DNA from: Niastella vici
GTDB lineage: Bacteria > Bacteroidota > Bacteroidia > Chitinophagales > Chitinophagaceae
Length of the DNA: 64,000 nucleotides
Assembly: GCF_002077945.1 (NCBI RefSeq)
Contig: NZ_LVYD01000001.1
Span: 372,001 to 436,000 of the forward strand
Reading direction: 5' to 3'
Both the position numbers and the translations under genes were made by a program. Shown here in pieces: positions 1-64,000 of the stretch. Numbering within the stretch: the first letter of the stretch is position 1; the number at the start of each line of letters is the position of its first letter. The notes beneath the pieces were generated by a model, which was not told the origin of the DNA, ran no database searches, and worked only from the letters and a program-made list of their open reading frames with translations.

Positions 1-1
1 T

Positions 2-382
2 TCAAAATACCTCGATTCAAAGGATAAGCGCGAAGCTTATCGCAAATACTGGACGTACCATTACCGTATTGAAGCGGCGGTTAACCTCGAAGAATTGCTT
101 GAAACAAGCATGAACAAAGAAACCTTTGCAAAAGTTAAACAGCCTACCCTCACCATGTATTATTACAGAGATAATGTTCACCAGGATAGCACGGTGAAAG
201 TAAGCGCCATTAAAGAAATGTTTGCCCAACTGGGAACACCGGCCGATAAAAAACGGGAAGTAGCCATGCCCAAGGCAGGGGACCATGTAATTGGTTCGTG
301 GGTGCGGTCGAACGATTTACCGGGTGTTGAAAGGGAAACGGAGCGGTTTATGACAGATGTGTTAGGCATTAAGCCGTTATAA
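2..382 (+). CDS. alpha/beta hydrolase, C-terminal part (5' truncated by window edge)
   Basis: The reading frame is open from base 2 to the stop at 382, so the gene begins outside the window. The visible 126 residues look like the end of an alpha/beta hydrolase fold. A hydrophobic strand (QPTLTMYYYRDNVHQD) carries the acid-loop position, and GDHVIGS near the end supplies the probable catalytic His. The nucleophile elbow is not in the window, so the substrate cannot be judged. A possible internal TTG at 95 is not a credible start because the fold needs the upstream part. It converges with the secreted-protein gene that follows, and a hairpin lies between them. Confidence 0.6.
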   Translation, partial: SKYLDSKDKREAYRKYWTYHYRIEAAVNLEELLETSMNKETFAKVKQPTLTMYYYRDNVHQDSTVKVSAIKEMFAQLGTPADKKREVAMPKAGDHVIGSWVRSNDLPGVERETERFMTDVLGIKPL

Positions 383-412
383 AATGTGCTAATAGTTTGT
401 ATCAAAATAGGT

Positions 413-439
413 AAGGGCTGTCCGCGGTGGACAGCCCTT
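413..439. terminator. hairpin between convergent genes
   Basis: A perfect 11-bp stem (AAGGGCTGTCC / GGACAGCCCTT) with a 5-nt loop sits between the hydrolase stop and the end of the minus-strand gene. A T-rich stretch follows on the plus side. It probably terminates both genes. Confidence 0.7.
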
Positions 440-464
440 TCTCTTATACTTCCTATCAAAACTA

Positions 465-911
465 CTAGTGTCTTTCGTAACGATTGTCATAATCCCTGTT
501 CCGGTCGTCGCGTCCATTGTTATACCGGTCGTTGTTATCTCTTCCGTAACCATTATTCCGGTCGTAACCGTTGAATTTATCCGATGATGTTCTCACCACA
601 ATTTTACCAGTACGGTTGATATCGATATTGATGAGCTGGGCAGGTGAAATAAACATACTGCTGTTATAGATCATCTGTGTTCTTTTTCTAAAACCAAAAC
701 TTTCGGTTTTAAAAATAGTGATGGAGTGGTTTCCTGAACGGATATTTTCCAATACCAATGAGCTGCCAAGATTATACATAGCACCATCAATTTTCACCTG
801 CATCATTGACCGGTCATTATTTGAGATAGCGATCCTGGATGTTTTGGGACCAGGAGCCGCAAAAGCGGTAATACTGAACATTATAGCGATAAGTGTAAAG
901 ATCTTTTTCAT
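465..911 (-). CDS. small secreted protein with Asn/Arg/Asp/Tyr-rich tail, copy A
   Basis: This 148-residue protein starts with a clear signal peptide (MKKIFTLIAIMFSITAFA). A short beta-rich domain follows (about 25-110), with the pattern seen in the N-terminal parts of many Bacteroidota DUF4476-type proteins (IDGAMYNL, ENIRSGNHSITIF). The last 35 residues are almost only N, R, D, Y and G. It is a paralogue of the next gene upstream (1076-1573), and the two share a nearly identical leader with a strong GGAGG ribosome site. Function is unknown. A cell-envelope or surface role is inferred from export and the low-complexity tail. Confidence 0.75.
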   Translation of the reverse strand: MKKIFTLIAIMFSITAFAAPGPKTSRIAISNNDRSMMQVKIDGAMYNLGSSLVLENIRSGNHSITIFKTESFGFRKRTQMIYNSSMFISPAQLINIDINRTGKIVVRTSSDKFNGYDRNNGYGRDNNDRYNNGRDDRNRDYDNRYERH

Positions 912-1027
912 AAACTGTTTCCTCCATTGTTTTTATAAAGTAATAGATGCTTTTTAAAACAGGTCGTTTACTAAGGGCGTGTTAAAGGGGTTTACTGTTA
1001 TTTATTTGGGTGGAACCAAAAGAAAAA

Positions 1028-1053
1028 GCCCCTCCGCCAACTGGTGGAAGGGC
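1028..1053 (-). terminator. terminator of secreted-protein gene copy B
   Basis: An imperfect 11-bp stem (GCCCCTCCGCC / GGTGGAAGGGC, loop AACT) lies just downstream of the minus-strand stop at 1076. On the minus strand it is followed by a T-rich run, the complement of AAAAGAAAAA. It fits a Rho-independent terminator. Confidence 0.7.
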
Positions 1054-1075
1054 CATCTTTAAGTGGTTATAGCGT

Positions 1076-1573
1076 TTAGTGTCTGTTGTAACGATCATCG
1101 CGATCATTGTTATAATCGGGACGGTTGCTGTAATCGCGATTGTTGTAATCGGGGCGGTTGTTGTAATCCGGGCCATTGCTATAGTTCCTGTCACGGCCAT
1201 AATCCCTGTCATATCCACCCCGGTGTTCATCGCGGTCAAAACGGGTGTCTACAAATACTCTTTCAAACCGGTTGATGTTAATGTTCAATGATTCCCACGG
1301 TCTAACTACCATATCGCTGCAATAAACCATTTGTGACCTTCTCCTCCATCCGCCATTATCTACCCTGTACACTTCAATGCGGTGGCGGCCCGATCTGATG
1401 TCATCCATTACAAAACCATTGCAGTTCACGTTGTATTGTCTACCATCGATAAACACCTGTATAAAAGCATCGCTGTTACTGCGAATGGCTACTTTACTAT
1501 CGGGGCGGGGATGTTCGGCGGCAAAAGTTGTAATGCTGAAAAATATGGCTGCGAGTGTAAAAATCTTTTTCAT
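1076..1573 (-). CDS. small secreted protein with Asn/Arg/Asp/Tyr-rich repeat tail, copy B
   Basis: This 165-residue protein has a signal peptide (MKKIFTLAAIFFSITTFA) and the same beta-rich domain as copy A (IDGRQYNV, DDIRSGRHRIEVY, SQMVYCSDM). Its tail from about residue 118 is built of short repeats such as RPDYNN and RDYSN. The tail is longer than in copy A, which suggests growth by repeat expansion after duplication. The start is fixed by the signal peptide and by GGAGGAAACAG ending four bases before the ATG. Both copies have their own terminator-like hairpin, so they are probably separate transcripts. Molecular function is not known. Confidence 0.75.
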   Translation of the reverse strand: MKKIFTLAAIFFSITTFAAEHPRPDSKVAIRSNSDAFIQVFIDGRQYNVNCNGFVMDDIRSGRHRIEVYRVDNGGWRRRSQMVYCSDMVVRPWESLNININRFERVFVDTRFDRDEHRGGYDRDYGRDRNYSNGPDYNNRPDYNNRDYSNRPDYNNDRDDRYNRH

Positions 1574-1704
1574 AAACTGTTTCCTCCATTGTTTTTATAC
1601 AGTAATAGATTGGAAACAGCTTATGCCGTTTACAAACGGTATGTTAAAGAGCTACCCACCTTTATACTATCAGGCGTTAACAACACTTTAGCAGATCCAC
1701 GCGT

Positions 1705-2211
1705 TTATTTTCCTTTCTTAAATTCTTCCATCACCTCCATTTCACCCTGACACAACCTTACTTTTTTCCAGTCTGTATCACCCTGTAAATTGATGATATA
1801 TATAGTAGGACGATCGGGCATTTCTATTTCCTGTACTATAAAGATCTTGTAATCGTAGTAAGTACTTTTTACCTGGGCACGTATATTACGGGCCATTTTT
1901 TTCTCCTCATAATACTTCATTGTATAACTTAGATCACCACGATTGGTGTATATAACGCGGTACTGTACACTATCACGTGTAAACACCGCCACATAGTTGG
2001 TATTGGTTTGATGCCATACGGCATCTGCCACATCGCCATAGCGACCTACAAAATCACGCATGGCCCGCACATTTACATCATTCAGATACTGGTTTTTCGG
2101 CCTTGCTATTTTAACGTTAGCTGTAGCCAGCGAACTTCCACTTTGTTGAGAGTAAGCACAACCCGATAATACCACGAAAGATATACCGGTGGCGATAATT
2201 AATTTTTTCAT
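1705..2211 (-). CDS. lipoprotein, PepSY/BLIP-like fold suspected
   Basis: The N-terminus (MKKLIIATGISFVVLSGCAYS) is a lipoprotein signal with the lipobox LSGC, so the mature protein begins at a lipidated Cys. The rest (about 148 residues) has the pattern of PepSY-like/BLIP-like small secreted proteins: an AMRDF helix, then W-x-F beta strands and a Y-x-N-x-G-x-L turn. It is clearly homologous to the gene at 3325-3837 (shared RAMRDF, YYDY and EMEV segments). The two also share the bases AAGTATAGC just before ATG. No ligand or enzyme motif is seen. Confidence 0.7.
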   Translation of the reverse strand: MKKLIIATGISFVVLSGCAYSQQSGSSLATANVKIARPKNQYLNDVNVRAMRDFVGRYGDVADAVWHQTNTNYVAVFTRDSVQYRVIYTNRGDLSYTMKYYEEKKMARNIRAQVKSTYYDYKIFIVQEIEMPDRPTIYIINLQGDTDWKKVRLCQGEMEVMEEFKKGK

Positions 2212-2708
2212 TGCTATACTTATTTGGGTTAAACAATCCGTCGCAATTTATTTGCTTACAGATGTATTTATTTTAAAATGGTATTGCTGCCCGTGTCATG
2301 ATAAGCATTGGTTAAGCCCTTGAATAGTTGACTATTATTATTCTTCATTTTTAAACGGCTACTCCGCTCCTGTACAGTATTTGCAAAATGTTTCACCGGG
2401 TTACGTATTCGCGGTTAAGGTTATGTTAATTAGGAGTTATGGAAAACATACAACACTGATTATAATATGTACCACTAACGCTTATTTTAAACCCCGGTCA
2501 CAAACGCATACTGAAAAATTATATTGAGGTAAGCTCCGGTTTTATTTTTCGGGCCGGGTTCGTACCCCAATCGCCTTAAGCAAGCGCCAAAACATACACT
2601 ATATCAAGGATTTCACCCGCCTCGTCAAACAAATTCTGCCTGCCGGTTCACATTGTTTTCATTTGTACCGGCATTACACAATTATTTTTTAACGTAAAAC
2701 TTCATTGT
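2212..2708. other. 497-bp divergent intergenic region
   Basis: This AT-rich spacer lies between a minus-strand lipoprotein gene and a plus-strand secreted-protein gene, so it must hold two promoters. I do not see a full TTG-N19-TAnnTTTG match, a hairpin of note or a convincing small gene. Confidence 0.5.
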
Positions 2709-3224
2709 ATGATTCAAAGAACTTTGAATTTCACATGGGCAGTTGTTCTTATAGTTGCTCTTATATGTGTACAGGCATTTACTGCAAAGGCAGGAACAGA
2801 TGTCTTTGAGATCTACCTTAACAATAAACTGATATTACGGCAAGCAGTAACCCAGGGATTCACTTTGCAAAGCCTTCAACTTAACAAAGCAAACAAAAAC
2901 GATCAGCTGGTCATTTTTTACAACCATTGCGGGGCTATCGGCAAAAGCAGAATGATTGCCATTAAAGATGACAAAGGCAATACCATTAAAGAATGGAAAT
3001 TTGCTGACGCTACTGGTGCTGACAGGGGTATGACGATACCTGTGAGTGAATTGTTACAGCTGGAGAAGAATTATTCGCAAAACGGTTTAAACCTCGTTTA
3101 TTCCTCCCGGCAATTGCCCCAGGGACGCGCACTTTCAGCCTTACAATTTAACGGTAAAAGCACCACCTGGCGCCCGGCCCGGGAGTTGTGGCCGCTTTTA
3201 GCCGTAGGATTTGCCAGGGAGTAA
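2709..3224 (+). CDS. secreted protein of unknown function
   Basis: The 171-residue product has an N-terminal signal segment (hydrophobic about 8-25, cut expected after AFTAKA). A beta-rich body begins DVFEIYLNNKLIL. Similar short exported proteins are common in Chitinophagaceae, but I know no assigned function. The middle contains VIFYNHCGAIGKSR and the end has a YSSRQLPQGRALSALQF segment. A single Cys remains after the signal. It stands alone, with a divergent neighbour on the left and a convergent one on the right. Confidence 0.65.
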   Translation: MIQRTLNFTWAVVLIVALICVQAFTAKAGTDVFEIYLNNKLILRQAVTQGFTLQSLQLNKANKNDQLVIFYNHCGAIGKSRMIAIKDDKGNTIKEWKFADATGADRGMTIPVSELLQLEKNYSQNGLNLVYSSRQLPQGRALSALQFNGKSTTWRPARELWPLLAVGFARE

Positions 3225-3251
3225 AAATTTTGTAAGAATGGAAAAATAAAA

Positions 3252-3297
3252 AGCCACAGGCTGCAAGCCTGAAATTTTAGGCTTGCAGCCTGTGGCT
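3252..3297 (-). terminator. 19-bp perfect inverted repeat, terminator for the minus-strand gene
   Basis: Arms 3252-3270 and 3279-3297 are perfectly complementary over 19 bp around an 8-nt AT loop. On the minus strand the hairpin is followed by a T-rich run (complement of 3241-3251), so it ends the transcript of the gene at 3325-3837. It may also stop the plus-strand gene. Confidence 0.85.
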
Positions 3298-3324
3298 GTC
3301 TGATGGTACTACCCTTTCTGAAAA

Positions 3325-3837
3325 TTATTTAGGCCAGTTCCTTTTATACTCATCCTTTACCTCCATCTCGCGATCGCTTATCCTGATATTCTTAAGGGTA
3401 TTGGCATCTTCGAGGTGCACGACATAAACAAGCGGTCTCAATGGCGTTATAATTTCTTCAACCAGCGTAATGGTAAAATCGTAATACTGGCTTTTTACCA
3501 TTCCCCGTACATCGCGCGGCATATTGCTTTCGTAATACTGTTTTATGGTGTAAGAAAACTGCCCCCTGCTGTTATATACCGACCGGCAATGGCTGTTGTT
3601 TTTATCGGTATACTTTACCACAAAACCGTTTTCAACGATCATCCATTCGGCATTGGCAGCCGGTTTATCGCGCTTTAAAAAATCACGCATGGCCTTTACG
3701 TGAATTTTACTGACCGGCAGCGCATTCATTTGCATTGACTGCAAATTATCGGTAATCACCGGCCTGCCGGTTTGTTGCGCGCTTAGCTGTGCAACCACAA
3801 CCAATGAGGCAATACATGTTAGAATTACATTTTTCAT
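3325..3837 (-). CDS. secreted protein, paralogue of the lipoprotein at 1705-2211
   Basis: The open frame extends upstream to 3888, but the signal peptide (MKNVILTCIASLVVVAQLSAQ) and the conserved leader AAGTATAGC place the start at 3837, giving 170 residues. The mature part repeats the paralogue's pattern (KAMRDF, W-x-V strands, YNSRGQFSYT, QYYDF, REMEV). Unlike the paralogue it has no lipobox, so it should be free in the periplasm or secreted. The family resembles PepSY-like/BLIP-like small domains. That assignment is an inference from the pattern only. Confidence 0.7.
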   Translation of the reverse strand: MKNVILTCIASLVVVAQLSAQQTGRPVITDNLQSMQMNALPVSKIHVKAMRDFLKRDKPAANAEWMIVENGFVVKYTDKNNSHCRSVYNSRGQFSYTIKQYYESNMPRDVRGMVKSQYYDFTITLVEEIITPLRPLVYVVHLEDANTLKNIRISDREMEVKDEYKRNWPK

Positions 3838-4052
3838 GGCTATACTTTTTAGTTTATGAACCGCGTTCTTAATGCCAAAGCAACTCAATTTCAGGTTACC
3901 TGTTTTTTTAAATTAGATGAACCCACCGGCTTTTCGGCAACCGCATCAAAAAAGGCAATTATGGCGTTTGGCTGGCAAAATGGTTGTTTGTCGAAAATGG
4001 GGCCATCAGGAAAAGAATCCATAAGATAACCTGTCATGAACATTTGCACTAT

Positions 4053-4060
4053 TATCTTTG
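4053..4060 (+). promoter_or_regulatory. -7 element TATCTTTG of the lipid kinase gene
   Basis: An exact TAnnTTTG lies 19 bp before the ATG at 4080. No good -33 TTG is present at the usual distance. Confidence 0.4.
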
Positions 4061-4079
4061 CGGTTTGTAATCTGATAAC

Positions 4080-4982
4080 ATGCAGCGAAAGATCATATAT
4101 CTCATAAACCCTATTTCCGGTACCAAAGGAAAATCTTCCCTGAAGGAGTTGATCATCAGGGAAACCCGTAAACGTCAGATACCCTTTGAAATACTGCCTA
4201 CTTCCGCCGACGGCGATTATGGTTTTATTAAACATAAAATAGAGACGGATAAGATAACAGATGTGGTGATCTGCGGTGGCGATGGAACGGTGAACCAGGT
4301 GGTAAAAGCCCTGGCGTCAACGGAGGTTCAGTTTGGCATTATTCCAATGGGATCGGGTAATGGACTGGCCCTGGCCGCCGGTATTCCCAGGGCCAGCGCA
4401 AAGGCCCTGGAGGTAGTATTTACCGGCAAGGCCATTTTAACCGATGGCTTTATGGTGAATAACCATTTTGCCTGTATGCTGTGCGGATTGGGTTTCGATG
4501 CGCAGGTAGCCCATCAGTTTGCCGATCAGCCCAAAAGAGGGTTGGGCACGTATGCCTCCCTTACCACGCGGCATTTTTTCAGTGCCCGGCCCTACCCTTT
4601 CAGGGTGAATGCCAATAAGCTGGAATTCAGTACAGAAGCGTTTTTCCTCAGCATAGCCAACAGCAACCAGTTTGGAAATAATTTCACCATTGCACCCCAG
4701 GCGGTTCTCAGCGATGGCCTGCTCGATGTGGTGATCGTAAAAAAAATAGCCAAACCCCTCCTGCTGTTAACCGTAATGCGCCAGGTACTGGCCGGCCGCA
4801 TCAGGCGCATCGAGAACTCCATGAATTCGCCGGTCATCTATTTTCAAACCGATGAATTATTTATCAGCAACCCCGGTGAAGCGCCCATCCATATTGACGG
4901 GGAGCCATGGGAATGCCAGCGGCAATTGCACATCAAAGTTTTACCGCGCTATTTTAAATTGATACACGCTAACGTACCGTAA
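4080..4982 (+). CDS. diacylglycerol kinase family lipid kinase (YegS/BmrU-like)
   Basis: The 300-residue cytosolic protein has the hallmarks of the DAGK catalytic family: an N-terminal NP-x-SGTKGK loop (10-18), the nucleotide motif GGDGT at 66-70, and GSGNGLA at 91-97. Length is typical of soluble bacterial YegS/BmrU enzymes, which phosphorylate lipids such as diacylglycerol, phosphatidylglycerol or sphingoid bases. Which lipid is used cannot be read here. Bacteroidota make sphingolipids, so a long-chain base is possible. The last 14 bases overlap the end of the convergent patatin gene. Confidence 0.88.
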   Translation: MQRKIIYLINPISGTKGKSSLKELIIRETRKRQIPFEILPTSADGDYGFIKHKIETDKITDVVICGGDGTVNQVVKALASTEVQFGIIPMGSGNGLALAAGIPRASAKALEVVFTGKAILTDGFMVNNHFACMLCGLGFDAQVAHQFADQPKRGLGTYASLTTRHFFSARPYPFRVNANKLEFSTEAFFLSIANSNQFGNNFTIAPQAVLSDGLLDVVIVKKIAKPLLLLTVMRQVLAGRIRRIENSMNSPVIYFQTDELFISNPGEAPIHIDGEPWECQRQLHIKVLPRYFKLIHANVP

Positions 4983-7218
4983 GGGAATGCGTGTTCTTGA
5001 TTAAATTCTGAAACATGGAAAATGCCTGTTGGTTACTACTGCTGCCCAAGGCGCCGGCAATATCTTTTTTCTCGCTTTTGGTAAGATGAAAGTTCAATGC
5101 AGCCCGGGCATCATTCTTTTCGGGAATGTACTGGAAACAAATATTGTAAAAATAATTCCCCATCATTGACTGCGCCAGCCCCATAAGGTCATTCTGGCTG
5201 TACTCCTGCATTTTATACCAGTTGTATTCGAGCAATAACATGGGCTTGGTAGCTATTTCAGTAATATTGGATGATTCGTATGGATGTTCCCAGCCACCGG
5301 TCTTGCGGTCGCGGATGTGCAGCAAAACCACGCCCGAAGTGTTTTCCCGTATCCATTGCTGAAATACCTGAATAAAACGAAGCGCCGTTTCCTGGCCGTA
5401 ATTATCGCGGATGCCGGCATCCATAACATCTATCACCGGATCGCTGGGCAGCCATACATTGGGCAATACGTACGGAAATGTCGCATTCATCCGCAGCGCT
5501 GTGAGCATACGAAGGTTCAGCGGGTCCTGTTTGGCAAACAATGCCTGGTAATCTACCGCATCGGGGTCGGCAGCATCCATTATATGACTGCTGTCGTAAG
5601 CCGGCCGCATCAAAAAGCTCATTGGCTGGGTGCTCACGATCATTTTGCGGCCATCGCGGGTAACAACCGAATTAAACAACATAAGGGGTATGCGCGCATT
5701 CTTTTCATCATTGTACCAGTCTTTCAGCTGCTTGTTCAGCATACCACGGGTATTGGCATTCAGCTTTTGTTCAAACGCATAACCCCGGTCTTTTATATAC
5801 TCATATTCACCTACTTTAAACCGTTGGGCCGGTGCCGCCAGATCGCGGGCTACAAACGAAGTGAATAACGGGTTCAGCAGGTCGTTCGAAATATCGTTCA
5901 TGTACTTTTTATCCTGTACATTGATGGGCATGCCTGCCGCCCGGGCCCTGCTCAGCTCACGGAAATAGGAAGCACCCAGCATACCACCCGAAGCACCGGT
6001 AATAAGCACGGTTTTGTTCATCAATTCGCCGTGGGTCATGCTATCGAGGTGTTGCAGCACATTCATGGTAAAGGTTGCGCTGCGGTTACCGCCACCGCTG
6101 GTGGTGATTAAAAACATCAGCGGCTTTGCTTCGGTTTGTTTCTTTTTCCAGTTCTCCAGAATGGAGATCATATTTTTTTTGTCGTTCTCAATTTTTTCGG
6201 GCGCGCACAACGACAGCAGTGTTTCGGAATTATATAAAGGCCGCTGATCCCTGTTCTTATAATTCAACCCATATGCTTTGTTGCTGGGATCAATGATCTC
6301 GTAACGGTATAACACGTTTGTTATAATGAACAATACGATCAGGAAGGGAATGCTCCAGCTTTGAAGAAAATAGGAAAACGCGCCGGATACAGCGATCAAA
6401 ATGGCGAAGAACAGGGTGATACCGGCAGCCGCAGGCAGCTGGAACAATGGATTATCGAGCCAGAAACCCAATAGTATCAGCCCAATAAATGCAATGAAAA
6501 TGGAAACCACCGCCGCAAAGTGATGGCGACTGAAGATGGTTTCAATGAATTCCCGGCTATAGTGCGACACATCGCGCACTTTTTTGACCTTGAACATGGC
6601 GTTCAAATACCATTCAACCCGTATCAACCGGCTTTGATTGAGCCTTGTTTCGTCTTTTTTAAACTGTGCCTTAAACAATTGTGGATTACTGATCACCGGG
6701 GTTAACCGCCTGATAATATTCTTATCGGCCCTGAAAAAATAAAAGAGGGAAAATACAACGATCAGGATCAGGCCGCTTAAAAAACCCAGCACCAGCAAGG
6801 CAATTTCGCCATATGACATCAACTCCTTGTTGCAGTCGAACGCCACAGCCTTGATAAAATAAAAGATCAGGAACACCAGGGGAATTCCCACATTGTTGAT
6901 GCAATATTTTAAAAAGGGGTTGGAAGTAGTGGCCAAAAACCGGAAATGGCGGCTGAACAAAATAAAGGTGGTAATGTTCCAGCTCATAATGAACACACCA
7001 ATGGCCATACCCACAAACAGGGTACTCAGCATACTCACATTACCCAGGTATTCGGGCGCCAGGTACAGGGAATCGGCGCCGAAGGTCTTCATAAAACTAC
7101 CATTCACCGTGCTGAATAATACAAACCAGAAGATCAGCAGCACCTGAAATTTCTTAAAGTGCAGCATAACCAGCTGAACTGGAAATGAATGATATAATCC
7201 TTGCAAAAAAAGTTTCAT
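4969..7218 (-). CDS. membrane-anchored patatin-like phospholipase
   Basis: The protein has 749 residues. The N-terminal 305 carry several membrane segments (near 25-40, 65-90, 110-128, 138-162, 234-254, 262-284 and 288-303). A C-terminal patatin domain follows from about 365. It shows the glycine-rich oxyanion loop GGGNRS (375-380), the nucleophile elbow GASGG (Ser410) and a later DAG motif for the catalytic Asp. Patatin enzymes hydrolyse acyl esters of phospholipids. It converges with the lipid kinase, with a 14-bp overlap at the stops. The long multi-span anchor is unusual for the family. Confidence 0.8.
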   Translation of the reverse strand: MKLFLQGLYHSFPVQLVMLHFKKFQVLLIFWFVLFSTVNGSFMKTFGADSLYLAPEYLGNVSMLSTLFVGMAIGVFIMSWNITTFILFSRHFRFLATTSNPFLKYCINNVGIPLVFLIFYFIKAVAFDCNKELMSYGEIALLVLGFLSGLILIVVFSLFYFFRADKNIIRRLTPVISNPQLFKAQFKKDETRLNQSRLIRVEWYLNAMFKVKKVRDVSHYSREFIETIFSRHHFAAVVSIFIAFIGLILLGFWLDNPLFQLPAAAGITLFFAILIAVSGAFSYFLQSWSIPFLIVLFIITNVLYRYEIIDPSNKAYGLNYKNRDQRPLYNSETLLSLCAPEKIENDKKNMISILENWKKKQTEAKPLMFLITTSGGGNRSATFTMNVLQHLDSMTHGELMNKTVLITGASGGMLGASYFRELSRARAAGMPINVQDKKYMNDISNDLLNPLFTSFVARDLAAPAQRFKVGEYEYIKDRGYAFEQKLNANTRGMLNKQLKDWYNDEKNARIPLMLFNSVVTRDGRKMIVSTQPMSFLMRPAYDSSHIMDAADPDAVDYQALFAKQDPLNLRMLTALRMNATFPYVLPNVWLPSDPVIDVMDAGIRDNYGQETALRFIQVFQQWIRENTSGVVLLHIRDRKTGGWEHPYESSNITEIATKPMLLLEYNWYKMQEYSQNDLMGLAQSMMGNYFYNICFQYIPEKNDARAALNFHLTKSEKKDIAGALGSSSNQQAFSMFQNLIKNTHSLTVR

Positions 7219-7272
7219 ACTAACCTGGCTTCTGCCTCAATTTACTACTAAAACGAAAAGACAGTGCCAAGA

Positions 7273-8358
7273 TTATGAAGGTTGCTTAAAAGATAATGAC
7301 CGGGTGAGAAATAACATGGCCACCAGGCTCAGCAGCAGCAACATACCGGTGATCTGGTGCAGCTGTGCCATCCATTCAAATGTTCCCCAGCGATTGGGAA
7401 CAATTTGGGTACTGGTTAATACTGACAGAATTCCCAATAATACCTGTACTGTTACCAGGATGAGCGGTATGCGGCGGGCCTGGCTGAATATTTTTGAGGC
7501 CGGTTGTATTCGAAAAACTTTTACCGAATAAATAATTATCATTATTAATAACGCATATGCCAGTCCCCGGTGTACAAAATGTATGGTGATCTTGTTTTCA
7601 AAAAAATTAAGCGCTAACGGCCTTTCTTTTAACAAACCATCGGGCACCCAGCTGCCATTGATGGTTGGCCAGGTATGCGCCGCAGTGGCTGCTTTATGAC
7701 CGGCCATGAGGGCCCCGAAGATCAATTGCACAAACAAAATACCGATCAGTATCCATGCCCAGCGGTGGAGTGAAGGGTGGTTGATCCTGCTTTTTGGCGG
7801 GAGCTTTATTTGCATTCCCAGCCAGAAGGCATAACAGATCAACCCCAGGGCAAAAACAAAGTGCATGGCAAGCCTGGTGGGGCGAACGTATATGGCATCG
7901 CCGGTGAGCCCGCTGGCCACCATGATCCAGCCAATGGCTCCCTGCAGCGCGCCCAGCACGAACAGGGTCAGCAGGGGATTTACCATTTCCTTTTTTATGT
8001 ACTTTTTGGCAACCAGGTACACAAAACCTACCAAAAATGCCACGGCGATCAGCCGCGCCCACAGCCGGTGAAACCATTCCCAGAAAAAAATATTTTTGAA
8101 ATCGGCCAGCGTGAAGTCGGTATTCAGTAACCGGTATTGCGGTGTTTGCTGGTATTTATAGAATTCTGCCTGCCATTGTTGGTCGTTCAGCGGCGGAAAA
8201 GCGCCGGTCACTACGTTCCATTCAGTGATGGAAAGGCCCGAACCGGTGAGGCGGGTGACGCCGCCCAATACCACTTGCACCAATAACATGATCACCCCTA
8301 AAAATATCCAGTTCGATACTGCCCGGTTGGCACGTTGTTCAAGAGATATGGTATTCAT
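7273..8358 (-). CDS. ctaA: haem A synthase, COX15/CtaA family
   Basis: The 361-residue polytopic membrane protein matches CtaA/COX15, which oxidises haem O to haem A for cytochrome oxidase. Visible family features are GGVTRLTGSGLSITEW after the first helix (32-47), EWFHRLWAR (93-101), a second-half HWxHRG-type segment (HFVHRGLAY), and a final LHQITG. Conserved His residues in these helices bind haem. It serves the caa3 oxidase encoded at 53.7-59.5 kb. It follows the sulfur block on the same strand after a 90-bp gap with its own -7 element, so it is probably separately transcribed. Confidence 0.92.
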   Translation of the reverse strand: MNTISLEQRANRAVSNWIFLGVIMLLVQVVLGGVTRLTGSGLSITEWNVVTGAFPPLNDQQWQAEFYKYQQTPQYRLLNTDFTLADFKNIFFWEWFHRLWARLIAVAFLVGFVYLVAKKYIKKEMVNPLLTLFVLGALQGAIGWIMVASGLTGDAIYVRPTRLAMHFVFALGLICYAFWLGMQIKLPPKSRINHPSLHRWAWILIGILFVQLIFGALMAGHKAATAAHTWPTINGSWVPDGLLKERPLALNFFENKITIHFVHRGLAYALLIMIIIYSVKVFRIQPASKIFSQARRIPLILVTVQVLLGILSVLTSTQIVPNRWGTFEWMAQLHQITGMLLLLSLVAMLFLTRSLSFKQPS

Positions 8359-8365
8359 TGCGGCG

Positions 8366-8373
8366 CAAAGGTA
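8366..8373 (-). promoter_or_regulatory. -7 element TACCTTTG of ctaA
   Basis: Exact TAnnTTTG on the minus strand, 7 bp before the ATG at 8358. This implies a very short leader, which is common in this phylum. Confidence 0.4.
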
Positions 8374-8448
8374 AGGCGGAACCGGTTACCAGCTACCAGT
8401 TTCCGGTTTCCGGTTCCTGCCGCCATCCGAATGCCGGTTCACGGCTCC

Positions 8449-8865
8449 CTATTGCGCCACCTTGATATACCCCCAGCCTTCGTGCTGTTTGGAAATTATT
8501 TCATAAATGGCGTCTGGCACCACATCAACCCCGGCCACTAACTGTGATTTATCTACGTTGTTCCGTTTCATGGTCATGCCGCATACCTTAAAACTGGCTT
8601 TTTTGCTCGCGGTCAACTCCTGAATGGCATCTGCAATGATCGATTTGTCTTTCATCACCATGGGCAGGGCTTCACTGTATATGGCCACTTCCAGCTGAGC
8701 TTCGGGCCGCGCCTGTGAAATACCGCGTATTTGCCTGATCACCGCTTTTTGCGCAGCTGTATCGGCTGTGGTAATATCGAAGATCACTTTGTATGCAGCA
8801 GATTGCGCCATCGTTAGCACCGGTAAAAGCACCAACACAACGATCAACATATTATTCTTACGCAT
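8449..8865 (-). CDS. exported DsrE family protein
   Basis: The start at 8865 gives a 138-residue protein with a signal peptide (MRKNNMLIVVLVLLPVLTMAQ). The open frame to 9063 overlaps tsdA and is not used. The mature part has the DsrE/DsrF-like fold pattern: KVIFDITTAD, an EVAIYSEALPMV strand-helix, ASFKVCGMTM with one Cys at the usual sulfur-carrier position, and a C-terminal AIYEIISKQHEGWGYIKV. DsrE proteins bind or pass sulfane sulfur. It follows the dihaem cytochrome by 31 bp on the same strand and is probably its operon partner. Confidence 0.78.
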   Translation of the reverse strand: MRKNNMLIVVLVLLPVLTMAQSAAYKVIFDITTADTAAQKAVIRQIRGISQARPEAQLEVAIYSEALPMVMKDKSIIADAIQELTASKKASFKVCGMTMKRNNVDKSQLVAGVDVVPDAIYEIISKQHEGWGYIKVAQ

Positions 8866-8896
8866 ATAGTTGGTTTTAAAGATCAAATAATGAAAG

Positions 8897-9889
8897 CTAT
8901 TTCTTTCCGGGTGGTTTTGCCTGTTGAATAGGATCGTATGGGCCGAACTTATGTTGCTGTTCCGAAAAGGTATCTGTAAACGGACCGAAAGGATAATCAA
9001 CCGGCTTGGAGTTTTTCTGCGGCCAGTCTTTCGACAGATCTTTATGTGGACGTGATTGCACATTTATATATGCAGCAACATCCCAGGCCTGTTCATCGGT
9101 CAATTGCGAATTACCGTGAGAAGCGCCAAAAGGCATATTGTCTTTAACATAACCGGCCATTCGTGATAACCGGTATAACCCGGCGCCAATATTATAACTT
9201 GCAGGCCCCCACAACGGCGGATACAAATAGCCGGTACCGGTAGCCGAATCGGGTTTACCGGCGCCATTGGCGCCATGACAAAGCTGGCATTTTTCAATAA
9301 AAACTATTTTACCTTTTTCAGGGTCGGCTGGCCGGTCAAGATTTTTAAGGGTAGTAATACCTGAGCCCACAGGCTTCTTCCCCTTTGGCACATCGGTTCC
9401 CAGCCAATGCATATAGGCTACAACGGCCCGCATTTCGCGGCTGTTGCTGTCAAGTGCTTTTCCGTTGAGGCTTCTTTCGAGGCAGTCATTCACTCTTTTT
9501 TCAATAGATTCAATGGAACCGCTGCGGTCGCGATATTTGGGATAGGTAGAAGCTACCGCACTATAATTATTTCCCCAGGGTTTGGTACCTGCCGCCAGGT
9601 GACAATTCTGGCAGTTCATTCCGTTTGAAATATGTGCCACTTTCCCTTTGGGGCCCAGGTAATAAGCGGTGCGGGCGATCAAATCGCGGCCATAACGTAT
9701 CTGATCACCTGCTTCTGTATGTGGAATGGCGTTGTAATCAGGCGCCTGCCAGGGCATTTCCGGTTCATTGGTTAACGACAAACTTGCCGTTTGTTTTAAA
9801 ACAGGGGGTTGGCGCAGTTTAATATTAAGCCAAACGGCAAAAGGCACTGCAATTACTACTAATAATCCAATTATCAGTTTTCGGTTCAT
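8897..9889 (-). CDS. TsdA-like dihaem cytochrome c (thiosulfate dehydrogenase family)
   Basis: The 330-residue protein has an N-terminal hydrophobic anchor (5-21) and two haem c sites, CQNCH (93-97) and CQLCH (201-205). Cys136 in the segment RVNDCLERSLNG matches the unusual axial Cys ligand of haem 1 in thiosulfate dehydrogenase TsdA. NMPFG (251-255) can give the Met ligand of haem 2. TsdA couples two thiosulfates to tetrathionate, or the reverse, in the periplasm. The neighbours are DsrE-like and sulfur transport genes, which supports this role. The direction of the reaction cannot be told from sequence. The N-terminal anchor suggests it stays on the membrane. Confidence 0.82.
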   Translation of the reverse strand: MNRKLIIGLLVVIAVPFAVWLNIKLRQPPVLKQTASLSLTNEPEMPWQAPDYNAIPHTEAGDQIRYGRDLIARTAYYLGPKGKVAHISNGMNCQNCHLAAGTKPWGNNYSAVASTYPKYRDRSGSIESIEKRVNDCLERSLNGKALDSNSREMRAVVAYMHWLGTDVPKGKKPVGSGITTLKNLDRPADPEKGKIVFIEKCQLCHGANGAGKPDSATGTGYLYPPLWGPASYNIGAGLYRLSRMAGYVKDNMPFGASHGNSQLTDEQAWDVAAYINVQSRPHKDLSKDWPQKNSKPVDYPFGPFTDTFSEQQHKFGPYDPIQQAKPPGKK

Positions 9890-9917
9890 GTTGTAGAAAG
9901 CAAATCGTGTACAGTTT

Positions 9918-9951
9918 ATGTTGCCTGCCGGGCATGCCCGGCAGGCAACAT
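9918..9951. repeat. 34-bp perfect palindrome
   Basis: Bases 9918-9951 are fully self-complementary (half-site ATGTTGCCTGCCGGGCA) with no loop. It lies in the 122-bp gap between the Tat-DsrE gene and tsdA. No T-run follows on either strand, so a simple terminator is not favoured. It could be an extragenic palindrome or an mRNA processing and stability element. Confidence 0.7.
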
Positions 9952-10011
9952 GGAACTTGTATAATTAGAAGGAGTTAAAAATCAGAAATACTCAAATCAA
10001 CACCGTTCAAC

Positions 10012-10707
10012 TTATCCGGCAAAGCAATAGGTGCAGCCCTTTTCCTGTGCCCGGCCCAATGCCCATACACCCGAAGGCACCACCTGAATGTTTGGCAATA
10101 CACCAGCCAGCCATTCTTTCTTCACTGTTTCAGCATCCATTTTCAGCATATCGGCAGCCACGGCACTGTAAACAGTTATTGCCATATTGCAGGCGCAGAA
10201 CATAACACCGCTATCCTGCAATTGGTTAATGCCTATGGGTACGTTACCTATACCTGGTACTTTAAAATCGCCATCCTTGGGTTTCCAGAATGGATTGCGG
10301 GTGGCAGGTTGCTTTGTTAAAGGGTCATTGGCTTTAAACAGTTCGCCCAGTTTGTATTTTTCCCACAAATCGCTATTCAATGCATACGGAATAGCGTCGT
10401 GACGCAGCACTACCACCACGCTGCAATCTTTTTCAGGAGTTCCGGTAGCGGCATTTGTTAGCAAAAAGACCTTTGGCCAGGCAAATGGCATTAATTCATG
10501 CGGTTGTGTTGCATCGAATACAATACGGTGCTTCCCCTTTATTTTATTAAACCACGCTTCAGGATCAACTGATCCATTGTCAGACAATAAAGATTCTGCC
10601 TGTGCCTGAAAGGGAGCAAGAGAAACGGTACCCAGCGCGGTTGCGCCTGCGGCCAGTTTACCTAAAAAATCGCGGCGCGAAGAGGGATTCAAGTTGTTGT
10701 TTTGCAT
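10012..10707 (-). CDS. Tat-exported DsrE-like protein
   Basis: The 231-residue protein starts with a twin-arginine signal (SSRRDFLGKLAAGATALG, cut near AQA-E). The mature part (about 40-231) resembles a DsrE-like fold: KHRIVFDATQP, CSVVVVLRHDAIPYAL, QDSGVMFCACNMAIT and a terminal strand IQVVPSGVWALGRAQEKG. Cysteines cluster as CAC in the middle and CTYC at the very C-terminus. Tat export suggests it folds or binds a cofactor before secretion. Together with the adjacent TsdA and YeeE genes, a periplasmic sulfur carrier or sensor is plausible. No experimental function is known to me. Confidence 0.7.
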   Translation of the reverse strand: MQNNNLNPSSRRDFLGKLAAGATALGTVSLAPFQAQAESLLSDNGSVDPEAWFNKIKGKHRIVFDATQPHELMPFAWPKVFLLTNAATGTPEKDCSVVVVLRHDAIPYALNSDLWEKYKLGELFKANDPLTKQPATRNPFWKPKDGDFKVPGIGNVPIGINQLQDSGVMFCACNMAITVYSAVAADMLKMDAETVKKEWLAGVLPNIQVVPSGVWALGRAQEKGCTYCFAG

Positions 10708-11022
10708 ATACAGCCAATTTTAGTTTTAGAAAATGGAGTAATGGCTGGTTTTATACCAGCATGCGGGTATGGACTCCTTTTCATGGAGTAAGCATAATGC
10801 ATCATTCCTTAGTGGTGGTACAAACAGAAATCCCTAAAACATAATTACTAAACCTCTATAGTGGTTATTCAGAAGGTTGGAGACACACACGGCTGGGTTC
10901 TAAAGGAATTAATTACACAACATTAAAAAAGAAAGAAATCTCCCGCTCCACAGGTCTGGTTAAGCATTCACATTAAATTAAATCCAGATTAAAGATACTT
11001 ATTCTTAAAATTAGCCACCAAA
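10708..11022. other. 315-bp spacer upstream of the Tat-DsrE gene
   Basis: No gene is seen. A half Crp-type site (TGGTT-N6-TCACA, 10957-10972) is the only recognisable element, and it is weak. The spacer separates the Tat-DsrE/tsdA/DsrE genes from the YeeE pair, so it should contain their promoter. Confidence 0.4.
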
Positions 11023-11556
11023 TTAATGTGGCAATTTTTCACGCAGCAGGCCATACACCCAGGTTCCTGCAATAGCTGCTAATAAGGTGGCAATAATTAC
11101 GGTGGCGCCGGTTCCAATCAATGCATACAGCGGCCCCGGGCATGCACCGGTGAGCGCCCAGCCGGCCCCAAATAACAGTCCGCCATAAACCTGCCCTTTG
11201 TTGAATTGCTTGGGATGCAATTCAATAGGTTCGCCATATATTGTTTTCACTTTGAATTTTTTGAGGAGCCATACCGATATAATGCCCGTTACCACTGCAG
11301 TGCCAATAACTCCGTACATGTGAAAACTTTGCAGGCGAAACATTTCCTGAATGCGGAACCAGGAGATCACTTCAGCTTTAACCAACAGTATACCAAACAA
11401 CAAACCGGCTACCCCGTATTTTATCGAATACCACCAGGGATGCTGAATATTTGATTCATTAATGCAGATGGTATCCAATGAACGAACTTCAAAATCGGTA
11501 TTGGTCTCTTTTATAATGGAAGGCTTTGTTATTATATTCTTTGTTTCCATAGTCAA
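11023..11556 (-). CDS. YeeE/YedE family transporter, C-terminal half subunit (DUF6691-type)
   Basis: The 177-residue membrane protein has about four helices. It carries the family signature [13 protein letters not shown] with its conserved Cys, followed by LYALIGTG. An N-terminal soluble stretch of about 40 residues precedes the first helix. YeeE/YedE proteins import thiosulfate or related sulfur anions through conserved cysteines. In many Gram-negatives the transporter is split into two genes, as here. The partner is 4 bp upstream on the same strand, so the two are translationally close and presumably form one complex. Confidence 0.85.
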
Positions 11557-11560
11557 TGCT

Positions 11561-12130
11561 TTACATGTTTAATACAACAGGAAGGATGAGGTTGGCAGTA
11601 ATAAAACCGCCGATCATAAAACAACAGGTGGCTACCAGTGAAGGCCATTGCAGGTTTGAAAGGCCCATAATGGCATGCCCCGAAGTACAACCCCCGGCAT
11701 ACCGCGTTCCAAAGCCAACCAGGAAGCCGCCGCCAATCATCAATATAAAACCCCGCACCGTGAACAGGGAAGGCCAGTTAAAAAGATCAACCGGAACTAT
11801 GGAACTATAATTATGGATCTTATACTGTTGCAGGTCATGCACCAGTTTTGGGTTAACCGCTACAGGCTCACCAGTGCTTAACCAATTTGTTGCGATTATA
11901 GCGCCCACTAAAATGCCTGCTACAAAAAACAGGTTCCAGGTTTCTTTTCGCCAGTTGTATTTGAAAAAAGGTATATTGGCCGGTATACAGGCAGCGCAAA
12001 TATGCCGTAACGAAGAAGAAACGCCGAATGATTTATTTCCCATTATCAGCAACAGGGGTACGGTTAGCCCGATCAATGGACCGGCTACATACCAGGGCCA
12101 GGGTTGCTTGATCCATTCCCAGATTTGCAT
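11561..12130 (-). CDS. YeeE/YedE family transporter, N-terminal half subunit
   Basis: The start at 12130 ([17 protein letters not shown]) gives 189 residues and about five helices. The open frame to 12184 would run into the terminator hairpin and is rejected. The signature [16 protein letters not shown] contains the conserved Cys used in thiosulfate handling by this family. The gene is paired with the C-terminal half 4 bp downstream. A Crp-type site lies 47 bp before the ATG (12177-12192), so expression is probably under the Crp/Fnr protein of this block. Confidence 0.85.
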
Positions 12131-12171
12131 GCTATATAAGTTTTTTGTAAAAATGAAGGTTTCATAAAAAA

Positions 12172-12197
12172 AGCTGTGCGACATAAATCACACAGCT
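12172..12197 (-). terminator. terminator of the persulfide dioxygenase-rhodanese gene
   Basis: Arms AGCTGTG and CACAGCT (12172-12178 and 12191-12197) form a hairpin 54 bp beyond the stop at 12251. On the minus strand a run of T follows directly. The same bases also contain a Crp-type site. Confidence 0.7.
12177..12192. promoter_or_regulatory. Crp/Fnr-type operator, site 3
   Basis: TGCGA-N6-TCACA differs from the TGTGA-N6-TCACA palindrome by one base. It sits 47 bp before the start codon of the YeeE gene and inside the upstream terminator hairpin. Confidence 0.5.
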
Positions 12198-12250
12198 ATA
12201 ATTTAGTGAATATTTTCGATGTAGTCTATTAAATCAGCAGACAATTATTA

Positions 12251-13669
12251 TTATAGCATTGTAGTCGGGCATACATAATCGGTTATTGGGAATTTCCCTG
12301 AGTCCTTGATCGCTTTAAACCCGCCTTTTATATCTATCAAATTATCGAAACCCCTTGCTTTCAGAATAGAGATAAAGATCATTGACCGGTAACCGCCGGC
12401 GCAATGCACGTACGCGGTCTTGTTTTTATCAACCTGCTGCATACTTTCATTTACGAAATCAAGGCTGGCATTCACTGCGCCTTTCATATGCTCTGAATCA
12501 TATTCGCTTTGTTTGCGTACATCCAGTACGTTTATTCCGGGGTTTGCTTCATAAGCGGCCGCAAGCTCCCCAACAGAAATGGAAGTTATGGTATCAACTT
12601 CCTTCCCTGCTTTTTTCCAGGCTGCCAACCCGCCCTGTAAAAAACCAATTGCATTATCATAACCAACACGGGCCAGGCGGGTAACCACTTCTTCCTGGCG
12701 GTCTTCCTCGGCCACAATTAAGATGGCTTGCTTGATATCCGGAATAAGCGCGCCCACCCAGGGTGCAAAATTTCCATCAATACCTATATTGATCGAATTG
12801 GGAATAAATCCTTTTGCAAAAACCTGCGGGTCGCGGGTATCAAGAATAAGCGCATTGGTTTCGTTGGCAGCAACTTCAAAAGCTTCTACACTCAACGGAT
12901 GCGTTCCTTTTTTTAGCACTTCATTGATGCTTTCATAACCCTGTTTGTTCAATTGCACGTTCAATGGAAAATATTGTGGCGGCGCTGTTAACCCGGTAGT
13001 TACTTCCTTTATAAATTCTTCTTTAGTCATATCGGCACGCAAGGCGTAATTCGTTGCTTTCTGATGACCTAACGTATCGGTTGTTTCCTTACTCATGTTC
13101 TTGCCACAGGCACTGCCGGCGCCGTGGGCCGGATAAACAGTGAGCGTATCGGGTAATGGCATGATCTTATTCCGCAGGGAATCAAATAATAAACCAGCCA
13201 GATCTTCCTGCGTTAAATGAGCGGCTTTTTGCGCCAGATCGGGGCGGCCAACATCACCAATAAATAAGGTATCACCGCTGAACAAACCCACTTCTTTTCC
13301 CTGTTCATCTTTCAGCAGGTAACAGCTGCTTTCCATAGTATGCCCCGGTGTATGCAATACGGTAAAACTTACCTTACCCAATTTGAATACTTCCCCGTCT
13401 TTTGCGATATGTGCAGCAAAAGAAGGTGTGGCGGTGGGGCCATACACAATGGTAGCGCCGGTGGCTTTTGCCAGGTCGAGGTGCCCCGATACAAAATCAG
13501 CATGAAAATGGGTTTCAAAAACATATTTTATAGTGGCGCCATGACGTGCAGCTTTTTGAACATATGAATCTATTTCACGCAGTGGATCAATGACCACGGC
13601 TTCTCCTTCGCTTTCGATATAGTATGCACCCTGAGCCAGGCAACCGGTATATATTTGTTCTATCTTCAT
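12251..13669 (-). CDS. persulfide dioxygenase-rhodanese fusion (CstB-like)
   Basis: Starting at 13669 (MKIEQIYTGCLAQGAYYIES) the protein has 472 residues in three domains. The first (1-235) is a metallo-beta-lactamase fold of the persulfide dioxygenase type, with THFHADF (54, 56, 58), HTPGH (His110), SGDTLF (Asp133) and GRPDL. Mononuclear iron by two His and one Asp is expected. The second (about 265-355) is rhodanese-like but lacks the active Cys. The third (about 370-465) has the active loop CAGGYRS. This order matches CstB, which oxidises persulfides to thiosulfate. A Crp-type site and its own promoter lie just upstream. Confidence 0.85.
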   Translation of the reverse strand: MKIEQIYTGCLAQGAYYIESEGEAVVIDPLREIDSYVQKAARHGATIKYVFETHFHADFVSGHLDLAKATGATIVYGPTATPSFAAHIAKDGEVFKLGKVSFTVLHTPGHTMESSCYLLKDEQGKEVGLFSGDTLFIGDVGRPDLAQKAAHLTQEDLAGLLFDSLRNKIMPLPDTLTVYPAHGAGSACGKNMSKETTDTLGHQKATNYALRADMTKEEFIKEVTTGLTAPPQYFPLNVQLNKQGYESINEVLKKGTHPLSVEAFEVAANETNALILDTRDPQVFAKGFIPNSINIGIDGNFAPWVGALIPDIKQAILIVAEEDRQEEVVTRLARVGYDNAIGFLQGGLAAWKKAGKEVDTITSISVGELAAAYEANPGINVLDVRKQSEYDSEHMKGAVNASLDFVNESMQQVDKNKTAYVHCAGGYRSMIFISILKARGFDNLIDIKGGFKAIKDSGKFPITDYVCPTTML

Positions 13670-13722
13670 AACTATGCTGTTTAAATAATCAACGCAATTT
13701 CTATATAATGGTTTTAACAGAG

Positions 13723-13738
13723 TATGACTTTTATCACA
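13723..13738. promoter_or_regulatory. Crp/Fnr-type operator, site 2
   Basis: TATGA-N6-TCACA, one mismatch from the TGTGA-N6-TCACA palindrome, lies 54 bp before the start of the CstB-like gene. The similar distance at site 3 supports a shared architecture. Confidence 0.5.
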
Positions 13739-13762
13739 AAGCAAACTAACGGCAAACCGGAA

Positions 13763-14557
13763 CTACCCCGGGAAAAACAACTCGCGCACCAGGATAAACA
13801 AACCTGTTGCCATTACAAACCAGCCAAACCCTTTCTTTAAAGCCTGTCCGGGTATTTTTTCAGATAAAGTGGTTCCGGCAAAAATTCCCAATACGGCGAT
13901 CGTTGTAAATGTGAGCAGTTGTAACCAGTTGATGGTATAATGCGACAGGGTGCTGAAAAAACCAAAGAAGGAACTTATGGCCATAATGGTCAATGACGAT
14001 CCCACTGCTATTTTCATGGGCAACCTGCTTATGAGCACCAATGCGGGGATGATCAAAAATCCGCCCCCTGCACCCAATAAACCGGTAATGGCGCCAATCA
14101 ACATGCCCTGCACAACAAGTGCGCCGGTGCGTTCTTTTTGAATAGCCGGGGTGGGTGTTTTTCTATTCGACCGTATCATAGACACGGAGGCGGCCAGCAT
14201 CAACAGGGCAAACAATATCATTAAGAAAACACCCTTGGTAATTTCCAGATCCCCTATCGTAATTATATGATCAGGAATTACGGGCAGCAAAAAACGGCGA
14301 ACTGCAAAAACCGATAACAGGGAAGGCAGGCCGAAATACAGCACCACATGAAAATTGACCAGCTGTTTAGAATAGGCCCGGGCGCCGCCCACCAAACTGC
14401 AACTGCCTACTACAAATAGTGAATAGGTAGTGGCCAGTACCGGCTGCACATGAAGCAGGTATACAAATACCGGCACGGTAAGTATAGACCCTCCCCCTCC
14501 TATTAAACCTAACGATACGCCAATTAATACGGCTGCTAAGTAACCGGCTATTTCCAT
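13763..14557 (-). CDS. sulfite/organosulfur exporter, TauE/SafE family
   Basis: The 264-residue membrane protein has about eight helices arranged as two repeats. Each repeat starts with a family glycine motif (GVSLGLIGGGGSILTVP near 17-33 and GAITGLLGAGGGFLIIPAL near 155-173). TauE/SafE proteins export sulfite, sulfoacetate or related anions and occur in cst-type sulfide-detoxification operons. It ends 94 bp upstream of the CstB-like gene on the same strand. A near-perfect Crp-type palindrome lies 127 bp before its ATG. Confidence 0.88.
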   Translation of the reverse strand: MEIAGYLAAVLIGVSLGLIGGGGSILTVPVFVYLLHVQPVLATTYSLFVVGSCSLVGGARAYSKQLVNFHVVLYFGLPSLLSVFAVRRFLLPVIPDHIITIGDLEITKGVFLMILFALLMLAASVSMIRSNRKTPTPAIQKERTGALVVQGMLIGAITGLLGAGGGFLIIPALVLISRLPMKIAVGSSLTIMAISSFFGFFSTLSHYTINWLQLLTFTTIAVLGIFAGTTLSEKIPGQALKKGFGWFVMATGLFILVRELFFPG

Positions 14558-14683
14558 GTAAATAAATAATTCGGTAAAACAAACACAGACAGGTTTTAAT
14601 GATCATGTAACAGTTAACCGGGTAATGGCATACTGCATCATGCAATCATTAGGTGAAGGTGCGGGAAATAAAAAATTCAATAG

Positions 14684-14697
14684 GTGACGAAGGTCAC
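14684..14697. promoter_or_regulatory. Crp/Fnr-type operator, site 1
   Basis: A perfect palindrome GTGA-N6-TCAC (core GTGAC-GAAG-GTCAC) lies between the Crp/Fnr gene and the TauE gene. It has exactly the half-site spacing used by CRP and FNR. Confidence 0.65.
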
Positions 14698-14833
14698 AAT
14701 AAGGACGATATTGGTCAAAAATGGTTTATTGTAAACAAGGCATCAAAAAAATGATTTCTAACACTTAAAGTTAGAAATTAGGCTGTATTAAAACAATGAG
14801 TGGGATCATTCAACAGCCTTTAATACATTCCGG

Positions 14834-15466
14834 TTATAATTGAATAATTTCAATGGCATTCCGGTGCAGTTTCACCTTTCCGAATTGCTCCATTTTCTTC
14901 AACAGCCGCGAAATAACCTCGCGCGATGAATTCAGTTCGTTGGCAATTTCCTGGTGATTGATGGTAATGAGGTTGGCGCCCATGGTTTCCTGGTGCTTTT
15001 TTAAATAGAACTCCAGCCGCTCATCCATGCCACGAAATGCAATATGATCGATGGTGGTCAATAACTCCTCAAAGCGTGAGCGGTATGTACTTATTACGAA
15101 ATGATTCCAACTCTTATATTTTCCCATCCATTCTTCCATATACTGTAATGGTATGGCGATAATTTCCGTGTCTTTCACCGCCTTTGCCATTATGGCGCTG
15201 CGTTTATGTTCTGCCGCACAAACCATCGATAAGGCGCATGCCTGGCCTGGTTGCAGGTAGTACATAAAGAATTCGTTCCCCTCCTCGTCTTCCCGGTATA
15301 TTTTTACCAGTCCGTTCAAAATAAGCATGGTCGACCTGAAATACTGGCCGGTACGCATCAGCTGTTCTTCCGATTTGAACGACCGGATCTCGCCCTGTTC
15401 CTGTATTTCACGTTGCAGCTCCTTTTCAAAAGCGGGAAACAGCTGGGGTATTGTGCTTAATTCCAT
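14834..15466 (-). CDS. Crp/Fnr family transcription regulator of the sulfur block
   Basis: This 210-residue regulator has an N-terminal cyclic-nucleotide-binding-like beta-roll (about 25-115), a dimer helix, and a C-terminal winged helix. The recognition helix SSREVISRLLK carries R-E-x-x-x-R, the residues with which CRP reads TGTGA half-sites. This agrees with the GTGA-N6-TCAC palindromes downstream. The roll lacks a clear cAMP pocket. Cys77 and Cys83 (in PGQACALSMVC) could act as a thiol sensor, which is speculation. Its place at the head of the block makes it the likely local regulator. Confidence 0.85.
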   Translation of the reverse strand: MELSTIPQLFPAFEKELQREIQEQGEIRSFKSEEQLMRTGQYFRSTMLILNGLVKIYREDEEGNEFFMYYLQPGQACALSMVCAAEHKRSAIMAKAVKDTEIIAIPLQYMEEWMGKYKSWNHFVISTYRSRFEELLTTIDHIAFRGMDERLEFYLKKHQETMGANLITINHQEIANELNSSREVISRLLKKMEQFGKVKLHRNAIEIIQL

Positions 15467-15529
15467 AATGGGAATATATGTGTGTATAAAAACAAAGTTG
15501 ATAAATAATATTTAAATACGGGCATGCAT

Positions 15530-15537
15530 TATTTTTG
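15530..15537 (+). promoter_or_regulatory. -7 element TATTTTTG of rnhB
   Basis: Exact TAnnTTTG 17 bp before the TTG start of rnhB. No matching -33 TTG at 19-20 bp. Confidence 0.35.
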
Positions 15538-15553
15538 GGCCAAATAAAACCAA

Positions 15554-16153
15554 TTGCTTAAACTCTTCTACCAAACTGAACTCGTTGAAGCCGGCTGCGA
15601 TGAAGCAGGCCGCGGTTGTTTGGCAGGACCGGTTTTTGCAGCGGCGGTTATTTTACCCGAAGGGTTTTACCACGAAAAACTGAACGATTCCAAGCAGGTT
15701 TCCGAAGAAGACCGGTACGAATTAAGAGGTTTTATTGAAAAAAATGCGGTTTGCTACCAGGTTGCCATGGTAGATCACGAAGAAATTGACCGTATCAATA
15801 TTTTGAATGCTTCTTTCAAGGCTATGCACCTGGCCATTGAAAAATTAACGACAAAAGCGAAGTTCCTGATCATTGACGGGAACCGGTTCACCAAATACAA
15901 ACGCGTTCCGCACAAATGCATTATACAGGGTGATGGCGAGTACGCTTCCATTGCCGCCGCCAGCATACTGGCCAAAACCTACCGCGACGATTTCATGCGG
16001 AAGCTGCACCCCGATTTTCCGCAGTATAAATGGATCACCAATAAAGGGTATGGAACCGCCGAACACCGCAAAGCCATTGAGGAATTTGGTTTAACTCCCT
16101 ACCATCGCCGCTCCTTCAGTTGCACCAGCAACCAGCTGGAACTGGATATGTAA
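15554..16153 (+). CDS. rnhB: ribonuclease HII
   Basis: The 199-residue protein has the RNase HII signature EAGCDEAGRGCLAGPV at the N-terminus, where Asp and Glu bind metal. A second acid lies in FLIIDG and a third near AKTYRDDFM. The enzyme nicks RNA in RNA-DNA hybrids and removes misincorporated ribonucleotides. The start must be TTG at 15554: an in-frame TAA lies at 15545, and no ATG occurs before the catalytic motif. The rare start and absent Shine-Dalgarno may keep expression low. Confidence 0.93.
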   Translation: MLKLFYQTELVEAGCDEAGRGCLAGPVFAAAVILPEGFYHEKLNDSKQVSEEDRYELRGFIEKNAVCYQVAMVDHEEIDRINILNASFKAMHLAIEKLTTKAKFLIIDGNRFTKYKRVPHKCIIQGDGEYASIAAASILAKTYRDDFMRKLHPDFPQYKWITNKGYGTAEHRKAIEEFGLTPYHRRSFSCTSNQLELDM

Positions 16154-16294
16154 TAGCTGCACCTGACTTTTTCTTCCATTTTTTATGGGTATTTAAACCT
16201 TTCAGCGGGCTGATTGTCTACTTATTACAGCCTTCCGCTTTTTGTATATAGCAGACTAACAGTTAACAGATGATTTTGTAAAATGTGATGATAA

Positions 16295-16336
16295 TTGATC
16301 TCGTCCCGGCTAAACCAGGATGGGATCAATTTTTTT
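16295..16336 (+). terminator. terminator of rnhB
   Basis: A 12-bp stem with some G-T pairs (arms 16295-16306 and 16318-16329, outer TTGATC/GATCAA) is followed at once by seven T. Strong Rho-independent terminator, about 140 bp past the stop. Confidence 0.75.
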
Positions 16337-16342
16337 ATGCCC

Positions 16343-16945
16343 CTATATCATCTCCGTGAAAAAATGCTCTTTCCTTTCTTCCCATTCACTTCTGATAATG
16401 CTGTAATAAATGGAATCCCTTCGTCTGCCGCCATGCATCAGCATATGACTACGAAAAATTCCTTCGGGGATCATTCCTACTTTTAACAGGGCTGCTTTGG
16501 CACGTTCGTTCAGGTTATCGGTCTTTATTTCAACCCGCTCCATTTTCATGACCTCAAAGGCAAAAGACAGCAAAGCGAATTTTGCCGGGCGGTTTATGCC
16601 GGTTCCAATAAATGAAGGGCCCAGCCAGGTACTGCCTATTTCAAGACGTTTGTCGTAAAAAGAAAAATTGAGGTAACTGGTACTGCCGCACACTTCATGG
16701 GTATGTTTATCAATAACGGTAAATGGCATTCTTAGCCCCTGCTCCCTTTCACTCAACATTTGCTGCATCCAGTCTTTGAGCTCCTGTTCGTCGCTAAGGT
16801 CTTTTGTAAAATACTTCCAGGTTTCCCTGTCTTTGGTAAGCGGTAAAAACACCTCATAATCCTGGGGGGTCATTAACCGTAGCAAAACCCTTGGCGTTTC
16901 CAGCGTAAAATTATCGGGGAAGAATCTTTGGTAATCGGTCTTCAT
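16343..16945 (-). CDS. GNAT family N-acetyltransferase (RimJ/RimL-like)
   Basis: The 200-residue protein has the pattern of ribosomal-protein or alanine acetyltransferases (Acetyltransf_3): RVLLRLMTPQDYEVF at the start, FTVIDKHTHEVCGSTSYLNF, and LEIGSTWLGPSFIGTGINRPAKFALLS, where the acetyl-CoA loop Q/R-x-x-G-x-G/A is degenerate. The end contains NERAKAALLKVGMIPEGIFR, typical of the fold. It transfers acetyl from acetyl-CoA to an amine. The substrate is unknown. Confidence 0.8.
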   Translation of the reverse strand: MKTDYQRFFPDNFTLETPRVLLRLMTPQDYEVFLPLTKDRETWKYFTKDLSDEQELKDWMQQMLSEREQGLRMPFTVIDKHTHEVCGSTSYLNFSFYDKRLEIGSTWLGPSFIGTGINRPAKFALLSFAFEVMKMERVEIKTDNLNERAKAALLKVGMIPEGIFRSHMLMHGGRRRDSIYYSIIRSEWEERKEHFFTEMI

Positions 16946-16990
16946 GTTTATGCAAGCTAGCTTTTTTCATAAAATGTTTCATCTGGCATT

Positions 16991-17602
16991 TCAAACCATG
17001 GCCCATTCGCCCAATCCCTGGCGCACCAGCACCGGTTCATCGCCCGTGCAATCGATAACGGTTGAAGGAACCATGCCGCCAATACCGCCGTCGGCCACTA
17101 CATCAACCAACTTTTCAAAATTGTCGTGCATGAGCTCGGGGTCGGTAAATTCTTCAACCATGGTACCCGGCAAAGTAGTACTTAAAATGGGATGCCCCAG
17201 TTCTTTTACAATGGTGCGGGCAATATTATTATCGGGAATACGCAATCCGATCGTATTTTTTTTGCTCTGCAATATTTTTGGGACTTCCTTACTGGCTGGC
17301 AAGATAAAAGTATAGGGACCCGGCAAATAATGCTTCAGCATGCGGTATAATGGGGTGCTGATGCTTTTTGTATAACGACTTAGGTCACTCAAATCGTAAC
17401 AAACGAACGAAAGCTGCGCTTTTTGCGGATCAATATTCTTAATGCGGCAAATACGTTCAATGGCCTTATGTTGAAAGATATCGCACCCTAACCCATAAAT
17501 AGTATCGGTAGGATAAATAATAATTCCGCCTTTCGACAAAACATTTACAATGGTTGAAATGTTCCGCGGTTGTGGATTTTCAGGATGAAGATGTAACAAC
17601 AT
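16991..17602 (-). CDS. threonylcarbamoyl-AMP synthase family protein (Sua5/YciO/YrdC)
   Basis: The 203-residue protein has the YrdC fold motifs. GGIIIYPTDTIYGLGCD (30-46) is the hallmark strand-turn, followed by KNIDPQKAQLSFVCYDLSDL, LPGPYTFILPA and TIGLRIPDN. The family makes threonylcarbamoyl-AMP for t6A37 in tRNA. Length and the less conserved K-x-R-x-x-K region are closer to YciO than to TsaC, so the precise role is not sure. It overlaps no neighbour and is transcribed with the GNAT gene 45 bp downstream. Confidence 0.85.
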   Translation of the reverse strand: MLLHLHPENPQPRNISTIVNVLSKGGIIIYPTDTIYGLGCDIFQHKAIERICRIKNIDPQKAQLSFVCYDLSDLSRYTKSISTPLYRMLKHYLPGPYTFILPASKEVPKILQSKKNTIGLRIPDNNIARTIVKELGHPILSTTLPGTMVEEFTDPELMHDNFEKLVDVVADGGIGGMVPSTVIDCTGDEPVLVRQGLGEWAMV

Positions 17603-17768
17603 AACGGCAAATTATACTTTTTAATGGTAGCCTCATAGCCATTACGGCAAAATGTGCGCCCGGGACACACATGTATTTATTTATAAAAATGTTAAAGCCG
17701 TTTATGTATTCGTTACTCCTTTATGAAGTGGGCATGATTTTAATATTAAATTTGTGCAAACTACTTTC

Positions 17769-18656
17769 ATGCAATTACAACCTGTTGACCGCGTTGAAAA
17801 GATCAGCGCATCAGCGTTTCAGCAGTGTTACTATCTGCCATTGAAACCAGTTATTATTACGAACCTGGCCCATAACTGGCCTGCCTATGCCAAATGGAAC
17901 TGGGCATATTTTAAAGAAATAGTAGGTAATAAAAGAGTTGGCCTGTACAATAACGTAAAAAGCGACGCCTATACCCCCATTAACACGGCCGATGATTACA
18001 AAACTTTTGGTGAGTATATTGATATGATCAGCCGGGGACCCGCAGGCTGGCGCATTTTTCTCTTCAACATTTTTGATCATGCTCCCCAGTTAACACAGGA
18101 TTTCACCTGGCCCGATCACCTGATGAAAGGGTTTGTAAAAAAATATCCCATGTTGTTTGTGGGCGGCGCCACCAGCATAACCCATATGCACTTCGACATA
18201 GACATGTCGCACATTCTGCATACCCAGTTTGCCGGCCGCAAAAAAGTACTATTGTTTCCCTTCACAGAACAACATAAGCTGTACCGGAAGCCCTTTGAGG
18301 TATTGAGCCTGGCCGATTTTTCGAATTATGACCAAAAAGACAGGCCCGATTATACCCAGTTCCCCGCATTAAAGCTGGCCCGGGGTTACGAAATGATCCT
18401 AAACCCTGGCGATACCCTGTTCATGCCGGCGGGTTACTGGCATCATATGGAGTATCTTGACAGTGGTTTTGCTATGAGCCTGAGGGCGTTACAATCATCT
18501 ATCAGTGGTAAGCTGCGAGGTGCCTGGAACCTCTTCGGTATGCGGAATATTGATACCCTGATGAAAAAAACAGCTCCCAAATGGTGGTATGAGTATAAAA
18601 AAACAAGTCTTTTAAAGGCCGCCGAAAAAGAACTGGTGGCAGCCGACCTGCACTAA
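17769..18656 (+). CDS. cupin-like JmjC-type protein (Cupin_8)
   Basis: The 295-residue protein resembles the Cupin_8/JmjC family of Fe(II)/2-oxoglutarate oxygenases. THMHFDIDMSHIL gives the H-x-D iron motif, and PGDTLFMPAGYWHHMEYL carries the distal His. KPVIITNLAHNWPA near the N-terminus is also typical of the family. Members hydroxylate proteins or small molecules. The target is unknown. A GTG at 17754 is in frame but overlaps the -7 promoter box TAAATTTG (17747-17754), so ATG 17769 is the better start. Confidence 0.82.
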   Translation: MQLQPVDRVEKISASAFQQCYYLPLKPVIITNLAHNWPAYAKWNWAYFKEIVGNKRVGLYNNVKSDAYTPINTADDYKTFGEYIDMISRGPAGWRIFLFNIFDHAPQLTQDFTWPDHLMKGFVKKYPMLFVGGATSITHMHFDIDMSHILHTQFAGRKKVLLFPFTEQHKLYRKPFEVLSLADFSNYDQKDRPDYTQFPALKLARGYEMILNPGDTLFMPAGYWHHMEYLDSGFAMSLRALQSSISGKLRGAWNLFGMRNIDTLMKKTAPKWWYEYKKTSLLKAAEKELVAADLH

Positions 18657-19366
18657 ATGATGGATTTTTTAATTACAGTTTGATCCAACTTAAGAATTTA
18701 CAGTTATGGACCAGACATTAAAATTATTTTAAAAAAATATTGATTTTTAAGAAAACTGTCTTTATTTTTACCGGGCTATGTGCTGAATTAACATTCTCAC
18801 CCAGCAGCGCACAAAACACTAATCCAATCTCCCGATTTCCAACCATCCAATTTCCGTTAACCCTCCAATTTCCATTTAAATCATAAAACACGTTTTTATT
18901 TAAGTACGGATATTCATTTGTTCGTACCATAAATTGTCCGCCACCCTTTTTAATTATCTCTGTTTACCGTGTTGGTGATCCTTTGTGCCTAGAAACTGCA
19001 AAAAAAAGATTGTACCAGTAACTGAAACTAACTGCTCTTACTCCTGTATTGGCAGCCAACTTTTAATTTACTAACCGTAGAAGGGGATTGTCCCGTATAT
19101 GCGAAAGGCATTCCAGCCAGCATGCACTGATGTCACCTTCTCTACCAAATATATCCAGTCTGTCCATCATCCATTGAACCCCAGCTTCCATTAAATAATT
19201 TATTTAAACATATAGCTTAACTTCTTTCTTTTTGTGGTTTCAGAGGTAAGCACAGGCCGGCGATATCCATCGCTGGCATCTTTTTTTTATACAGGTCTGT
19301 AACTATCACAAATAATAAAGGCTTCATTGCTGAAGCCTGCTGTATCTAAAAAAAATAATGATTTCT
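18657..19366. other. 710-bp intergenic region with degenerate CCAATTTCC repeats
   Basis: Between two convergent genes there is no credible reading frame. Near 18824-18873 the motif CCAATTTCC occurs exactly at 18847 and 18865 (18 bp apart), with variants at 18824. The rest is AT-rich without clear elements. A decayed gene or an intergenic repeat family is possible. Confidence 0.5.
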
Positions 19367-20443
19367 TCAAACGCTCCGCTTCTTTGCAAAGAACTTCTTA
19401 CTCACTGTCACCAATGGCCTTTCTACGTACAAATAAACCAGGTATCCTGCCGCTACAGTTACCGTAAACAGTACGGCCGTGAACAGGTAGGGATTGCTAT
19501 CTATTTGCAGCCATCTCAGGCAAATGGCCGTTGCACTCAGGGTAAATGGGTGAAACAGGTATAACGAATAAGATGAATTACCCGCTTCGAACGCCAATCT
19601 TTTCAGGCGGGATGTACTTCCTTTTATAAATCCTTCGAGACATAAAAAACCCGCAAATACCAATAGCATGGGAACGCCCCATAGCCAGCCCCGGCCTTCT
19701 TCCTGGTTGGGCATATTAAAAACCGCTTCTGCTGCAAGCAACGCTGCTCCCAATATGCAAAGGCTTACACCCAGTGCCGTATTTGACCTCAGGATCTTTC
19801 TGTCGAACAAATAAAAGCAAGCCATTCCGTATATAAATTCTATATACAAATTACTGGTCAGAAAATTAAAGGCTATCCCCTGGTAAGAGAATAACACACC
19901 GGCAGCAACCAGTACTATTAGTATAACCGAAGATAATTGTATGGCTTTGTAAGTTCCCTTGTGAATAAGTATGCCAAACAGAATATAAAAGAGGAACTCA
20001 TAGCTGAGCGTCCACCCGTTTGAATTAAGATATCGTTTACCGTTGGGAAATAAAGTATAGGAAGCCCAGATGGTGGTTTCGCCGCCTGATGTATTTACAA
20101 TTTCAGGCCACAAAAAAAAGATGATCAACCCTACAGTGGTGGTGATCCAGTAAAGCGGAATGATCCTTCGTATGCGGTGAAGCATGAACTCGCGAAAGTT
20201 CAAATGGCGGCCAATGGTTGACACACACATGATATAACCTGAAATAATAAAGAACAGGTCGACCCCCGCCCCGCCAATTGAAAAGCCGCTTAATGCGCCA
20301 TTACCATATTGCCCGCCTTTAATAGATATATGCAACAATACCACCAGCAGGGCAGCAATGCCCCGCATGATCTGGATGGATTCAATATTGGAATCGTTCT
20401 TTTTGGTAAAAGAATGCAGTGCTGTCGATTTTGAAATGCTCAC
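19367..20443 (-). CDS. acyltransferase family membrane protein (OafA/YrhL-like)
   Basis: The 358-residue protein has about ten membrane helices and the Acyltransferase_3 hallmarks. The N-terminal helix reads IQIMRGIAALLVVLLHIS with the conserved R-x-x-A and His. GAGVDLFFIISGYIM follows, then RIRRIIPLYW. The family moves acyl groups onto sugars of the cell surface from the cytoplasmic side. The acceptor is not known. It stands between a convergent cupin gene and the OFOR beta gene 26 bp upstream, and may be read through from the latter. Confidence 0.85.
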   Translation of the reverse strand: MSISKSTALHSFTKKNDSNIESIQIMRGIAALLVVLLHISIKGGQYGNGALSGFSIGGAGVDLFFIISGYIMCVSTIGRHLNFREFMLHRIRRIIPLYWITTTVGLIIFFLWPEIVNTSGGETTIWASYTLFPNGKRYLNSNGWTLSYEFLFYILFGILIHKGTYKAIQLSSVILIVLVAAGVLFSYQGIAFNFLTSNLYIEFIYGMACFYLFDRKILRSNTALGVSLCILGAALLAAEAVFNMPNQEEGRGWLWGVPMLLVFAGFLCLEGFIKGSTSRLKRLAFEAGNSSYSLYLFHPFTLSATAICLRWLQIDSNPYLFTAVLFTVTVAAGYLVYLYVERPLVTVSKKFFAKKRSV

Positions 20444-20469
20444 GCCGGTAATTAGGTGTCTTCTGTTGA

Positions 20470-21495
20470 TCAGGCAATGGTCCAGGTTTCTTTGCCCCTT
20501 AACAGTTTGTCAAGGTTTCCTTTGCCTTTGGCCACTACGTCATCAATTTGCATTTGCATCACATCTTCATAACAGGCCCGGTCGGTTTCATAGAACACCC
20601 CAAATGGACGTGGCAGGTGTTCAGGCGCGCGCGGATCATCAAACATGCGCACAAGGATCTGTGCTTTATAAAAATCCCGCTCATCATGTACCCACAAGTC
20701 GTCGGTTGATGTGCCATTGTTGAGGTCAACAACCACCGGTTTAAACCCATCGAGTTTGATGCCTTTATCCTGTTTGGCGCCAAATACAAGCGGCTTGCCA
20801 TGCTCCAGGAAAAGGGTGTTATCGGGTTTGCTTGCCTTCTCGGTAAACACCTCAAATGCGCCATCATTAAAGATGTTGCAGTTTTGATAGATCTCGAGGA
20901 AAGAAGCGCCTTTATGTTTATGGCTTCTGATCAATGATTCCTGCAGGTGCTTGGGATCACGATCCATAGTGCGGGCAATAAAAGTAGCATCGGCGCCCAT
21001 GGCCAGTGCCAGCGGGTTAAAGGGATGATCGATACTGCCATACGGGGTTGACTTTGTCACCTTGTTCTCTTCTGATGTTGGCGAATACTGGCCTTTTGTT
21101 AACCCGTAGATCTGGTTATTAAAAAGCATAATATTCACATCAAAATTGCGGCGTAATAAATGAATGGTATGGTTGCCGCCAATACTCAACGAATCGCCAT
21201 CGCCGGTCACGATCCATACACTCAGTTCGGGGCGGGAAGCTTTCAGTCCACTGGCAATAGCGGTAGCCCGGCCGTGGATCGAATGCATACCATAAGTATT
21301 CATATAATAAGGGAAACGGCTGCTGCAACCGATACCCGAAATAATAACAATGTTCTCTTTTGGAATTCCCAAACCCGGCATAATCTTTTGCACTTGCGCC
21401 AAAATGGAATAGTCGCCACAACCGGGGCACCAGCGCACCTCCTGATCGGTGGCAAAATCTTTTGGGGTGAGGACAGGAGCTGTATTTTCACTCAT
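20470..21495 (-). CDS. korB: 2-oxoacid:ferredoxin oxidoreductase subunit beta
   Basis: The 341-residue protein is the thiamine-diphosphate subunit of a 2-oxoacid (probably 2-oxoglutarate) ferredoxin oxidoreductase. It shows VRWCPGCGDYS with two cluster Cys, ISGIGCSSRF with a third, and the ThDP motif GDGDSLSIGGNH ending at MLFNNQIYG. A C-terminal fourth Cys lies in TDRACYED. The enzyme makes succinyl-CoA from 2-oxoglutarate, reducing ferredoxin. The alpha subunit normally sits beside it but is absent here: the neighbours are an acyltransferase and a divergent peptidase. Confidence 0.9.
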   Translation of the reverse strand: MSENTAPVLTPKDFATDQEVRWCPGCGDYSILAQVQKIMPGLGIPKENIVIISGIGCSSRFPYYMNTYGMHSIHGRATAIASGLKASRPELSVWIVTGDGDSLSIGGNHTIHLLRRNFDVNIMLFNNQIYGLTKGQYSPTSEENKVTKSTPYGSIDHPFNPLALAMGADATFIARTMDRDPKHLQESLIRSHKHKGASFLEIYQNCNIFNDGAFEVFTEKASKPDNTLFLEHGKPLVFGAKQDKGIKLDGFKPVVVDLNNGTSTDDLWVHDERDFYKAQILVRMFDDPRAPEHLPRPFGVFYETDRACYEDVMQMQIDDVVAKGKGNLDKLLRGKETWTIA

Positions 21496-21630
21496 AGATA
21501 TAGAATTAATGCAAAATTATCGGAATAACCAACAATGAACAAGGATAATTAATGGAGCGAACTGTTAATACGCAGGCGGGGTTGCCAAATGTTGCTGAAT
21601 TCGTATTTTCAACGCCTAAAAAACCGACGC

Positions 21631-23778
21631 ATGCAAAGGTTTGTATTTTCTATTTGCCTGTTCCTAACTATCTCAGTTGCAGCACAAAACAAACAATCTG
21701 TGACCGTTACAGATATGCTTAAAATAAGATCCATCGGCAATGTTACCCTTTCGCCCGATGGCAGCAAAGCCGCATTTACGGTAACGGCCATTGAAAATGA
21801 TGCAGAAAATAAATGGGATTATAAATATGTGACCCAGATCTGGATGGTTTTAACTGATGGCAGTTCGGCTCCCCGGCAACTGACCACCAAAGAAAATTCC
21901 GTTCAACCTGCCTGGAGCCCCGACGGCCGGCAATTGGCCTTTGTGCGCGGCGTTGATGGAAAATCACAGATCTTCCTGCTTTCCCTCGATGGCGGCGAAG
22001 CCATGCAGCTGACAAAATATAAATATGGCGCCAGCACACCCAAATGGAGCCCCGATGGAAAACAGTTGCTGTTTGCCGCCAATATTCCCCTGGCCGACCT
22101 TATAAAAGATTCCATATTAAACCCCGACAAAAAAGTTCCCACCTGGCCAATTGAAAAACCGGGTTTTGAAAAGAACGAACAATTGAAACCCGCTACGGCA
22201 AAAGCCAATCCCGATGGCACCCTCGATGAAGTAAGGGCGTACCTCGACAACAATATTGCCGATAAAAAGGCCCGGGTGATCACTAAATTGAATTTCCAGG
22301 ATGAGCAAAACATCAACAGCGATCTCAGCTTCACTCATTTCTTTATAACTACCGCCAAAGCGGGCGAAATACCTGTAGCTGTAACCCACGGGTTTTACAA
22401 TTTTAATTCGGCCGACTTCACGCCCGATGGCAAACAGCTTGTTCTTTCGGGCGATGTAGATTCACTGGAGCACCCCAACCGCTCGCTGGAAAATGAGATC
22501 TTTATTGCCAATACCGATGGAAGCCAGTTTCATAAGGTGCTGGGTGAAGAAGAAAAAGTATATTTCTCACCAGTCGTTTCCCCTTTGGGCAAATGGCTGG
22601 CTTTTCAGTTTAGCGATGTGTCGTTCGTAAAGATCCCGCAACTGGCCATTATGCCATTAAATGGTTCGGTAAAAGATATGATCCTCATTCCGTTCGACCG
22701 GTCGAAGGGTAACCTGGTGTGGAGCAGGGATGAAAAATACCTTTACTTCTCTTCAACCAGCAATGGAGGTATTCCACTTTACCAGGTGAATATGAAAACC
22801 AAACAGGTTGAACAGTTAACTGACTACAATGCCGGTATCGGCAGCTTTGATGTTGCGAATAATAAACTGGTATACGTAAAGACTGAAGTGGCCAATCCCT
22901 TTGAACTGTACCTGGCCGATGCCAATGCAAAGAATGCCAAACGTATCAGCAGCTTTAATTACGATTGGGTTCAGAACAAACAACTATCATTCCCTGAAAA
23001 GAAGACCTTTACCAATGAACAGGGAATGACGATTGAATACTGGGTAATGAAACCGGCCAATTATGAGCCCGGCAAAAAATATCCGTTGCTGCTGGAGATT
23101 CATGGCGGTCCTTCCGCGATGTGGGGCCCCGGCGAAAGCAGCATGTGGCACGAATACCAGTTCTTTTGCAATAAGGGCTATGGTGTTGTTTACTGCAATC
23201 CCCGTGGCAGTGGCGGTTATGGCGAAAACTTTTTGCGGGCCAATATCAACAACTGGGGCAAAGGCCCAACCAGTGATGTATTAACCGCCCTCGATAAAAC
23301 CGTTGCCGAAGGATGGGCCGATACTTCGAAACTGATGGTTACCGGCGGGTCTTATGCAGGCTACCTGGTAGCCTGGATCATTGCCCACGATCACCGGTTC
23401 AAAGCAGCCTGCTCACAACGGGGAGTATACGATTTAAGCACATTTTTTGGCGAAGGCAACGCCTGGCGGCTGGTGCCCAATTATTTTGGCGGCTATCCCT
23501 GGGAAGCTGCTGCCAAAGCCACCCTCGAACGCGAATCGCCTATGACCTACGTTCAGGATATTACAACACCTTATATTATCTTTCATGGCGATAATGACCG
23601 GCGCACCGGTTTTGTTGAAAGTGAAATGCTGTACCGCAGCCTGAAAGTACTGGGCCGCCCTGTTGAATACGTACGGCACCCTAATGGTACCCATGAACTT
23701 ACCCGTAGTGGCGATAACCGGCAACGTATTGACCAAATGTTGCGTACCTGGGAATTTTTTGAAAGATGGATCAAATAA
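21631..23778 (+). CDS. S9 family prolyl oligopeptidase, exported
   Basis: Starting at 21631 (MQRFVFSICLFLTISVAAQ, a signal peptide) the protein has 715 residues. An earlier TTG at 21589 would hide the signal and is rejected. The N-terminal half has TolB/WD40-like beta-propeller repeats (RQLTTKENSVQPAWSPDGRQ and similar). The C-terminal half is the alpha/beta hydrolase with GGSYAGY (Ser574), HGDNDRR (Asp656 or Asp654) and GTHE (His688). It should cleave oligopeptides in the periplasm, as in dipeptidyl or acylaminoacyl peptidases. Confidence 0.9.
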   Translation: MQRFVFSICLFLTISVAAQNKQSVTVTDMLKIRSIGNVTLSPDGSKAAFTVTAIENDAENKWDYKYVTQIWMVLTDGSSAPRQLTTKENSVQPAWSPDGRQLAFVRGVDGKSQIFLLSLDGGEAMQLTKYKYGASTPKWSPDGKQLLFAANIPLADLIKDSILNPDKKVPTWPIEKPGFEKNEQLKPATAKANPDGTLDEVRAYLDNNIADKKARVITKLNFQDEQNINSDLSFTHFFITTAKAGEIPVAVTHGFYNFNSADFTPDGKQLVLSGDVDSLEHPNRSLENEIFIANTDGSQFHKVLGEEEKVYFSPVVSPLGKWLAFQFSDVSFVKIPQLAIMPLNGSVKDMILIPFDRSKGNLVWSRDEKYLYFSSTSNGGIPLYQVNMKTKQVEQLTDYNAGIGSFDVANNKLVYVKTEVANPFELYLADANAKNAKRISSFNYDWVQNKQLSFPEKKTFTNEQGMTIEYWVMKPANYEPGKKYPLLLEIHGGPSAMWGPGESSMWHEYQFFCNKGYGVVYCNPRGSGGYGENFLRANINNWGKGPTSDVLTALDKTVAEGWADTSKLMVTGGSYAGYLVAWIIAHDHRFKAACSQRGVYDLSTFFGEGNAWRLVPNYFGGYPWEAAAKATLERESPMTYVQDITTPYIIFHGDNDRRTGFVESEMLYRSLKVLGRPVEYVRHPNGTHELTRSGDNRQRIDQMLRTWEFFERWIK

Positions 23779-23809
23779 AATGCATATTGCTTAATAAATA
23801 CAGCACCTA

Positions 23810-25309
23810 GTGAATAACAAGCTACTACTTTACGGCTTACCTGTTTTGGTATTACTGGTTATCTTTTACCCTTTGTTCCAGGCTAATTTTGCGTACCTCG
23901 ACGACTTTCACCAATTATGGTATAATGAAAAAGGCGCCACCTGGAACATCTGGCTAATACATGGAAGATTCATCGGCGGCCTCTTTATGGAAAAAGTATT
24001 TACTTCAATAAATACTATTGACGCGGTAAGGTTAACCAGGATCATCTCTGTGTTAGGCTGGGTAGTGGCCATTTGTATTTATGTGAAAGTGGCCATGCAA
24101 TGGGCGCGCTTTAATTTAATCGATAACCGGCTGGTATTGATCAGTGCAGTATACCTTGCCTGTAACCTTACTGTTGCCATCGCCAACGGATGGGGCGGCA
24201 CCTGCTTTGAGATCTTTTTTACAGTTATAGCCGGGTTGTTAAGCGGACATATTTTATATGCACAGCTGAAAAAACACAATAAAATTCAGGCGGTTCCCAT
24301 ACCCATGCAATTGCTGGTACTGGTATTAGGGCTCATCTCCTTATTTACCTACCAAATGGGTATCGGTTTTTTCCTGATCCCTTTCTTCCTGCATTTTACC
24401 AGTAAGAAATATGAAAAACCCGACCGTTTTTTAATTACCGGTGTTATCGCATTCTTTGTAATTATAGCAGTATACTACGGCTCCTTTAAATTACTTTTAA
24501 ACATCCTGGGGGAAGGAGAATCGGACCGGGTGCATTTACACATCGACATCCTGGGCAAGCTCTCATTTTTCTTTGGGGTGCCTACCGCACAGGCATTCAG
24601 CTTTAACTTCCTGTTTAATTTACACAGCATCATTTCACAGGCTTTTTATATTGTAGCCATTGCTGTATGGGTTATTTACACGTTCGCTACGCAACGCAAT
24701 AAACCGGTTGCCAATAAGATCATATACCTTGCAGTAGTGTTTATACTGCAAATGCTGATATACATTCCGGTATTGGTAATTGCCGAAAATTTCTCTTCGT
24801 ACCGTACCATGCTTCCATTAAACATGGCAGTGGCATTAATGCTGTTGAATATGATCTTTGAATGGATCAAAGCTCCTTCCTGGAAAGATCGCTTTGCTGT
24901 AGCAGCCATGTTGATATTTGTTGGCGTGGGCTTTTATAATTTCCGTTTCAACTTCTTTAAACCCATTTTGGAAGAATACCAGCTGGTGCGGGCGAATGTG
25001 GAGAAACAATATTCCCCGGGTATTAATAAAGTTTACTTTCTGCGGCCACCTGAGAATTTTTACGAGGATAAATTTCATGTGCATTATTACCGCGATGAAT
25101 TTGGTGTTCCTTTAACCCACAAGGACTGGGTGCCCGTACCGTTCGTTAAACAGGTCATTTATGAAAAAACCCGCGATAAAGAGATCGCTAAAAAAGTAGA
25201 GGTAGTTATGTTCGATTACGCCGAAGCGGAAGCCTTCAATAAACAGGTAGCATTAAAAGAAGAACATACCATGGCAGTTGATGTGCCGGCTTTATTCAAT
25301 AATAAGTAG
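23810..25309 (+). CDS. polytopic membrane protein, possible GT-C type glycosyltransferase
   Basis: The 499-residue protein has about ten hydrophobic helices and a soluble C-terminal region of about 110 residues. After the first helix it reads YLDDFHQLW, then HGRFIGG. An acidic pair followed by G-R in the first outer loop recalls Glucos_trans_II and other lipid-linked GT-C enzymes. This is an inference. GTG at 23810 is used because MNNKLLLYGLP leads straight into the first helix. It is 31 bp after the S9 peptidase gene and may be cotranscribed. Confidence 0.6.
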   Translation: MNNKLLLYGLPVLVLLVIFYPLFQANFAYLDDFHQLWYNEKGATWNIWLIHGRFIGGLFMEKVFTSINTIDAVRLTRIISVLGWVVAICIYVKVAMQWARFNLIDNRLVLISAVYLACNLTVAIANGWGGTCFEIFFTVIAGLLSGHILYAQLKKHNKIQAVPIPMQLLVLVLGLISLFTYQMGIGFFLIPFFLHFTSKKYEKPDRFLITGVIAFFVIIAVYYGSFKLLLNILGEGESDRVHLHIDILGKLSFFFGVPTAQAFSFNFLFNLHSIISQAFYIVAIAVWVIYTFATQRNKPVANKIIYLAVVFILQMLIYIPVLVIAENFSSYRTMLPLNMAVALMLLNMIFEWIKAPSWKDRFAVAAMLIFVGVGFYNFRFNFFKPILEEYQLVRANVEKQYSPGINKVYFLRPPENFYEDKFHVHYYRDEFGVPLTHKDWVPVPFVKQVIYEKTRDKEIAKKVEVVMFDYAEAEAFNKQVALKEEHTMAVDVPALFNNK

Positions 25310-25327
25310 GCCCTTCTCTTATAAAAT

Positions 25328-25368
25328 AAAAATGCAGCATTATGTACCTGTCATAATGCTGCATTTTT
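25328..25368. terminator. bidirectional terminator
   Basis: A perfect 17-bp stem (25328-25344 with 25352-25368) has A-rich and T-rich outer ends on both sides, between two convergent genes. It serves both. Confidence 0.9.
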
Positions 25369-25378
25369 ATTAATGAAT

Positions 25379-25942
25379 TTATTTCAACTTAATTGAAACG
25401 CCTATCTGGCCAACGCGGTTAAAATAATCCCTGTTATCATGTTTTGTAATATCAGAAAGGCCGGCATTGTAACGTGCATAAAAGCCTAACATGCGGGTAA
25501 CCTGAAAGCCGGCGCCAAGGGCAATACCTGCATCTACTTTTTTATAATCTTCATCAACTTCCACTTTATCATTATCATCCTTCACATTCGCTGATAATAA
25601 AAAGCCTATTTGTGGGCCAAACTCCAGGTAAAATTGTTTTACCGGATAAAACTGGAACATGACAGGCACCTGAATATAACTAAGCGCCAATGTATACTCA
25701 TGGTTTAACACCATGTATTGCTGTCCCTGGCCCGAATACAGCAATTCGGGCTGAATGGCCCACCGGGGATCAATGCGGCTATGTAAAAACAATCCTACAT
25801 GACCGCTCAACCGGTTATCACCGTTTATACCACTAACGTCAGCAATATTAAGACCGCCTTTTATACCTGGTGTTATTTTTTGTGCCCGTGCACTTACTGC
25901 AACTATACAAATCAAAGAAAGGGCTAAAACATACTTTTTCAT
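25379..25942 (-). CDS. outer membrane beta-barrel protein, PorT-like family
   Basis: The 187-residue protein has a signal peptide (MKKYVLALSLICIVAVSARAQ). Alternating strands typical of the small Bacteroidota outer-membrane barrel family follow: GIKGGLNIADVSG, GLFLHSRIDPRWAIQPELLYSGQG, LSYIQVPVMFQFYPV, FYLEFGPQIGFLLSA and a final aromatic-basic strand QIGVSIKLK. It should sit in the outer membrane. No specific ligand is known for this family. Confidence 0.85.
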   Translation of the reverse strand: MKKYVLALSLICIVAVSARAQKITPGIKGGLNIADVSGINGDNRLSGHVGLFLHSRIDPRWAIQPELLYSGQGQQYMVLNHEYTLALSYIQVPVMFQFYPVKQFYLEFGPQIGFLLSANVKDDNDKVEVDEDYKKVDAGIALGAGFQVTRMLGFYARYNAGLSDITKHDNRDYFNRVGQIGVSIKLK

Positions 25943-26083
25943 GTTTGAAGGTGTTTATTGACCTCCTAATTTTCAAAGCTTATGCCAGATTACAGGTTAA
26001 TATGTAACAAGCTTGTTAATCAATTCCATAAAAAAGATAAAATGGTGGCTGAAGAATTGCACGTACTATGAGAGGGGCCAAAA

Positions 26084-26115
26084 AGCAGCAACCCCGATGT
26101 TCTGCCGGGGCTGCT
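26084..26115 (-). terminator. terminator of the M23 peptidase gene
   Basis: The stem AGCAG...CCCC / GGGGCTGCT, with a 3-nt bulge, lies 10 bp past the minus-strand stop. It is followed on that strand by five T. Confidence 0.75.
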
Positions 26116-26124
26116 CAAGATCTA

Positions 26125-27402
26125 TTAGTTCATTGAAAGGGTTTGTACAACACCCATATTGACTGTGTTCAGTTGCTGCTGTTGTTTCAAAACATATTCA
26201 GCATACCGGGTCATTACAGAATCAGGTAATGGTACCTCGGGGGGAAATGTTTGTTGCAACGGATTAACCTGTTTACCATTCTTCCAGAAACGATAGCACA
26301 CATGCGGACCAGTAGCTAACCCGGTGCTTCCCACATAACCTATTACCTGGCCCTGGCGTACGCTTTGCCCCGCCCGCACAGCCTGTTTGGTCATATGCAG
26401 GTATTGGGTGGTATAGGTATCATCATGTTTTATCTTAACATAATTACCATTGTTGCTGGTGAATTCCGATTCAATCACTACCCCATCACCTGTGGCAATA
26501 ATGGGCGTTCCCTCAGGCGCTGCATAATCGGTGCCCAGGTGTGTTTTCCATCTCTTTTGTACCGGATGAAAACGTCTTAATGAATAACCCGAAGTAATAT
26601 GGCTGAATTTAAGCGGCGCCTTCAAAAAGGACTTACGCAAACTTTTACCTTTTTCATCATAATAGTCACCTGCTTCGGTTGTGTCGGGTTTATAATAAAA
26701 GGCATAAAATTTTTCACCAACATGTGAAAACACGGCCGATTGAATGGCGCCTGTTTCAACCGGTTCATCTTTTATATACCGTTGTTCGTATAAGATCTTG
26801 AAATAATCACCATCGTGAATGCTGTAAAAATCTACTGTATATGCGTACAGATCGGCCAGCTTCATAGCCAGCGCCGGATCGATCCCTGATTTTTGAAATG
26901 TTTCATACAGCGATCCGTTGATGATGCCCGAAGCCGTTTCGAGCCGGGCAGTAACCTGCCGCTTGCCGGTTAACACGGTCACCGAATCGCGCAGGTCATA
27001 CAGTACATAATCAACAGCGTTAGGCTGGTAAACAAAATAACAAACCTTGTGCGTGGTATCTTTTGAAGCAAAAACGGTGTATTGTGCACCGGCCTTCATT
27101 TTACGCACATCGTAAACGTATTTCGATTTTGATTGCAGTTTGGAAATAGTATTGCTGTCGACATTATATAATTCCAGAATGGAATTCAGCAGCTCATTTC
27201 TTTGAATAACGCTTTCTGTAACGTTAAATGAATCGAGGGCCAGCCCGAACCGGCGCGGAACTACAATAACAGCTGAATCTCTTTTTGCCTGGGGTGCTTT
27301 TTCGCCCGGCAAAGAAAGGTTCAGGCTACTCAATACAATTACCGCCACGATCAGTATGGCCATAAGTGAAAAAGCAATGCCCCAATCCCTGTGTGTAAAC
27401 AT
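26125..27402 (-). CDS. M23 family metallopeptidase with atypical HxC motif
   Basis: The 425-residue protein has one N-terminal membrane helix (about 10-30), a long periplasmic spacer with LysM/OapA-like segments, and a C-terminal LytM domain (about 265-390). The first zinc motif HLGTDYAAPEGTP is complete. The second, usually H-x-H, reads GPHVCYRFW, with Cys in place of the zinc-binding second His. M23 enzymes cut peptide cross-links in peptidoglycan. Cys can bind zinc, so activity is possible but not certain. It stands alone with its own terminator. Confidence 0.85.
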   Translation of the reverse strand: MFTHRDWGIAFSLMAILIVAVIVLSSLNLSLPGEKAPQAKRDSAVIVVPRRFGLALDSFNVTESVIQRNELLNSILELYNVDSNTISKLQSKSKYVYDVRKMKAGAQYTVFASKDTTHKVCYFVYQPNAVDYVLYDLRDSVTVLTGKRQVTARLETASGIINGSLYETFQKSGIDPALAMKLADLYAYTVDFYSIHDGDYFKILYEQRYIKDEPVETGAIQSAVFSHVGEKFYAFYYKPDTTEAGDYYDEKGKSLRKSFLKAPLKFSHITSGYSLRRFHPVQKRWKTHLGTDYAAPEGTPIIATGDGVVIESEFTSNNGNYVKIKHDDTYTTQYLHMTKQAVRAGQSVRQGQVIGYVGSTGLATGPHVCYRFWKNGKQVNPLQQTFPPEVPLPDSVMTRYAEYVLKQQQQLNTVNMGVVQTLSMN

Positions 27403-27653
27403 ATATGTTTAAATGCCGGTTTTGTCAAGCGGCATGTTAGCGCAAAAACAATGCCCGGCGTGGTTTTGACATATGACTTTTTTGTTTCATTTTAAAGTCA
27501 GGCAGTTACAGTCGCAAATTAAGCATGATATATGCCCTACCGCTATATTTGGCAGGCTGTTGATTAGAATCGTAAAAATACGGTAATACCCCTCCGGCAC
27601 ATATCGTTCTTACCTCAATATAATAAAAGAACGGCTCGGGCAGTAGCTTATTT

Positions 27654-27680
27654 ATTCATTTCCGTTTTTTAGAAATGAAT
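27654..27680 (-). terminator. weak hairpin after the YccF gene
   Basis: A 9-bp stem ATTCATTTC / GAAATGAAT lies 20 bp downstream of the YccF stop on the minus strand. No clear T-run. Confidence 0.3.
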
Positions 27681-27699
27681 TAACATTGAAGTTGCTGTT

Positions 27700-28071
27700 T
27701 TAACCTACCACATTCCTGCTGAAAGGCAGCAGGGAAAGTTCCATTAATTTAAAATGCTGGCGGGCAAACGGGATACCGATAATGGTGATAAAGAACAGGG
27801 CGCCAAAAACCAGGTGGATCAGAGAAGTATATAATCCGCCGGTTAACAGCCAGATGATATTGCACAAAAACGACAAACAACCTGTTCCCCCTTCTTTGGG
27901 AACAATTGTTTTTCCAAAAGGCCATAACACCACGCCGGCCAGTTTAAAGCATTGCAAACCCCAGGGTATGCCAACTATGGTAATGCATAACATAAAACCA
28001 CCGATTATGTATCCCATTGCGGCGACAAAACCGCCAAAAAGCAACCAGATGATATTACCGAGAAAATTCAT
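27700..28071 (-). CDS. YccF domain membrane protein
   Basis: The 123-residue protein carries two copies of the YccF repeat, LGNIIWLLFGGFVAAMGYI and LCNIIWLLTGGLYTSL. Each is followed by a G-I-P-W/F-x-x-Q-x-F-K-L segment. About four membrane helices are predicted. YccF proteins are small inner-membrane proteins of unknown role. It begins 8 bp after the stop of the MFS gene upstream and is probably in the same transcript. Confidence 0.85.
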   Translation of the reverse strand: MNFLGNIIWLLFGGFVAAMGYIIGGFMLCITIVGIPWGLQCFKLAGVVLWPFGKTIVPKEGGTGCLSFLCNIIWLLTGGLYTSLIHLVFGALFFITIIGIPFARQHFKLMELSLLPFSRNVVG

Positions 28072-28079
28072 GCTGCTAC

Positions 28080-29306
28080 TTAAATTGAATGTTTTTCTTT
28101 ATATAAGGTGCGGTACGCGAAAACCGCGCTCAACAACATCAACACAGCTCCCAGAAAAAAAGGCGCACCGGGAAAATGAACCGGAGCCGATTCTTTTGTA
28201 AAATAATAAAAAAGATTGGTCATTAGCAAAGGTCCAATAATTGAGGTCAGGCTCATCAAACTGGTAAGTATACCCTGTAATTCACCTTGTGCATTGGGCG
28301 GCACATGGCTCGATATAGTGGCTTGCAATGCCGGGCCTGCAATGCCACCCAAACAATAAGGAACAAGAAATACAAACATCATCCAGGTTTCGGAGGCAAA
28401 AGCAAACAGGAACATACCCAGTGAATAGAAAACCAATCCAATATATATGCTTCTTTCGTTCCCTAACAGGGGATGCACTTTACGTATTAACCCCGCCTGT
28501 ACAAAAGCAACCAGTGCTCCCACGAGGCTGAGCGAATAACCGATCATGTTATCAGTCCATTTGAACCGGTACTTTGTAAAATAGCTCCAGTTACTTTGCA
28601 CCGCATGCGCTGCAATATAAATAAGCACCATTGAAAGGATCAATCCACTGATAGCCGGATATTTTTTCAACTGCACCAGCGAACCAAAGGGATTCGCACG
28701 TTTCCATTCAAATACCCGGCGGTGTTTTTTATCGAGTGATTCAGGCAAAATAAAATATCCATACAACCAGTTCAACAAACACAAAATGGCTGCTGCAATA
28801 AATGGAGCCTGTACACCCCAACGGCCCAATTGACCTCCAATGGCCGGACCAATAATAAAACCAAGCCCAAATGCGGCGCCTATCATCCCAAAATTCTTTG
28901 CCCTGTTTTCGCTATCACTGATATCGGCAACATAGGCAGAGGCTGTTGTAAAGCTGGCGCCTGTTATGCCCGAAATAATGCGGCCAACAAATAACCATTC
29001 GTAGGTTGGTGCAAAGGCCATAAACAAATAATCGATACCAAAACCAAACAAGGAAAACAATAATACAGACCTGCGGCCATACTGATCGCTTAACGCGCCC
29101 AGAACAGGTGCCATTGCAAATTGCATAATGGCATAAACAGTTAATAACCATCCACCATATTTGCTGGTCTCGTTTATAGGTATATGTTTGAGTCCTGAGA
29201 TGAGGCTTGGCATTACAGGTATGATCAATCCCCAGCCAATTACATCTACCAGTATGGTAACGAATATAAATTTCAATGCAGCAGAACGGCCAATTTTCAT
29301 ACTCAT
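28080..29306 (-). CDS. MFS efflux transporter, TetA-like (TCR/Tet) family
   Basis: The 408-residue protein has twelve helices. [18 protein letters not shown] in helix 1 and the loop [19 protein letters not shown] between helices 2 and 3 mark the drug:H+ antiporter family. [22 protein letters not shown] and [12 protein letters not shown] are classic TetA-like motif C positions. Similarity is to the TCR/Tet group, but substrate cannot be inferred. Start at either of the two near N-terminal Met (29306 or 29300) is possible. It leads the YccF gene by 8 bp. Confidence 0.85.
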
Positions 29307-29389
29307 AAAAGTTGCTGCAAAGTAACAGGCTTTTTTTAACTAAGGTGGTATAATTATTTAAGTATATGTAATTAAAACAACCCTTATAA

Positions 29390-30118
29390 ATGAGCACCCT
29401 GCAATGGCATATCGGATGTTCGGGTTTTCATTATAAAGAGTGGAAAGAAGTATTCTATCCCAAAGGATTGCCGCAACGGCTGTGGCTTCAACATTACACC
29501 AGGCATTTTAATACGCTTGAACTGAACGTTACCTTTTACCGGTTCCCACAATTGTCTTTTTTGCAAAACTGGTATCAAAAAACGCCTGGCGATTTTTCAT
29601 TTGCCGTTAAAGCACCCCGCCTGGTTACCCACTACAAAAAATTCGATGCCTGCGAACCATTGCTGATCGATTTCTATGATACTATTCAAAAAGGACTGCA
29701 GGAAAAATTAGCCTGTGTATTATTTCAGTTGCCGGCGCAGTTAACATGTACACCGGCATTGTTACAAAAGATCGTACAGCAATTGGACCCCGCTTTTACC
29801 AATGTGGTCGAGTTCAGGCACAGCAGCTGGTGGCAACCGGAGGTATATGAAACATTGTCAAAACATCATATTTGCTTTTGCAGCATCAGTCATCCGCAAT
29901 TACCAAATGAAGTGATCAGTAATACCGATACCATTTATTATCGCTTTCATGGCGTACCGCAGTTATATTATTCTTCATACGATGAAACTTTTTTACAACA
30001 GGTCGTCACTGCTATAAAAAATGCTAAACAAACCAAACAGGCTTTTCTCTACTTTAATAACACCGCACAAACTGCCGCCATTCAAAATGCCCGCTTTGTA
30101 CAACAACTGATAACGTAA
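29390..30118 (+). CDS. DUF72 family protein (YecE-like)
   Basis: The 242-residue protein starts WHIGCSGFHYKEWKEVFYPKGLPQ, the DUF72 signature. It continues with LNTLELNVTFYRFP, FSFAVKAPRLVTHYK, LFQLPAQL and VVEFRHSSWW, all typical of this TIM-barrel family. The final part has FLYFNNT with the conserved N. The biochemical role of DUF72 proteins is not settled. It is divergent from the MFS gene across an 83-bp gap. Confidence 0.9.
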   Translation: MSTLQWHIGCSGFHYKEWKEVFYPKGLPQRLWLQHYTRHFNTLELNVTFYRFPQLSFLQNWYQKTPGDFSFAVKAPRLVTHYKKFDACEPLLIDFYDTIQKGLQEKLACVLFQLPAQLTCTPALLQKIVQQLDPAFTNVVEFRHSSWWQPEVYETLSKHHICFCSISHPQLPNEVISNTDTIYYRFHGVPQLYYSSYDETFLQQVVTAIKNAKQTKQAFLYFNNTAQTAAIQNARFVQQLIT

Positions 30119-30417
30119 TAAAATTTTATGATTGCCGGAATATGCATGTAGTGATCCTGAAGTATCCTATGTAATGAATTATAAATAATGAAAATCATGC
30201 ATTACATGAAACCATGTATTGGCCACTCTTGATTTATGCTAAGAAATTAACAAGAAGATATCCTCAATTGTCTTTTTAACATTTTAAGTTCGTTAATTTG
30301 CTACGCAATTTTTATACAAGTCCTGGTTAAGGTTCTGAATATTTACAATCCGTACTGTTATTTAGATTTTAATTGTACCCTATGGATCATTTTTACGTTC
30401 AATGAAAATCCCGTTGT

Positions 30418-30870
30418 ATGAAAAGCCTGATTCAATTCACTCACCCCGTAATAGCTACTCAAACCGTAACTGAACCTGTTCCTCTCCACCGGCTGATCGA
30501 TCAATTAATGGTAGGCCTTTTACCGCTTGTTACCGGTAAAAAGAGTTTTGTTATTAATGACATCGACCAAACATTTCACCTGCAGGCCGATGAGAATTTG
30601 CTGGCCTATGTGCTGGGCAACCTGTTAAGCGGTGCAATTAATGGTACTGAAAATGTATGCATCAGGGTTGAGGCTGTTTGTACTAAGGAAGGGGTGCAGA
30701 TCCGTGTTCGTAATAATGGCACTTATTTCTACAGTACTGTATCAAACGGATTTTCGCACGTGGTGCAGGCTGCCCGGCAATTAGGCGGCAATATCAGTAT
30801 CTACAATCAGCACAACGAGGGTACTACGCTTACGTTTTCTATGGCAACACCGGTTCAAACCGTTTGCTAA
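30418..30870 (+). CDS. stand-alone histidine-kinase-type ATPase domain, degenerate
   Basis: The 150-residue protein looks like only the HATPase_c domain of a sensor kinase: an N-box-like helix (DENLLAYVLGNLLSGAIN), a strand VQIRVRNNGT where the G1 box D-x-G-x-G is lost, GFSHVVQAARQLGG as a shortened lid/F-box, and NEGTTLTFSM as the G2 box and final strand. No HisKA, receiver or membrane segment is present. ATP binding is doubtful. It may be a regulatory remnant that binds a partner kinase. No response regulator is nearby. Confidence 0.6.
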   Translation: MKSLIQFTHPVIATQTVTEPVPLHRLIDQLMVGLLPLVTGKKSFVINDIDQTFHLQADENLLAYVLGNLLSGAINGTENVCIRVEAVCTKEGVQIRVRNNGTYFYSTVSNGFSHVVQAARQLGGNISIYNQHNEGTTLTFSMATPVQTVC

Positions 30871-30925
30871 AAGTTTTTCACGTAAACACATTCAATTTTT
30901 TTCAGCTCAATTCCGGTTAATAAAA

Positions 30926-30955
30926 AAACCCTTCCCGAAATATCAGGAAGGGTTT
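30926..30955 (-). terminator. terminator of the RRM protein gene
   Basis: A 10-bp stem AAACCCTTCC / GGAAGGGTTT lies 20 bp past the minus-strand stop and is followed on that strand by a T-run. Confidence 0.85.
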
Positions 30956-30975
30956 GTATTGTAAATCCAGAAGGA

Positions 30976-31296
30976 TTAATAACGATTATTGTAGCTGTTG
31001 TTGCGGCTAAATGAACGTTTTTCGCCACCACCGCCGCCATTGCTGCCACGCTCTTCACGAGGACGAGCTTCAGCAACTTTGATCTCTCTGCCTTCTACTC
31101 TGCCACCATCCAGTTCAGCAATTGCCTTTCTGGCAGCTTCATCATCAGCCATTTCAACAAATCCAAATCCACGGCTTTTGCCAGTGAATTTGTCAGTGAT
31201 TACACGGGCAGAAGAAACTTCACCATACTCAGCGAAGAAACCTTCCAAATCATCATCAGTTACATTGAAACTTAAATTTGAAACATAAATGTTCAT
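30976..31296 (-). CDS. RNA-binding protein with one RRM domain
   Basis: The 106-residue protein is a single RNA recognition motif (1-80) with RNP2 IYVSNL at 3-8 and RNP1 KSRGFGFVEM near 40-49. A Gly-rich linker and a basic Ser/Asn/Arg/Tyr tail follow (KRSFSRNNSYNNRY). Such small RRM proteins are abundant in Bacteroidota and cyanobacteria, bind single-stranded RNA, and are linked to cold or post-transcriptional control. The leader from the predicted start of transcription is about 130 nt, unusually long here, so control at the RNA level is likely. Confidence 0.92.
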   Translation of the reverse strand: MNIYVSNLSFNVTDDDLEGFFAEYGEVSSARVITDKFTGKSRGFGFVEMADDEAARKAIAELDGGRVEGREIKVAEARPREERGSNGGGGGEKRSFSRNNSYNNRY

Positions 31297-31434
31297 ACTA
31301 CTAACTAAAATTTAAAAATTATTAATGGATCTGAGGTAAAGCAGGGAGTAAAGGAAGACTAACAACTATTAGCAGAAATGCGTAGCGAGATATATCGTTC
31401 ACTTACCATGTGCGTTATCACTCAAATGTGGTCG

Positions 31435-31464
31435 CAAAGATACTTTATTCGCGTTGAAAAACAA
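31435..31464 (-). promoter_or_regulatory. Bacteroidota promoter of the RRM gene (TTG-N19-TATCTTTG)
   Basis: On the minus strand TTG (31462-31464) is spaced by 19 bp from TATCTTTG (31435-31442). This matches the full -33/-7 consensus. Transcription should begin near 31428, giving a leader of about 130 nt. Confidence 0.65.
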
Positions 31465-31600
31465 GGATTATTATGTTCACCGGTACGTTAAATTATTCTA
31501 ACGCAGGTATTTTTATTTTAAAGCATCTAATAATAATACAAACAATTACCGGGTATTGTTCGTGGTTGTAGGGGTGACAGGCAAGAGGCAGAAAGCGGGA

Positions 31601-31683
31601 TATTTAGAGATTTCGGTATTTAGAGATTTTTGCGATTTATCGAAAATTTCAAATCCGGGCAAATCCCAAAATCTCGAAATCTC
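31601..31683. repeat. degenerate AGATTT repeat cluster with inverted repeat
   Basis: TATTTAGAGATTT occurs twice (31601 and 31617). GAGATTTCG (31607-31615) is matched by its complement CGAAATCTC (31675-31683), and further ATTT-rich variants lie between. The transcript could fold into a long imperfect stem before the cytochrome gene. Confidence 0.5.
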
Positions 31684-31783
31684 AAAATCAGCAATTACAA
31701 CCGCTCCTTGTCTTGTGGTCTGAATCCTGTATCTTGTATTATTCATTTTTAACCCATTTTCAATAGCTAAAACAAATCTGCCT

Positions 31784-32233
31784 ATGTTCTTTAAAAAGAA
31801 AATTACGGTTGCCGGCACTTTAGTTGCGTTGGTAGTATTGGGCATTGCGGCCAGTGCTCCGGACCATCCTACGTTCAAAAACCTGAAAGTATTACCGAAA
31901 AACATCAGTCACGATGAACTCGACAGCGTGATGCATCAGTTCAACAGTTCGCTGGGCGTTAGGTGTAATTTCTGCCATGCCGCCCAAAAAGACAATCCGA
32001 AAAAATTGGATTTCGCCAGCGATGAAAAAGGTGAAAAAAATGCTGCCCGCGATATGATGCGCATGACCACCCGTATTAACAAAAAATTCTTCCATTATAA
32101 AAAGGACGATCAAAACCCCATACCACCGGTTGGTTGTATGACCTGTCATAATGGAAAAGCGCATCCTGAAGTAACGGCCCCTAAAGAAGAAAGAAAGGCG
32201 CCGCCTCCACCGCCGCCAGCTCCCGGTCAGTAA
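31784..32233 (+). CDS. exported dihaem c-type cytochrome (reaction-centre cytochrome-like)
   Basis: The 149-residue protein has an N-terminal hydrophobic signal or anchor (about 7-25) and two haem sites, CNFCH and CMTCH. FNSSLGVRCNFCHAAQKD and MTTRINKKFF place it with the small c-type cytochromes annotated as photosynthetic reaction-centre cytochrome subunit-like, which occur in non-phototrophic Bacteroidota too. A Pro-rich tail follows (KAPPPPPPAPG). It should pass electrons in the periplasm. The redox partners cannot be read from the neighbours. Confidence 0.82.
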   Translation: MFFKKKITVAGTLVALVVLGIAASAPDHPTFKNLKVLPKNISHDELDSVMHQFNSSLGVRCNFCHAAQKDNPKKLDFASDEKGEKNAARDMMRMTTRINKKFFHYKKDDQNPIPPVGCMTCHNGKAHPEVTAPKEERKAPPPPPPAPGQ

Positions 32234-32275
32234 CGCTACATAACATTCCACATACGGATAATAAACTATTTACAG

Positions 32276-32312
32276 CCCCATTTGTACGTTCCGGCAAATG
32301 GGGTTTGTTTTT
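32276..32312 (+). terminator. terminator of the dihaem cytochrome gene
   Basis: A 9-bp stem CCCCATTTG / CAAATGGGG with a 10-nt loop, then TTTGTTTTT, starts 43 bp past the stop. Confidence 0.85.
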
Positions 32313-32573
32313 GGTGAGTGGTCAGGGGTGAATGGTGAATCACTGGCGATCACATAATTAAATTAATAAACAGGCTCACCACACCGAAAATTCCTCCCAA
32401 TTGCCTTTCCCGCAATCGTTTACGTTAGAAAAAACCAAACGTTTGCCGCAATAATGGTTTGACTGACCACAGCAGCCATAACATCGCGCCTAAATATTTG
32501 ATAATATTCAAATTTCCTATTCCCCGCCCGCCTATTTGCAATTTGCCTACTTTTGCAACCTTATCTATTTGCA
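32313..32573. other. spacer before gnd
   Basis: No gene is seen. A -7-like TACTTTTG (32548-32555) lies 18 bp before the gnd ATG. The rest shows nothing I can support. Confidence 0.4.
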
Positions 32574-33992
32574 ATGAGCGCACAACAATTTGATTTTGGT
32601 ATGATTGGCCTTGGCGTTATGGGTAGAAATTTTCTGCTCAATATGGCCGATCACGGATTTAAAGTAATCGGATTCGACAAAGACAACCAGAAAACTTCGG
32701 CTCTTGAATCGGATGCCACCGCCGGCACTACCGTAAAGGGCGTTGGTTCGTTACAGGATATGATCAGCCTGCTGGCAGTTCCCCGCAAGATCATGATGCT
32801 GGTACCCGCCGGTAAACCGGTTGATGATGTAATTGAAAGCCTGCTGCCCCTGGTGCAAAAAGGCGATATCATCATCGACGGCGGTAACAGTCACTACACC
32901 GATACCTTAAGACGCGTTACCTATCTGCAGCAAAAAGGCATTCATTTCATGGGCATCGGCGTTTCAGGCGGTGAACAGGGCGCCCGCACCGGCCCCAGCA
33001 TTATGCCCGGTGGCGATCCCGAAGCATATCCCCATGTTCGCCCCATGCTCGAAGCGGTTGCCGCCAAAGTTGATTCGGTTCCCTGCGTTGCCCACCTGGG
33101 TAAAGGCGCCGCTGGTCACTATGTTAAAATGGTGCACAATGGCATCGAATACGCCATTATGCAACTGATAAGCGAATGCTACGATCTGTTGCATCGCGGT
33201 CTTGGTCTTAGCAACGATGAATTACACACTGTTTTTGATACCTGGAACAAGGGCGATCTGCGCTCTTTCCTTATTGAAATAACTGCCGACATCTTTTTAC
33301 AACCAGACGATAAAACGCCCAACCGCCTCGTTGATATGATCCTCGATAAAGCAGGCGCAAAAGGCACCGGTAAATGGACCTCACAAGATGCCATGGACCT
33401 GGGTGTTCCCATTCCTACCATCGATATGGCCGTTACCATGCGTAACCTGTCGGCTTTAAAAAGCGAGCGGGTACAGGCCTCGGCTTTATACCCCGAAACA
33501 TCGAGCCTGATTGGGGTACCCAAACAACAATTTATTCAACAGGTGCACGATGCCCTGCTGTTTGCCACCATCATCAGCTACGCGCAGGGGCTGGCCCAAT
33601 TGCATAAAGCCGGTACCGACCTCGATATGCAGATACCCATGCCTAAGGTAGTAAGCGTTTGGCGTGGCGGTTGTATCATTCGCTCGGCCCTGCTTCCCGT
33701 GTTTGGAAATGCTTTTGAAGCGAACCCTGAGCTGTCGAATTTGTTATTAGATACCCAGGTAGCCAAAATATTGCAGAACAACTCAGCGGGTCTTCGCGCA
33801 GTGGCGGCGATGGCCATTCAACACAGCATACCGGCCGCGGCCTTACTGAGCGCCCTGAGTTATTTCGATACCTACCGCAGCAAGCAATTGCCTATAAACC
33901 TGCTGCAGGCACAACGCGATTATTTTGGCGCGCATACTTACCAGCGTATTGACCAGGAAGGCACCTTCCATACAGCGTGGGGTAAGAAATAA
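32574..33992 (+). CDS. gnd: 6-phosphogluconate dehydrogenase, decarboxylating
   Basis: From ATG 32574 the protein has 472 residues, a normal length for the family. It has the Rossmann motif GMIGLGVMGRN (9-19 region), DGGNSHYTDT, the substrate motif GVSGGEQGARTGPSIMPGG, and KMVHNGIEYAIMQ with the catalytic Lys and the N-G-I-E-Y. It oxidises 6-phosphogluconate to ribulose 5-phosphate with NADP+. A TTG at 32553 overlaps the -7 box and is not used. It is the first gene of a gnd-zwf-pgl operon. Confidence 0.95.
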   Translation: MSAQQFDFGMIGLGVMGRNFLLNMADHGFKVIGFDKDNQKTSALESDATAGTTVKGVGSLQDMISLLAVPRKIMMLVPAGKPVDDVIESLLPLVQKGDIIIDGGNSHYTDTLRRVTYLQQKGIHFMGIGVSGGEQGARTGPSIMPGGDPEAYPHVRPMLEAVAAKVDSVPCVAHLGKGAAGHYVKMVHNGIEYAIMQLISECYDLLHRGLGLSNDELHTVFDTWNKGDLRSFLIEITADIFLQPDDKTPNRLVDMILDKAGAKGTGKWTSQDAMDLGVPIPTIDMAVTMRNLSALKSERVQASALYPETSSLIGVPKQQFIQQVHDALLFATIISYAQGLAQLHKAGTDLDMQIPMPKVVSVWRGGCIIRSALLPVFGNAFEANPELSNLLLDTQVAKILQNNSAGLRAVAAMAIQHSIPAAALLSALSYFDTYRSKQLPINLLQAQRDYFGAHTYQRIDQEGTFHTAWGKK

Positions 33993-34029
33993 TTGATCAT
34001 AGCTTAAATAAGATATCTCAATTCAGAAT

Positions 34030-35559
34030 ATGACAAACCATAAATGTCCGCCAGCCTCTTTGCTATTCATCTTTGGAGGCAGTGGCGATTTAAACCAACG
34101 CAAACTTTCACCCGCTTTATACAACCTTTTCATCGATAGCTGGATGCCTGAGAAATTCCATATTGTAGGCATTGGAAGAACCCCCTATACCGATGAAAAG
34201 TTCAGAGGCCATCTGCTCGATGGTATTCAGCAGTTCAGCCGCCGCAAAGGCGATCAAAACGGCAAATGGCAGGAATTTTCTAAAAATATCTCCTACCTGC
34301 AAATGGATGTAGGCAATGATGCCGATTACCAGAAGATCGCCGACATCGTAAAACAAAAGGAACAGGAATTTGGCGAACACCCCAACGTTATATTTTATAT
34401 GTCGGTGGCGCCGCACCTGGTGCCGCAGATCGCCAGCAAACTGGGCCCGTTAAATATTTGCCACGATACCAAATGCACCCGTATTGTGGTGGAAAAACCA
34501 TTCGGTCATGACCTTAAAAGTGCCCATGAGCTGAACGGATTGCTCACTTCCATGTTCGACGAAACCCAGATCTACCGTATTGACCACTACCTGGGTAAAG
34601 AAACGGTTCAAAACATTTTGGCCCTCCGTTTTGCCAATGCATTGTTTGAACCCATCTGGAACCGGAATTATATTGATCATATTCAGATAACCGCTGCCGA
34701 GACCGTTGGCCTCGAAAACCGCGGAGATTATTATGAGCGCTCCGGCGCCCTGCGCGATATGGTGCAGAACCATATTCTGCAATTGCTGTGCATGGTGGCC
34801 ATGGAAGCCCCCGTATCGTTTGACGCCAATGAAATTCGCAATAAGAAGGTTGATGTATTGAACGCCATTCGCAAATACGGCAAGGAAGAAGTGCATAAAT
34901 ATGCTGTGCGCGGACAGTATTCCGACGGCTGGCTGCAGGGCAAAAAAGTACCCGGTTACCGCAATGAAGATAAAATAAACCCCGCCTCACCAACCGATAC
35001 ATTCGCTGCGGTAAAGTTCTATATTGATAACTGGCGCTGGCAGGATGTGCCTTTTTATGTACGTACCGGTAAACGGTTACACGAAAAGTCAACCATCATT
35101 ACCGTCCAGTTCAAACAGGCGCCTAATTTTGCCTTCCCACCCGAAGCAGCGCTTACCTGGAGGCCCAACAGGCTTACCATCAGTATTCAACCCGAAATGG
35201 ACATCCGCTTACGGTTCCAGGCAAAACGCCCCGGACAAACGGTGACCCTGAACCCGGTTGATATGATCTTCAACTATAAAGACACCTACGGCGATGATGA
35301 TCCCGAAGCATATGAAACCCTGTTGCTCGATGTAATGGAAGGCAACGCTACCCTGTTCATGCGCAGCGACCAGGTTGAAGCTGCCTGGAAAGTAGTAATG
35401 CCCATTCAGGAAGCCTGGGAAAGCAGAGCCCCGGTCGATTTCCCCAACTATTCACCCGACAGCTGGGGACCCGAAGATGCGGAAGCACTTATTGCCCGTG
35501 ATGGCCGCAACTGGATCACGTTACCTATTGCGCACCAGGGCGTACAGGCACACTTATAA
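34030..35559 (+). CDS. zwf: glucose-6-phosphate 1-dehydrogenase
   Basis: The 509-residue protein shows the NADP motif IFGGSGDLNQRKLSPALY near the N-terminus, the active-site motif RIDHYLGKETVQN and the substrate segment RIVVEKPFGHD. Length and motifs are complete. It converts glucose 6-phosphate to 6-phosphogluconolactone, the first step of the oxidative pentose phosphate path. It begins 37 bp after gnd and is followed 60 bp later by pgl, with a strong hairpin between. Confidence 0.95.
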   Translation: MTNHKCPPASLLFIFGGSGDLNQRKLSPALYNLFIDSWMPEKFHIVGIGRTPYTDEKFRGHLLDGIQQFSRRKGDQNGKWQEFSKNISYLQMDVGNDADYQKIADIVKQKEQEFGEHPNVIFYMSVAPHLVPQIASKLGPLNICHDTKCTRIVVEKPFGHDLKSAHELNGLLTSMFDETQIYRIDHYLGKETVQNILALRFANALFEPIWNRNYIDHIQITAAETVGLENRGDYYERSGALRDMVQNHILQLLCMVAMEAPVSFDANEIRNKKVDVLNAIRKYGKEEVHKYAVRGQYSDGWLQGKKVPGYRNEDKINPASPTDTFAAVKFYIDNWRWQDVPFYVRTGKRLHEKSTIITVQFKQAPNFAFPPEAALTWRPNRLTISIQPEMDIRLRFQAKRPGQTVTLNPVDMIFNYKDTYGDDDPEAYETLLLDVMEGNATLFMRSDQVEAAWKVVMPIQEAWESRAPVDFPNYSPDSWGPEDAEALIARDGRNWITLPIAHQGVQAHL

Positions 35560-35572
35560 TATAATTATCATA

Positions 35573-35598
35573 AAGCTTGTCCCTACGGGGACAAGCTT
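35573..35598 (+). terminator. hairpin inside the zwf-pgl gap
   Basis: A perfect 11-bp stem (AAGCTTGTCCC / GGGACAAGCTT) with TACG loop begins 13 bp after the zwf stop and is followed by CTCTTTT. It may lower pgl expression or protect the zwf mRNA end. Confidence 0.65.
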
Positions 35599-35619
35599 CT
35601 CTTTTAATAAGAACTCAAC

Positions 35620-36339
35620 ATGCTCCATATATATAATTCACCCGAACTGGTAAGCCAGGCCCTCGCCGAATTTATCACCAGCGCCATTGAAACAACCCTT
35701 CAAAAACAGGATCGTTTTACCTGGGTGGTAACCGGCGGCAATTCGCCCAAACAATTGTATGAATTACTGGCTGCTTCTCCTCACCGGGAGCGTATTGACT
35801 GGAGCAAACTGCATATTTTCTGGGGCGATGAGCGGGCAGTTCCTTTTGAAGATAACCGCAACAATGCAAAAATGACCTTCGACCACCTGCTGAGCAAGGT
35901 GCCCGTGGTGCGCGAACAGGTTCATATTATGGACACTACTCTGTCGCCCGAAGAATCGGCCAAAGCCTATGAAGCCATGCTGCACCAGTACTTTCAGCCC
36001 ACAGGTACCAGCTTCGACCTGGTGCTCAGTGGCATGGGCGACGATGGACATACCCTATCACTCTTTCCCCATACCCCCGTTATTCATGAACAACAGGCTT
36101 GGGTTACTTCCTTTTACCTCGATGCCCAGCAAATGTACCGGATAACACTAACAGCCCCTATTGTAAACCGGGCGGCTAAAGTGGTGTTCCTCACCTTCGG
36201 TTCCAACAAAGCCAACGCCTTATATGAAGTACTAAAAGGCGCCCCCAATGTTGATCAGTATCCCTCCCAGATCATTAAACCCGCCAGCGGCGAATTACAC
36301 TGGTTTGTTGATGAGGCAGCAGCCGGCCAGCTAAAATGA
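35620..36339 (+). CDS. pgl: 6-phosphogluconolactonase
   Basis: The 239-residue protein belongs to the SOL/DevB-type lactonases. Motifs are VVTGGNSPKQLYELL, WSKLHIFWGDERAVPFEDNRNN and LVLSGMGDDGHTLSLFPHTP, the last holding the catalytic His. It hydrolyses the lactone made by Zwf. Its position third in the operon completes the three oxidative steps. The start ATG at 35620 is followed by a normal fold beginning, and no better start is present. Confidence 0.93.
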   Translation: MLHIYNSPELVSQALAEFITSAIETTLQKQDRFTWVVTGGNSPKQLYELLAASPHRERIDWSKLHIFWGDERAVPFEDNRNNAKMTFDHLLSKVPVVREQVHIMDTTLSPEESAKAYEAMLHQYFQPTGTSFDLVLSGMGDDGHTLSLFPHTPVIHEQQAWVTSFYLDAQQMYRITLTAPIVNRAAKVVFLTFGSNKANALYEVLKGAPNVDQYPSQIIKPASGELHWFVDEAAAGQLK

Positions 36340-36674
36340 CAGGTTGGATAAAGATTTAACGCTTTACATAAATAACTTACTTTCAAACAAATACAATTAC
36401 AGGTTTGTTATAACTCAATAATTATGTAAAAATTTATCCTGATTGGATAAATTTTTGCCTTTGAGCATAGGGGAAACCGCCAAAAGGCCGTTTTACGTTT
36501 AGTTATTGAGATGTTAACACCGAATCGAAAAACACCATACAAGTGTAACACCCGAAGCTTGTCAGCACCCGGCTTGCAGGTTATGTATGGTTTTGCGTTG
36601 CACCCACTTCGCTTTCATTTCAGTACTTTAAAAGTAACACCCCCCTTTTTATTCACCCTTAAAACAATGACAGT
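36340..36674. other. 335-bp region with one strong terminator
   Basis: No gene is seen. The notable element is the hairpin at 36428-36456. The remainder is AT-rich and probably holds the promoter of the glycosyltransferase gene. Confidence 0.5.
36428..36456. terminator. terminator of the gnd-zwf-pgl operon
   Basis: A perfect 12-bp stem (AAAAATTTATCC / GGATAAATTTTT, loop TGATT) lies about 90 bp after pgl. Its outer A/T pairs make it work in either direction. Confidence 0.8.
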
Positions 36675-37631
36675 ATGAGTAAACTGGTATCTATCATTGT
36701 TCCGGTGCATAATGAAAGGGAAAATGTGTCGGTAATGGCAAAGACCATAAAACGCATTTTTAGCGGACTGCCTTACCGTTATAATCTCCTTTTTGTTGAC
36801 GATGGAAGCAGCGATCTCACCCTGCATGAGATCAAGAAACTGGCTGTGCAGGATGATAATATCAAATACGTTTCCTTTTCGCGCAATTTTGGCCATCAGG
36901 CGGCTATTAAGGCTGGGTTAGATAAAGCCGACGGCGATTGTGTGATCACCATGGATGGCGATCTGCAACACCCGCCTCATTTAATACCCCAGTTGCTTGA
37001 AAAATGGGAAGAAGGGTACGATGTCGTTTACACGGTACGGAAGGAAGATAAGAACCTGCCTTTTTTAAAAAGAGTGACTTCCAATCTTTTTTACAAGGTG
37101 TTGAACTGGCTCAGCGATATCAAACTTGAAAAAGGAACAGCCGATTTCAGATTAATGAGCCGCAACGTGGCAGATGTATTGCGCGGGTTAGAGGAATTTG
37201 AACCTTTTTTCAGAGGACTGGTAAAATGGGCCGGGTTCAAACAATTGCCTGTTGAATATGAGCCAGACCAGCGTAAATCGGGCGCTTCGAAATATACTTC
37301 CAAAAAAATGATCCGGTTTGCGTTGCAGGGTATTACTTCATTCAGCATACGCCCCCTGTATGCAGCCACTTACATTGGCTTCACTTTTGCAGCTTTATCG
37401 ACCCTGTATATTCCTTATGCTTTATATAGCTATTATTTCGGGTATACCATTTCGGGTTGGACCTCAATATTAGTTACCATCGTATTTTTTGGCGGCCTTC
37501 AGCTGATGATCCTCGGTATCATTGGCATTTATTTAGGCAAGCTGTTCATGCAAAACAAACATCGACCTGTTTACATTGTAAAAGAATCAAATATTCATGA
37601 GCCAGCAGCGATACATATTGATGAGTTTTGA
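36675..37631 (+). CDS. family 2 glycosyltransferase, DPM1/GtrB-like
   Basis: The 318-residue protein has a GT-A catalytic domain (1-225) with SIIVPVHNERENV, FVDDGSSDLT, ITMDGDLQHPP (the D-x-D region) and RKSGASKYTSKKM. Two C-terminal membrane helices follow (about 230-255 and 265-290). This layout matches enzymes that load a sugar onto a polyprenyl phosphate at the inner membrane (GtrB/DPM1-like). Its last 35 bases overlap the start of the deacetylase gene, so the two are translationally coupled. Confidence 0.9.
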   Translation: MSKLVSIIVPVHNERENVSVMAKTIKRIFSGLPYRYNLLFVDDGSSDLTLHEIKKLAVQDDNIKYVSFSRNFGHQAAIKAGLDKADGDCVITMDGDLQHPPHLIPQLLEKWEEGYDVVYTVRKEDKNLPFLKRVTSNLFYKVLNWLSDIKLEKGTADFRLMSRNVADVLRGLEEFEPFFRGLVKWAGFKQLPVEYEPDQRKSGASKYTSKKMIRFALQGITSFSIRPLYAATYIGFTFAALSTLYIPYALYSYYFGYTISGWTSILVTIVFFGGLQLMILGIIGIYLGKLFMQNKHRPVYIVKESNIHEPAAIHIDEF

Positions 37632-38448
37632 TGTAGAAGAGTTTGATATGCCGTTAGAGTATAATCAAAACCTTTCCATATACGAACAAATGGAAACCGG
37701 CTTCAAGGGCCTGCAGGCTACTATGTCGGTTATTAACGGTACCGATGCGCAATGTACTTTTTTTACAACCGCACATTTTGCCAACTGGTTCCCCGATAGC
37801 ATCAGGCAGCTGACCCGCAAACATGAAATAGCTTCGCACACTTTCTATCATTCCCAATACAAAACAGCCGATCTTTTACAAAGCAGACTGGAACTGGAAA
37901 ACATTACCGGCCAGCCGGTATATGGTTTAAGAATGCCCCGTCTGAAAAAAGTGCCTGTGCAGGATGTTATTCAGGCCGGGTACAGCTATGATTCATCGGT
38001 GAATCCCACCTGGATCCCGGGCCGGTATAACGACCTGTCGCTTCCACGCACAACGTACTACGACCAAAATTTGTTGCGGGTACCCGCATCAGTAAGTCCA
38101 CGCATGCGCATCCCGCTTTTCTGGCTGGCATTTAAAAATATGCCGTACAGCGTTTTTAAATATCTGGCCATTCAGGCTTTACGCAAAGACGGTTACCTCT
38201 GTTTGTATTTTCATCCCTGGGAATTTACCGACATCTGGGAATTTGAAATTCCGGGTTATGCAAAAAGATGGTCGGGCGAAAAATTACAACACCGCCTGTA
38301 CCGCCTTATGAAAGATCTAAAAGCAGAAGGCGACTTCACCACTATGTGGCAAATGGTTTCAGAAACCAGGTCACTGGAAGCCCGCCAACTGGCCTCCTCA
38401 GCTGCCAGCACAGCAAAACCGGCCAAAACAGCACCCCTGGCAAAATAA
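37597..38448 (+). CDS. polysaccharide deacetylase family protein
   Basis: The 283-residue protein has the NodB-like fold. MSFDVEEFDMP holds the catalytic and metal Asp positions, CTFFTTAHFANWFP the second motif, and HEIASHTFYHSQY the metal-binding His pair. A later CLYFHPWEF resembles the C-terminal motif of the exopolysaccharide-type deacetylases (XrtA/PEP-CTERM-like). It removes acetyl groups from amino sugars of a surface glycan or lipid-linked sugar. Coupling with the GtrB-like gene suggests both act on the same glycan. ATG 37621 is an alternative start. Confidence 0.85.
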   Translation: MSQQRYILMSFDVEEFDMPLEYNQNLSIYEQMETGFKGLQATMSVINGTDAQCTFFTTAHFANWFPDSIRQLTRKHEIASHTFYHSQYKTADLLQSRLELENITGQPVYGLRMPRLKKVPVQDVIQAGYSYDSSVNPTWIPGRYNDLSLPRTTYYDQNLLRVPASVSPRMRIPLFWLAFKNMPYSVFKYLAIQALRKDGYLCLYFHPWEFTDIWEFEIPGYAKRWSGEKLQHRLYRLMKDLKAEGDFTTMWQMVSETRSLEARQLASSAASTAKPAKTAPLAK

Positions 38449-38457
38449 AGACGGGTA

Positions 38458-38868
38458 TCAGGAGAAGAATGCAGCTACCATTTCATTGGTGAGCTTGCGA
38501 TTGCCTTTTGTCCAAATGGAATTGGGAGGCGGAAATTCATTACGGCAATAACCGCCATGATTCTCGAAATCAAAAACCGCGTGGCAATAATTATTTATGA
38601 TGAGGGCGCAACACAACCAGTTTTTTGACCAAATGATCTTCAGGTTGCCTTTCCGGTGTTCCTCAGGTACTTCTTCGATATTATAGATATGAACAGCATC
38701 CAGAATATTCTGTTTGCCCGAACCCGGTTCTATTTCTATTGCATAAAAATACCCGGTGTCGGTGTCGTCTTCAAAAACAACTGCATAGTTGTTCTCCTCG
38801 CTTGTACTTTCAACAAACGTGTCTTCCCCTGCAGTAAACGCCTGCTCGCGCAATAAATATCCGTTCAT
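38458..38868 (-). CDS. hypothetical protein, DUF2251-like
   Basis: The 136-residue soluble protein contains YAVVFEDDTDTGYFYAIE and ILDAVHIYNIEEVPEEHR, which resemble the small DUF2251 family. KIIWSKNWLCCALIINNYCHAVFDF follows. No signal peptide or catalytic motif is visible. The function of that family is unknown to me. The stop lies 9 bp from the end of the convergent deacetylase gene, and the start is 13 bp downstream of the Dabb gene on the same strand. Confidence 0.55.
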   Translation of the reverse strand: MNGYLLREQAFTAGEDTFVESTSEENNYAVVFEDDTDTGYFYAIEIEPGSGKQNILDAVHIYNIEEVPEEHRKGNLKIIWSKNWLCCALIINNYCHAVFDFENHGGYCRNEFPPPNSIWTKGNRKLTNEMVAAFFS

Positions 38869-38881
38869 GGCAAACCCTCAA

Positions 38882-39289
38882 TTATTTAACATCTACCGAA
38901 TCATACACGACCACTTTACTCCATAAGTGTGAACACTCTTCAACAAACTTCAGGTGTATGGGATCAACCTGGTAGCTTGCCTGGTCGGCAGCATTGTCGA
39001 ACAAAACAAACCAGGAAATAGCATATGACCGGTCAATTACATCGCGATTAGTATCGGCCGGCATGCCAATATGAAAGGTTTTGATAGTTGTTACTTTTGA
39101 TAATTTTTGCAAACCTTCAACCAGTTTTGCACGGTCTTCCTTGCTACCGGTATTTTTTAACCAGAAATAAACGTGGTGTATAAACTTGTTTTCGATCATA
39201 TGGGGAGTCTCATTTTCTGTTAAGGTAACCAATCCGCCGGCAACCATTGCCTTGCCGGTATTGCTAATAAATTCACGTCGGGTCGACAT
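38882..39289 (-). CDS. Tat-signal Dabb (stress-responsive A/B barrel) protein
   Basis: The 135-residue protein begins STRREFISNTGKAMVAGG, a twin-arginine export signal. A Dabb domain follows (about 36-133): FIHHVYFWLKN at the start, then DRAKLVEGLQKL, SYAISWFVLFDN, and ending HLKFVEECSHLWSKVVVYDS. Dabb proteins are small dimeric ferredoxin-like barrels seen in stress response or polyketide cyclisation. Tat export of one is a little unusual but is met in Bacteroidota. Confidence 0.8.
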   Translation of the reverse strand: MSTRREFISNTGKAMVAGGLVTLTENETPHMIENKFIHHVYFWLKNTGSKEDRAKLVEGLQKLSKVTTIKTFHIGMPADTNRDVIDRSYAISWFVLFDNAADQASYQVDPIHLKFVEECSHLWSKVVVYDSVDVK

Positions 39290-39328
39290 ATTTATAAGGT
39301 TTTGGTAAAGCTAAGAAAATATACTGCA

Positions 39329-40714
39329 TTATCGTATCTGCGGAAATGCAATACCGGTGATCTTACGGTAAACATCCACTGCATACAGGTCAGTCATACC
39401 CGCAATAAAATCAACCACCGACTGAATATCGTTGTACAGCTTGCCGGGCTCGCCGGTTATTACAAATTGTTGTGATATCAGCTGCAATAGTTTCTGCGAT
39501 TTTGCTGTGCGTGGATTTATCACGGCGGCAAAAAACTCTTTCAGCAAACCACCAATTACATTGTAACCGGCAATTTCAATTTCAACTACCGACCGGTGAT
39601 TATAAATATGTTCAATGGAGAACCTGTCAATGGATTTAATAAGCTGCTGTTCTGTTTGGGGCAAATAGTCGATCAGTGATTTTTGTAAAGTGCCCTGCAG
39701 CAGCGCTTCTTCATTTTGCATGAACACTGTTGTAACCCGGTTAAGCAGCAGGTTTATGAGTTTGGCGCGCAGGAACTGCACCCGCTGGTTGTGGTCGTTG
39801 ATCTCATTAAAGACCTGTTCAACCCGTTCGCGGGCATCGTACCCTTCTTCATTATTAAAAAACGCAAGGAAGAGTTCTTTAATGGTGTCAATTGAAATAA
39901 TATTTAACCGGTGCGCATCTTCAAAATCAATGATCCGGTAACAAATATCATCGGCCGCTTCAACCAGGTATACAAAGGGATGGCGGGCAAAGATGTTTTT
40001 GGCAGCATCCAATTGAGGTATGCCCAGGTCTTTGGCAATATGTTTATAGGTTTCAATTTCCGAATCGAAGAACCCCGATTTCTTTGTTACCAGCTGTTGC
40101 TTGTTAAACCCATGCAACGAATCGGCCGGGTATTTAATGATGGAAGCAAGCGTAGTATAGGTTAATCGAAAGCCGCCCGGTGTTTTTTCATTAAAGCTGT
40201 GGGTAAGGGTTCTGAATGCATTGGCGTTCCCTTCAAAAAACAGGAAATCGCGCTGCTGATTCTCGCTCAGCGATTCGGCGAATTGTTGTTTTTCGGTTCC
40301 AGCCAATTCCCTGAAAAATGTGCGAATGGCATCTTCGCCCGAATGCCCGAATGGCGGGTTGCCAATATCATGCGCCAGGCAACCGGCGGCAATCACCGAT
40401 GGCAATTCGTATTTATAGAATTCGCGGAACGTATCATTTTCATTGGGATATTTCTGGGCAATGGCATCGCCAACCGCCTTGCCCAATGAACGGCCCACCG
40501 AAGCCACTTCCAAACTATGCGTTAACCGGTTATGTACAAAAACGGGCCCCGGCAGGGGAAACACCTGCGTTTTGTTTTGCAGCCGCCTGAAAGCAGATGA
40601 AAAAATAAGGCGATCGTAATCGCGCAGAAAAGAGGTACGGATGGCATCGGAATAAGCCGTTCTGTGTTCAGAACCGCTTCTTTTGGTGCTGAAAAGTTGT
40701 TGCCAGTTCATCAT
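39329..40714 (-). CDS. dgt: dGTP triphosphohydrolase family protein
   Basis: The 461-residue protein belongs to the HD-domain dNTPases. RLIFSSAFRRLQNKTQVFPL is followed by NRLTHSLEVASVGRSLG (metal His), then CLAHDIGNPPFGHSGE (the HD pair). A later EAADDICYRIIDFEDAHR motif gives the last metal Asp. It hydrolyses dGTP to deoxyguanosine and triphosphate, helping to set nucleotide pools. ATG at 40714 and 40711 are adjacent. A -7 element TATTTTTG lies 6-9 bp upstream, implying a nearly leaderless message. Confidence 0.9.
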   Translation of the reverse strand: MMNWQQLFSTKRSGSEHRTAYSDAIRTSFLRDYDRLIFSSAFRRLQNKTQVFPLPGPVFVHNRLTHSLEVASVGRSLGKAVGDAIAQKYPNENDTFREFYKYELPSVIAAGCLAHDIGNPPFGHSGEDAIRTFFRELAGTEKQQFAESLSENQQRDFLFFEGNANAFRTLTHSFNEKTPGGFRLTYTTLASIIKYPADSLHGFNKQQLVTKKSGFFDSEIETYKHIAKDLGIPQLDAAKNIFARHPFVYLVEAADDICYRIIDFEDAHRLNIISIDTIKELFLAFFNNEEGYDARERVEQVFNEINDHNQRVQFLRAKLINLLLNRVTTVFMQNEEALLQGTLQKSLIDYLPQTEQQLIKSIDRFSIEHIYNHRSVVEIEIAGYNVIGGLLKEFFAAVINPRTAKSQKLLQLISQQFVITGEPGKLYNDIQSVVDFIAGMTDLYAVDVYRKITGIAFPQIR

Positions 40715-40719
40715 GTGGA

Positions 40720-40727
40720 CAAAAATA
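40720..40727 (-). promoter_or_regulatory. -7 element TATTTTTG of dgt
   Basis: Exact TAnnTTTG on the minus strand, 5 bp from the dgt ATG. Confidence 0.4.
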
Positions 40728-40892
40728 ACCGAAAAAGGCAGCCGGTTCGCTATAACCGCCCGCTTTTACAAAAGCTTGTTAATGAAGGGGGAATTGCTCA
40801 AATATAAATTGTGAAAATATTCAGGAGCAGGGGCAAACCCTTAGAATTTCTACAAATCACGACTGATTTTCGACAAAAGCTATAAAATTTGC

Positions 40893-41138
40893 ATGGGAGA
40901 TATTATATTCAAACTGAAATTTGCTTCAAATCTAAACCCTATGCGTATCATACCCTTTTTCAACAGCTTATTTTTAGTTTGCATACTGGCTGTTATCACT
41001 TCCATGGCAATTATGATGACCCGAACAGGCTATATTGACAGAGTATCGCACACCTGTTTTATTCTCATGTCTGCAGCCGGATTCGTTTTGTTGGCCCGCG
41101 CCGCATTTAAAACTGATGAGGAGGAGCCGGCCAAATAA
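40893..41138 (+). CDS. small membrane protein of unknown function
   Basis: The 81-residue frame has two hydrophobic helices (about 20-42 and 55-70) and an acidic end (KTDEEEPAK). ATG 40941 (MRIIPFFNSLF) is a likely alternative start, giving 65 residues, because the first 16 residues are poorly membrane-like. I do not recognise a family. It is flanked by divergent dgt and by a convergent acyl-CoA dehydrogenase gene, with a strong terminator right behind. Confidence 0.55.
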   Translation: MGDIIFKLKFASNLNPMRIIPFFNSLFLVCILAVITSMAIMMTRTGYIDRVSHTCFILMSAAGFVLLARAAFKTDEEEPAK

Positions 41139-41140
41139 AA

Positions 41141-41194
41141 AAACCTTCTGCCTCGCTTCGCCGAAGCCCGGCGAAGGCGAGGTGCAAAAGGTTT
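41141..41194. terminator. GC-rich terminator between convergent genes
   Basis: A long stem (inner CCTCGC.TTCGCCG / CGGCGAAGGCGAGG with one bulge, outer AAACCTT / AAGGTTT) begins 3 bp after the small membrane protein gene and can stop both strands. Confidence 0.8.
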
Positions 41195-41258
41195 CACATA
41201 TACTTTCCTGATGAATTTTTAGACTTTTCGGCTTTGCTCAAAGCAGGCTTACTCAAAA

Positions 41259-43052
41259 CTATAGCGGATACCTGTTATCGCCGATCAGCTTTGCAGCAAT
41301 GCGGCGTTTCGCTTCTTTGCTGTTAAAGGGTTCAACCTTTGTAAAGCGTTTTAAGCCTAACAGCATCATGCGTTGTTCGTCGCCATCGGCAAAAGCATTA
41401 ATGGCATCTTTGCCATGTTTGTTTATAATGTCGGCGGCATCGTACAGCCAGGTCCTTGTTATATCCAGCTCATACGCAGTGGCTGCTTCGCCTTTACGTT
41501 CAACGAGCTTCATTGCACGCAACAGGGCGCTTTCAGCCGCAAAGGTTTGAATGGCCATGTCGGCGATGTGCATTAATATTTCCTGTTCCTGCTCAATCTT
41601 CATCATCAGCTTTTGCACGGCAGCGCCCGCTGTTAACAGGATCGCCTTTTTAAAATTGGCGATTATTTTTTTCTCTTTGGCAAACGCTTCTTCATCGCCA
41701 CTTCCAAAATCAGGGATGCTCATCAATTCTTTTTGCACGTTCATAGCGGCCGTCATCAGATCTAACCGGCCCTTCATGGCGCGCTTCAACACCATATCAA
41801 CCGTTAACAGGCGGTTGATCTCATTAGTGCCTTCGTAAATGCGGTTGATGCGGCTGTCGCGATAGGCTTTTGAAATAACATATTCATCGCTGAACCCGTT
41901 ACCACCGTGTATTTGAACGCCTTCGTCGGCCACAAAATCAAGCGTTTCGCTGCCAAATACTTTCAGTATGGCGCATTCAATGGCATATTCTTCGGCCCCG
42001 CCCAGTACGGCTTCACCAAATGATTTACCGGCGCCCAGCAGTTCATGTTCTTTATCGTCGATCCATTTGGCGGTACGGTACAAAGCGCTTTCGCATACCC
42101 ACATGGTAATGGCCATTTCGGCCAGTTTATTTTTTATGGCACCAAAGGAAGCGATGGGTGTTTTAAACTGCTCGCGCGTATTGGCGTATTGAATAGTGGT
42201 AGTGGTGGCCCGTTTTGCACCACCCAATGCAGCAGCACATAATTTCAACCGGCCTATGTTCAGGATGTTAAAGGCAATAATGTGCCCTTTGCCAACTTCG
42301 CCCAGCAGGTTTTCAACAGGCACTTTACAATCCTGGAAAAATAGTTGAACGGTAGAAGAACCCTTGATACCCATTTTATGTTCTTCAGCGCCCTGGGTAA
42401 AACCTTCGAACCCTCTTTCAACAATAAATGCAGAGAACTTGTCGCCGTCGATCTTTGCAAATACAGTGTATACATCGGCAAAGCCACCGTTGGTGATCCA
42501 GCATTTTTGTCCGTTCAGGAGATAATACTTTCCATCATCACTTAATTTGGCGGTTGTTTTTGCGCCCAAAGCATCACTGCCACTATTGGGTTCTGTAAGG
42601 CCATAGGCGCCTTTCCATTCACCGGTAGCGAGTTTGGGAATGTATTTCTCTTTTTGTTTTTCGGTGCCGAAATAAAGAATAGGCAGGGTGCCAATACCCA
42701 TGTGTGCCGATACGGCTACTGAGAATGAAAAGCCGCCGCCCAGTCCTTCACCTACCAGGTTACTGGTGATAAAGTCTTTGCCCAACCCACCATATTGTTC
42801 GGGAATGGAAGCGCCCAGCAAGCCCTGCTCACCGGCTTTGGAAACCAATGATGGCATAAGGCCGGGTTCCAGTTTATCGATACGGTCAAGGATAGGCATT
42901 ATTTCCGTATCGAGGAACGAAGCGCACATGTCCTTTACCATTTGTTGTTCTTCGGAAAAATCTTCCGGGATGAAGGTCTCAAAGGGAGAGCTCTCCTTGA
43001 TCAGCCACTCGCCACCTTTGAGTATATTTTTTTGTTGTGTGGTGGAACTCAT
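41259..43052 (-). CDS. acyl-CoA dehydrogenase (long-chain type with C-terminal extension)
   Basis: From ATG 43052 (MSSTTQQKNILKGGEWL) the protein has 597 residues, longer than the usual 380 because of an extra C-terminal helical domain, as in VLCAD-like and Bacteroidota enzymes. GAYGLTEPNSGSDALG is the FAD/substrate signature. GIKGSSTVQLFFQDCKVP and GVQIHGGNGFSDEYVISKAYRDSRINRIYEGTNEI-type blocks are complete. It performs the first step of fatty acid beta-oxidation. The MarR gene lies just upstream on the same strand. Confidence 0.92.
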   Translation of the reverse strand: MSSTTQQKNILKGGEWLIKESSPFETFIPEDFSEEQQMVKDMCASFLDTEIMPILDRIDKLEPGLMPSLVSKAGEQGLLGASIPEQYGGLGKDFITSNLVGEGLGGGFSFSVAVSAHMGIGTLPILYFGTEKQKEKYIPKLATGEWKGAYGLTEPNSGSDALGAKTTAKLSDDGKYYLLNGQKCWITNGGFADVYTVFAKIDGDKFSAFIVERGFEGFTQGAEEHKMGIKGSSTVQLFFQDCKVPVENLLGEVGKGHIIAFNILNIGRLKLCAAALGGAKRATTTTIQYANTREQFKTPIASFGAIKNKLAEMAITMWVCESALYRTAKWIDDKEHELLGAGKSFGEAVLGGAEEYAIECAILKVFGSETLDFVADEGVQIHGGNGFSDEYVISKAYRDSRINRIYEGTNEINRLLTVDMVLKRAMKGRLDLMTAAMNVQKELMSIPDFGSGDEEAFAKEKKIIANFKKAILLTAGAAVQKLMMKIEQEQEILMHIADMAIQTFAAESALLRAMKLVERKGEAATAYELDITRTWLYDAADIINKHGKDAINAFADGDEQRMMLLGLKRFTKVEPFNSKEAKRRIAAKLIGDNRYPL

Positions 43053-43147
43053 AAAAATGTGTTTATGTTGGGTGAATATTGTTGCAATGGTCAATGGTGA
43101 GTGGTCAATAACGGCCCGGTCACCTTATCTCTTTTCAATTTGTCAAA

Positions 43148-43588
43148 CTACTTCAAATTATCATACACAAGCTGTAACACCTCGCGGCATATATCTATTC
43201 GTTCGGGTGATACGCCTTCCAATGCTTCGTTCAGTGTTTCGTTGGCCAGCTCCATGGTTTGATCCTGTAACTTTTGTGCCTGTTTTGTTAAATAGATCAT
43301 GTTCATGCGACGGTCAGATTCTGATGGAACACGTTTTACCAGTTGCAGTTTCTCCAGGTTATCGACCAGGCGGGTAATGCTGGGCTTGTCGCGGTAAGAA
43401 GCATTACACAATTCCTGCTGACTGATGCCATCCTGTTTCCATAAATGATATAACACGCTCCATTGCTCAATAGTTAAATTCAGATTCGCTGCATTGAACT
43501 TTTTCTGCAAACGGCGGGCAATGGCCGTTGATGCCTTGCCAGTGATAAAACTGTATAATTCGCCTCTCTTGAATTGGTTGTTTGACAT
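43148..43588 (-). CDS. MarR family transcription regulator
   Basis: The start at 43588 (MSNNQFKRGELYSF) gives 146 residues. The open frame to 43732 is not used, because it would cross the operator. The winged helix is seen in LTIEQWSVLYHLWKQDGISQQELCNASYRDKPSITRLVDNLEKLQLVKRV, with the D-x-R wing in SESDRRMN. MarR proteins repress their own genes and neighbours and release DNA on ligand binding. A perfect inverted repeat abuts the start codon. Acyl-CoA dehydrogenase downstream may be a target. Confidence 0.88.
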   Translation of the reverse strand: MSNNQFKRGELYSFITGKASTAIARRLQKKFNAANLNLTIEQWSVLYHLWKQDGISQQELCNASYRDKPSITRLVDNLEKLQLVKRVPSESDRRMNMIYLTKQAQKLQDQTMELANETLNEALEGVSPERIDICREVLQLVYDNLK

Positions 43589-43608
43589 ATAGTTGCTTAT
43601 ACAACTAT
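43589..43608. promoter_or_regulatory. MarR-type operator
   Basis: The perfect inverted repeat ATAGTTG-CTTATA-CAACTAT begins at the base next to the marR start codon. Position and form fit autorepression. Confidence 0.65.
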
Positions 43609-43801
43609 CCAAATCTAGTCTTTTCCGGGCTTTTCTACAAGTTTTAGGGATAAATTTTTGTGAACGGTGGAATGGTAAGGAATGCTGTGGAGTTTTTGGG
43701 TGAGTGGAGCAAAAATAAAGAGCATGGGGCAACCCGAAATTTGTAATAATCAGTCAACTAGCTGGAAATGAATACTTTATAAAACTTGAGCCGCTTATTC
43801 C

Positions 43802-43999
43802 AATTGAATTAAAAACCCTTTCAATTCAATTGTCTAGTCTGCTAATTGAATTGGACGGCTGTGTAATTGAATTGAAGGGCTTGCTAATTGAATTAAACGC
43901 TCTGCTAATTCAATTGAAGAGCTTGCTGATTGAAATGAACGGCCTGCTAATTTAATTGAACGGCTTTGTAATTAAATTGAACGCCCTTCCAATTAAAAA
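43802..43999. repeat. tandem 21-bp repeat, nine units, core AATTNAATT
   Basis: Units start at 43802, 43823, 43844, 43865, 43886, 43907, 43928, 43949 and 43970, always exactly 21 bp apart, with a tenth partial unit at 43991. Eight of nine begin with AATTNAATT, where N is G, C, T or A. The other half of each unit is richer in G and C (such as GAACGGCTTGCT) and varies more. The array lies in the 599-bp spacer between marR and the hydrolase gene. It has no start codon in the frame that would give a heptad peptide, and unit 8 holds a stop there. Confidence 0.85.
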
Positions 44000-44187
44000 A
44001 TTTGTTCAATTTTTTTAACCGGAAATTCTGCTGTTGATTAAAATTAATTGGTCATGTAATCACTTCCTTCTTTCACCATCACATATCTCCATCGTACAAA
44101 CGATATGCTTTTCCTCCCTGGTGCTGTTGTTCGCCCCCAAACCCCGTATGCTGCTTAATACCTATATTGTAGCTAATTTTAAGCATC

Positions 44188-45003
44188 ATGCAAACTGCTT
44201 TTATTCAATACCGGAGTTCCCAGGTGCATTATTGCTGGTTTGGCGCCGGACCCAGAATAATTTTGTGTTTGCATGGCTATGGCGAATCGGAAACCACTTT
44301 TCATTTTTTGGAAAACTACGTTCCGCCCGACTATACGGTTATTGCCTTAGACCTTCCTTATCATGGCAAAACACAATGGCACGAAGGACTTACATTTTCT
44401 ATTGCCGATCTGCTTGCCATAACACAATTGCTGCTTGAAAAACATGGCCAGGAAGCAAGCAAGATCACCCTGCTTGGCTTTAGTATGGGCGGCAGAGTGG
44501 CCTTACAATTATTGCAATCAATGCCCAATAAAATTGAGAAAACAGTATTGCTGGCGCCCGATGGATTAAAAGTAAATATCTGGTACTGGCTGGCTACCCA
44601 AACTTATCTCGGCAACCGCCTCTTTGGTTTTACCATGAAACACCCGGCCTGGTTCTTCTGGCTGTTACAAACGGGCAACCGGTTAAAGCTCATCAATCAA
44701 AGTGTATTAAAATTCACCCGCTATTATATTCATGATACCACTGTGCGCAGGTTGTTATATGAACGCTGGACCTGTATGCGCACCATAAAACCTGATCTTG
44801 CATTTATAAAAACACTAATTCGTGCAAACCAATTGCCTGTTCACTTATTATATGGAAAGTACGACCGCATAATCCGGCACGAACGGGGAGAAAAATTTCG
44901 CACCGGTATTGAATCTTTCTGTACGTTGCATATTATTCAGACGGGCCACCAGGTGTTGCAGGAAAAGTATGTGAATCACATAATGCAGGCAATACAATCA
45001 TAA
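44188..45003 (+). CDS. alpha/beta hydrolase
   Basis: The 271-residue protein has the alpha/beta hydrolase pattern: ILCLHGYGESETTFHFL (oxyanion loop HG), VIALDLPYHGKT, the nucleophile elbow LLGFSMGGRVALQ with Ser, PVHLLYGKYDRII with the acid, and IIQTGHQVLQE with the His. It is cytosolic by lack of a signal. Substrate is unknown. It lies 23 bp upstream of a glycosyltransferase gene on the same strand, probably in one operon. Confidence 0.88.
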   Translation: MQTAFIQYRSSQVHYCWFGAGPRIILCLHGYGESETTFHFLENYVPPDYTVIALDLPYHGKTQWHEGLTFSIADLLAITQLLLEKHGQEASKITLLGFSMGGRVALQLLQSMPNKIEKTVLLAPDGLKVNIWYWLATQTYLGNRLFGFTMKHPAWFFWLLQTGNRLKLINQSVLKFTRYYIHDTTVRRLLYERWTCMRTIKPDLAFIKTLIRANQLPVHLLYGKYDRIIRHERGEKFRTGIESFCTLHIIQTGHQVLQEKYVNHIMQAIQS

Positions 45004-45026
45004 AATATATTTCCAAATCCAATTGA

Positions 45027-46178
45027 ATGATGCCACTTTTCTTTTTCCTGTTCTTTATGTTCATGGTGGTTTATGCAATGCTGATAGCTTACTATCATAA
45101 AGCATGGAACCGGTTGCCTGAATTTGCGTTACCCGAAAAACAGGCATCGGTGTTTATCTCGGTCATCATTTCGGCCCGTAATGAGGAAAAGAATATCAAT
45201 GCCCTGCTGCAGTCGTTACAGGATCAGCAATACCCGAAAGAATTATACGAAGTAATTATCATAAACGATCATTCAACCGATAATACCTGGTCATTGCTAC
45301 AGGCATACAATGGCGAACTGATGCAGCTTAAAACATTGCAGCTATCTGATCATGTGGAAGAGCGAAATGCCATCGCTTCCTATAAAAAAAAGGCCATTGA
45401 AACCGGTATCAATGCAGCGGCAGGTGAACTGATTGTGACCACCGATGCCGATTGCCGGTTTGATGCGGGCTGGCTGCAAACAATTGCTTCATTCTATGAA
45501 ACCAACGAAGCCAAATTCATTGCCGCGCCGGTAACGTATTATAATAGATCGTCACTGTTATCTATTTTTCAAACACTTGATTTTTTAACCCTGCAGGGCA
45601 TTACAGCCGCATCGGTATACAAACGTTTTCACTCCATGTGCAATGGCGCTAACCTGGCCTACGAACGATCGGCATTCTATGAAGTAGACGGCTTTAATAA
45701 TATTGATCATATTGCATCGGGCGATGATATGCTCTTAATGCATAAGATCTTCAAATTATATCCTGAAAAAGTGTTTTACCTAAAAAACCGCCATGCCATT
45801 GTAACTACTGAACCGGCCGCCAGCTGGAAGCAATTCTTTCACCAACGCATTCGCTGGGCCAGCAAGGCCGACCACTACGATGACAAGCGCATTTTTTGGG
45901 TATTATTACTTGTATACCTGTTGAATGTTTGTTTTCTGGCAGGAGCCATTGCGTCGTTCTGGAACCATACCTGGATGATGCTGGTGCTGCTTTTATTACT
46001 GGCCAAAGTACTGATCGAATTTCCGTTCGTAAATTCGGTAGCCATCTTTTTTGGCCAGCAAAGGTTAATGAAGTACTTTCCTTTTTTACAACCCCTGCAT
46101 ATTGGTTATACCATCATTGCAGGCTGGTTGGGTAAGTTCGGAAAATACGAGTGGAAAGGGCGCACGATTAAGAAATAA
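45027..46178 (+). CDS. membrane family 2 glycosyltransferase
   Basis: The 383-residue protein has one N-terminal helix (3-20) and a GT-A domain with SVIISARNEEKNINALLQSL, IINDHSTDNTW, TTDADCRFD (D-x-D) and HQRIRWASKADHY, the Q-x-x-R-W motif of processive-type enzymes. Two or three C-terminal helices follow (about 285-305, 310-335 and 350-370). It adds a sugar to a lipid or glycan at the inner membrane. Product unknown. It probably shares a transcript with the hydrolase gene. Confidence 0.88.
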   Translation: MMPLFFFLFFMFMVVYAMLIAYYHKAWNRLPEFALPEKQASVFISVIISARNEEKNINALLQSLQDQQYPKELYEVIIINDHSTDNTWSLLQAYNGELMQLKTLQLSDHVEERNAIASYKKKAIETGINAAAGELIVTTDADCRFDAGWLQTIASFYETNEAKFIAAPVTYYNRSSLLSIFQTLDFLTLQGITAASVYKRFHSMCNGANLAYERSAFYEVDGFNNIDHIASGDDMLLMHKIFKLYPEKVFYLKNRHAIVTTEPAASWKQFFHQRIRWASKADHYDDKRIFWVLLLVYLLNVCFLAGAIASFWNHTWMMLVLLLLLAKVLIEFPFVNSVAIFFGQQRLMKYFPFLQPLHIGYTIIAGWLGKFGKYEWKGRTIKK

Positions 46179-46326
46179 TACATTGTTAAATAAATAAGCA
46201 TTATTACAATAGGAGTACGTTTCAAGTTACAGAGCCCGCCCCGCTTTTACGGGGTTGCAAAGCCTGCCCCGATAAAGTCTGGGTTTCAAGGCCCCTGTAA
46301 CCTGCAACATGTAACCTGTAACAATT
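46179..46326. other. short spacer with a small hairpin and TGTAACCTG direct repeats
   Basis: CCCCG/CGGGG (46240-46244 and 46251-46255) forms a small hairpin without a T-run. TGTAACCTG is repeated at about 46299 and 46314, near the start of the permease gene. No gene is seen. Confidence 0.4.
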
Positions 46327-47424
46327 ATGACTACAGCCACCACAAGAACAACCTGGCGGCGACTTAAAAAGAACAAAGGCGCACTGATTGGTATTACTAT
46401 TATCGTTCTGGCCATTATGATAGCTGTATTTGCTTATCTGCTGGCTCCGGATGGCTCGCCCAATGCGAACAGGATGATAGTGGAAATTGGCGGTCAGCAA
46501 CCCGGCTATTCCCGGCTGTTCCTGCAATTACCCAGGGAAAAAAAGATAAAGCCTACCCCATTTTTTGAGCGATTGTTTTATGGTGCAGAAGACAAATACC
46601 AATATATTCCCATTCAAAGCTATCAGGCAACAAAGGATAGCCTGATCATTCAGAAATACATTGATGAAGGCATTTATGAAAGAGTGGCCCTGCCACTTTC
46701 ACAAACCCGCTGGCAGGAAGGATCAGCTTCCGGTGCGTTTAAGGTCACAACAAAAAAATTCAGGCTGGGCTCCGATAAATATGGCCGCGATATTTTAAGC
46801 CGGTTACTGGTAGGCGTACGCGTAAGCCTGGGAGTTGGCCTGGTAACCGTACTTATTTCATTGAGCATTGGCGTAATGCTGGGCGCACTGGCGGGTTATT
46901 TCAGGGGCAGAACCGATGATGCCATTATGTGGTTCATCAATGTGATCTGGAGCATCCCTACCCTGTTGCTTGTTTTTGCCATTACCCTGGTGTTGGGCAA
47001 AGGCTTCTGGCAGGTTTTTGTAGCCATTGGATTAACCATGTGGGTAAGCGTGGCGCGCATCATTCGCGGACAGGTATTAAGCGTACGCGAGCTGGAATAT
47101 GTAGAAGCAGCCAAAGCATTGGGCTTTTCACATACCCGCATCATTTTACGCCATGTGCTGCCTAATGTAATGGGACCGGTTATGGTAGTGGCGGCTTCCA
47201 ATTTTGCATCTGCCATTGTTATTGAAGCCGGTTTGAGCTTTTTGGGTGTTGGGGTACAGCCCCCACAGCCAAGCTGGGGGTTAATGATCAAAGAAAATTA
47301 CAACTTCATTATTACACATAATCCTATGCTGGCATTGGCGCCCGGCTTTGCCATTATGCTGCTGGTGCTGGCCTTTAATATGCTGGGCAATGGCTTACGC
47401 GATGCGTTACAGGTAAAAGAATAG
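46327..47424 (+). CDS. ABC transporter permease, DppC/OppC family
   Basis: The 365-residue protein begins with an OppC-type N-terminal helix (18-42). It then has a periplasmic insert of about 110 residues (45-155), longer than in enterobacterial DppC. The permease core has LGSDKYGRDILSRLLVGVRVSLGVG and the EAA loop (EYVEAAKALGFSHTRIILRHVLPN). A final AGLSFLGVGVQPPQPSWG is typical of oligopeptide or nickel importers. No second permease, ATPase or binding protein is adjacent, so it depends on genes elsewhere. Confidence 0.88.
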   Translation: MTTATTRTTWRRLKKNKGALIGITIIVLAIMIAVFAYLLAPDGSPNANRMIVEIGGQQPGYSRLFLQLPREKKIKPTPFFERLFYGAEDKYQYIPIQSYQATKDSLIIQKYIDEGIYERVALPLSQTRWQEGSASGAFKVTTKKFRLGSDKYGRDILSRLLVGVRVSLGVGLVTVLISLSIGVMLGALAGYFRGRTDDAIMWFINVIWSIPTLLLVFAITLVLGKGFWQVFVAIGLTMWVSVARIIRGQVLSVRELEYVEAAKALGFSHTRIILRHVLPNVMGPVMVVAASNFASAIVIEAGLSFLGVGVQPPQPSWGLMIKENYNFIITHNPMLALAPGFAIMLLVLAFNMLGNGLRDALQVKE

Positions 47425-47486
47425 CCTGACCGAATGTTGCTCACAGTTATAAACTACCTGCAGGCAGGTACTGCCATAAATAGGAA

Positions 47487-47506
47487 ACCCCGGCTTGTAC
47501 CGGGGT
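47487..47506 (-). terminator. hairpin after the lipoprotein gene
   Basis: A 7-bp stem ACCCCGG / CCGGGGT with a 6-nt loop lies about 24 bp past the minus-strand stop. Only a short T-rich stretch follows. Confidence 0.5.
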
Positions 47507-47529
47507 AAATATATTAACAGGTTACAAAT

Positions 47530-47940
47530 TTATTTAGCCGAATAGCGGTAGCTGCCTTTCCACTGGTTGGTATTGCAGGTTTTGGATGTTACAACCACTT
47601 CAACAACACAGGTAACACCTGCAGGCGTACTGGTAATTTGAAAACTGTTTGAGGTTGTTGCATTGGCGCGGGTTTCAGTAAAATAAGCCGTTGAATTGCC
47701 ATCCTGTTTAGCTGTTACTGTTATGGAAGCGCCTGATGGAGGCATGGTTTCAATATTCACAATTAAAGGAAAGGTAGTGCCGGGTGCAGGAGGATCAACA
47801 GTACCATTGGCAGGAATAGTTGTTACTTTTATTTCCTGTTCGCCACATCTGTCATTGCCGCCGTCTTTTTTCTTTTTACAACTTTCGGTTACTGTAAGCG
47901 CCAGCAAAAAGGCCAAACCAACCAGGATAATTTTTTTCAT
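47530..47940 (-). CDS. lipoprotein of unknown function
   Basis: The 136-residue protein has a lipoprotein signal (hydrophobic 4-16, lipobox around TESC, followed by KKKKDGG). Two Cys in the body (DRCGEQE and GVTCVVEVVVTSKTC) and an Ig-like beta pattern are visible. It resembles short Ig-fold lipoproteins of Bacteroidota, but no family is certain. It lies between the convergent ABC permease gene and the Lrp/AsnC gene upstream on the same strand. Confidence 0.6.
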   Translation of the reverse strand: MKKIILVGLAFLLALTVTESCKKKKDGGNDRCGEQEIKVTTIPANGTVDPPAPGTTFPLIVNIETMPPSGASITVTAKQDGNSTAYFTETRANATTSNSFQITSTPAGVTCVVEVVVTSKTCNTNQWKGSYRYSAK

Positions 47941-48025
47941 AAGAGGTAAAGATATAGTTTAAAAAAATACATTTAAAAACGCTACAGACAACCGGTTGTG
48001 TATAAATGTAAGGCTGAAATAATAG

Positions 48026-48496
48026 TTACTGTGTAAAAACCTGAACATTACGGGTGAAACTTTCCTCCAGTGAAATAAACGTTTCGGTGCGCTCAATTCC
48101 TTTTATCTTCTGTAATTCATCGTGTAATACAAACCGTAATTGATTAATATCTTTACAAACTATTTCAGCAAACATGCTGTAATTACCTGTTGTATAATTC
48201 AAACGTACAATTTCGGGGATGCGCTGCAGTTCTTTGGCTACTGAATCGTACAGGGAGCTTTTCTCAAGATATATGCCAATAAACGCAATTACGTCATATC
48301 CGAGCTGTTTTAGGTCCACATTTAATTTTGTACCTTTGACAATACCTGCTTCCTGTAGCTTTTTTATACGTACATGTATAGTACCTCCGGAAACGAATAA
48401 CTTCTTACCCAGGTCTGCATAAGAAATTTCTGCATTATCCATCATCTCATGGATTATCTGCAGGTCCAGTTTATCTAAATTCAATTTAGTCGCCAT
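48026..48496 (-). CDS. Lrp/AsnC family transcription regulator
   Basis: From ATG 48496 (MATKLNLDKLDLQIIHEM) the protein has 156 residues, the usual Lrp size. The winged helix includes ISYADLGKKLFVSGGTIHVRIKKLQEAGIVKG. The RAM/AsnC effector domain follows from about 70, with the G-x-x-D/S-turn TTGNYSMFAEIV. It reads amino-acid or small-ligand levels. A palindrome upstream (48570-48590) in the gap to the tRNA-like genes is a candidate operator. The open frame to 48529 adds 11 residues without reason. Confidence 0.9.
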   Translation of the reverse strand: MATKLNLDKLDLQIIHEMMDNAEISYADLGKKLFVSGGTIHVRIKKLQEAGIVKGTKLNVDLKQLGYDVIAFIGIYLEKSSLYDSVAKELQRIPEIVRLNYTTGNYSMFAEIVCKDINQLRFVLHDELQKIKGIERTETFISLEESFTRNVQVFTQ

Positions 48497-48569
48497 TTTT
48501 GCAATCGTTTTTTTACAAATTTCAAGCAAGTATGCAAATATTTATATATTGTCGAAACTTTCAAAATTT

Positions 48570-48590
48570 TTGTTGAATAATTTACAACAA
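48570..48590. promoter_or_regulatory. palindrome TTGTTG-N9-CAACAA, possible Lrp/AsnC operator
   Basis: Perfect 6-bp arms flank an AT-only 9-bp centre, 74 bp before the Lrp/AsnC start and 57 bp before the first tRNA-like gene. AT-rich centred palindromes of this size suit this regulator family. Confidence 0.4.
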
Positions 48591-48646
48591 TACTGGCAAT
48601 TTCTTTAATATTGCTATGAAATAGCTCTTTAAACAGCGATAAATAC

Positions 48647-48781
48647 TGTGGGGTGATGGAACTTTGGCAGACATGCCCTCTCGTCTCGAGGGTGGGGAAT
48701 ACTGGTTAATTTCAGGAAGGACAAATTACGCTTTCGGGCGTGGCTAACAACCCCGTGGAGGTTCGAATCCTCCTCCTACAG
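48647..48781 (+). tRNA. class II tRNA-like gene 1, oversized variable arm, anticodon position GUC
   Basis: The 135-nt segment folds as a tRNA. Acceptor TGTGGGG (48647-48653) pairs with TCCTACA (48774-48780). T8, G9 follow. The D-stem ATG/CAT encloses AACTTTGGCAGA with G18-G19. The anticodon stem is CCCTC/GAGGG with loop TCGTCTC. The T-stem is GGAGG/CCTCC with canonical TTCGAAT. The variable region is about 64 nt and is closed by GGGG/CCCC. CCA is not encoded. Position 33 is C rather than the universal U, and position 37 is U, so decoding is doubtful. The D-arm is closest to tRNA-Leu. Confidence 0.6.
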
Positions 48782-48805
48782 CAGCTTTTTTACACGTTTT
48801 TATCT

Positions 48806-48973
48806 TGTGGAGTGATGGAACTTTGGCAGACATGCCCTCTTGTCTCGGGGGTGGGGAGTTCGGGATAAACGTGGTGTAATGCCGGTTTAAGCAATTAGGC
48901 CGACTGGGGTTGACCACCACAGATTTGCACCATGGCTAACTGCCCCGTGGAGGTTCGAATCCTCCCTCTACAG
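48806..48973 (+). tRNA. class II tRNA-like gene 2, oversized variable arm, anticodon position GUC
   Basis: The 168-nt segment is homologous to gene 1. Acceptor TGTGGAG (48806-48812) pairs with CTCTACA (48966-48972). The D-arm is identical. The anticodon stem is CCCTC/GGGGG with loop TTGTCTC (U33 present, GUC at 34-36, U at 37). The T-arm is GGAGG-TTCGAAT-CCTCC and position 73 is G. The variable region is about 97 nt, closed by GGGG/CCCC, and its interior is unlike gene 1 except for TGGGGA at the start and GGCTAAC before CCCC. A strong terminator follows at once. Confidence 0.6.
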
Positions 48974-48980
48974 CTTAATA

Positions 48981-49010
48981 AACCCCCGGTATTGTATACC
49001 GGGGGTTTTT
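48981..49010 (+). terminator. terminator of the tRNA-like pair
   Basis: A perfect 12-bp stem (AACCCCCGGTAT / ATACCGGGGGTT, loop TGT) ends in five T and starts 8 bp after the second tRNA-like gene. Confidence 0.9.
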
Positions 49011-49071
49011 AGTTTATATACCTCCATACGCTCATTCTGCAACCAATCTTTTTTCCCTACATTTTCTCGCC

Positions 49072-49079
49072 TATTTTTG
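49072..49079 (+). promoter_or_regulatory. -7 element TATTTTTG of trmB
   Basis: Exact TAnnTTTG 7 bp before the trmB ATG, so a very short leader is expected. Confidence 0.4.
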
Positions 49080-49086
49080 CCGATCC

Positions 49087-49800
49087 ATGGGTCAAAAAAA
49101 ATTACAACGCTTCGCAGAAGTAAGCACCTTCTCAAATGTGCTGCAATACCCGGAAAACATGCCGGGAAACTGGAATACCTTTTTTCATAACAACAATCCC
49201 ATTACGCTTGAACTGGCTTGTGGCAAGGGTGAATATGCGGTGGGTTTGGGCCGGTTATATGCCCAACGGAACTTTTTGGGTGTTGACCTGAAAGGGAACC
49301 GCATTTGGGTAGGCGCCAAAAAAGCCCTGCAGGAAAACTTAACCAATGTTGGCTTTCTGCGCACCCAGATCGATCGTATTGCCACATATTTTGGGCCGGG
49401 CGAAGTATCGGAGATCTGGTTAACCTTCCCCGATCCGCAATTAAGGACCTCCAAGGCCCGCAAAAGATTGACCCATCCCAAATTCCTGCGCCTGTACCAA
49501 CAAATTCTGCGGCCGGGTGGTTATATTCACCTGAAAACCGATTCGCCCAGTTTGTACCGGTTCACCAAATGGGTCATTGACCTGTACGATCTGCCGGTTA
49601 TAGAAGATATAGAAGATGTATATGCCGGGGAATCAGTTAGCGAGGTTTTACAAATAAAAACGCATTACGAGGGTCTCGACATAGCCCAAAGCAACAAAGT
49701 GCATTATTTGCAGTTCATGCTGCCGGCCACTCCTTTACCCGATAAAGAAAGCGCTTTAAAAATTTTATTGCTTGAAGAAGAAGCTGACCGAAGGAGTTGA
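49087..49800 (+). CDS. trmB: tRNA (guanine-N7-)-methyltransferase
   Basis: The 237-residue protein has the TrmB signature. LELACGKGEYAVGLGRLY gives the SAM motif I, NFLGVDLKGNRIWVGAKKAL motif II, and EIWLTFPDPQLRTSKARKRLTHPKFL the substrate loop with P-D-P and R-x-x-K-x-R. It makes m7G46 in the variable loop of class I tRNAs. The next gene overlaps its 3' end by 29 bp. The two tRNA-like genes with abnormal variable regions lie directly upstream but are separated by a terminator. Confidence 0.93.
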   Translation: MGQKKLQRFAEVSTFSNVLQYPENMPGNWNTFFHNNNPITLELACGKGEYAVGLGRLYAQRNFLGVDLKGNRIWVGAKKALQENLTNVGFLRTQIDRIATYFGPGEVSEIWLTFPDPQLRTSKARKRLTHPKFLRLYQQILRPGGYIHLKTDSPSLYRFTKWVIDLYDLPVIEDIEDVYAGESVSEVLQIKTHYEGLDIAQSNKVHYLQFMLPATPLPDKESALKILLLEEEADRRS

Positions 49801-49978
49801 TTTTTATTACAACGAACAGGGGTTTATGGTGCTTACGGCGCAATATCACCTCGAAAGAGGGTATTGTTGCGGGAACGGCTGCCGGCATTGCCCCTTTGAC
49901 TATGTAAATGTTCCTGAGCCGCGAAAAAGCCAGTTGATCAATCAACATAAACAAGATGGCAACACGCAAACAAAATAA
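49772..49978 (+). CDS. DUF5522 Cys-rich small protein
   Basis: The 68-residue protein has the DUF5522 pattern: GVDFYYNEQGFMVLTAQYHLERGYCCGNGCRHCPFDY. Four Cys and one His in CCGNGCRHCP suggest a metal site, zinc or iron-sulfur. The start is TTG at 49772, inside trmB, because no ATG precedes the conserved block. The overlap of 29 bp points to translational coupling with trmB. It also overlaps the ATL gene at its 3' end. Function is unknown. Confidence 0.8.
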   Translation: MKKKLTEGVDFYYNEQGFMVLTAQYHLERGYCCGNGCRHCPFDYVNVPEPRKSQLINQHKQDGNTQTK

Positions 49979-50348
49979 CTCAGCCAGGGAAAAACTGGCC
50001 ACCGTTACTCCTTCGGGTAAAAAAGACCATTCTTTTTTTGAACTGGTATTTGAAGTGGCCCGGCAAATTCCCAAAGGACGCGTCACTTCTTATGGTGCCA
50101 TTGCTTCCTGCCTCGGTACAAAATTATCGGCCCGTATGGTGGGCTGGGCCATGCATGCCGCCGGTTCGGCCAAACCAAAAGTTCCGGCCCATCGCGTGGT
50201 GAACCGCAATGGCATGTTAAGCGGAAAACATCATTTTAACCCGCCCTCCAAAATGGAAGCCCTGCTTAAGAAAGAAGGCATAAAAGTCAGGAACGATACA
50301 ATAGTCGATTTCAGGAAGCTGTTCTGGGACCCTGCGACTGAGCTATGA
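49956..50348 (+). CDS. alkyltransferase-like (MGMT family) protein without the active Cys
   Basis: The 130-residue protein is the DNA-binding domain of the MGMT family: FFELVFEVARQIPKGRVTSYGAIASCLG is the helix-turn-helix, and RMVGWAMHAAG the Arg finger helix. The alkyl-acceptor motif P-C-H-R-V is changed to VPAHRVV, so it cannot accept alkyl groups. Such ATL proteins bind O6-alkylguanine and hand it to nucleotide excision repair. It overlaps DUF5522 by 23 bp, so trmB, DUF5522 and this gene form one operon. Confidence 0.88.
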   Translation: MATRKQNNSAREKLATVTPSGKKDHSFFELVFEVARQIPKGRVTSYGAIASCLGTKLSARMVGWAMHAAGSAKPKVPAHRVVNRNGMLSGKHHFNPPSKMEALLKKEGIKVRNDTIVDFRKLFWDPATEL

Positions 50349-50422
50349 GATAGTCACCTGATACTATTAACCAGCTAACCGTTGTGGGTTACCGGTATCG
50401 GGGCAAACCGGATTAATTCCTG

Positions 50423-50458
50423 AGTTATTCAGTTCTTACCTTTTTGAACTAAATAACT
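50423..50458. terminator. hairpin between convergent genes
   Basis: A 13-bp stem with one mismatch (AGTTATTCAGTTC / GAACTAAATAACT) lies between the ATL gene and the convergent dehydrogenase gene. Confidence 0.55.
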
Positions 50459-50469
50459 TATGAACTTAA

Positions 50470-51480
50470 TTACAACTCAACCATCGCCTTAATAACGCCT
50501 GTCTCCGGCTTCAGCCAGCTGGCAAACTCATTCTTTACCTTATCAAATGATACGCGATGAGTAATATAAGTAGCCGGGTTTACCAGTCCTTTTTTCATGC
50601 TTTGCATCACCAGGTCAAAATCTTCTTTGGTGGCATTGCGGCTGCTCATTAAAGTGGCTTCACGCTTATGGAACTCAGGATGTGAAAAGCTAATTTCATT
50701 CTTTTGCAAACCAACCAGCACATACCGCGCGCCATGCGCCATATACTGAAATGCATTGTTGATCGCTTTTAAGCTACCGGTAGCATCGATCACTACGGTT
50801 GGCATATCATTGTTGGTGATCTCCTGCAAACGCTTCATCACCTCTTCACTCGCTGCATTGATGGTATGCGCCACCTGCAGCTTCTCACGGCAAAACGATA
50901 ACCGTTGCTCGTTTATATCCATCGCAATAACATGACCACCGGCTATGCGGGCAAATTCCATTATGCCCAATCCGATAGGGCCGGCGCCAATCACCAGTAC
51001 ATATTCACCCGGTTGTACGCCTGCCCGGCGTACGCCATGTGCACCAATCGCCAGCGGTTCTACCAATGCCAGCTCATCAAAGCTTAAGCCATCGCCATGT
51101 AATAAAGAATAGGATGGAACCACCAGATATTCGCGCATACCACCATCAACATGCACACCGCATACATTGATGCTGGTACAACAATTGGGTTTGCCATTGC
51201 GGCAGGCAATACATTTTCCGCAATTGAAATAGGGAATAATGGTAACAGCTTCCCCCGGCTCAAAACCCGGCGCATCGCCCGATACATATTCAGCAGCCAG
51301 TTCGTGACCCAGAATGCGTGGATAATTAAAAAATGGCTGTGTGCCTTCATACGCATGCAGATCGGTTCCGCAAATGCCTATCCGTTTTATTTTAAGCAGG
51401 GAATGTTTTGGCGTGGCTACCGGTTGTTGGGCATCCTGGTATTCGAGCTGCCCCGGTGTAATACAAACTAGTTGCTTCAT
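50470..51480 (-). CDS. zinc-binding alcohol dehydrogenase family protein (polyol/aldonate type)
   Basis: From ATG 51480 (MKQLVCITPGQLEYQ) the protein has 336 residues of the medium-chain dehydrogenase family. GICGTDLHAYEG holds the catalytic zinc Cys, GHELAAEYV the His-Glu. The structural zinc Cys cluster is in CGKCIACRNGKPNCC. VIGAGPIGLGIMEFARIAGG is the NAD(P) fold. It resembles L-galactonate or L-idonate 5-dehydrogenases. The upstream extension to 51540 is not used. The substrate is not proven. Confidence 0.85.
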   Translation of the reverse strand: MKQLVCITPGQLEYQDAQQPVATPKHSLLKIKRIGICGTDLHAYEGTQPFFNYPRILGHELAAEYVSGDAPGFEPGEAVTIIPYFNCGKCIACRNGKPNCCTSINVCGVHVDGGMREYLVVPSYSLLHGDGLSFDELALVEPLAIGAHGVRRAGVQPGEYVLVIGAGPIGLGIMEFARIAGGHVIAMDINEQRLSFCREKLQVAHTINAASEEVMKRLQEITNNDMPTVVIDATGSLKAINNAFQYMAHGARYVLVGLQKNEISFSHPEFHKREATLMSSRNATKEDFDLVMQSMKKGLVNPATYITHRVSFDKVKNEFASWLKPETGVIKAMVEL

Positions 51481-51558
51481 AATTGAAATGTTTTTGATCG
51501 TGCGTGGGCAACACACCCAGGTCATGGCCCCGGCGCACAAGCCGGCAATTTTGATCCC

Positions 51559-52044
51559 CTACTTCTTTGTATACTTTCCTCCTTCTAACCGAACCACTTC
51601 CTCTTTGCTCAAATTCAGGAACAAAATAATATTCGCTTTGCGCGGTGCAAATGTCAGTAATGCCAGTATATGAAAAACGGCGAGGGCAAAAAAAGCATAA
51701 TTGCCCGATAATACAAAAGCAACACCGGCAACAATGCCCGGCCCTTCAATCATTGCCCACCACAAAATACAGGCAGTGCGGTACATCTCCATCCTTTTCT
51801 CTCCTGCTTCCATATGGTTACGCGCTGCTAAGATCCTTTTCTTAAAAAATTTAAAGCCTGCGAACAGGGCCAGGACAGAAAGCAGTATACAAACAACCTG
51901 CAATATCCTTTGTGTTGAGTCGTCAACTACAGCAGCAAACCCGGTATTCACCAACGTCATTGCAACTATAGCAAACGCAGTCATACCCGATAGCAAGGCA
52001 ATATGCACGATCCTTAATGAAGTAAAAGCGTTGGGTTGTTGCAT
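51559..52044 (-). CDS. small polytopic membrane protein of unknown function
   Basis: The 161-residue protein has four hydrophobic helices (about 10-32, 44-64, 86-106 and 112-132), with basic residues in the middle loop (FKKRILAARNHMEAGEKRMEMYR). A C-terminal Lys-rich tail follows. I do not recognise a family. It follows DUF420 by 67 bp on the same strand, so a link to oxidase assembly is possible but not shown. Confidence 0.55.
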   Translation of the reverse strand: MQQPNAFTSLRIVHIALLSGMTAFAIVAMTLVNTGFAAVVDDSTQRILQVVCILLSVLALFAGFKFFKKRILAARNHMEAGEKRMEMYRTACILWWAMIEGPGIVAGVAFVLSGNYAFFALAVFHILALLTFAPRKANIILFLNLSKEEVVRLEGGKYTKK

Positions 52045-52111
52045 GGTGAATGGTCAATGGTGAATACGGTTGCGCCTTCCGCACTTTATTGATCACGCCG
52101 CACCTCAAAAA

Positions 52112-52693
52112 TTAATAGTACGGACTGATCAATAAATACACCAGCACGCCGGTTACTGAAACATATAACCAAATGGGCCAGGTAATGCGGGCCAGTTTAA
52201 TATGTTTGGGCCATTCGCCAATTAACGCCCTGTAAGCTGTATAAAGTACAAAGGGAAGAATAATACCGGCTAACGGAATATGTGTGGAAAGAATAATAAA
52301 ATAAAAAATTCTTTTGGGGCCGGCCAGTGCTTTTTCGGCATCGCTCACAATTCCATCATGGTTTATATCGCCAAATTTGGTTTCACCGGCCAGCAGATGA
52401 TGGCAAATGTATGATACCAGGAATATAACCGATAATACCAGGGCGGTTATCATAATGCGCTTGTGCAACTGGTATTTACCTTGTTTTACAACCATTAACC
52501 CCGCCAGCAGCAACAGGCTTACCACTGAGTTGATGATCGCATTCAACTTCGCAAAGAAATGCACATCAAAACCCAGGTCAACTTCGAGCTTCACACGGGT
52601 TAACACCGACACGGCAACAAATACTATAACAGAAAATACAAGAATAAGCCAGGTGGCCTTTTTATCGTTTTTCGCCAGTACAGGAGGTAGCAT
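52112..52693 (-). CDS. DUF420 membrane protein, cytochrome oxidase associated
   Basis: The 193-residue protein has five helices and the DUF420 landmarks: LNAIINSVVSLLLLAGLM, HKRIMITALVLSVIFLVSYICHH with His-His, and FYFIILSTHIPLAGIILPFVLYT. It also has a small insertion FGDINHDGIVSDAEKAL that looks like an EF-hand-type D-x-N-x-D loop. DUF420 genes usually sit with haem-copper oxidase assembly genes. It starts 3 bp after the SCO gene. Confidence 0.85.
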   Translation of the reverse strand: MLPPVLAKNDKKATWLILVFSVIVFVAVSVLTRVKLEVDLGFDVHFFAKLNAIINSVVSLLLLAGLMVVKQGKYQLHKRIMITALVLSVIFLVSYICHHLLAGETKFGDINHDGIVSDAEKALAGPKRIFYFIILSTHIPLAGIILPFVLYTAYRALIGEWPKHIKLARITWPIWLYVSVTGVLVYLLISPYY

Positions 52694-52696
52694 AGA

Positions 52697-53509
52697 TTAT
52701 ATTTTGGGTTCATTTGCTGGTTTGCGGGTGATCCACACGAATAGCACAACAGCCACAATAACGGCAATATAAATTGGCCACAGGCCTTTCAGTTGTGCCA
52801 ATACCGGTGAAGGTTCGTCTTTATCTTTTTCCAGCATCAACAAGGTGATATCTTCTGCCAGTTTTGATAATTCAAGCGTATCGAGGCCATTGTAATAACC
52901 GCGCACTACACCCTTTCTATCGAGCACCACAAACTTTTGCGTATGTATGAACAGGGAATCAACTCCTTCCCCATCCTGTAAACCCAGTTTTGCTTCGTTC
53001 AGGGCAAAATCATAGATCGTCTTTTTGGGCCCTGTCAGCATCCACCATACATCGGGGTTTACGCCAAAATGATCGGCATATTTTTTTAACTGCGCTACAG
53101 AATCTCTTTCGGGATCTACACTGAACGATAAAAACTGCACAAAGGAAGTATCAACCCGCCTGGTAACATCTTTCATTTTCAATGCATCCTGCAGGCCCTT
53201 CATGTTTTTGGTAAGAAAAGGACAAATAGAGGGGCAATGGGTGAAGAAAAAATCGGCCACTACAATTTTCCCACGCAGTTCGTGCAGCGATACTGTTTGA
53301 CCCAATTGGTTCTGTAGTTTGAAATCGCCTGTCTGGTGCCAGATGGTATCGCTCACCCGCTTCCCGTTCTTTATTGATTCAACAACGTCGTCGGGGTAAT
53401 AATGCGCGGGCATATGAATAGCGTCGCGGCTAACTCCTTTAACTATAAAGTAGCTGACAACCGGTAAAAAAATGGCGATACACAGGGCTAATAATGCTTT
53501 CTGACTCAC
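52697..53509 (-). CDS. SCO1/SenC family copper chaperone
   Basis: The 270-residue protein has an N-terminal anchor helix (4-22), a thioredoxin-like domain and a C-terminal helix (about 244-262). The copper motif FFTHCPSICPFL has the C-x-x-x-C. A later FIHTQKFVVLD gives the conserved His. SCO proteins load CuA in cytochrome oxidase subunit II. It heads a short set with DUF420 and a small membrane protein, separated from the cox operon by a strong terminator. A -7-like TAACTTTG lies 20 bp before the ATG. Confidence 0.9.
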   Translation of the reverse strand: MSQKALLALCIAIFLPVVSYFIVKGVSRDAIHMPAHYYPDDVVESIKNGKRVSDTIWHQTGDFKLQNQLGQTVSLHELRGKIVVADFFFTHCPSICPFLTKNMKGLQDALKMKDVTRRVDTSFVQFLSFSVDPERDSVAQLKKYADHFGVNPDVWWMLTGPKKTIYDFALNEAKLGLQDGEGVDSLFIHTQKFVVLDRKGVVRGYYNGLDTLELSKLAEDITLLMLEKDKDEPSPVLAQLKGLWPIYIAVIVAVVLFVWITRKPANEPKI

Positions 53510-53654
53510 GATTTTTTCTTTTGCTGCGCAAAGTTACCGCACGATGTAATGCCGCGCGGTTTTTTGTTAGAATATTACACATTTATGTATTTCCTATCCA
53601 TTGAACCGGACATCTTCGCTTATAACCATTTGGTCATTAGCCGGTTCTATCCCA

Positions 53655-53694
53655 AAAAAGGAACCATCCCGGCGGGCCGGGATGGTTCCTTTTT
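53655..53694. terminator. strong terminator ending the cox/ACIII operon
   Basis: An 18-bp stem (AAAAAGGAACCATCCCGG / CCGGGATGGTTCCTTTTT, loop CGGG) lies 25 bp after the last cox gene on the minus strand. Its ends are A/T-rich on both sides. Confidence 0.9.
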
Positions 53695-53718
53695 ATATCA
53701 CATTAGCAGTAAAGTCAA

Positions 53719-54168
53719 TTAATCTAATTTACCGGGCTCCTGAGTTTCATGGTGTTCAGCCGGTTTTGGCGCCTGCTCAGCACTATGATCTTTGTAATGA
53801 CGATCGTAGGTATTACGCAGGTTCTTGTAAGAATTTCCATCCCACAAAAAGGCGGTAATGAACCAGATGAACAATAAAGCCGGAATTGAAATGGTGAGTA
53901 TCAGGTTCCTGATCTCATGACGCAGGTGCATGAACTCGGCAATAATGAAGAAGGCTTTAGCCAGGGTAAGAACAATAAATACACCATTCAGTAAATGTTT
54001 TACCAAATGAGGGTTCGAAAACTCAATTTCATAATAACTGATAGCCAGGGCCAGTTCAAACAAAGTGATGTATAAGAGTATCCGGAAAGTTCTCCAGATC
54101 GCTTTTCTGTCGAAAGTATGTTGCTCGTCGTGAGCGTGATAATGTTCTGCTACATGTGCATTTTCCAT
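53719..54168 (-). CDS. cytochrome c oxidase subunit IV family protein
   Basis: The 149-residue protein has three helices (about 29-48, 57-80 and 90-110). The pattern TFRILLYITLFELALAI, FIVLTLAKAFFIIAEFMHLRHE matches the small subunit IV (CtaF/COX4_pro type) of caa3-like oxidases. A hydrophilic C-terminus follows. It is the last gene of the cox operon. Confidence 0.85.
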   Translation of the reverse strand: MENAHVAEHYHAHDEQHTFDRKAIWRTFRILLYITLFELALAISYYEIEFSNPHLVKHLLNGVFIVLTLAKAFFIIAEFMHLRHEIRNLILTISIPALLFIWFITAFLWDGNSYKNLRNTYDRHYKDHSAEQAPKPAEHHETQEPGKLD

Positions 54169-54234
54169 ATTCTCAATATTGTATATAAATCAATTAATGC
54201 CTTTTGTATCGCTGCTGCAGGTTGAATAACTCAA

Positions 54235-54909
54235 CTAGAACAGGTAAAAACAAGTGAACACGAATACCCAAACCAGGTCAACGAAGTGCCAGTACAAACC
54301 AGCCTTTTCGATCATCAGGTAATGGCCTCTTCTGTCGAATACACCTTTATAGGTCATGATGAACATGATAATGTTTATCACCACACCACTCAATACGTGA
54401 AATCCATGGAAACCTGTAATGGTGAAGAAGAAGTTGGTAAAGTTGGTTGAAGCCTGCGTTCCATCGATGTTCGGGAACGGATTGTGACCCCACCAGGCAC
54501 CCTCTGCATGTAAATGATACCACTCCCATGCCTGGCAGCTCAGGAATGCGATACCACCGAGGATGGTCCAGCCTAACCATTTCAACACTTCTTTTCTGTT
54601 CATTTCATGACCAGCGCCAACGGCCAATACCATGGTTACCGAACTCATGATCAGGATAAAGGTCATCAAACTCACGAACGCAAGCGGAATATGCATTTCG
54701 CCGACGATAGGGAATGACCTGAATACGTGATTGGGGTCGGGCCATGAGTTAGTTGAAAAACGGATGGTTCCATACGAAATCAAGAATGCGCCAAAGGTAA
54801 AAGCATCACTCATCAAAAAATACCACATCATCAGCTTTCCATACTCCACTTTAAATGGGCTTTTTCCACCTGACCACATGCTTTGATTAGCCGTTGCTAC
54901 TTGTGCCAT
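54235..54909 (-). CDS. cytochrome c oxidase subunit III
   Basis: The 224-residue protein has six or seven helices of the CtaE/CoxC family. Motifs include LMMWYFLMSDAFTFGAFLISYGTIR, LGGIAFLSCQAWEWYHL, FFTITGFHGFHVLSGVV and a final GLYWHFVDLVWVFVFTCFYL. Subunit III binds lipids and keeps the D-channel active. A second, shorter subunit III-like gene lies 30 bp upstream. Two adjacent genes of this family are normal for Bacteroidota caa3 operons. Confidence 0.92.
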   Translation of the reverse strand: MAQVATANQSMWSGGKSPFKVEYGKLMMWYFLMSDAFTFGAFLISYGTIRFSTNSWPDPNHVFRSFPIVGEMHIPLAFVSLMTFILIMSSVTMVLAVGAGHEMNRKEVLKWLGWTILGGIAFLSCQAWEWYHLHAEGAWWGHNPFPNIDGTQASTNFTNFFFTITGFHGFHVLSGVVINIIMFIMTYKGVFDRRGHYLMIEKAGLYWHFVDLVWVFVFTCFYLF

Positions 54910-54939
54910 GTTACTATTTTAATATTAGTAGTTCTGCAA

Positions 54940-55512
54940 TTATGATTTAAACAAAAAGAACACGAATAAATAAACCCATAAAAGGTCTACAAAATGCCAG
55001 TAAGTGCTCATTACTTCTACCGGCACCGGGTTATAATTCCTGATGCGTGCGCTGAAAGCTTTGATGAACATTATTATTAAAGCAATAACGCCACCCAGCA
55101 CGTGCACCGCATGCAATCCGAAAATAACGTATAAGAACTGGCCTGAGCCGGTTGCTCCCTTCAATTTGGTTCCGCTTTCCCACAGCTGCGAAAATGCAAT
55201 GAGCTGCATGGCAATGAAACCTACGCCCAGTATCATGGTCACCGTTAATAACCGGCGGTACTGTTGCATACCCCGCTCTTTAAATGCCTTCAGCGACCAT
55301 TGCATGGTAAAGCTGCTGATCAGTATTACAGCGGTTGAATAATAAAAGAGCTGTGGCATTTTAATGGTAGGGAAATTACCCATGCTGCCTTTTACGATAT
55401 AGGCGCTGGTTAACCCTGCAAACATCATAATGATGCTGCCTATGCCTACCCACAAGGTGAACTTGTGAGGATGTATTTTTTTTCTTTGCGTACTCACTGC
55501 TTCTGTCATCAC
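54940..55512 (-). CDS. cytochrome c oxidase subunit III family protein (short paralogue)
   Basis: The 190-residue protein has five helices: LWVGIGSIIMMFAGLTSAYIV, YSTAVILISSFTMQWSLK, and the family signature GLHAVHVLGGVIALIIMF, ending STYWHFVDLLWVYLFVFF. It is about 30 residues shorter than its neighbour. It is part of the oxidase complex by position, between ctaB and the longer subunit III gene. Confidence 0.9.
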   Translation of the reverse strand: MMTEAVSTQRKKIHPHKFTLWVGIGSIIMMFAGLTSAYIVKGSMGNFPTIKMPQLFYYSTAVILISSFTMQWSLKAFKERGMQQYRRLLTVTMILGVGFIAMQLIAFSQLWESGTKLKGATGSGQFLYVIFGLHAVHVLGGVIALIIMFIKAFSARIRNYNPVPVEVMSTYWHFVDLLWVYLFVFFLFKS

Positions 55513-55538
55513 GGTTTTATAGTTTTTTGTGATTGTCC

Positions 55539-56447
55539 TTATCCAATCTTATCTACCAGCAAAGCCAGTAACACTATCGGTAAATAGATATAACTGGTGA
55601 ACATTACCCGGCGGGCAGCCTTCTTCTCCATTTCGCGATACAACCTGATACTTTGCCAAAGCATGAACAGGTTTGCCGCCAATACGATCCAGAAACTCGT
55701 CATACCACTCATGCCAACCAGGTACGGCAGTACGCCAACCGGTATCAATACCAGGGAATAAATAATCGACTGCACGGCCGAATATTTCGTTGGCCCTTCA
55801 ACCGATGGCATCAGTTTGAACCCGGCATTGGAATAGTCCTTATGCGCAATCCAGGCAATAGCCCAGAAGTGCGGAAACTGCCAAAAGAACTGAATGGCAA
55901 AGAGCACCCAACCGCCTGCGGTTAATTTATCCTCGCCTGCAGCCCAGCCAATTAAACAGGGCAACGCTCCCGGCACTGCTCCTAACAGCACAGATATGGA
56001 GCTCACTTTCTTTAATGGCGTGTACATGTAGGCATATACGAACCAGCTGAACAATGCCAACCCGGCCGATAACCAGTTAAAGAAATAACCGAGTATAAAA
56101 CAGCCAGCCGCAACGGCAATGATAGCAAATGCCCAGGCTTCTGCCGGTTGCATTCTTCCTGCGGCCACCGGCCGTTTGGAAGTACGCATCATCATGGCAT
56201 CTGTATCTTTTTCAACGATCTGGTTTACTGCATTGGCGCTTCCTGTAACCAGTAATCCACCAATAAACAGCAGTGTAATATACTGCCAGTCCCAATGCCC
56301 CTTTACGATCTGGGGCGCCAGCAGGTAACTGATAACAGCAGAAAACACAACCATGAAGCTGAGGCTGAATTTAATCAGCATCATATAGTCTTTTACCTTA
56401 CCGGCAATATTTAAAGAACTCTGTTGCTTCACGGTTACTTGCTGCAT
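55539..56447 (-). CDS. ctaB: protohaem IX farnesyltransferase (haem O synthase)
   Basis: The 302-residue UbiA-family protein has about nine helices and both Asp-rich motifs: NAVNQIVEKDTDAMMMRTSKRP (N-x-x-x-D-x-x-x-D), and a second loop with AHKDYSNAG. It attaches farnesyl to haem B to form haem O, which CtaA then oxidises. The gene sits between subunit I and the subunit III genes on the same strand. Another common name is cyoE. Confidence 0.93.
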   Translation of the reverse strand: MQQVTVKQQSSLNIAGKVKDYMMLIKFSLSFMVVFSAVISYLLAPQIVKGHWDWQYITLLFIGGLLVTGSANAVNQIVEKDTDAMMMRTSKRPVAAGRMQPAEAWAFAIIAVAAGCFILGYFFNWLSAGLALFSWFVYAYMYTPLKKVSSISVLLGAVPGALPCLIGWAAGEDKLTAGGWVLFAIQFFWQFPHFWAIAWIAHKDYSNAGFKLMPSVEGPTKYSAVQSIIYSLVLIPVGVLPYLVGMSGMTSFWIVLAANLFMLWQSIRLYREMEKKAARRVMFTSYIYLPIVLLALLVDKIG

Positions 56448-56495
56448 CTATTGTTAATAATTTAAATAATCAACCTCTTAAATAGCACTCTATTA

Positions 56496-58304
56496 TTAGT
56501 GCTTGCTTTCATTCGCGGCAATAGGCTCAGTTTGCGGAATGAAATCACGTCCGTCCTTGCTGTAATCATAAGCCCAGCGGTGAACTTCAGGGATCTCGCC
56601 TTCCCAGTTACCATGGCCCGGGTGAATGGGTGCAGTCCACTCAAGAGTGGTTGAACCCCACGGGTTTTGTGTAGTCACTTTTCTTCCTTTAAAAATAGAG
56701 TAGAAGAAGTTGAACACAAACAGTAATTGTATAGAGAAAACGATCATTGCTACAGTTGAGATGAACCTGTTCAGATCACCAAATTGATTGAATGAAGCCC
56801 AGTTGCTGTAATCGAGGTAACGGCGGGGCATACCGGCCAAACCTTCGTAGTGCATCGGCCAGAAGATCAGGTACGCACCAATAAGGGTAACCCAGAAGTG
56901 GATATAGGCCAATGTACTGTTCATATAACGGCCATACATTTTGGGGAACCAGTGGTAAATACCGGCGAACATACCGAAGAATGCCGACACACCCATTACT
57001 ATATGGAAGTGCGCGATCACAAAATAGGTATCGTGCAGGTGAATATCCAGTGTTGAGTTACCAAGGAAGATACCAGTTAAACCACCAGAGATGAACAGGC
57101 TCACAAAACCTAATGCGAACAACATACCGGGGGTGAACTTGATATTTGCTTTCCAGATGGTAGTTAACCAGTTGAATACTTTGATGGCTGAAGGCACAGC
57201 GATCAGCAGGGTCAGCAACACGAATACAGATCCGAGGAACGGATTCAATCCGGTTACGAACATGTGGTGTGCCCAAACCAGGAAGGCGAGGATGGTGATT
57301 GCGAACAGCGATCCCACCATGGCCATATAACCAAAGATCGGTTTGCGTGAGTTAACTGATAAGATCTCAGATGCCATACCCATTGCAGGCAACAGGATAA
57401 TGTACACCTCAGGGTGACCCAGGAACCAGAACAAGTGCTGGTACAGGATCGCACTACCACCTTCATTGGGTAATGCCTGGTTGGTAGCGGCAATATAAAT
57501 ATCCGACAGGTAGAAGCTGGTGCCGGCGTGACGATCGAACAGCAACAGAATGAAACCTGATAATAATACAGGGAATGATAAGATACCTAATACCGCGGTA
57601 AAGAACAGCGCCCAGATGGTCAACGGTAAGCGGGTCATGCTCATACCTTTGGTACGCAGGTTCAATACGGTAGACACATAGTTCAAACCACCCAGCAATG
57701 AAGATACTACGAACATAGCCATAGCGGTGATCCACAGGTCCATACCGGTTTTGGAACCGGGTGAAGCATCACCCAGGGCGCTCAATGGCGGATAGGCTGT
57801 CCACCCGCCGCTGAACGGACCGGTTTGAATGAACAGGGAAGACATCATAACGATGCTACCACCGAAGAAGAACCAGTACGACAACATGTTCATCATGGGC
57901 GAAGCCATATCGCGGGCGCCCACTTGCAGGGGAATAAGGAAGTTGGCGAAGGTACCGCTCAAACCACCGGTTAACACGAAGAATACCAGAATGGTACCGT
58001 GCATGGTTACCAGGGCATAATAGTTCTCAGGGGTAATTTTACCGCCTTTTGCCCAATTACCCAGAATATCTTCCAGCCAGGGGAAGGTTTGGTCGGGGTA
58101 ACCTAATTGCAAACGGAACAACACCGACATCAAACCACCAATAATGGCCCATATCATACCAGTGATCAGGAATTGCTTGGCAATGATCTTGTGATCCTGG
58201 CTGAATACGTATTTAGAAATAAACGACTGATGATGGTGATGCACGCCATGCTCATCGTGATGCACTTCATGCGTTGTTAAAACTTCTGCGTGACCGTGGC
58301 TCAT
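56496..58304 (-). CDS. ctaD: cytochrome c oxidase subunit I
   Basis: The 602-residue protein has twelve or more helices and all haem-copper motifs: TMHGTILVFFVLTGG with a haem a His, WFLGHPEVYIILLP (CuB His and Tyr cross-link), WAHHMFVTG (two CuB His), and LHDTYFVIAHFHIVMG (haem a3 and a His). An N-terminal His-rich stretch precedes the first helix. It reduces oxygen to water and pumps protons. Residues fit an A-type aa3/caa3 oxidase. Confidence 0.95.
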   Translation of the reverse strand: MSHGHAEVLTTHEVHHDEHGVHHHHQSFISKYVFSQDHKIIAKQFLITGMIWAIIGGLMSVLFRLQLGYPDQTFPWLEDILGNWAKGGKITPENYYALVTMHGTILVFFVLTGGLSGTFANFLIPLQVGARDMASPMMNMLSYWFFFGGSIVMMSSLFIQTGPFSGGWTAYPPLSALGDASPGSKTGMDLWITAMAMFVVSSLLGGLNYVSTVLNLRTKGMSMTRLPLTIWALFFTAVLGILSFPVLLSGFILLLFDRHAGTSFYLSDIYIAATNQALPNEGGSAILYQHLFWFLGHPEVYIILLPAMGMASEILSVNSRKPIFGYMAMVGSLFAITILAFLVWAHHMFVTGLNPFLGSVFVLLTLLIAVPSAIKVFNWLTTIWKANIKFTPGMLFALGFVSLFISGGLTGIFLGNSTLDIHLHDTYFVIAHFHIVMGVSAFFGMFAGIYHWFPKMYGRYMNSTLAYIHFWVTLIGAYLIFWPMHYEGLAGMPRRYLDYSNWASFNQFGDLNRFISTVAMIVFSIQLLFVFNFFYSIFKGRKVTTQNPWGSTTLEWTAPIHPGHGNWEGEIPEVHRWAYDYSKDGRDFIPQTEPIAANESKH

Positions 58305-58352
58305 TGTATCTTTTTTTGAAAGTCGTAATTAATTCAGTTTCTCGGGTACCGG

Positions 58353-59489
58353 TTATTTGTTTGATGCCAAAGTAGAATTAGGTACTAAGGCGCCAGCTGA
58401 AGCCTTCTTTGCTGTATCTGCAGGTGCTGCCGGTTGTTCGGCAGGTGCAGGGGCAGCAGCGGTGGCTGGTTTGTAACCGGGTTGTTGTTTTGCCCGCCAT
58501 AAAATAAACTCATCGCGGGTTACTACTTTAATAAGCCCTTTCATTGAATAGTGGCCGTTTCCGCACATTTGGTCGCAGGCAATCTCGTATTCAAAATTGG
58601 GGTTATTGGTAATTTTTTTCATTTCATCGGTAGTGTACTTGGGCGTAAACCACATAGTAGTTGGCGTACCAGGCACAGCATCCATTTTCATGCGGAAATG
58701 AGGCAGACCTACGTCATGGATCACATCGCGTGAATTGATGATCAGTTTTACCGGCTGATCTTTGATCAAATACATGGCAGATGTTTCAATGATATCATCG
58801 TACCCAGTAGGGTCAGCTTTAATATTTTGCACACCGTTGGGTGTATGCATGGTGCTGTCTTTCCACAACATACCCAGGATGTTGCCATCGGCTTCATCGA
58901 TCATGCGGAAATATTTCTTTCCGAACACGTTATCCTTACCTGGGTAACGATAGATCCAACCAAACTGACGGCCGGTGATCTCTACCTTCATGGCATTGTC
59001 TGGCGCCTCACCGGTGATCTTGAACCAGTAGTACAAACCGAAACCTACCAATATACACAAGGTAATAGCGGGAACGGTTGTCCAAATCATCTCCAGTTTG
59101 TTGTTATGGGGATAATAGAAAGCTTTTCTTTTTTCGCTGTACTGATACTTGTAGGCAAACCAGAACAGTAAGATCTGGGTAAGTAAAAACACGATGCCTG
59201 TGATCAGCAAAGTGATCTTCAACATGGTGTCAATGTTCTCACCATGTTCAGATGCTGACGGATAGGGCATCAGCGTCTTTGGGTACAGTGCTTTATTGCA
59301 CAAATACACGCCTATAAGCCCCAGCACCAGGAATACTACCATCAAGAATCCGTTGATCCTGTTATTTTGTTCGAAAGACTTTTTTTCTCCCTTTAAAACA
59401 GAAACATACTCACTCGCCTTGGCTATCTGAAACGTTATCAGAAACCCAAGCGCCAGGATGGCTAACAAAAATAATCCGGTAGTTGTCAT
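58353..59489 (-). CDS. ctaC: cytochrome c oxidase subunit II
   Basis: The 378-residue protein has an extra N-terminal helix, two standard subunit II helices (about 90-112 and 132-152), and a periplasmic CuA domain. VEITGRQFGWIYRYPG and HDVGLPHFRMKMD lead to EIACDQMCGNGHYSMKG with both CuA Cys and His. The Ala/Pro-rich tail (APAPAEQPAAPADTAKK) replaces the fused cytochrome c of some caa3 enzymes, so an external donor (ActE or a free cytochrome) should feed it. Confidence 0.94.
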   Translation of the reverse strand: MTTTGLFLLAILALGFLITFQIAKASEYVSVLKGEKKSFEQNNRINGFLMVVFLVLGLIGVYLCNKALYPKTLMPYPSASEHGENIDTMLKITLLITGIVFLLTQILLFWFAYKYQYSEKRKAFYYPHNNKLEMIWTTVPAITLCILVGFGLYYWFKITGEAPDNAMKVEITGRQFGWIYRYPGKDNVFGKKYFRMIDEADGNILGMLWKDSTMHTPNGVQNIKADPTGYDDIIETSAMYLIKDQPVKLIINSRDVIHDVGLPHFRMKMDAVPGTPTTMWFTPKYTTDEMKKITNNPNFEYEIACDQMCGNGHYSMKGLIKVVTRDEFILWRAKQQPGYKPATAAAPAPAEQPAAPADTAKKASAGALVPNSTLASNK

Positions 59490-59563
59490 GATCGTTCAAT
59501 ATATTTTATACTATCGAAACTAAGTTCGTTGATTTATTAAGTATCACACCTTCGCGGTTCGGC

Positions 59564-60793
59564 TTAGGTATGATGGATAATACTTTCTTTGATGAACGGA
59601 TGGTTCTTGGCAATCAAAGGTGCTTTTGTTAAAGCCTTTGCTGTCGAGAACATGATCAAACCCACAAAGCCGGCTGCCACACCAAAATCGAACAGGTTCA
59701 GGGTAACATGATCAGGGAACAGGCTCGCGAATACCATTTGATAAAAATCTAACCAGTGGCCAAAAATTATCACTATCGCCATAAATGTAACGGTAGTATA
59801 GTTCCTTTTTGAACCCCGTCTCATTAATATCAGGATCGGTGCAATGAAGTTGATGCAGAACATAAACCAGTACAGGCCTGTATATGCACCACTGTGGCTC
59901 TTGCTGGTAATACGCGAGTTGAAGTAAATTGTTTCTTCGGGCATGTTCGCATACCAGATAAGCATGTACTGTGCAAACCACAGGTACGTCCAGAAGATAG
60001 AGAAGGCAAACATGAACTTACCGAGGTCATGAATATGCTCTTCGTTGGTATATTCGAGATAACCCTGATTTTTCAAATAAACCACGAATATGGTTATCAG
60101 GGCCATACCGGCTACGAATGTACTTGCGAAAGTATACCAGCTATACATGGTACTGAACCAATGTGCATCGATGCTCATTAACCAGAACCAGGGCGTCACT
60201 GACATTACTGTTAATGCAAACCATACAATGAAGATGGCAGCCCAAACGGTATTTTTAAAGATGTATTTGCGGCCAGCTTCTGCATCGGGTAATGGATTGT
60301 TATCCAGCTCACGCGATAACTGGCGCATTTTATTTCCCAATACCATCCACAAACCAATAGTAAGAATGGTCCAGGTTGAATAGAATCCTTTGTTCAAAAA
60401 GGCAGATTTACCTTCCAGGATCTTGTCGCCTTTTTCAGGATTAAGCCAATGATAAACATGCGGATCAAGATAGATGCAGGCAAATAACACGATCAGAGCT
60501 ATAATTCCTAAAGGAATAACGGCTACCGAAATGGCTTCTGTAACCCGACGGAAAACTATTTGCCAGCCGCCAAAGGCCAGGGTAGTGGCGCAAATGAAAA
60601 ACATAGCGGCGTTGGTCACCAGCAAAAAGTAGGTACTGTTTTGCAACAGGCTGGCCCAAAATCTCATACCGTGATGTTCACCGGTTCCATATAATATAAA
60701 ACCGACGATAACAGATAAAATGCCGACTCCCATCAATGCCATTGACCAGGTTCTGTACCGTGCGGGGATGTCGAAAAACTCTTTAATAGCCAT
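59564..60793 (-). CDS. actF: Alternative Complex III subunit ActF
   Basis: The 409-residue membrane protein has ten helices of the ActF type, annotated in Bacteroidota as quinol:cytochrome c oxidoreductase quinone-binding subunit 2. WAAIFIVWFALTVMSVTPWFWLMSIDAHWFSTMYSWY and FSIFWTYLWFAQYMLIWYANMPEE are characteristic. With ActC it forms the quinol-binding membrane part of ACIII. The neighbours ActE, ActD and ActC on one side and cox genes on the other confirm the assignment. Confidence 0.92.
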   Translation of the reverse strand: MAIKEFFDIPARYRTWSMALMGVGILSVIVGFILYGTGEHHGMRFWASLLQNSTYFLLVTNAAMFFICATTLAFGGWQIVFRRVTEAISVAVIPLGIIALIVLFACIYLDPHVYHWLNPEKGDKILEGKSAFLNKGFYSTWTILTIGLWMVLGNKMRQLSRELDNNPLPDAEAGRKYIFKNTVWAAIFIVWFALTVMSVTPWFWLMSIDAHWFSTMYSWYTFASTFVAGMALITIFVVYLKNQGYLEYTNEEHIHDLGKFMFAFSIFWTYLWFAQYMLIWYANMPEETIYFNSRITSKSHSGAYTGLYWFMFCINFIAPILILMRRGSKRNYTTVTFMAIVIIFGHWLDFYQMVFASLFPDHVTLNLFDFGVAAGFVGLIMFSTAKALTKAPLIAKNHPFIKESIIHHT

Positions 60794-60828
60794 TATCAGT
60801 AATTTATATGTTCTGTGTTCGTGTCCAG

Positions 60829-61533
60829 TTATTTTTTAGCGGTTGAATCTACACTTTTCTTGGCGCTGTGAGCCGAGTCATGTGCTGCAGCAGGCGCCTT
60901 TGCAGCTGCTGCTGAATCAGTAGCAGGTGCTGCTGCTGCGGCTTGTTTGCCACTACCCTGTTTTGATTTCACATAGTGAATGATCATCCAGCGTTGTGTG
61001 CTGCTCAGTTGAGAAGCATAGCTTCCCATTAAATTTCTTCCATAGGTAACAGAATAGAACATCTGTCCCTCAGGCATGTTAACATATTTTGCATTACCTG
61101 CCAGGTTTGCGGGCGCTGCGCTGAATGGTCCATTACCCCCATTGTATAAGGGGCCATTTCCATCGAGGGCTGCGCCATGGCAAATACCACAGTTTACCAG
61201 GTATAAGCGTTCTGCTTCTTTCATTTGTACAGCATTCAGGGCAGGTAACGGATTTGTTACATGCACTGATTGTGCGTAATTGGCGGTGTCGCCAGCTTTA
61301 TCTTTTGCCAGAGGAAAAGGCAGTAATTCGCCTCTTTTAATAGTGCCGGCTACCGGCATGCGGTTATAATGAATACCCTGCTTTGCGAGCGTATCAATGG
61401 GCGCATAAGTTTCATATGCCCGGCTGTAAGCCATGTCAGGCATATACACATGGCCCGGTGTTCTACGTACGTCACTGCAACTCCAAACTATCACAGCCAT
61501 CACTAAAACAGAAATAATTGATAATTTTTTCAT
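60829..61533 (-). CDS. actE: Alternative Complex III subunit ActE, monohaem cytochrome c
   Basis: The 234-residue lipoprotein has signal and lipobox at VWSC (about 16-19), then RTPGHVYMPDMAYSRAYE, a sequence typical of ActE. The single haem site is CGICH, with a later Met in NLMGSYA/MPEGQMF as ligand. The C-terminus is an Ala-rich, charged tail of about 45 residues. ActE passes electrons from ActB/ActA to the oxidase. It overlaps nothing and is 35 bp before actF. Confidence 0.92.
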   Translation of the reverse strand: MKKLSIISVLVMAVIVWSCSDVRRTPGHVYMPDMAYSRAYETYAPIDTLAKQGIHYNRMPVAGTIKRGELLPFPLAKDKAGDTANYAQSVHVTNPLPALNAVQMKEAERLYLVNCGICHGAALDGNGPLYNGGNGPFSAAPANLAGNAKYVNMPEGQMFYSVTYGRNLMGSYASQLSSTQRWMIIHYVKSKQGSGKQAAAAAPATDSAAAAKAPAAAHDSAHSAKKSVDSTAKK

Positions 61534-61550
61534 CTTAAATTATTCAGATA

Positions 61551-62144
61551 TTATGCAGAAACAGTTTCGCTTTGACCTTCAAACAATTTTTGTTCTCTAT
61601 CGTATCTACCTAACCACCAACCGGTTTCGGCCATTTGTGTATTTACTTCTTTGGCGCCAATACTGGTCAGGAACGAACTTACTTCGCTTTCGTTTGTTTT
61701 TGGTGTACACTCAATAACCATAACAAACAGGTCGTCGGTTGAACGCAGGTGAAAGTGGTGCTTTTTTACAAAAGGCGCCAACTGACACAGATACATGAAA
61801 GTGATCACCATACCTACGCAAGAACACAATACAGTGAACTCAAAGGTAATGGGGATCCAGGCTGGCAATGCAAAGTGCGGTTTACCACCCACGTTAAACG
61901 GCCAGTCAACAGTAAATACCCATGTCATGAATGACAACATGGAAGTGGTACCAAAAAGAGCGTATAAAAATCCTGCTGTATGGATGCTGGTATCCCGTAA
62001 ACCCATGGCCTGGTCTAAGCCGTGAATGGGGAAAGGGGTATACACATCGTGCAGCTTGTAACCTGATTTGCGTACTTTTTTAACGGCATCAAATAACGGC
62101 CCCTCTTCATCAAAACAACCGACAACAAATTTTTTAACAGCCAT
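61551..62144 (-). CDS. actD: Alternative Complex III subunit ActD (DUF3341)
   Basis: The 197-residue protein starts KKFVVGCFDEEGPLFDAVKKVRKSGYKLHDVYTPFPIHGLD, the DUF3341 signature. Two helices follow (about 57-76 and 97-120), and then a C-terminal periplasmic or cytosolic domain (DDLFVMVIE). ActD is a structural membrane subunit. It is 18 bp before actE and 61 bp after actC. Confidence 0.92.
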   Translation of the reverse strand: MAVKKFVVGCFDEEGPLFDAVKKVRKSGYKLHDVYTPFPIHGLDQAMGLRDTSIHTAGFLYALFGTTSMLSFMTWVFTVDWPFNVGGKPHFALPAWIPITFEFTVLCSCVGMVITFMYLCQLAPFVKKHHFHLRSTDDLFVMVIECTPKTNESEVSSFLTSIGAKEVNTQMAETGWWLGRYDREQKLFEGQSETVSA

Positions 62145-62204
62145 ATAAAGATTTTGATATTTCTTATTTCGTGTTTTCTGTTTCTATTATGCCTCTCCTA
62201 CCTA

Positions 62205-63656
62205 TTAATGATGATCGCTGTGGATCTCATGATACAAATGATCGGCGCTTTCCTTTTCAACATTGGCATGGCCTTTCTTGTAGTTCTCACCTGAACGCTT
62301 CAGAATGTGCTTGATTTCAGCCACCGCAATTACGGGGAAGAATTTCGAGAACAGGAAGTAGCAGGTAAAGAACAAACCGAACGTACCCATATAGAACCCG
62401 ATCTCCCAAATAGATGGTGCATAATAAGTACTCCAGCTACTGGGCAGGTAATCGCGGTAGATAGAGGTAACAATGATCACAAAGCGCTCGAACCACATAC
62501 CGATGTTTACGATCACCGACATAAAGAATGTCACCACCAGGTTACGGCGCAATTTGCGGAACCAGAAGATCTGCGGAGAGATCACATTACAACCCATCAT
62601 CAGCCAGTAGGCCCAGCCATAGGGGCTGAAAATGTTCAACCGGTTCTGAGCGAATGCCCAACCTTCGTTGGGGTTTTGGCCATACCATGATATGAACAAC
62701 TCGGTTAAGTAGGCAACACCTACGATTGAACCGGTCAATACAATTACTTTGTTCATCACCTCAATGTGCTCGATGGTGATATATTCTTCCAGGCTCAGCA
62801 CTTTACGGCTTACCAACAGCAGGGTTTGCACCATCGCAAAACCTGAGAAGATGGCACCCGCAACGAAGTAAGGCGGGAAGATGGTAGTGTGCCAACCAGG
62901 AACAACTGAAGTGGCGAAGTCGAACGATACCACCGTGTGCACTGATAATACCAGCGGGGTACTCATACCGGCCAGTACCAGCGATAAGCTTTCGTGGCGT
63001 TGCCAGTGTTTGGTAGAACCGGTCCAGCCGAAGGACAGCAGACCGTACATATATTTACGCCATTTCAATTTGGCGCGGTCACGTACGGTAGCGAGGTCAG
63101 GAATAAGACCAGAGTACCAGAACAACAATGATACAGTGAAGTATGTAGAGATCGCGAATACGTCCCACAACAGCGGCGAGTTAAAATTCACCCATAACGG
63201 ACCGCGGGTATTTGCATAAGGCAGTACGAAGAAGGCCATCCACACACGACCCATGTGCCAGATCGGGAACTGACCGGCGCACATTACCGCGAAGATGGTC
63301 ATCGCTTCCGCAGCGCGGTTCACACCCGTTCTCCATCCCTGGCGGAACAGCAACAGGATCGCAGAGATCAAAGTACCGGCGTGACCGATACCCACCCACC
63401 ACACGAAGTTGGTGATGTCCCAGCCCCAACCGATGGTTTTGTTCAGGTTCCACTGACCTACACCATAGGTCACCTCGCGATAGATTGAAAATACACCAAA
63501 GCCTAACAATCCAAGGGAGATTAAGAAACCGACCCACCAGAGGCGACTAGGGTTTGCTTCAATAGGACGCACAATATCTTCCGTAACCTGGTGATAATTC
63601 TTGTCGTTGTCTACCAGCGGAGGTCTTACTTGCGATTCGTATCTTAATAATGCCAT
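62205..63656 (-). CDS. actC: Alternative Complex III subunit ActC (NrfD/PsrC family)
   Basis: The 483-residue membrane protein has ten helices of the NrfD/PsrC family. WVGIGHAGTLISAILLLFRQGWRTGVNRAAEAMTIF holds conserved His and Arg residues near the quinol site, and FDFATSVVPGWHTTIFPPYFVAGAIFSG is typical. In ACIII it binds quinol and may translocate protons. It follows actB by 78 bp on the minus strand. Confidence 0.94.
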   Translation of the reverse strand: MALLRYESQVRPPLVDNDKNYHQVTEDIVRPIEANPSRLWWVGFLISLGLLGFGVFSIYREVTYGVGQWNLNKTIGWGWDITNFVWWVGIGHAGTLISAILLLFRQGWRTGVNRAAEAMTIFAVMCAGQFPIWHMGRVWMAFFVLPYANTRGPLWVNFNSPLLWDVFAISTYFTVSLLFWYSGLIPDLATVRDRAKLKWRKYMYGLLSFGWTGSTKHWQRHESLSLVLAGMSTPLVLSVHTVVSFDFATSVVPGWHTTIFPPYFVAGAIFSGFAMVQTLLLVSRKVLSLEEYITIEHIEVMNKVIVLTGSIVGVAYLTELFISWYGQNPNEGWAFAQNRLNIFSPYGWAYWLMMGCNVISPQIFWFRKLRRNLVVTFFMSVIVNIGMWFERFVIIVTSIYRDYLPSSWSTYYAPSIWEIGFYMGTFGLFFTCYFLFSKFFPVIAVAEIKHILKRSGENYKKGHANVEKESADHLYHEIHSDHH

Positions 63657-63733
63657 GTTATATGCTTTTAGCTATTTCTTCCCGATCTACCGGGAAAATG
63701 TTAGCCGAAAAATGTTTATATCAACCTAATTAC

Positions 63734-64000
63734 TTATCCTTTATGCTCAGCAGCAGGTTCGGCAGCAGCTGCAATGTGTTCTCCACCACCCAGCACGCCT
63801 TCATTGCTGATCTCGTGCGTGTTTCTCACTTTGGCGAGGTAGTTCACATTTGGCATGGTGTGAATTTCTTCCAGCGCATAGTAAAGGCGGTTATCGTTCT
63901 CTTCCCGCGTTTTTGCAATGGCGCTTTCTGTATTGTTCACGTTACCAAATACAATGGCGTCGGCTGAACAGGCCTGTTGACAGGCAGTTTGGAAGTCTCT
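63734..64000 (-). CDS. actB: Alternative Complex III subunit ActB, C-terminal end (truncated by window edge)
   Basis: The frame is open to base 64000, so only about 88 residues are seen. FQTACQQACSADAIVFGNV contains the end of an iron-sulfur Cys cluster, and RLYYALEEIHTMPNVNYLAKVRN follows, as in the ferredoxin-like domain at the end of ActB. ActB fuses a molybdopterin-oxidoreductase-like domain without cofactor to an Fe-S domain. Its position before actC fits the known order. An internal ATG at 63940 is not a start. Confidence 0.88.
   Translation of the reverse strand, partial: RDFQTACQQACSADAIVFGNVNNTESAIAKTREENDNRLYYALEEIHTMPNVNYLAKVRNTHEISNEGVLGGGEHIAAAAEPAAEHKG

Follow-up and report, generated by a model that had tools for sequence, protein, structure and literature searches.

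The locus studied here poses the question of what two adjacent tRNA-like genes with giant variable arms and the anticodon GUC do in Niastella vici (Chitinophagaceae). They lie in a stretch of 64,000 nucleotides (contig NZ_LVYD01000001.1, positions 372,001 to 436,000), referred to as the window. A sequence-only reading of this DNA had proposed two complete cloverleaves with variable regions of about 64 and 97 nt, GUC at positions 34-36, U37, C33 in copy 1 and a U-A first pair; it suggested either tRNAs that misread Asp codons or tRNA-derived regulatory RNAs. All of the named features were found in the sequence at the places given. The elements of the locus are, in positions of the window:

48026..48496, minus strand: divergent gene of an AsnC-type regulator, 156 aa when counted from the ATG chosen (NCBIfam, Pfam, identity to E. 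coli AsnC)
48606..48613, plus strand: TAATATTG, similar to the -7 promoter element in Bacteroidota
48623..48635, plus strand: boxA-like AGCTCTTTAAACA in the leader
48647..48782, plus strand: tRNA-like copy 1, 'short' type, 64-nt variable region (sequence, alignment, covariance-model match)
48680..48690, plus strand: anticodon loop region of copy 1; GUC at 34-36, U37, C38, C33
48806..48974, plus strand: tRNA-like copy 2, 'long' type, 97-nt variable region with internal loop GAUAAA/CUAA and UUGA hairpin (sequence, alignment, covariation)
48839..48849, plus strand: anticodon loop region of copy 2; GUC at 34-36, U37, C38, U33
48907..48917, plus strand: GGGUUGACCAC hairpin in the long arm of copy 2 (UUGA loop, bulged A)
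48980..49008, plus strand: intrinsic terminator-like hairpin and T-run (hairpin search)
49087..49800, plus strand: trmB, tRNA m7G46 methyltransferase, the next gene downstream (kept in part of the relatives)

The tandem locus and its homologues

Copy 1 comprises 136 nt including the 3' GC and copy 2 169 nt, with a spacing of 23 nt. Both have the same D-arm sequence, the T-loop TTCGAAT, acceptor stems of 7 pairs (G-U counted) and U-A as the 1-72 pair. The leader contains TAATATTG, which resembles a -7 element according to the Bacteroidota promoter consensus. A TANNTTG-type match was present in 94 of 132 homologous leaders, while mononucleotide shuffles gave a mean of 30.4 and a maximum of 42; for the boxA-like G[TC]TCTT the figures were 75 of 132, 5.0 and 9. 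A similar boxA-like motif occurs in the 16S rRNA leader of the relative G013; leaders were compared in relatives because the assembly that holds the window yielded no 16S rRNA. Where a terminator had been noticed earlier behind the pair, there is a terminator-like hairpin with a T-run (one found, against a mean of 0.5 in shuffles). Leader motifs and terminator-like hairpin suggest that the pair is transcribed, in line with the sequence-only reading. The downstream trmB is probably not part of the RNA system. Upstream, an oligopeptide ABC transporter permease gene (46327-47424) is a conserved neighbour of the locus in some relatives. Outside the window, atypical tRNA genes form two compact groups in the host chromosome, one of 12 and one of 5 genes (L073 and L063; G000:C1:154900-156060 and C1:555671-556192), which resemble tRNA arrays of mobile elements or prophages.

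Existing tools passed over the locus. ARAGORN called no tRNA or tmRNA anywhere in the 64-kb window, and tmRNA identity was dropped on this ground. The comparison with Rfam, proposed earlier as a check, brought up no other known RNA: there was no match at gathering level for either gene, and the Rfam tRNA model gave none up to E 1 across 48550-49080. Low-threshold Rfam matches near the locus were discarded as terminator look-alikes. The family seems to be undescribed; no description was found in open-licence full-text papers, a set outside which most subscription papers lie.

Homologues, which the sequence-only reading had suggested looking for in other Chitinophagaceae, were abundant. A blastn search with copy 2 gave matches in 41 of 59 relatives at E <= 0.1, the weakest of them short. 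In plasmids blastn found nothing. From 30 kept loci 42 copies were extracted; all 30 loci have the long type, preceded in 12 by the short type. A covariance model built on 26 long copies matched 208 of 298 genomes of the order, 171 with E < 1e-15 (counted from the table) and the remaining 37 weakly; copy 1 itself gave E = 1.5e-28 (locus L206, 1342-1477). Strong homologues were present in 68 of 85 sampled genomes of the same family, the window's own included. In a phylum-wide draw of 395 genomes, 40 had matches with E < 1e-20, 20 of them from the same class outside the order and 3 from outside the class. Strong and weak matches were separated by a gap in both searches (weakest strong genome 4.5e-24 versus strongest weak 9.8e-13 in the order; 2.8e-21 versus 2.4e-13 in the phylum draw). 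Excluded from the counts were matches whose length, 83-87 nt, is that of a tRNA-Leu (E about 1e-3 to 1e-13). The exact-pattern matches listed came from Chitinophagaceae or other Chitinophagales, Saprospiraceae, and Bacteroidota or unclassified metagenome assemblies. Several genomes hold 3-5 copies by the covariance-model search, and a Saprospiraceae metagenome contig carries three in tandem (L098:41-466).

Conserved fold and fixed positions

In the 26 homologous long copies the 36 named pairs were formed in 98.7% of the cells, and 15 of them changed on both sides. The covariation score was 0.295, compared with 0.065-0.103 when partners were slid by 1-3 columns, and in 500 shuffles none of the five measures was reached. 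Acceptor, D, anticodon and T arms of a tRNA cloverleaf were all recovered with covariation. Thus the earlier view that the structure is kept by compensatory change held. Because single-sequence folding energies were unexceptional (z -0.08 and -1.62), the case rests on comparison. From its base upward the variable arm has stems of 4 bp and 3 bp, then an internal loop that is conserved as GAUAAA/CUAA, then a stem of 9 bp in which 7 pairs show changes on either side. It is topped by one variable hairpin and one UUGA hairpin; in the 26 copies the latter is closed by A-U 12 times and by G-C 11 times. Short copies and distant copies retain the lower arm only.

The sequences point to descent of the family from a tRNA-Leu body: D-arm (GAAAYTGGYAGACA), A15-U48 type core and the GU ahead of the T-stem agree with those of the genome's own tRNA-Leu genes, and tRNA-Leu is also the size of the weak matches of the covariance model. 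In contrast to tRNA-Leu, the RNA has G73 instead of A73, an Asp-like anticodon loop and the giant arm. Position -4 is A in 116 of 129 copies compared with 34 of 59 native tRNAs. An eighth pair C(-1)-G73 was considered and dropped, with position -1 being C or T in 118 of 129 copies but A in 11.

The count of fixed elements covers 160 distinct copies from hosts and 58 from phages; 3 further host copies and 1 phage copy were left out as incomplete or unreadable. G73, C74 and G2-C71 were present in all 218. U1-A72 was found in 159 host copies (G-A in the other one) and in 53 phage copies, the other five having A1-U72. G34 occurred in 159 of 160 host and all phage copies, and U35, C36 and C38 in every copy; the five residues G73, G34, U35, C36 and C38 were found together in 159 of 160 and 58 of 58. 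Position 37 in the host copies is T in 156, C in 3 and G in 1, position 33 is T in 114, C in 42, G in 2 and A in 2, and the 10-25 pair is A-U in 142. Positions 20/20a read C-A in 228 of 235 rows matched. In the phages compensatory changes occur at the acceptor pairs 3-70 to 7-66, and 2-71 is invariant.

Part of these copies had been found using patterns that contain GTCTC. Among 41 host copies found by the covariance model in a search without GTCTC (31 of the 50 loci L200-L249), G34 was present in 40 and U35, C36 and C38 in 41. A like search yielded 24 new phage loci with GUC in 23 of 23 readable loops (two of them read by eye), C38 in 22 and G38 in one, position 37 as U in 18, C in 4 and A in 1, and G73 and G2-C71 in all 24. 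The model was trained on the anticodon loop, so these sets lean slightly toward a GUC-type loop.

The five residues are the strong aspartate determinants, and U1-A72 is the pair that GatCAB recognises for amidation, with G1-C72 and U20a as antideterminants (PMC9976931, excerpt). By its sequence the RNA appears to join AspRS identity to GatCAB identity: the Asp set is nearly invariant, and U1-A72 occurs without U20a. The bacterial tRNA-Asp elements G10 and G1-C72 are missing, A10 being present in most copies, and we count this against charging by AspRS. Charging by SerRS or LeuRS, to which the class II shape had directed attention, is not favoured. LeuRS identity in bacteria requires A73, and the listed Ser determinants are G73, C72, G2-C71, R4-Y69, C11-G24 and a large variable region (PMC9976931, excerpt); G73 is found in 218 of 218 copies, and C72, R4-Y69 and C11-G24 occur jointly in none of the 160 host and 58 phage copies. 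The family does not combine U33 with a purine at 37, and pyrimidine 37 together with a free position 33 speaks against decoding.

AsnC-type gene, gatB and synthetases

The regulator gene divergent from the RNA encodes a protein scoring 166 bits with NCBIfam AsnC (cut-off 227) versus 54 bits with Lrp; it matches Pfam AsnC_trans_reg, and its identity to the E. coli AsnC protein is 42.5% in an alignment of 146 aa. The AsnC-type gene lies divergent and upstream of the RNA in 94 of 111 host loci; among the other 17, some have little upstream sequence and others different neighbours. A strong RNA match is lacking in 17 genomes of the family. In 10 of them there is no AsnC-type orthologue at E 1e-10, 2 have only a 28%-identical match, and 5 keep an orthologue of 65-89% identity; one of these five, G170, has an RNA fragment cut by the contig end.

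If the RNA is a substrate of GatCAB, its presence should follow gatB. This prediction was tested with 35 RNA-positive genomes picked before gatB was looked at (25 of the same family, 9 of the same class, 1 of the same phylum) and with 15 RNA-negative genomes of the same family; the other two of the 17, G170 and G231, were left out because their AsnC-type gene is at a contig end. All 35 RNA-positive genomes have gatB, and none of the 15 RNA-negative ones does (Fisher p = 4e-13, a value that ignores kinship and overstates independence, the 15 negatives representing 9 genera). The genera g51 and g52 each hold both states, RNA and gatB present and RNA and gatB absent. gatB was also found in 12 of 14 control genomes; many bacteria have it for other purposes.

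Of the same 50 genomes, 48 have a pair of full-length class Ic synthetases, which by size and score we read as GluRS and GlnRS; they include 33 of the 35 RNA-positive ones; the RNA-positive G689 and G580 seem to be without GlnRS. Class IIb synthetases were searched for in 11 of these genomes, 5 with the RNA among them, and each has three, read as AspRS, LysRS and AsnRS. An AspRS or AsnRS paralogue was also considered and rejected, with no extra class IIb enzyme in any of the 11. Given the GlnRS-like and AsnRS-like enzymes, GatCAB has no evident duty for Gln-tRNA or Asn-tRNA in most RNA-positive genomes. AsnRS, GlnRS and GatCAB occur together in 68 of 547 genera, for which tRNA-dependent asparagine synthesis or a vestigial GatCAB is discussed (PMC4206432, excerpt).

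An AsnB-family protein scored above the cut-off in 24 of the 35 genomes with the RNA and in 12 of the 15 without it; thus the RNA would not be the sole asparagine route in those 24. Seven RNA-positive genomes (G027, G024, G128, G275, G309, G319 and G623) have no AsnB-family match better than E 1e-10; for G319 the best one was no better than 7e-13. A tblastn search of 2.4 Mb of G319 (120 of 157 stretches, 77%) with E. coli AsnA gave no match at E <= 1, while the controls MnmG and AsnC were found in the same search.

Proposed function, phage copies and alternatives

We consider it probable that the RNA is a non-decoding tRNA which is charged by AspRS, amidated by GatCAB and dedicated to asparagine synthesis under AsnC control, and which phages have borrowed. 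The RNA would be matured like a tRNA, with a CCA end added; the native 3' end is G73-C74 in 218 of 218 copies, and the host's native tRNA genes likewise end in N73-C. The ordinary AspRS would load it with aspartate by reading G34, U35, C36, C38 and G73. GatCAB would then convert Asp-RNA to Asn-RNA, since the first pair is U1-A72 rather than the G1-C72 of tRNA-Asp. Pyrimidine 37, the lax position 33 and, in most members, the giant arm would keep the RNA out of decoding, as it must be because asparagine brought to Asp codons by the anticodon GUC would be toxic. Finally, asparagine would be supplied from the Asn-charged RNA, a step including its unloading, and the divergent AsnC-type regulator would control the RNA gene where E. 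coli has asparagine synthetase A. AspRS approaches its tRNA from the side of the variable loop, so that the giant arm may hinder it. The wider formulation, an RNA gene that has left translation to become a reusable cofactor, loaded with Asp, amidated by GatCAB, unloaded as asparagine and controlled by AsnC, its phage copy being an RNA metabolic gene, has in our estimate an even chance of being right.

Several known systems share parts of this scheme. The tRNA-Asn of the indirect pathway (AspRS and GatCAB) likewise combines Asp identity in the anticodon loop with G73 and U1-A72 (PMC9976931, excerpt); the RNA differs from it by GUC instead of GUU, pyrimidine 37, the tRNA-Leu body and the giant arm, and is presumably not used by the ribosome. 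With tRNA-Asp it has G34, U35, C36, C38, G73 and G2-C71 in common, and its loop CUGUCUC deviates from the native CUGUCAC at position 37 only, yet it has U1-A72, mostly A10, pyrimidine 37 and a class II arm. In E. coli asnC-asnA an AsnC-type gene is also divergent from an element serving asparagine synthesis, which there is the gene of an enzyme, asparagine synthetase, and here an RNA gene. The tRNA-Gly set that Staphylococcus uses for its cell wall is aminoacylated, non-translating and poor in decoding; it concerns a different amino acid and pathway and lacks a giant arm. Allo-tRNAs and other non-canonical bacterial tRNAs have long variable arms and odd anticodons, but 8/4 or 9/3 acceptor/T stems instead of the 7/5 found here (PMC7609411, excerpt).

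The alternative that survives best, though we regard it as unlikely, is an RNA that holds or tunes AspRS and GatCAB as scaffold or regulator of a transamidosome, the real product being Asn-tRNA-Asn. It accounts for the gatB link and the synthetase and GatCAB identity elements, and transamidosomes containing tRNA have been described (PMC9976931, excerpt). The native tRNA-Asn of the host genome also carries U1-A72; hence GatCAB could act on Asp-tRNA-Asn, provided that AspRS is non-discriminating. Such a scaffold would not require an anticodon so strictly Asp-like, and it depends on an AspRS able to charge tRNA-Asn. Non-discriminating bacterial AspRS have His at the position of E. coli Leu30; the AspRS of the relative G319, the one genome inspected, has Phe.

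Phages also carry members of the family, which according to the favoured reading would be borrowed copies of a tRNA dedicated to asparagine synthesis. Scanning IMG/VR with three patterns gave 78, 43 and 68 contigs, 102 in all, each of which the covariance model matched at E <= 1e-4 (L312 and L341 with partial copies). Nine of ten proteins from five viral loci match PHROGs families, terminase, NinB, exonuclease and DNA polymerase among them. blastn in named phages gave no match with a host copy or three phage copies; one phage copy matched the 636-kb uncultured phage LR756504.1, which the covariance model confirmed (4.8e-30). Eleven distinct phage copies are only 93-96 nt long, which implies that not all members need the giant arm. 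Such forms (L279, L268, L286 and similar) have an ordinary class II arm and are called tRNA-Asp by ARAGORN, so that tRNA-Asp calls in phage annotation may be this RNA family. L265 and L331 have near-complete tRNA sets (24 and 23 tRNA calls, L265 also with a tmRNA), with the RNA in or beside the array.

A regulatory RNA or decoy apart from amidation, such as an AspRS sponge, an aspartate-charging sensor or a phage bait for anticodon nucleases, would suit an RNA with a conserved structured arm that is ill-fitted to decoding and borne by phages, 41 of the 102 viral loci having no ARAGORN gene in the stretch examined. We think it improbable, somewhat more so than the scaffold, as it leaves U1-A72, the AsnC neighbour and the distribution of gatB unexplained. 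A working translational tRNA, either an unusual tRNA-Asp or a Ser-charged tRNA misreading Asp codons, has still less in its favour. The anticodon and the complete cloverleaf would fit it, as would the position in phage tRNA arrays, some with a tmRNA (present in 12 of 102 viral loci), and the ARAGORN calls for the 93-96-nt forms; G73 and a long arm suit SerRS (PMC7609411, excerpt). Against it stand pyrimidine 37, the variable position 33 and the lack of the joint Ser determinants. Moreover, the host has the usual tRNA set with ordinary tRNA-Asp genes, and a separate ordinary tRNA-Asp lies beside the RNA in four viral loci (L265, L317, L331 and L337). Thus the misreading of Asp codons proposed by the sequence-only reading is not favoured; identity elements and co-occurrence with gatB point to AspRS and GatCAB instead. 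A remnant or pseudogene of tRNA-Leu, suggested by the Leu-like D-arm and U48 region and by the model's uptake of tRNA-Leu-size matches, is contradicted by covariation, wide conservation and phage copies and is most improbable.

The RNAs constitute a widespread structured family without an Rfam match at gathering level. Should synthesis of asparagine on this RNA prove true, it would provide a partner for GatCAB, whose retention in bacteria with AsnRS and GlnRS has been called possibly vestigial (PMC4206432, excerpt), and explain why Bacteroidota with both enzymes keep it. A tRNA would have turned into a metabolic cofactor, and an RNA gene would join what phages take from their hosts. One member of the family (L249:1501-1611, genome G623) has the anticodon UUC instead of GUC with U1-A72 retained and could represent the same principle applied to Glu/Gln.
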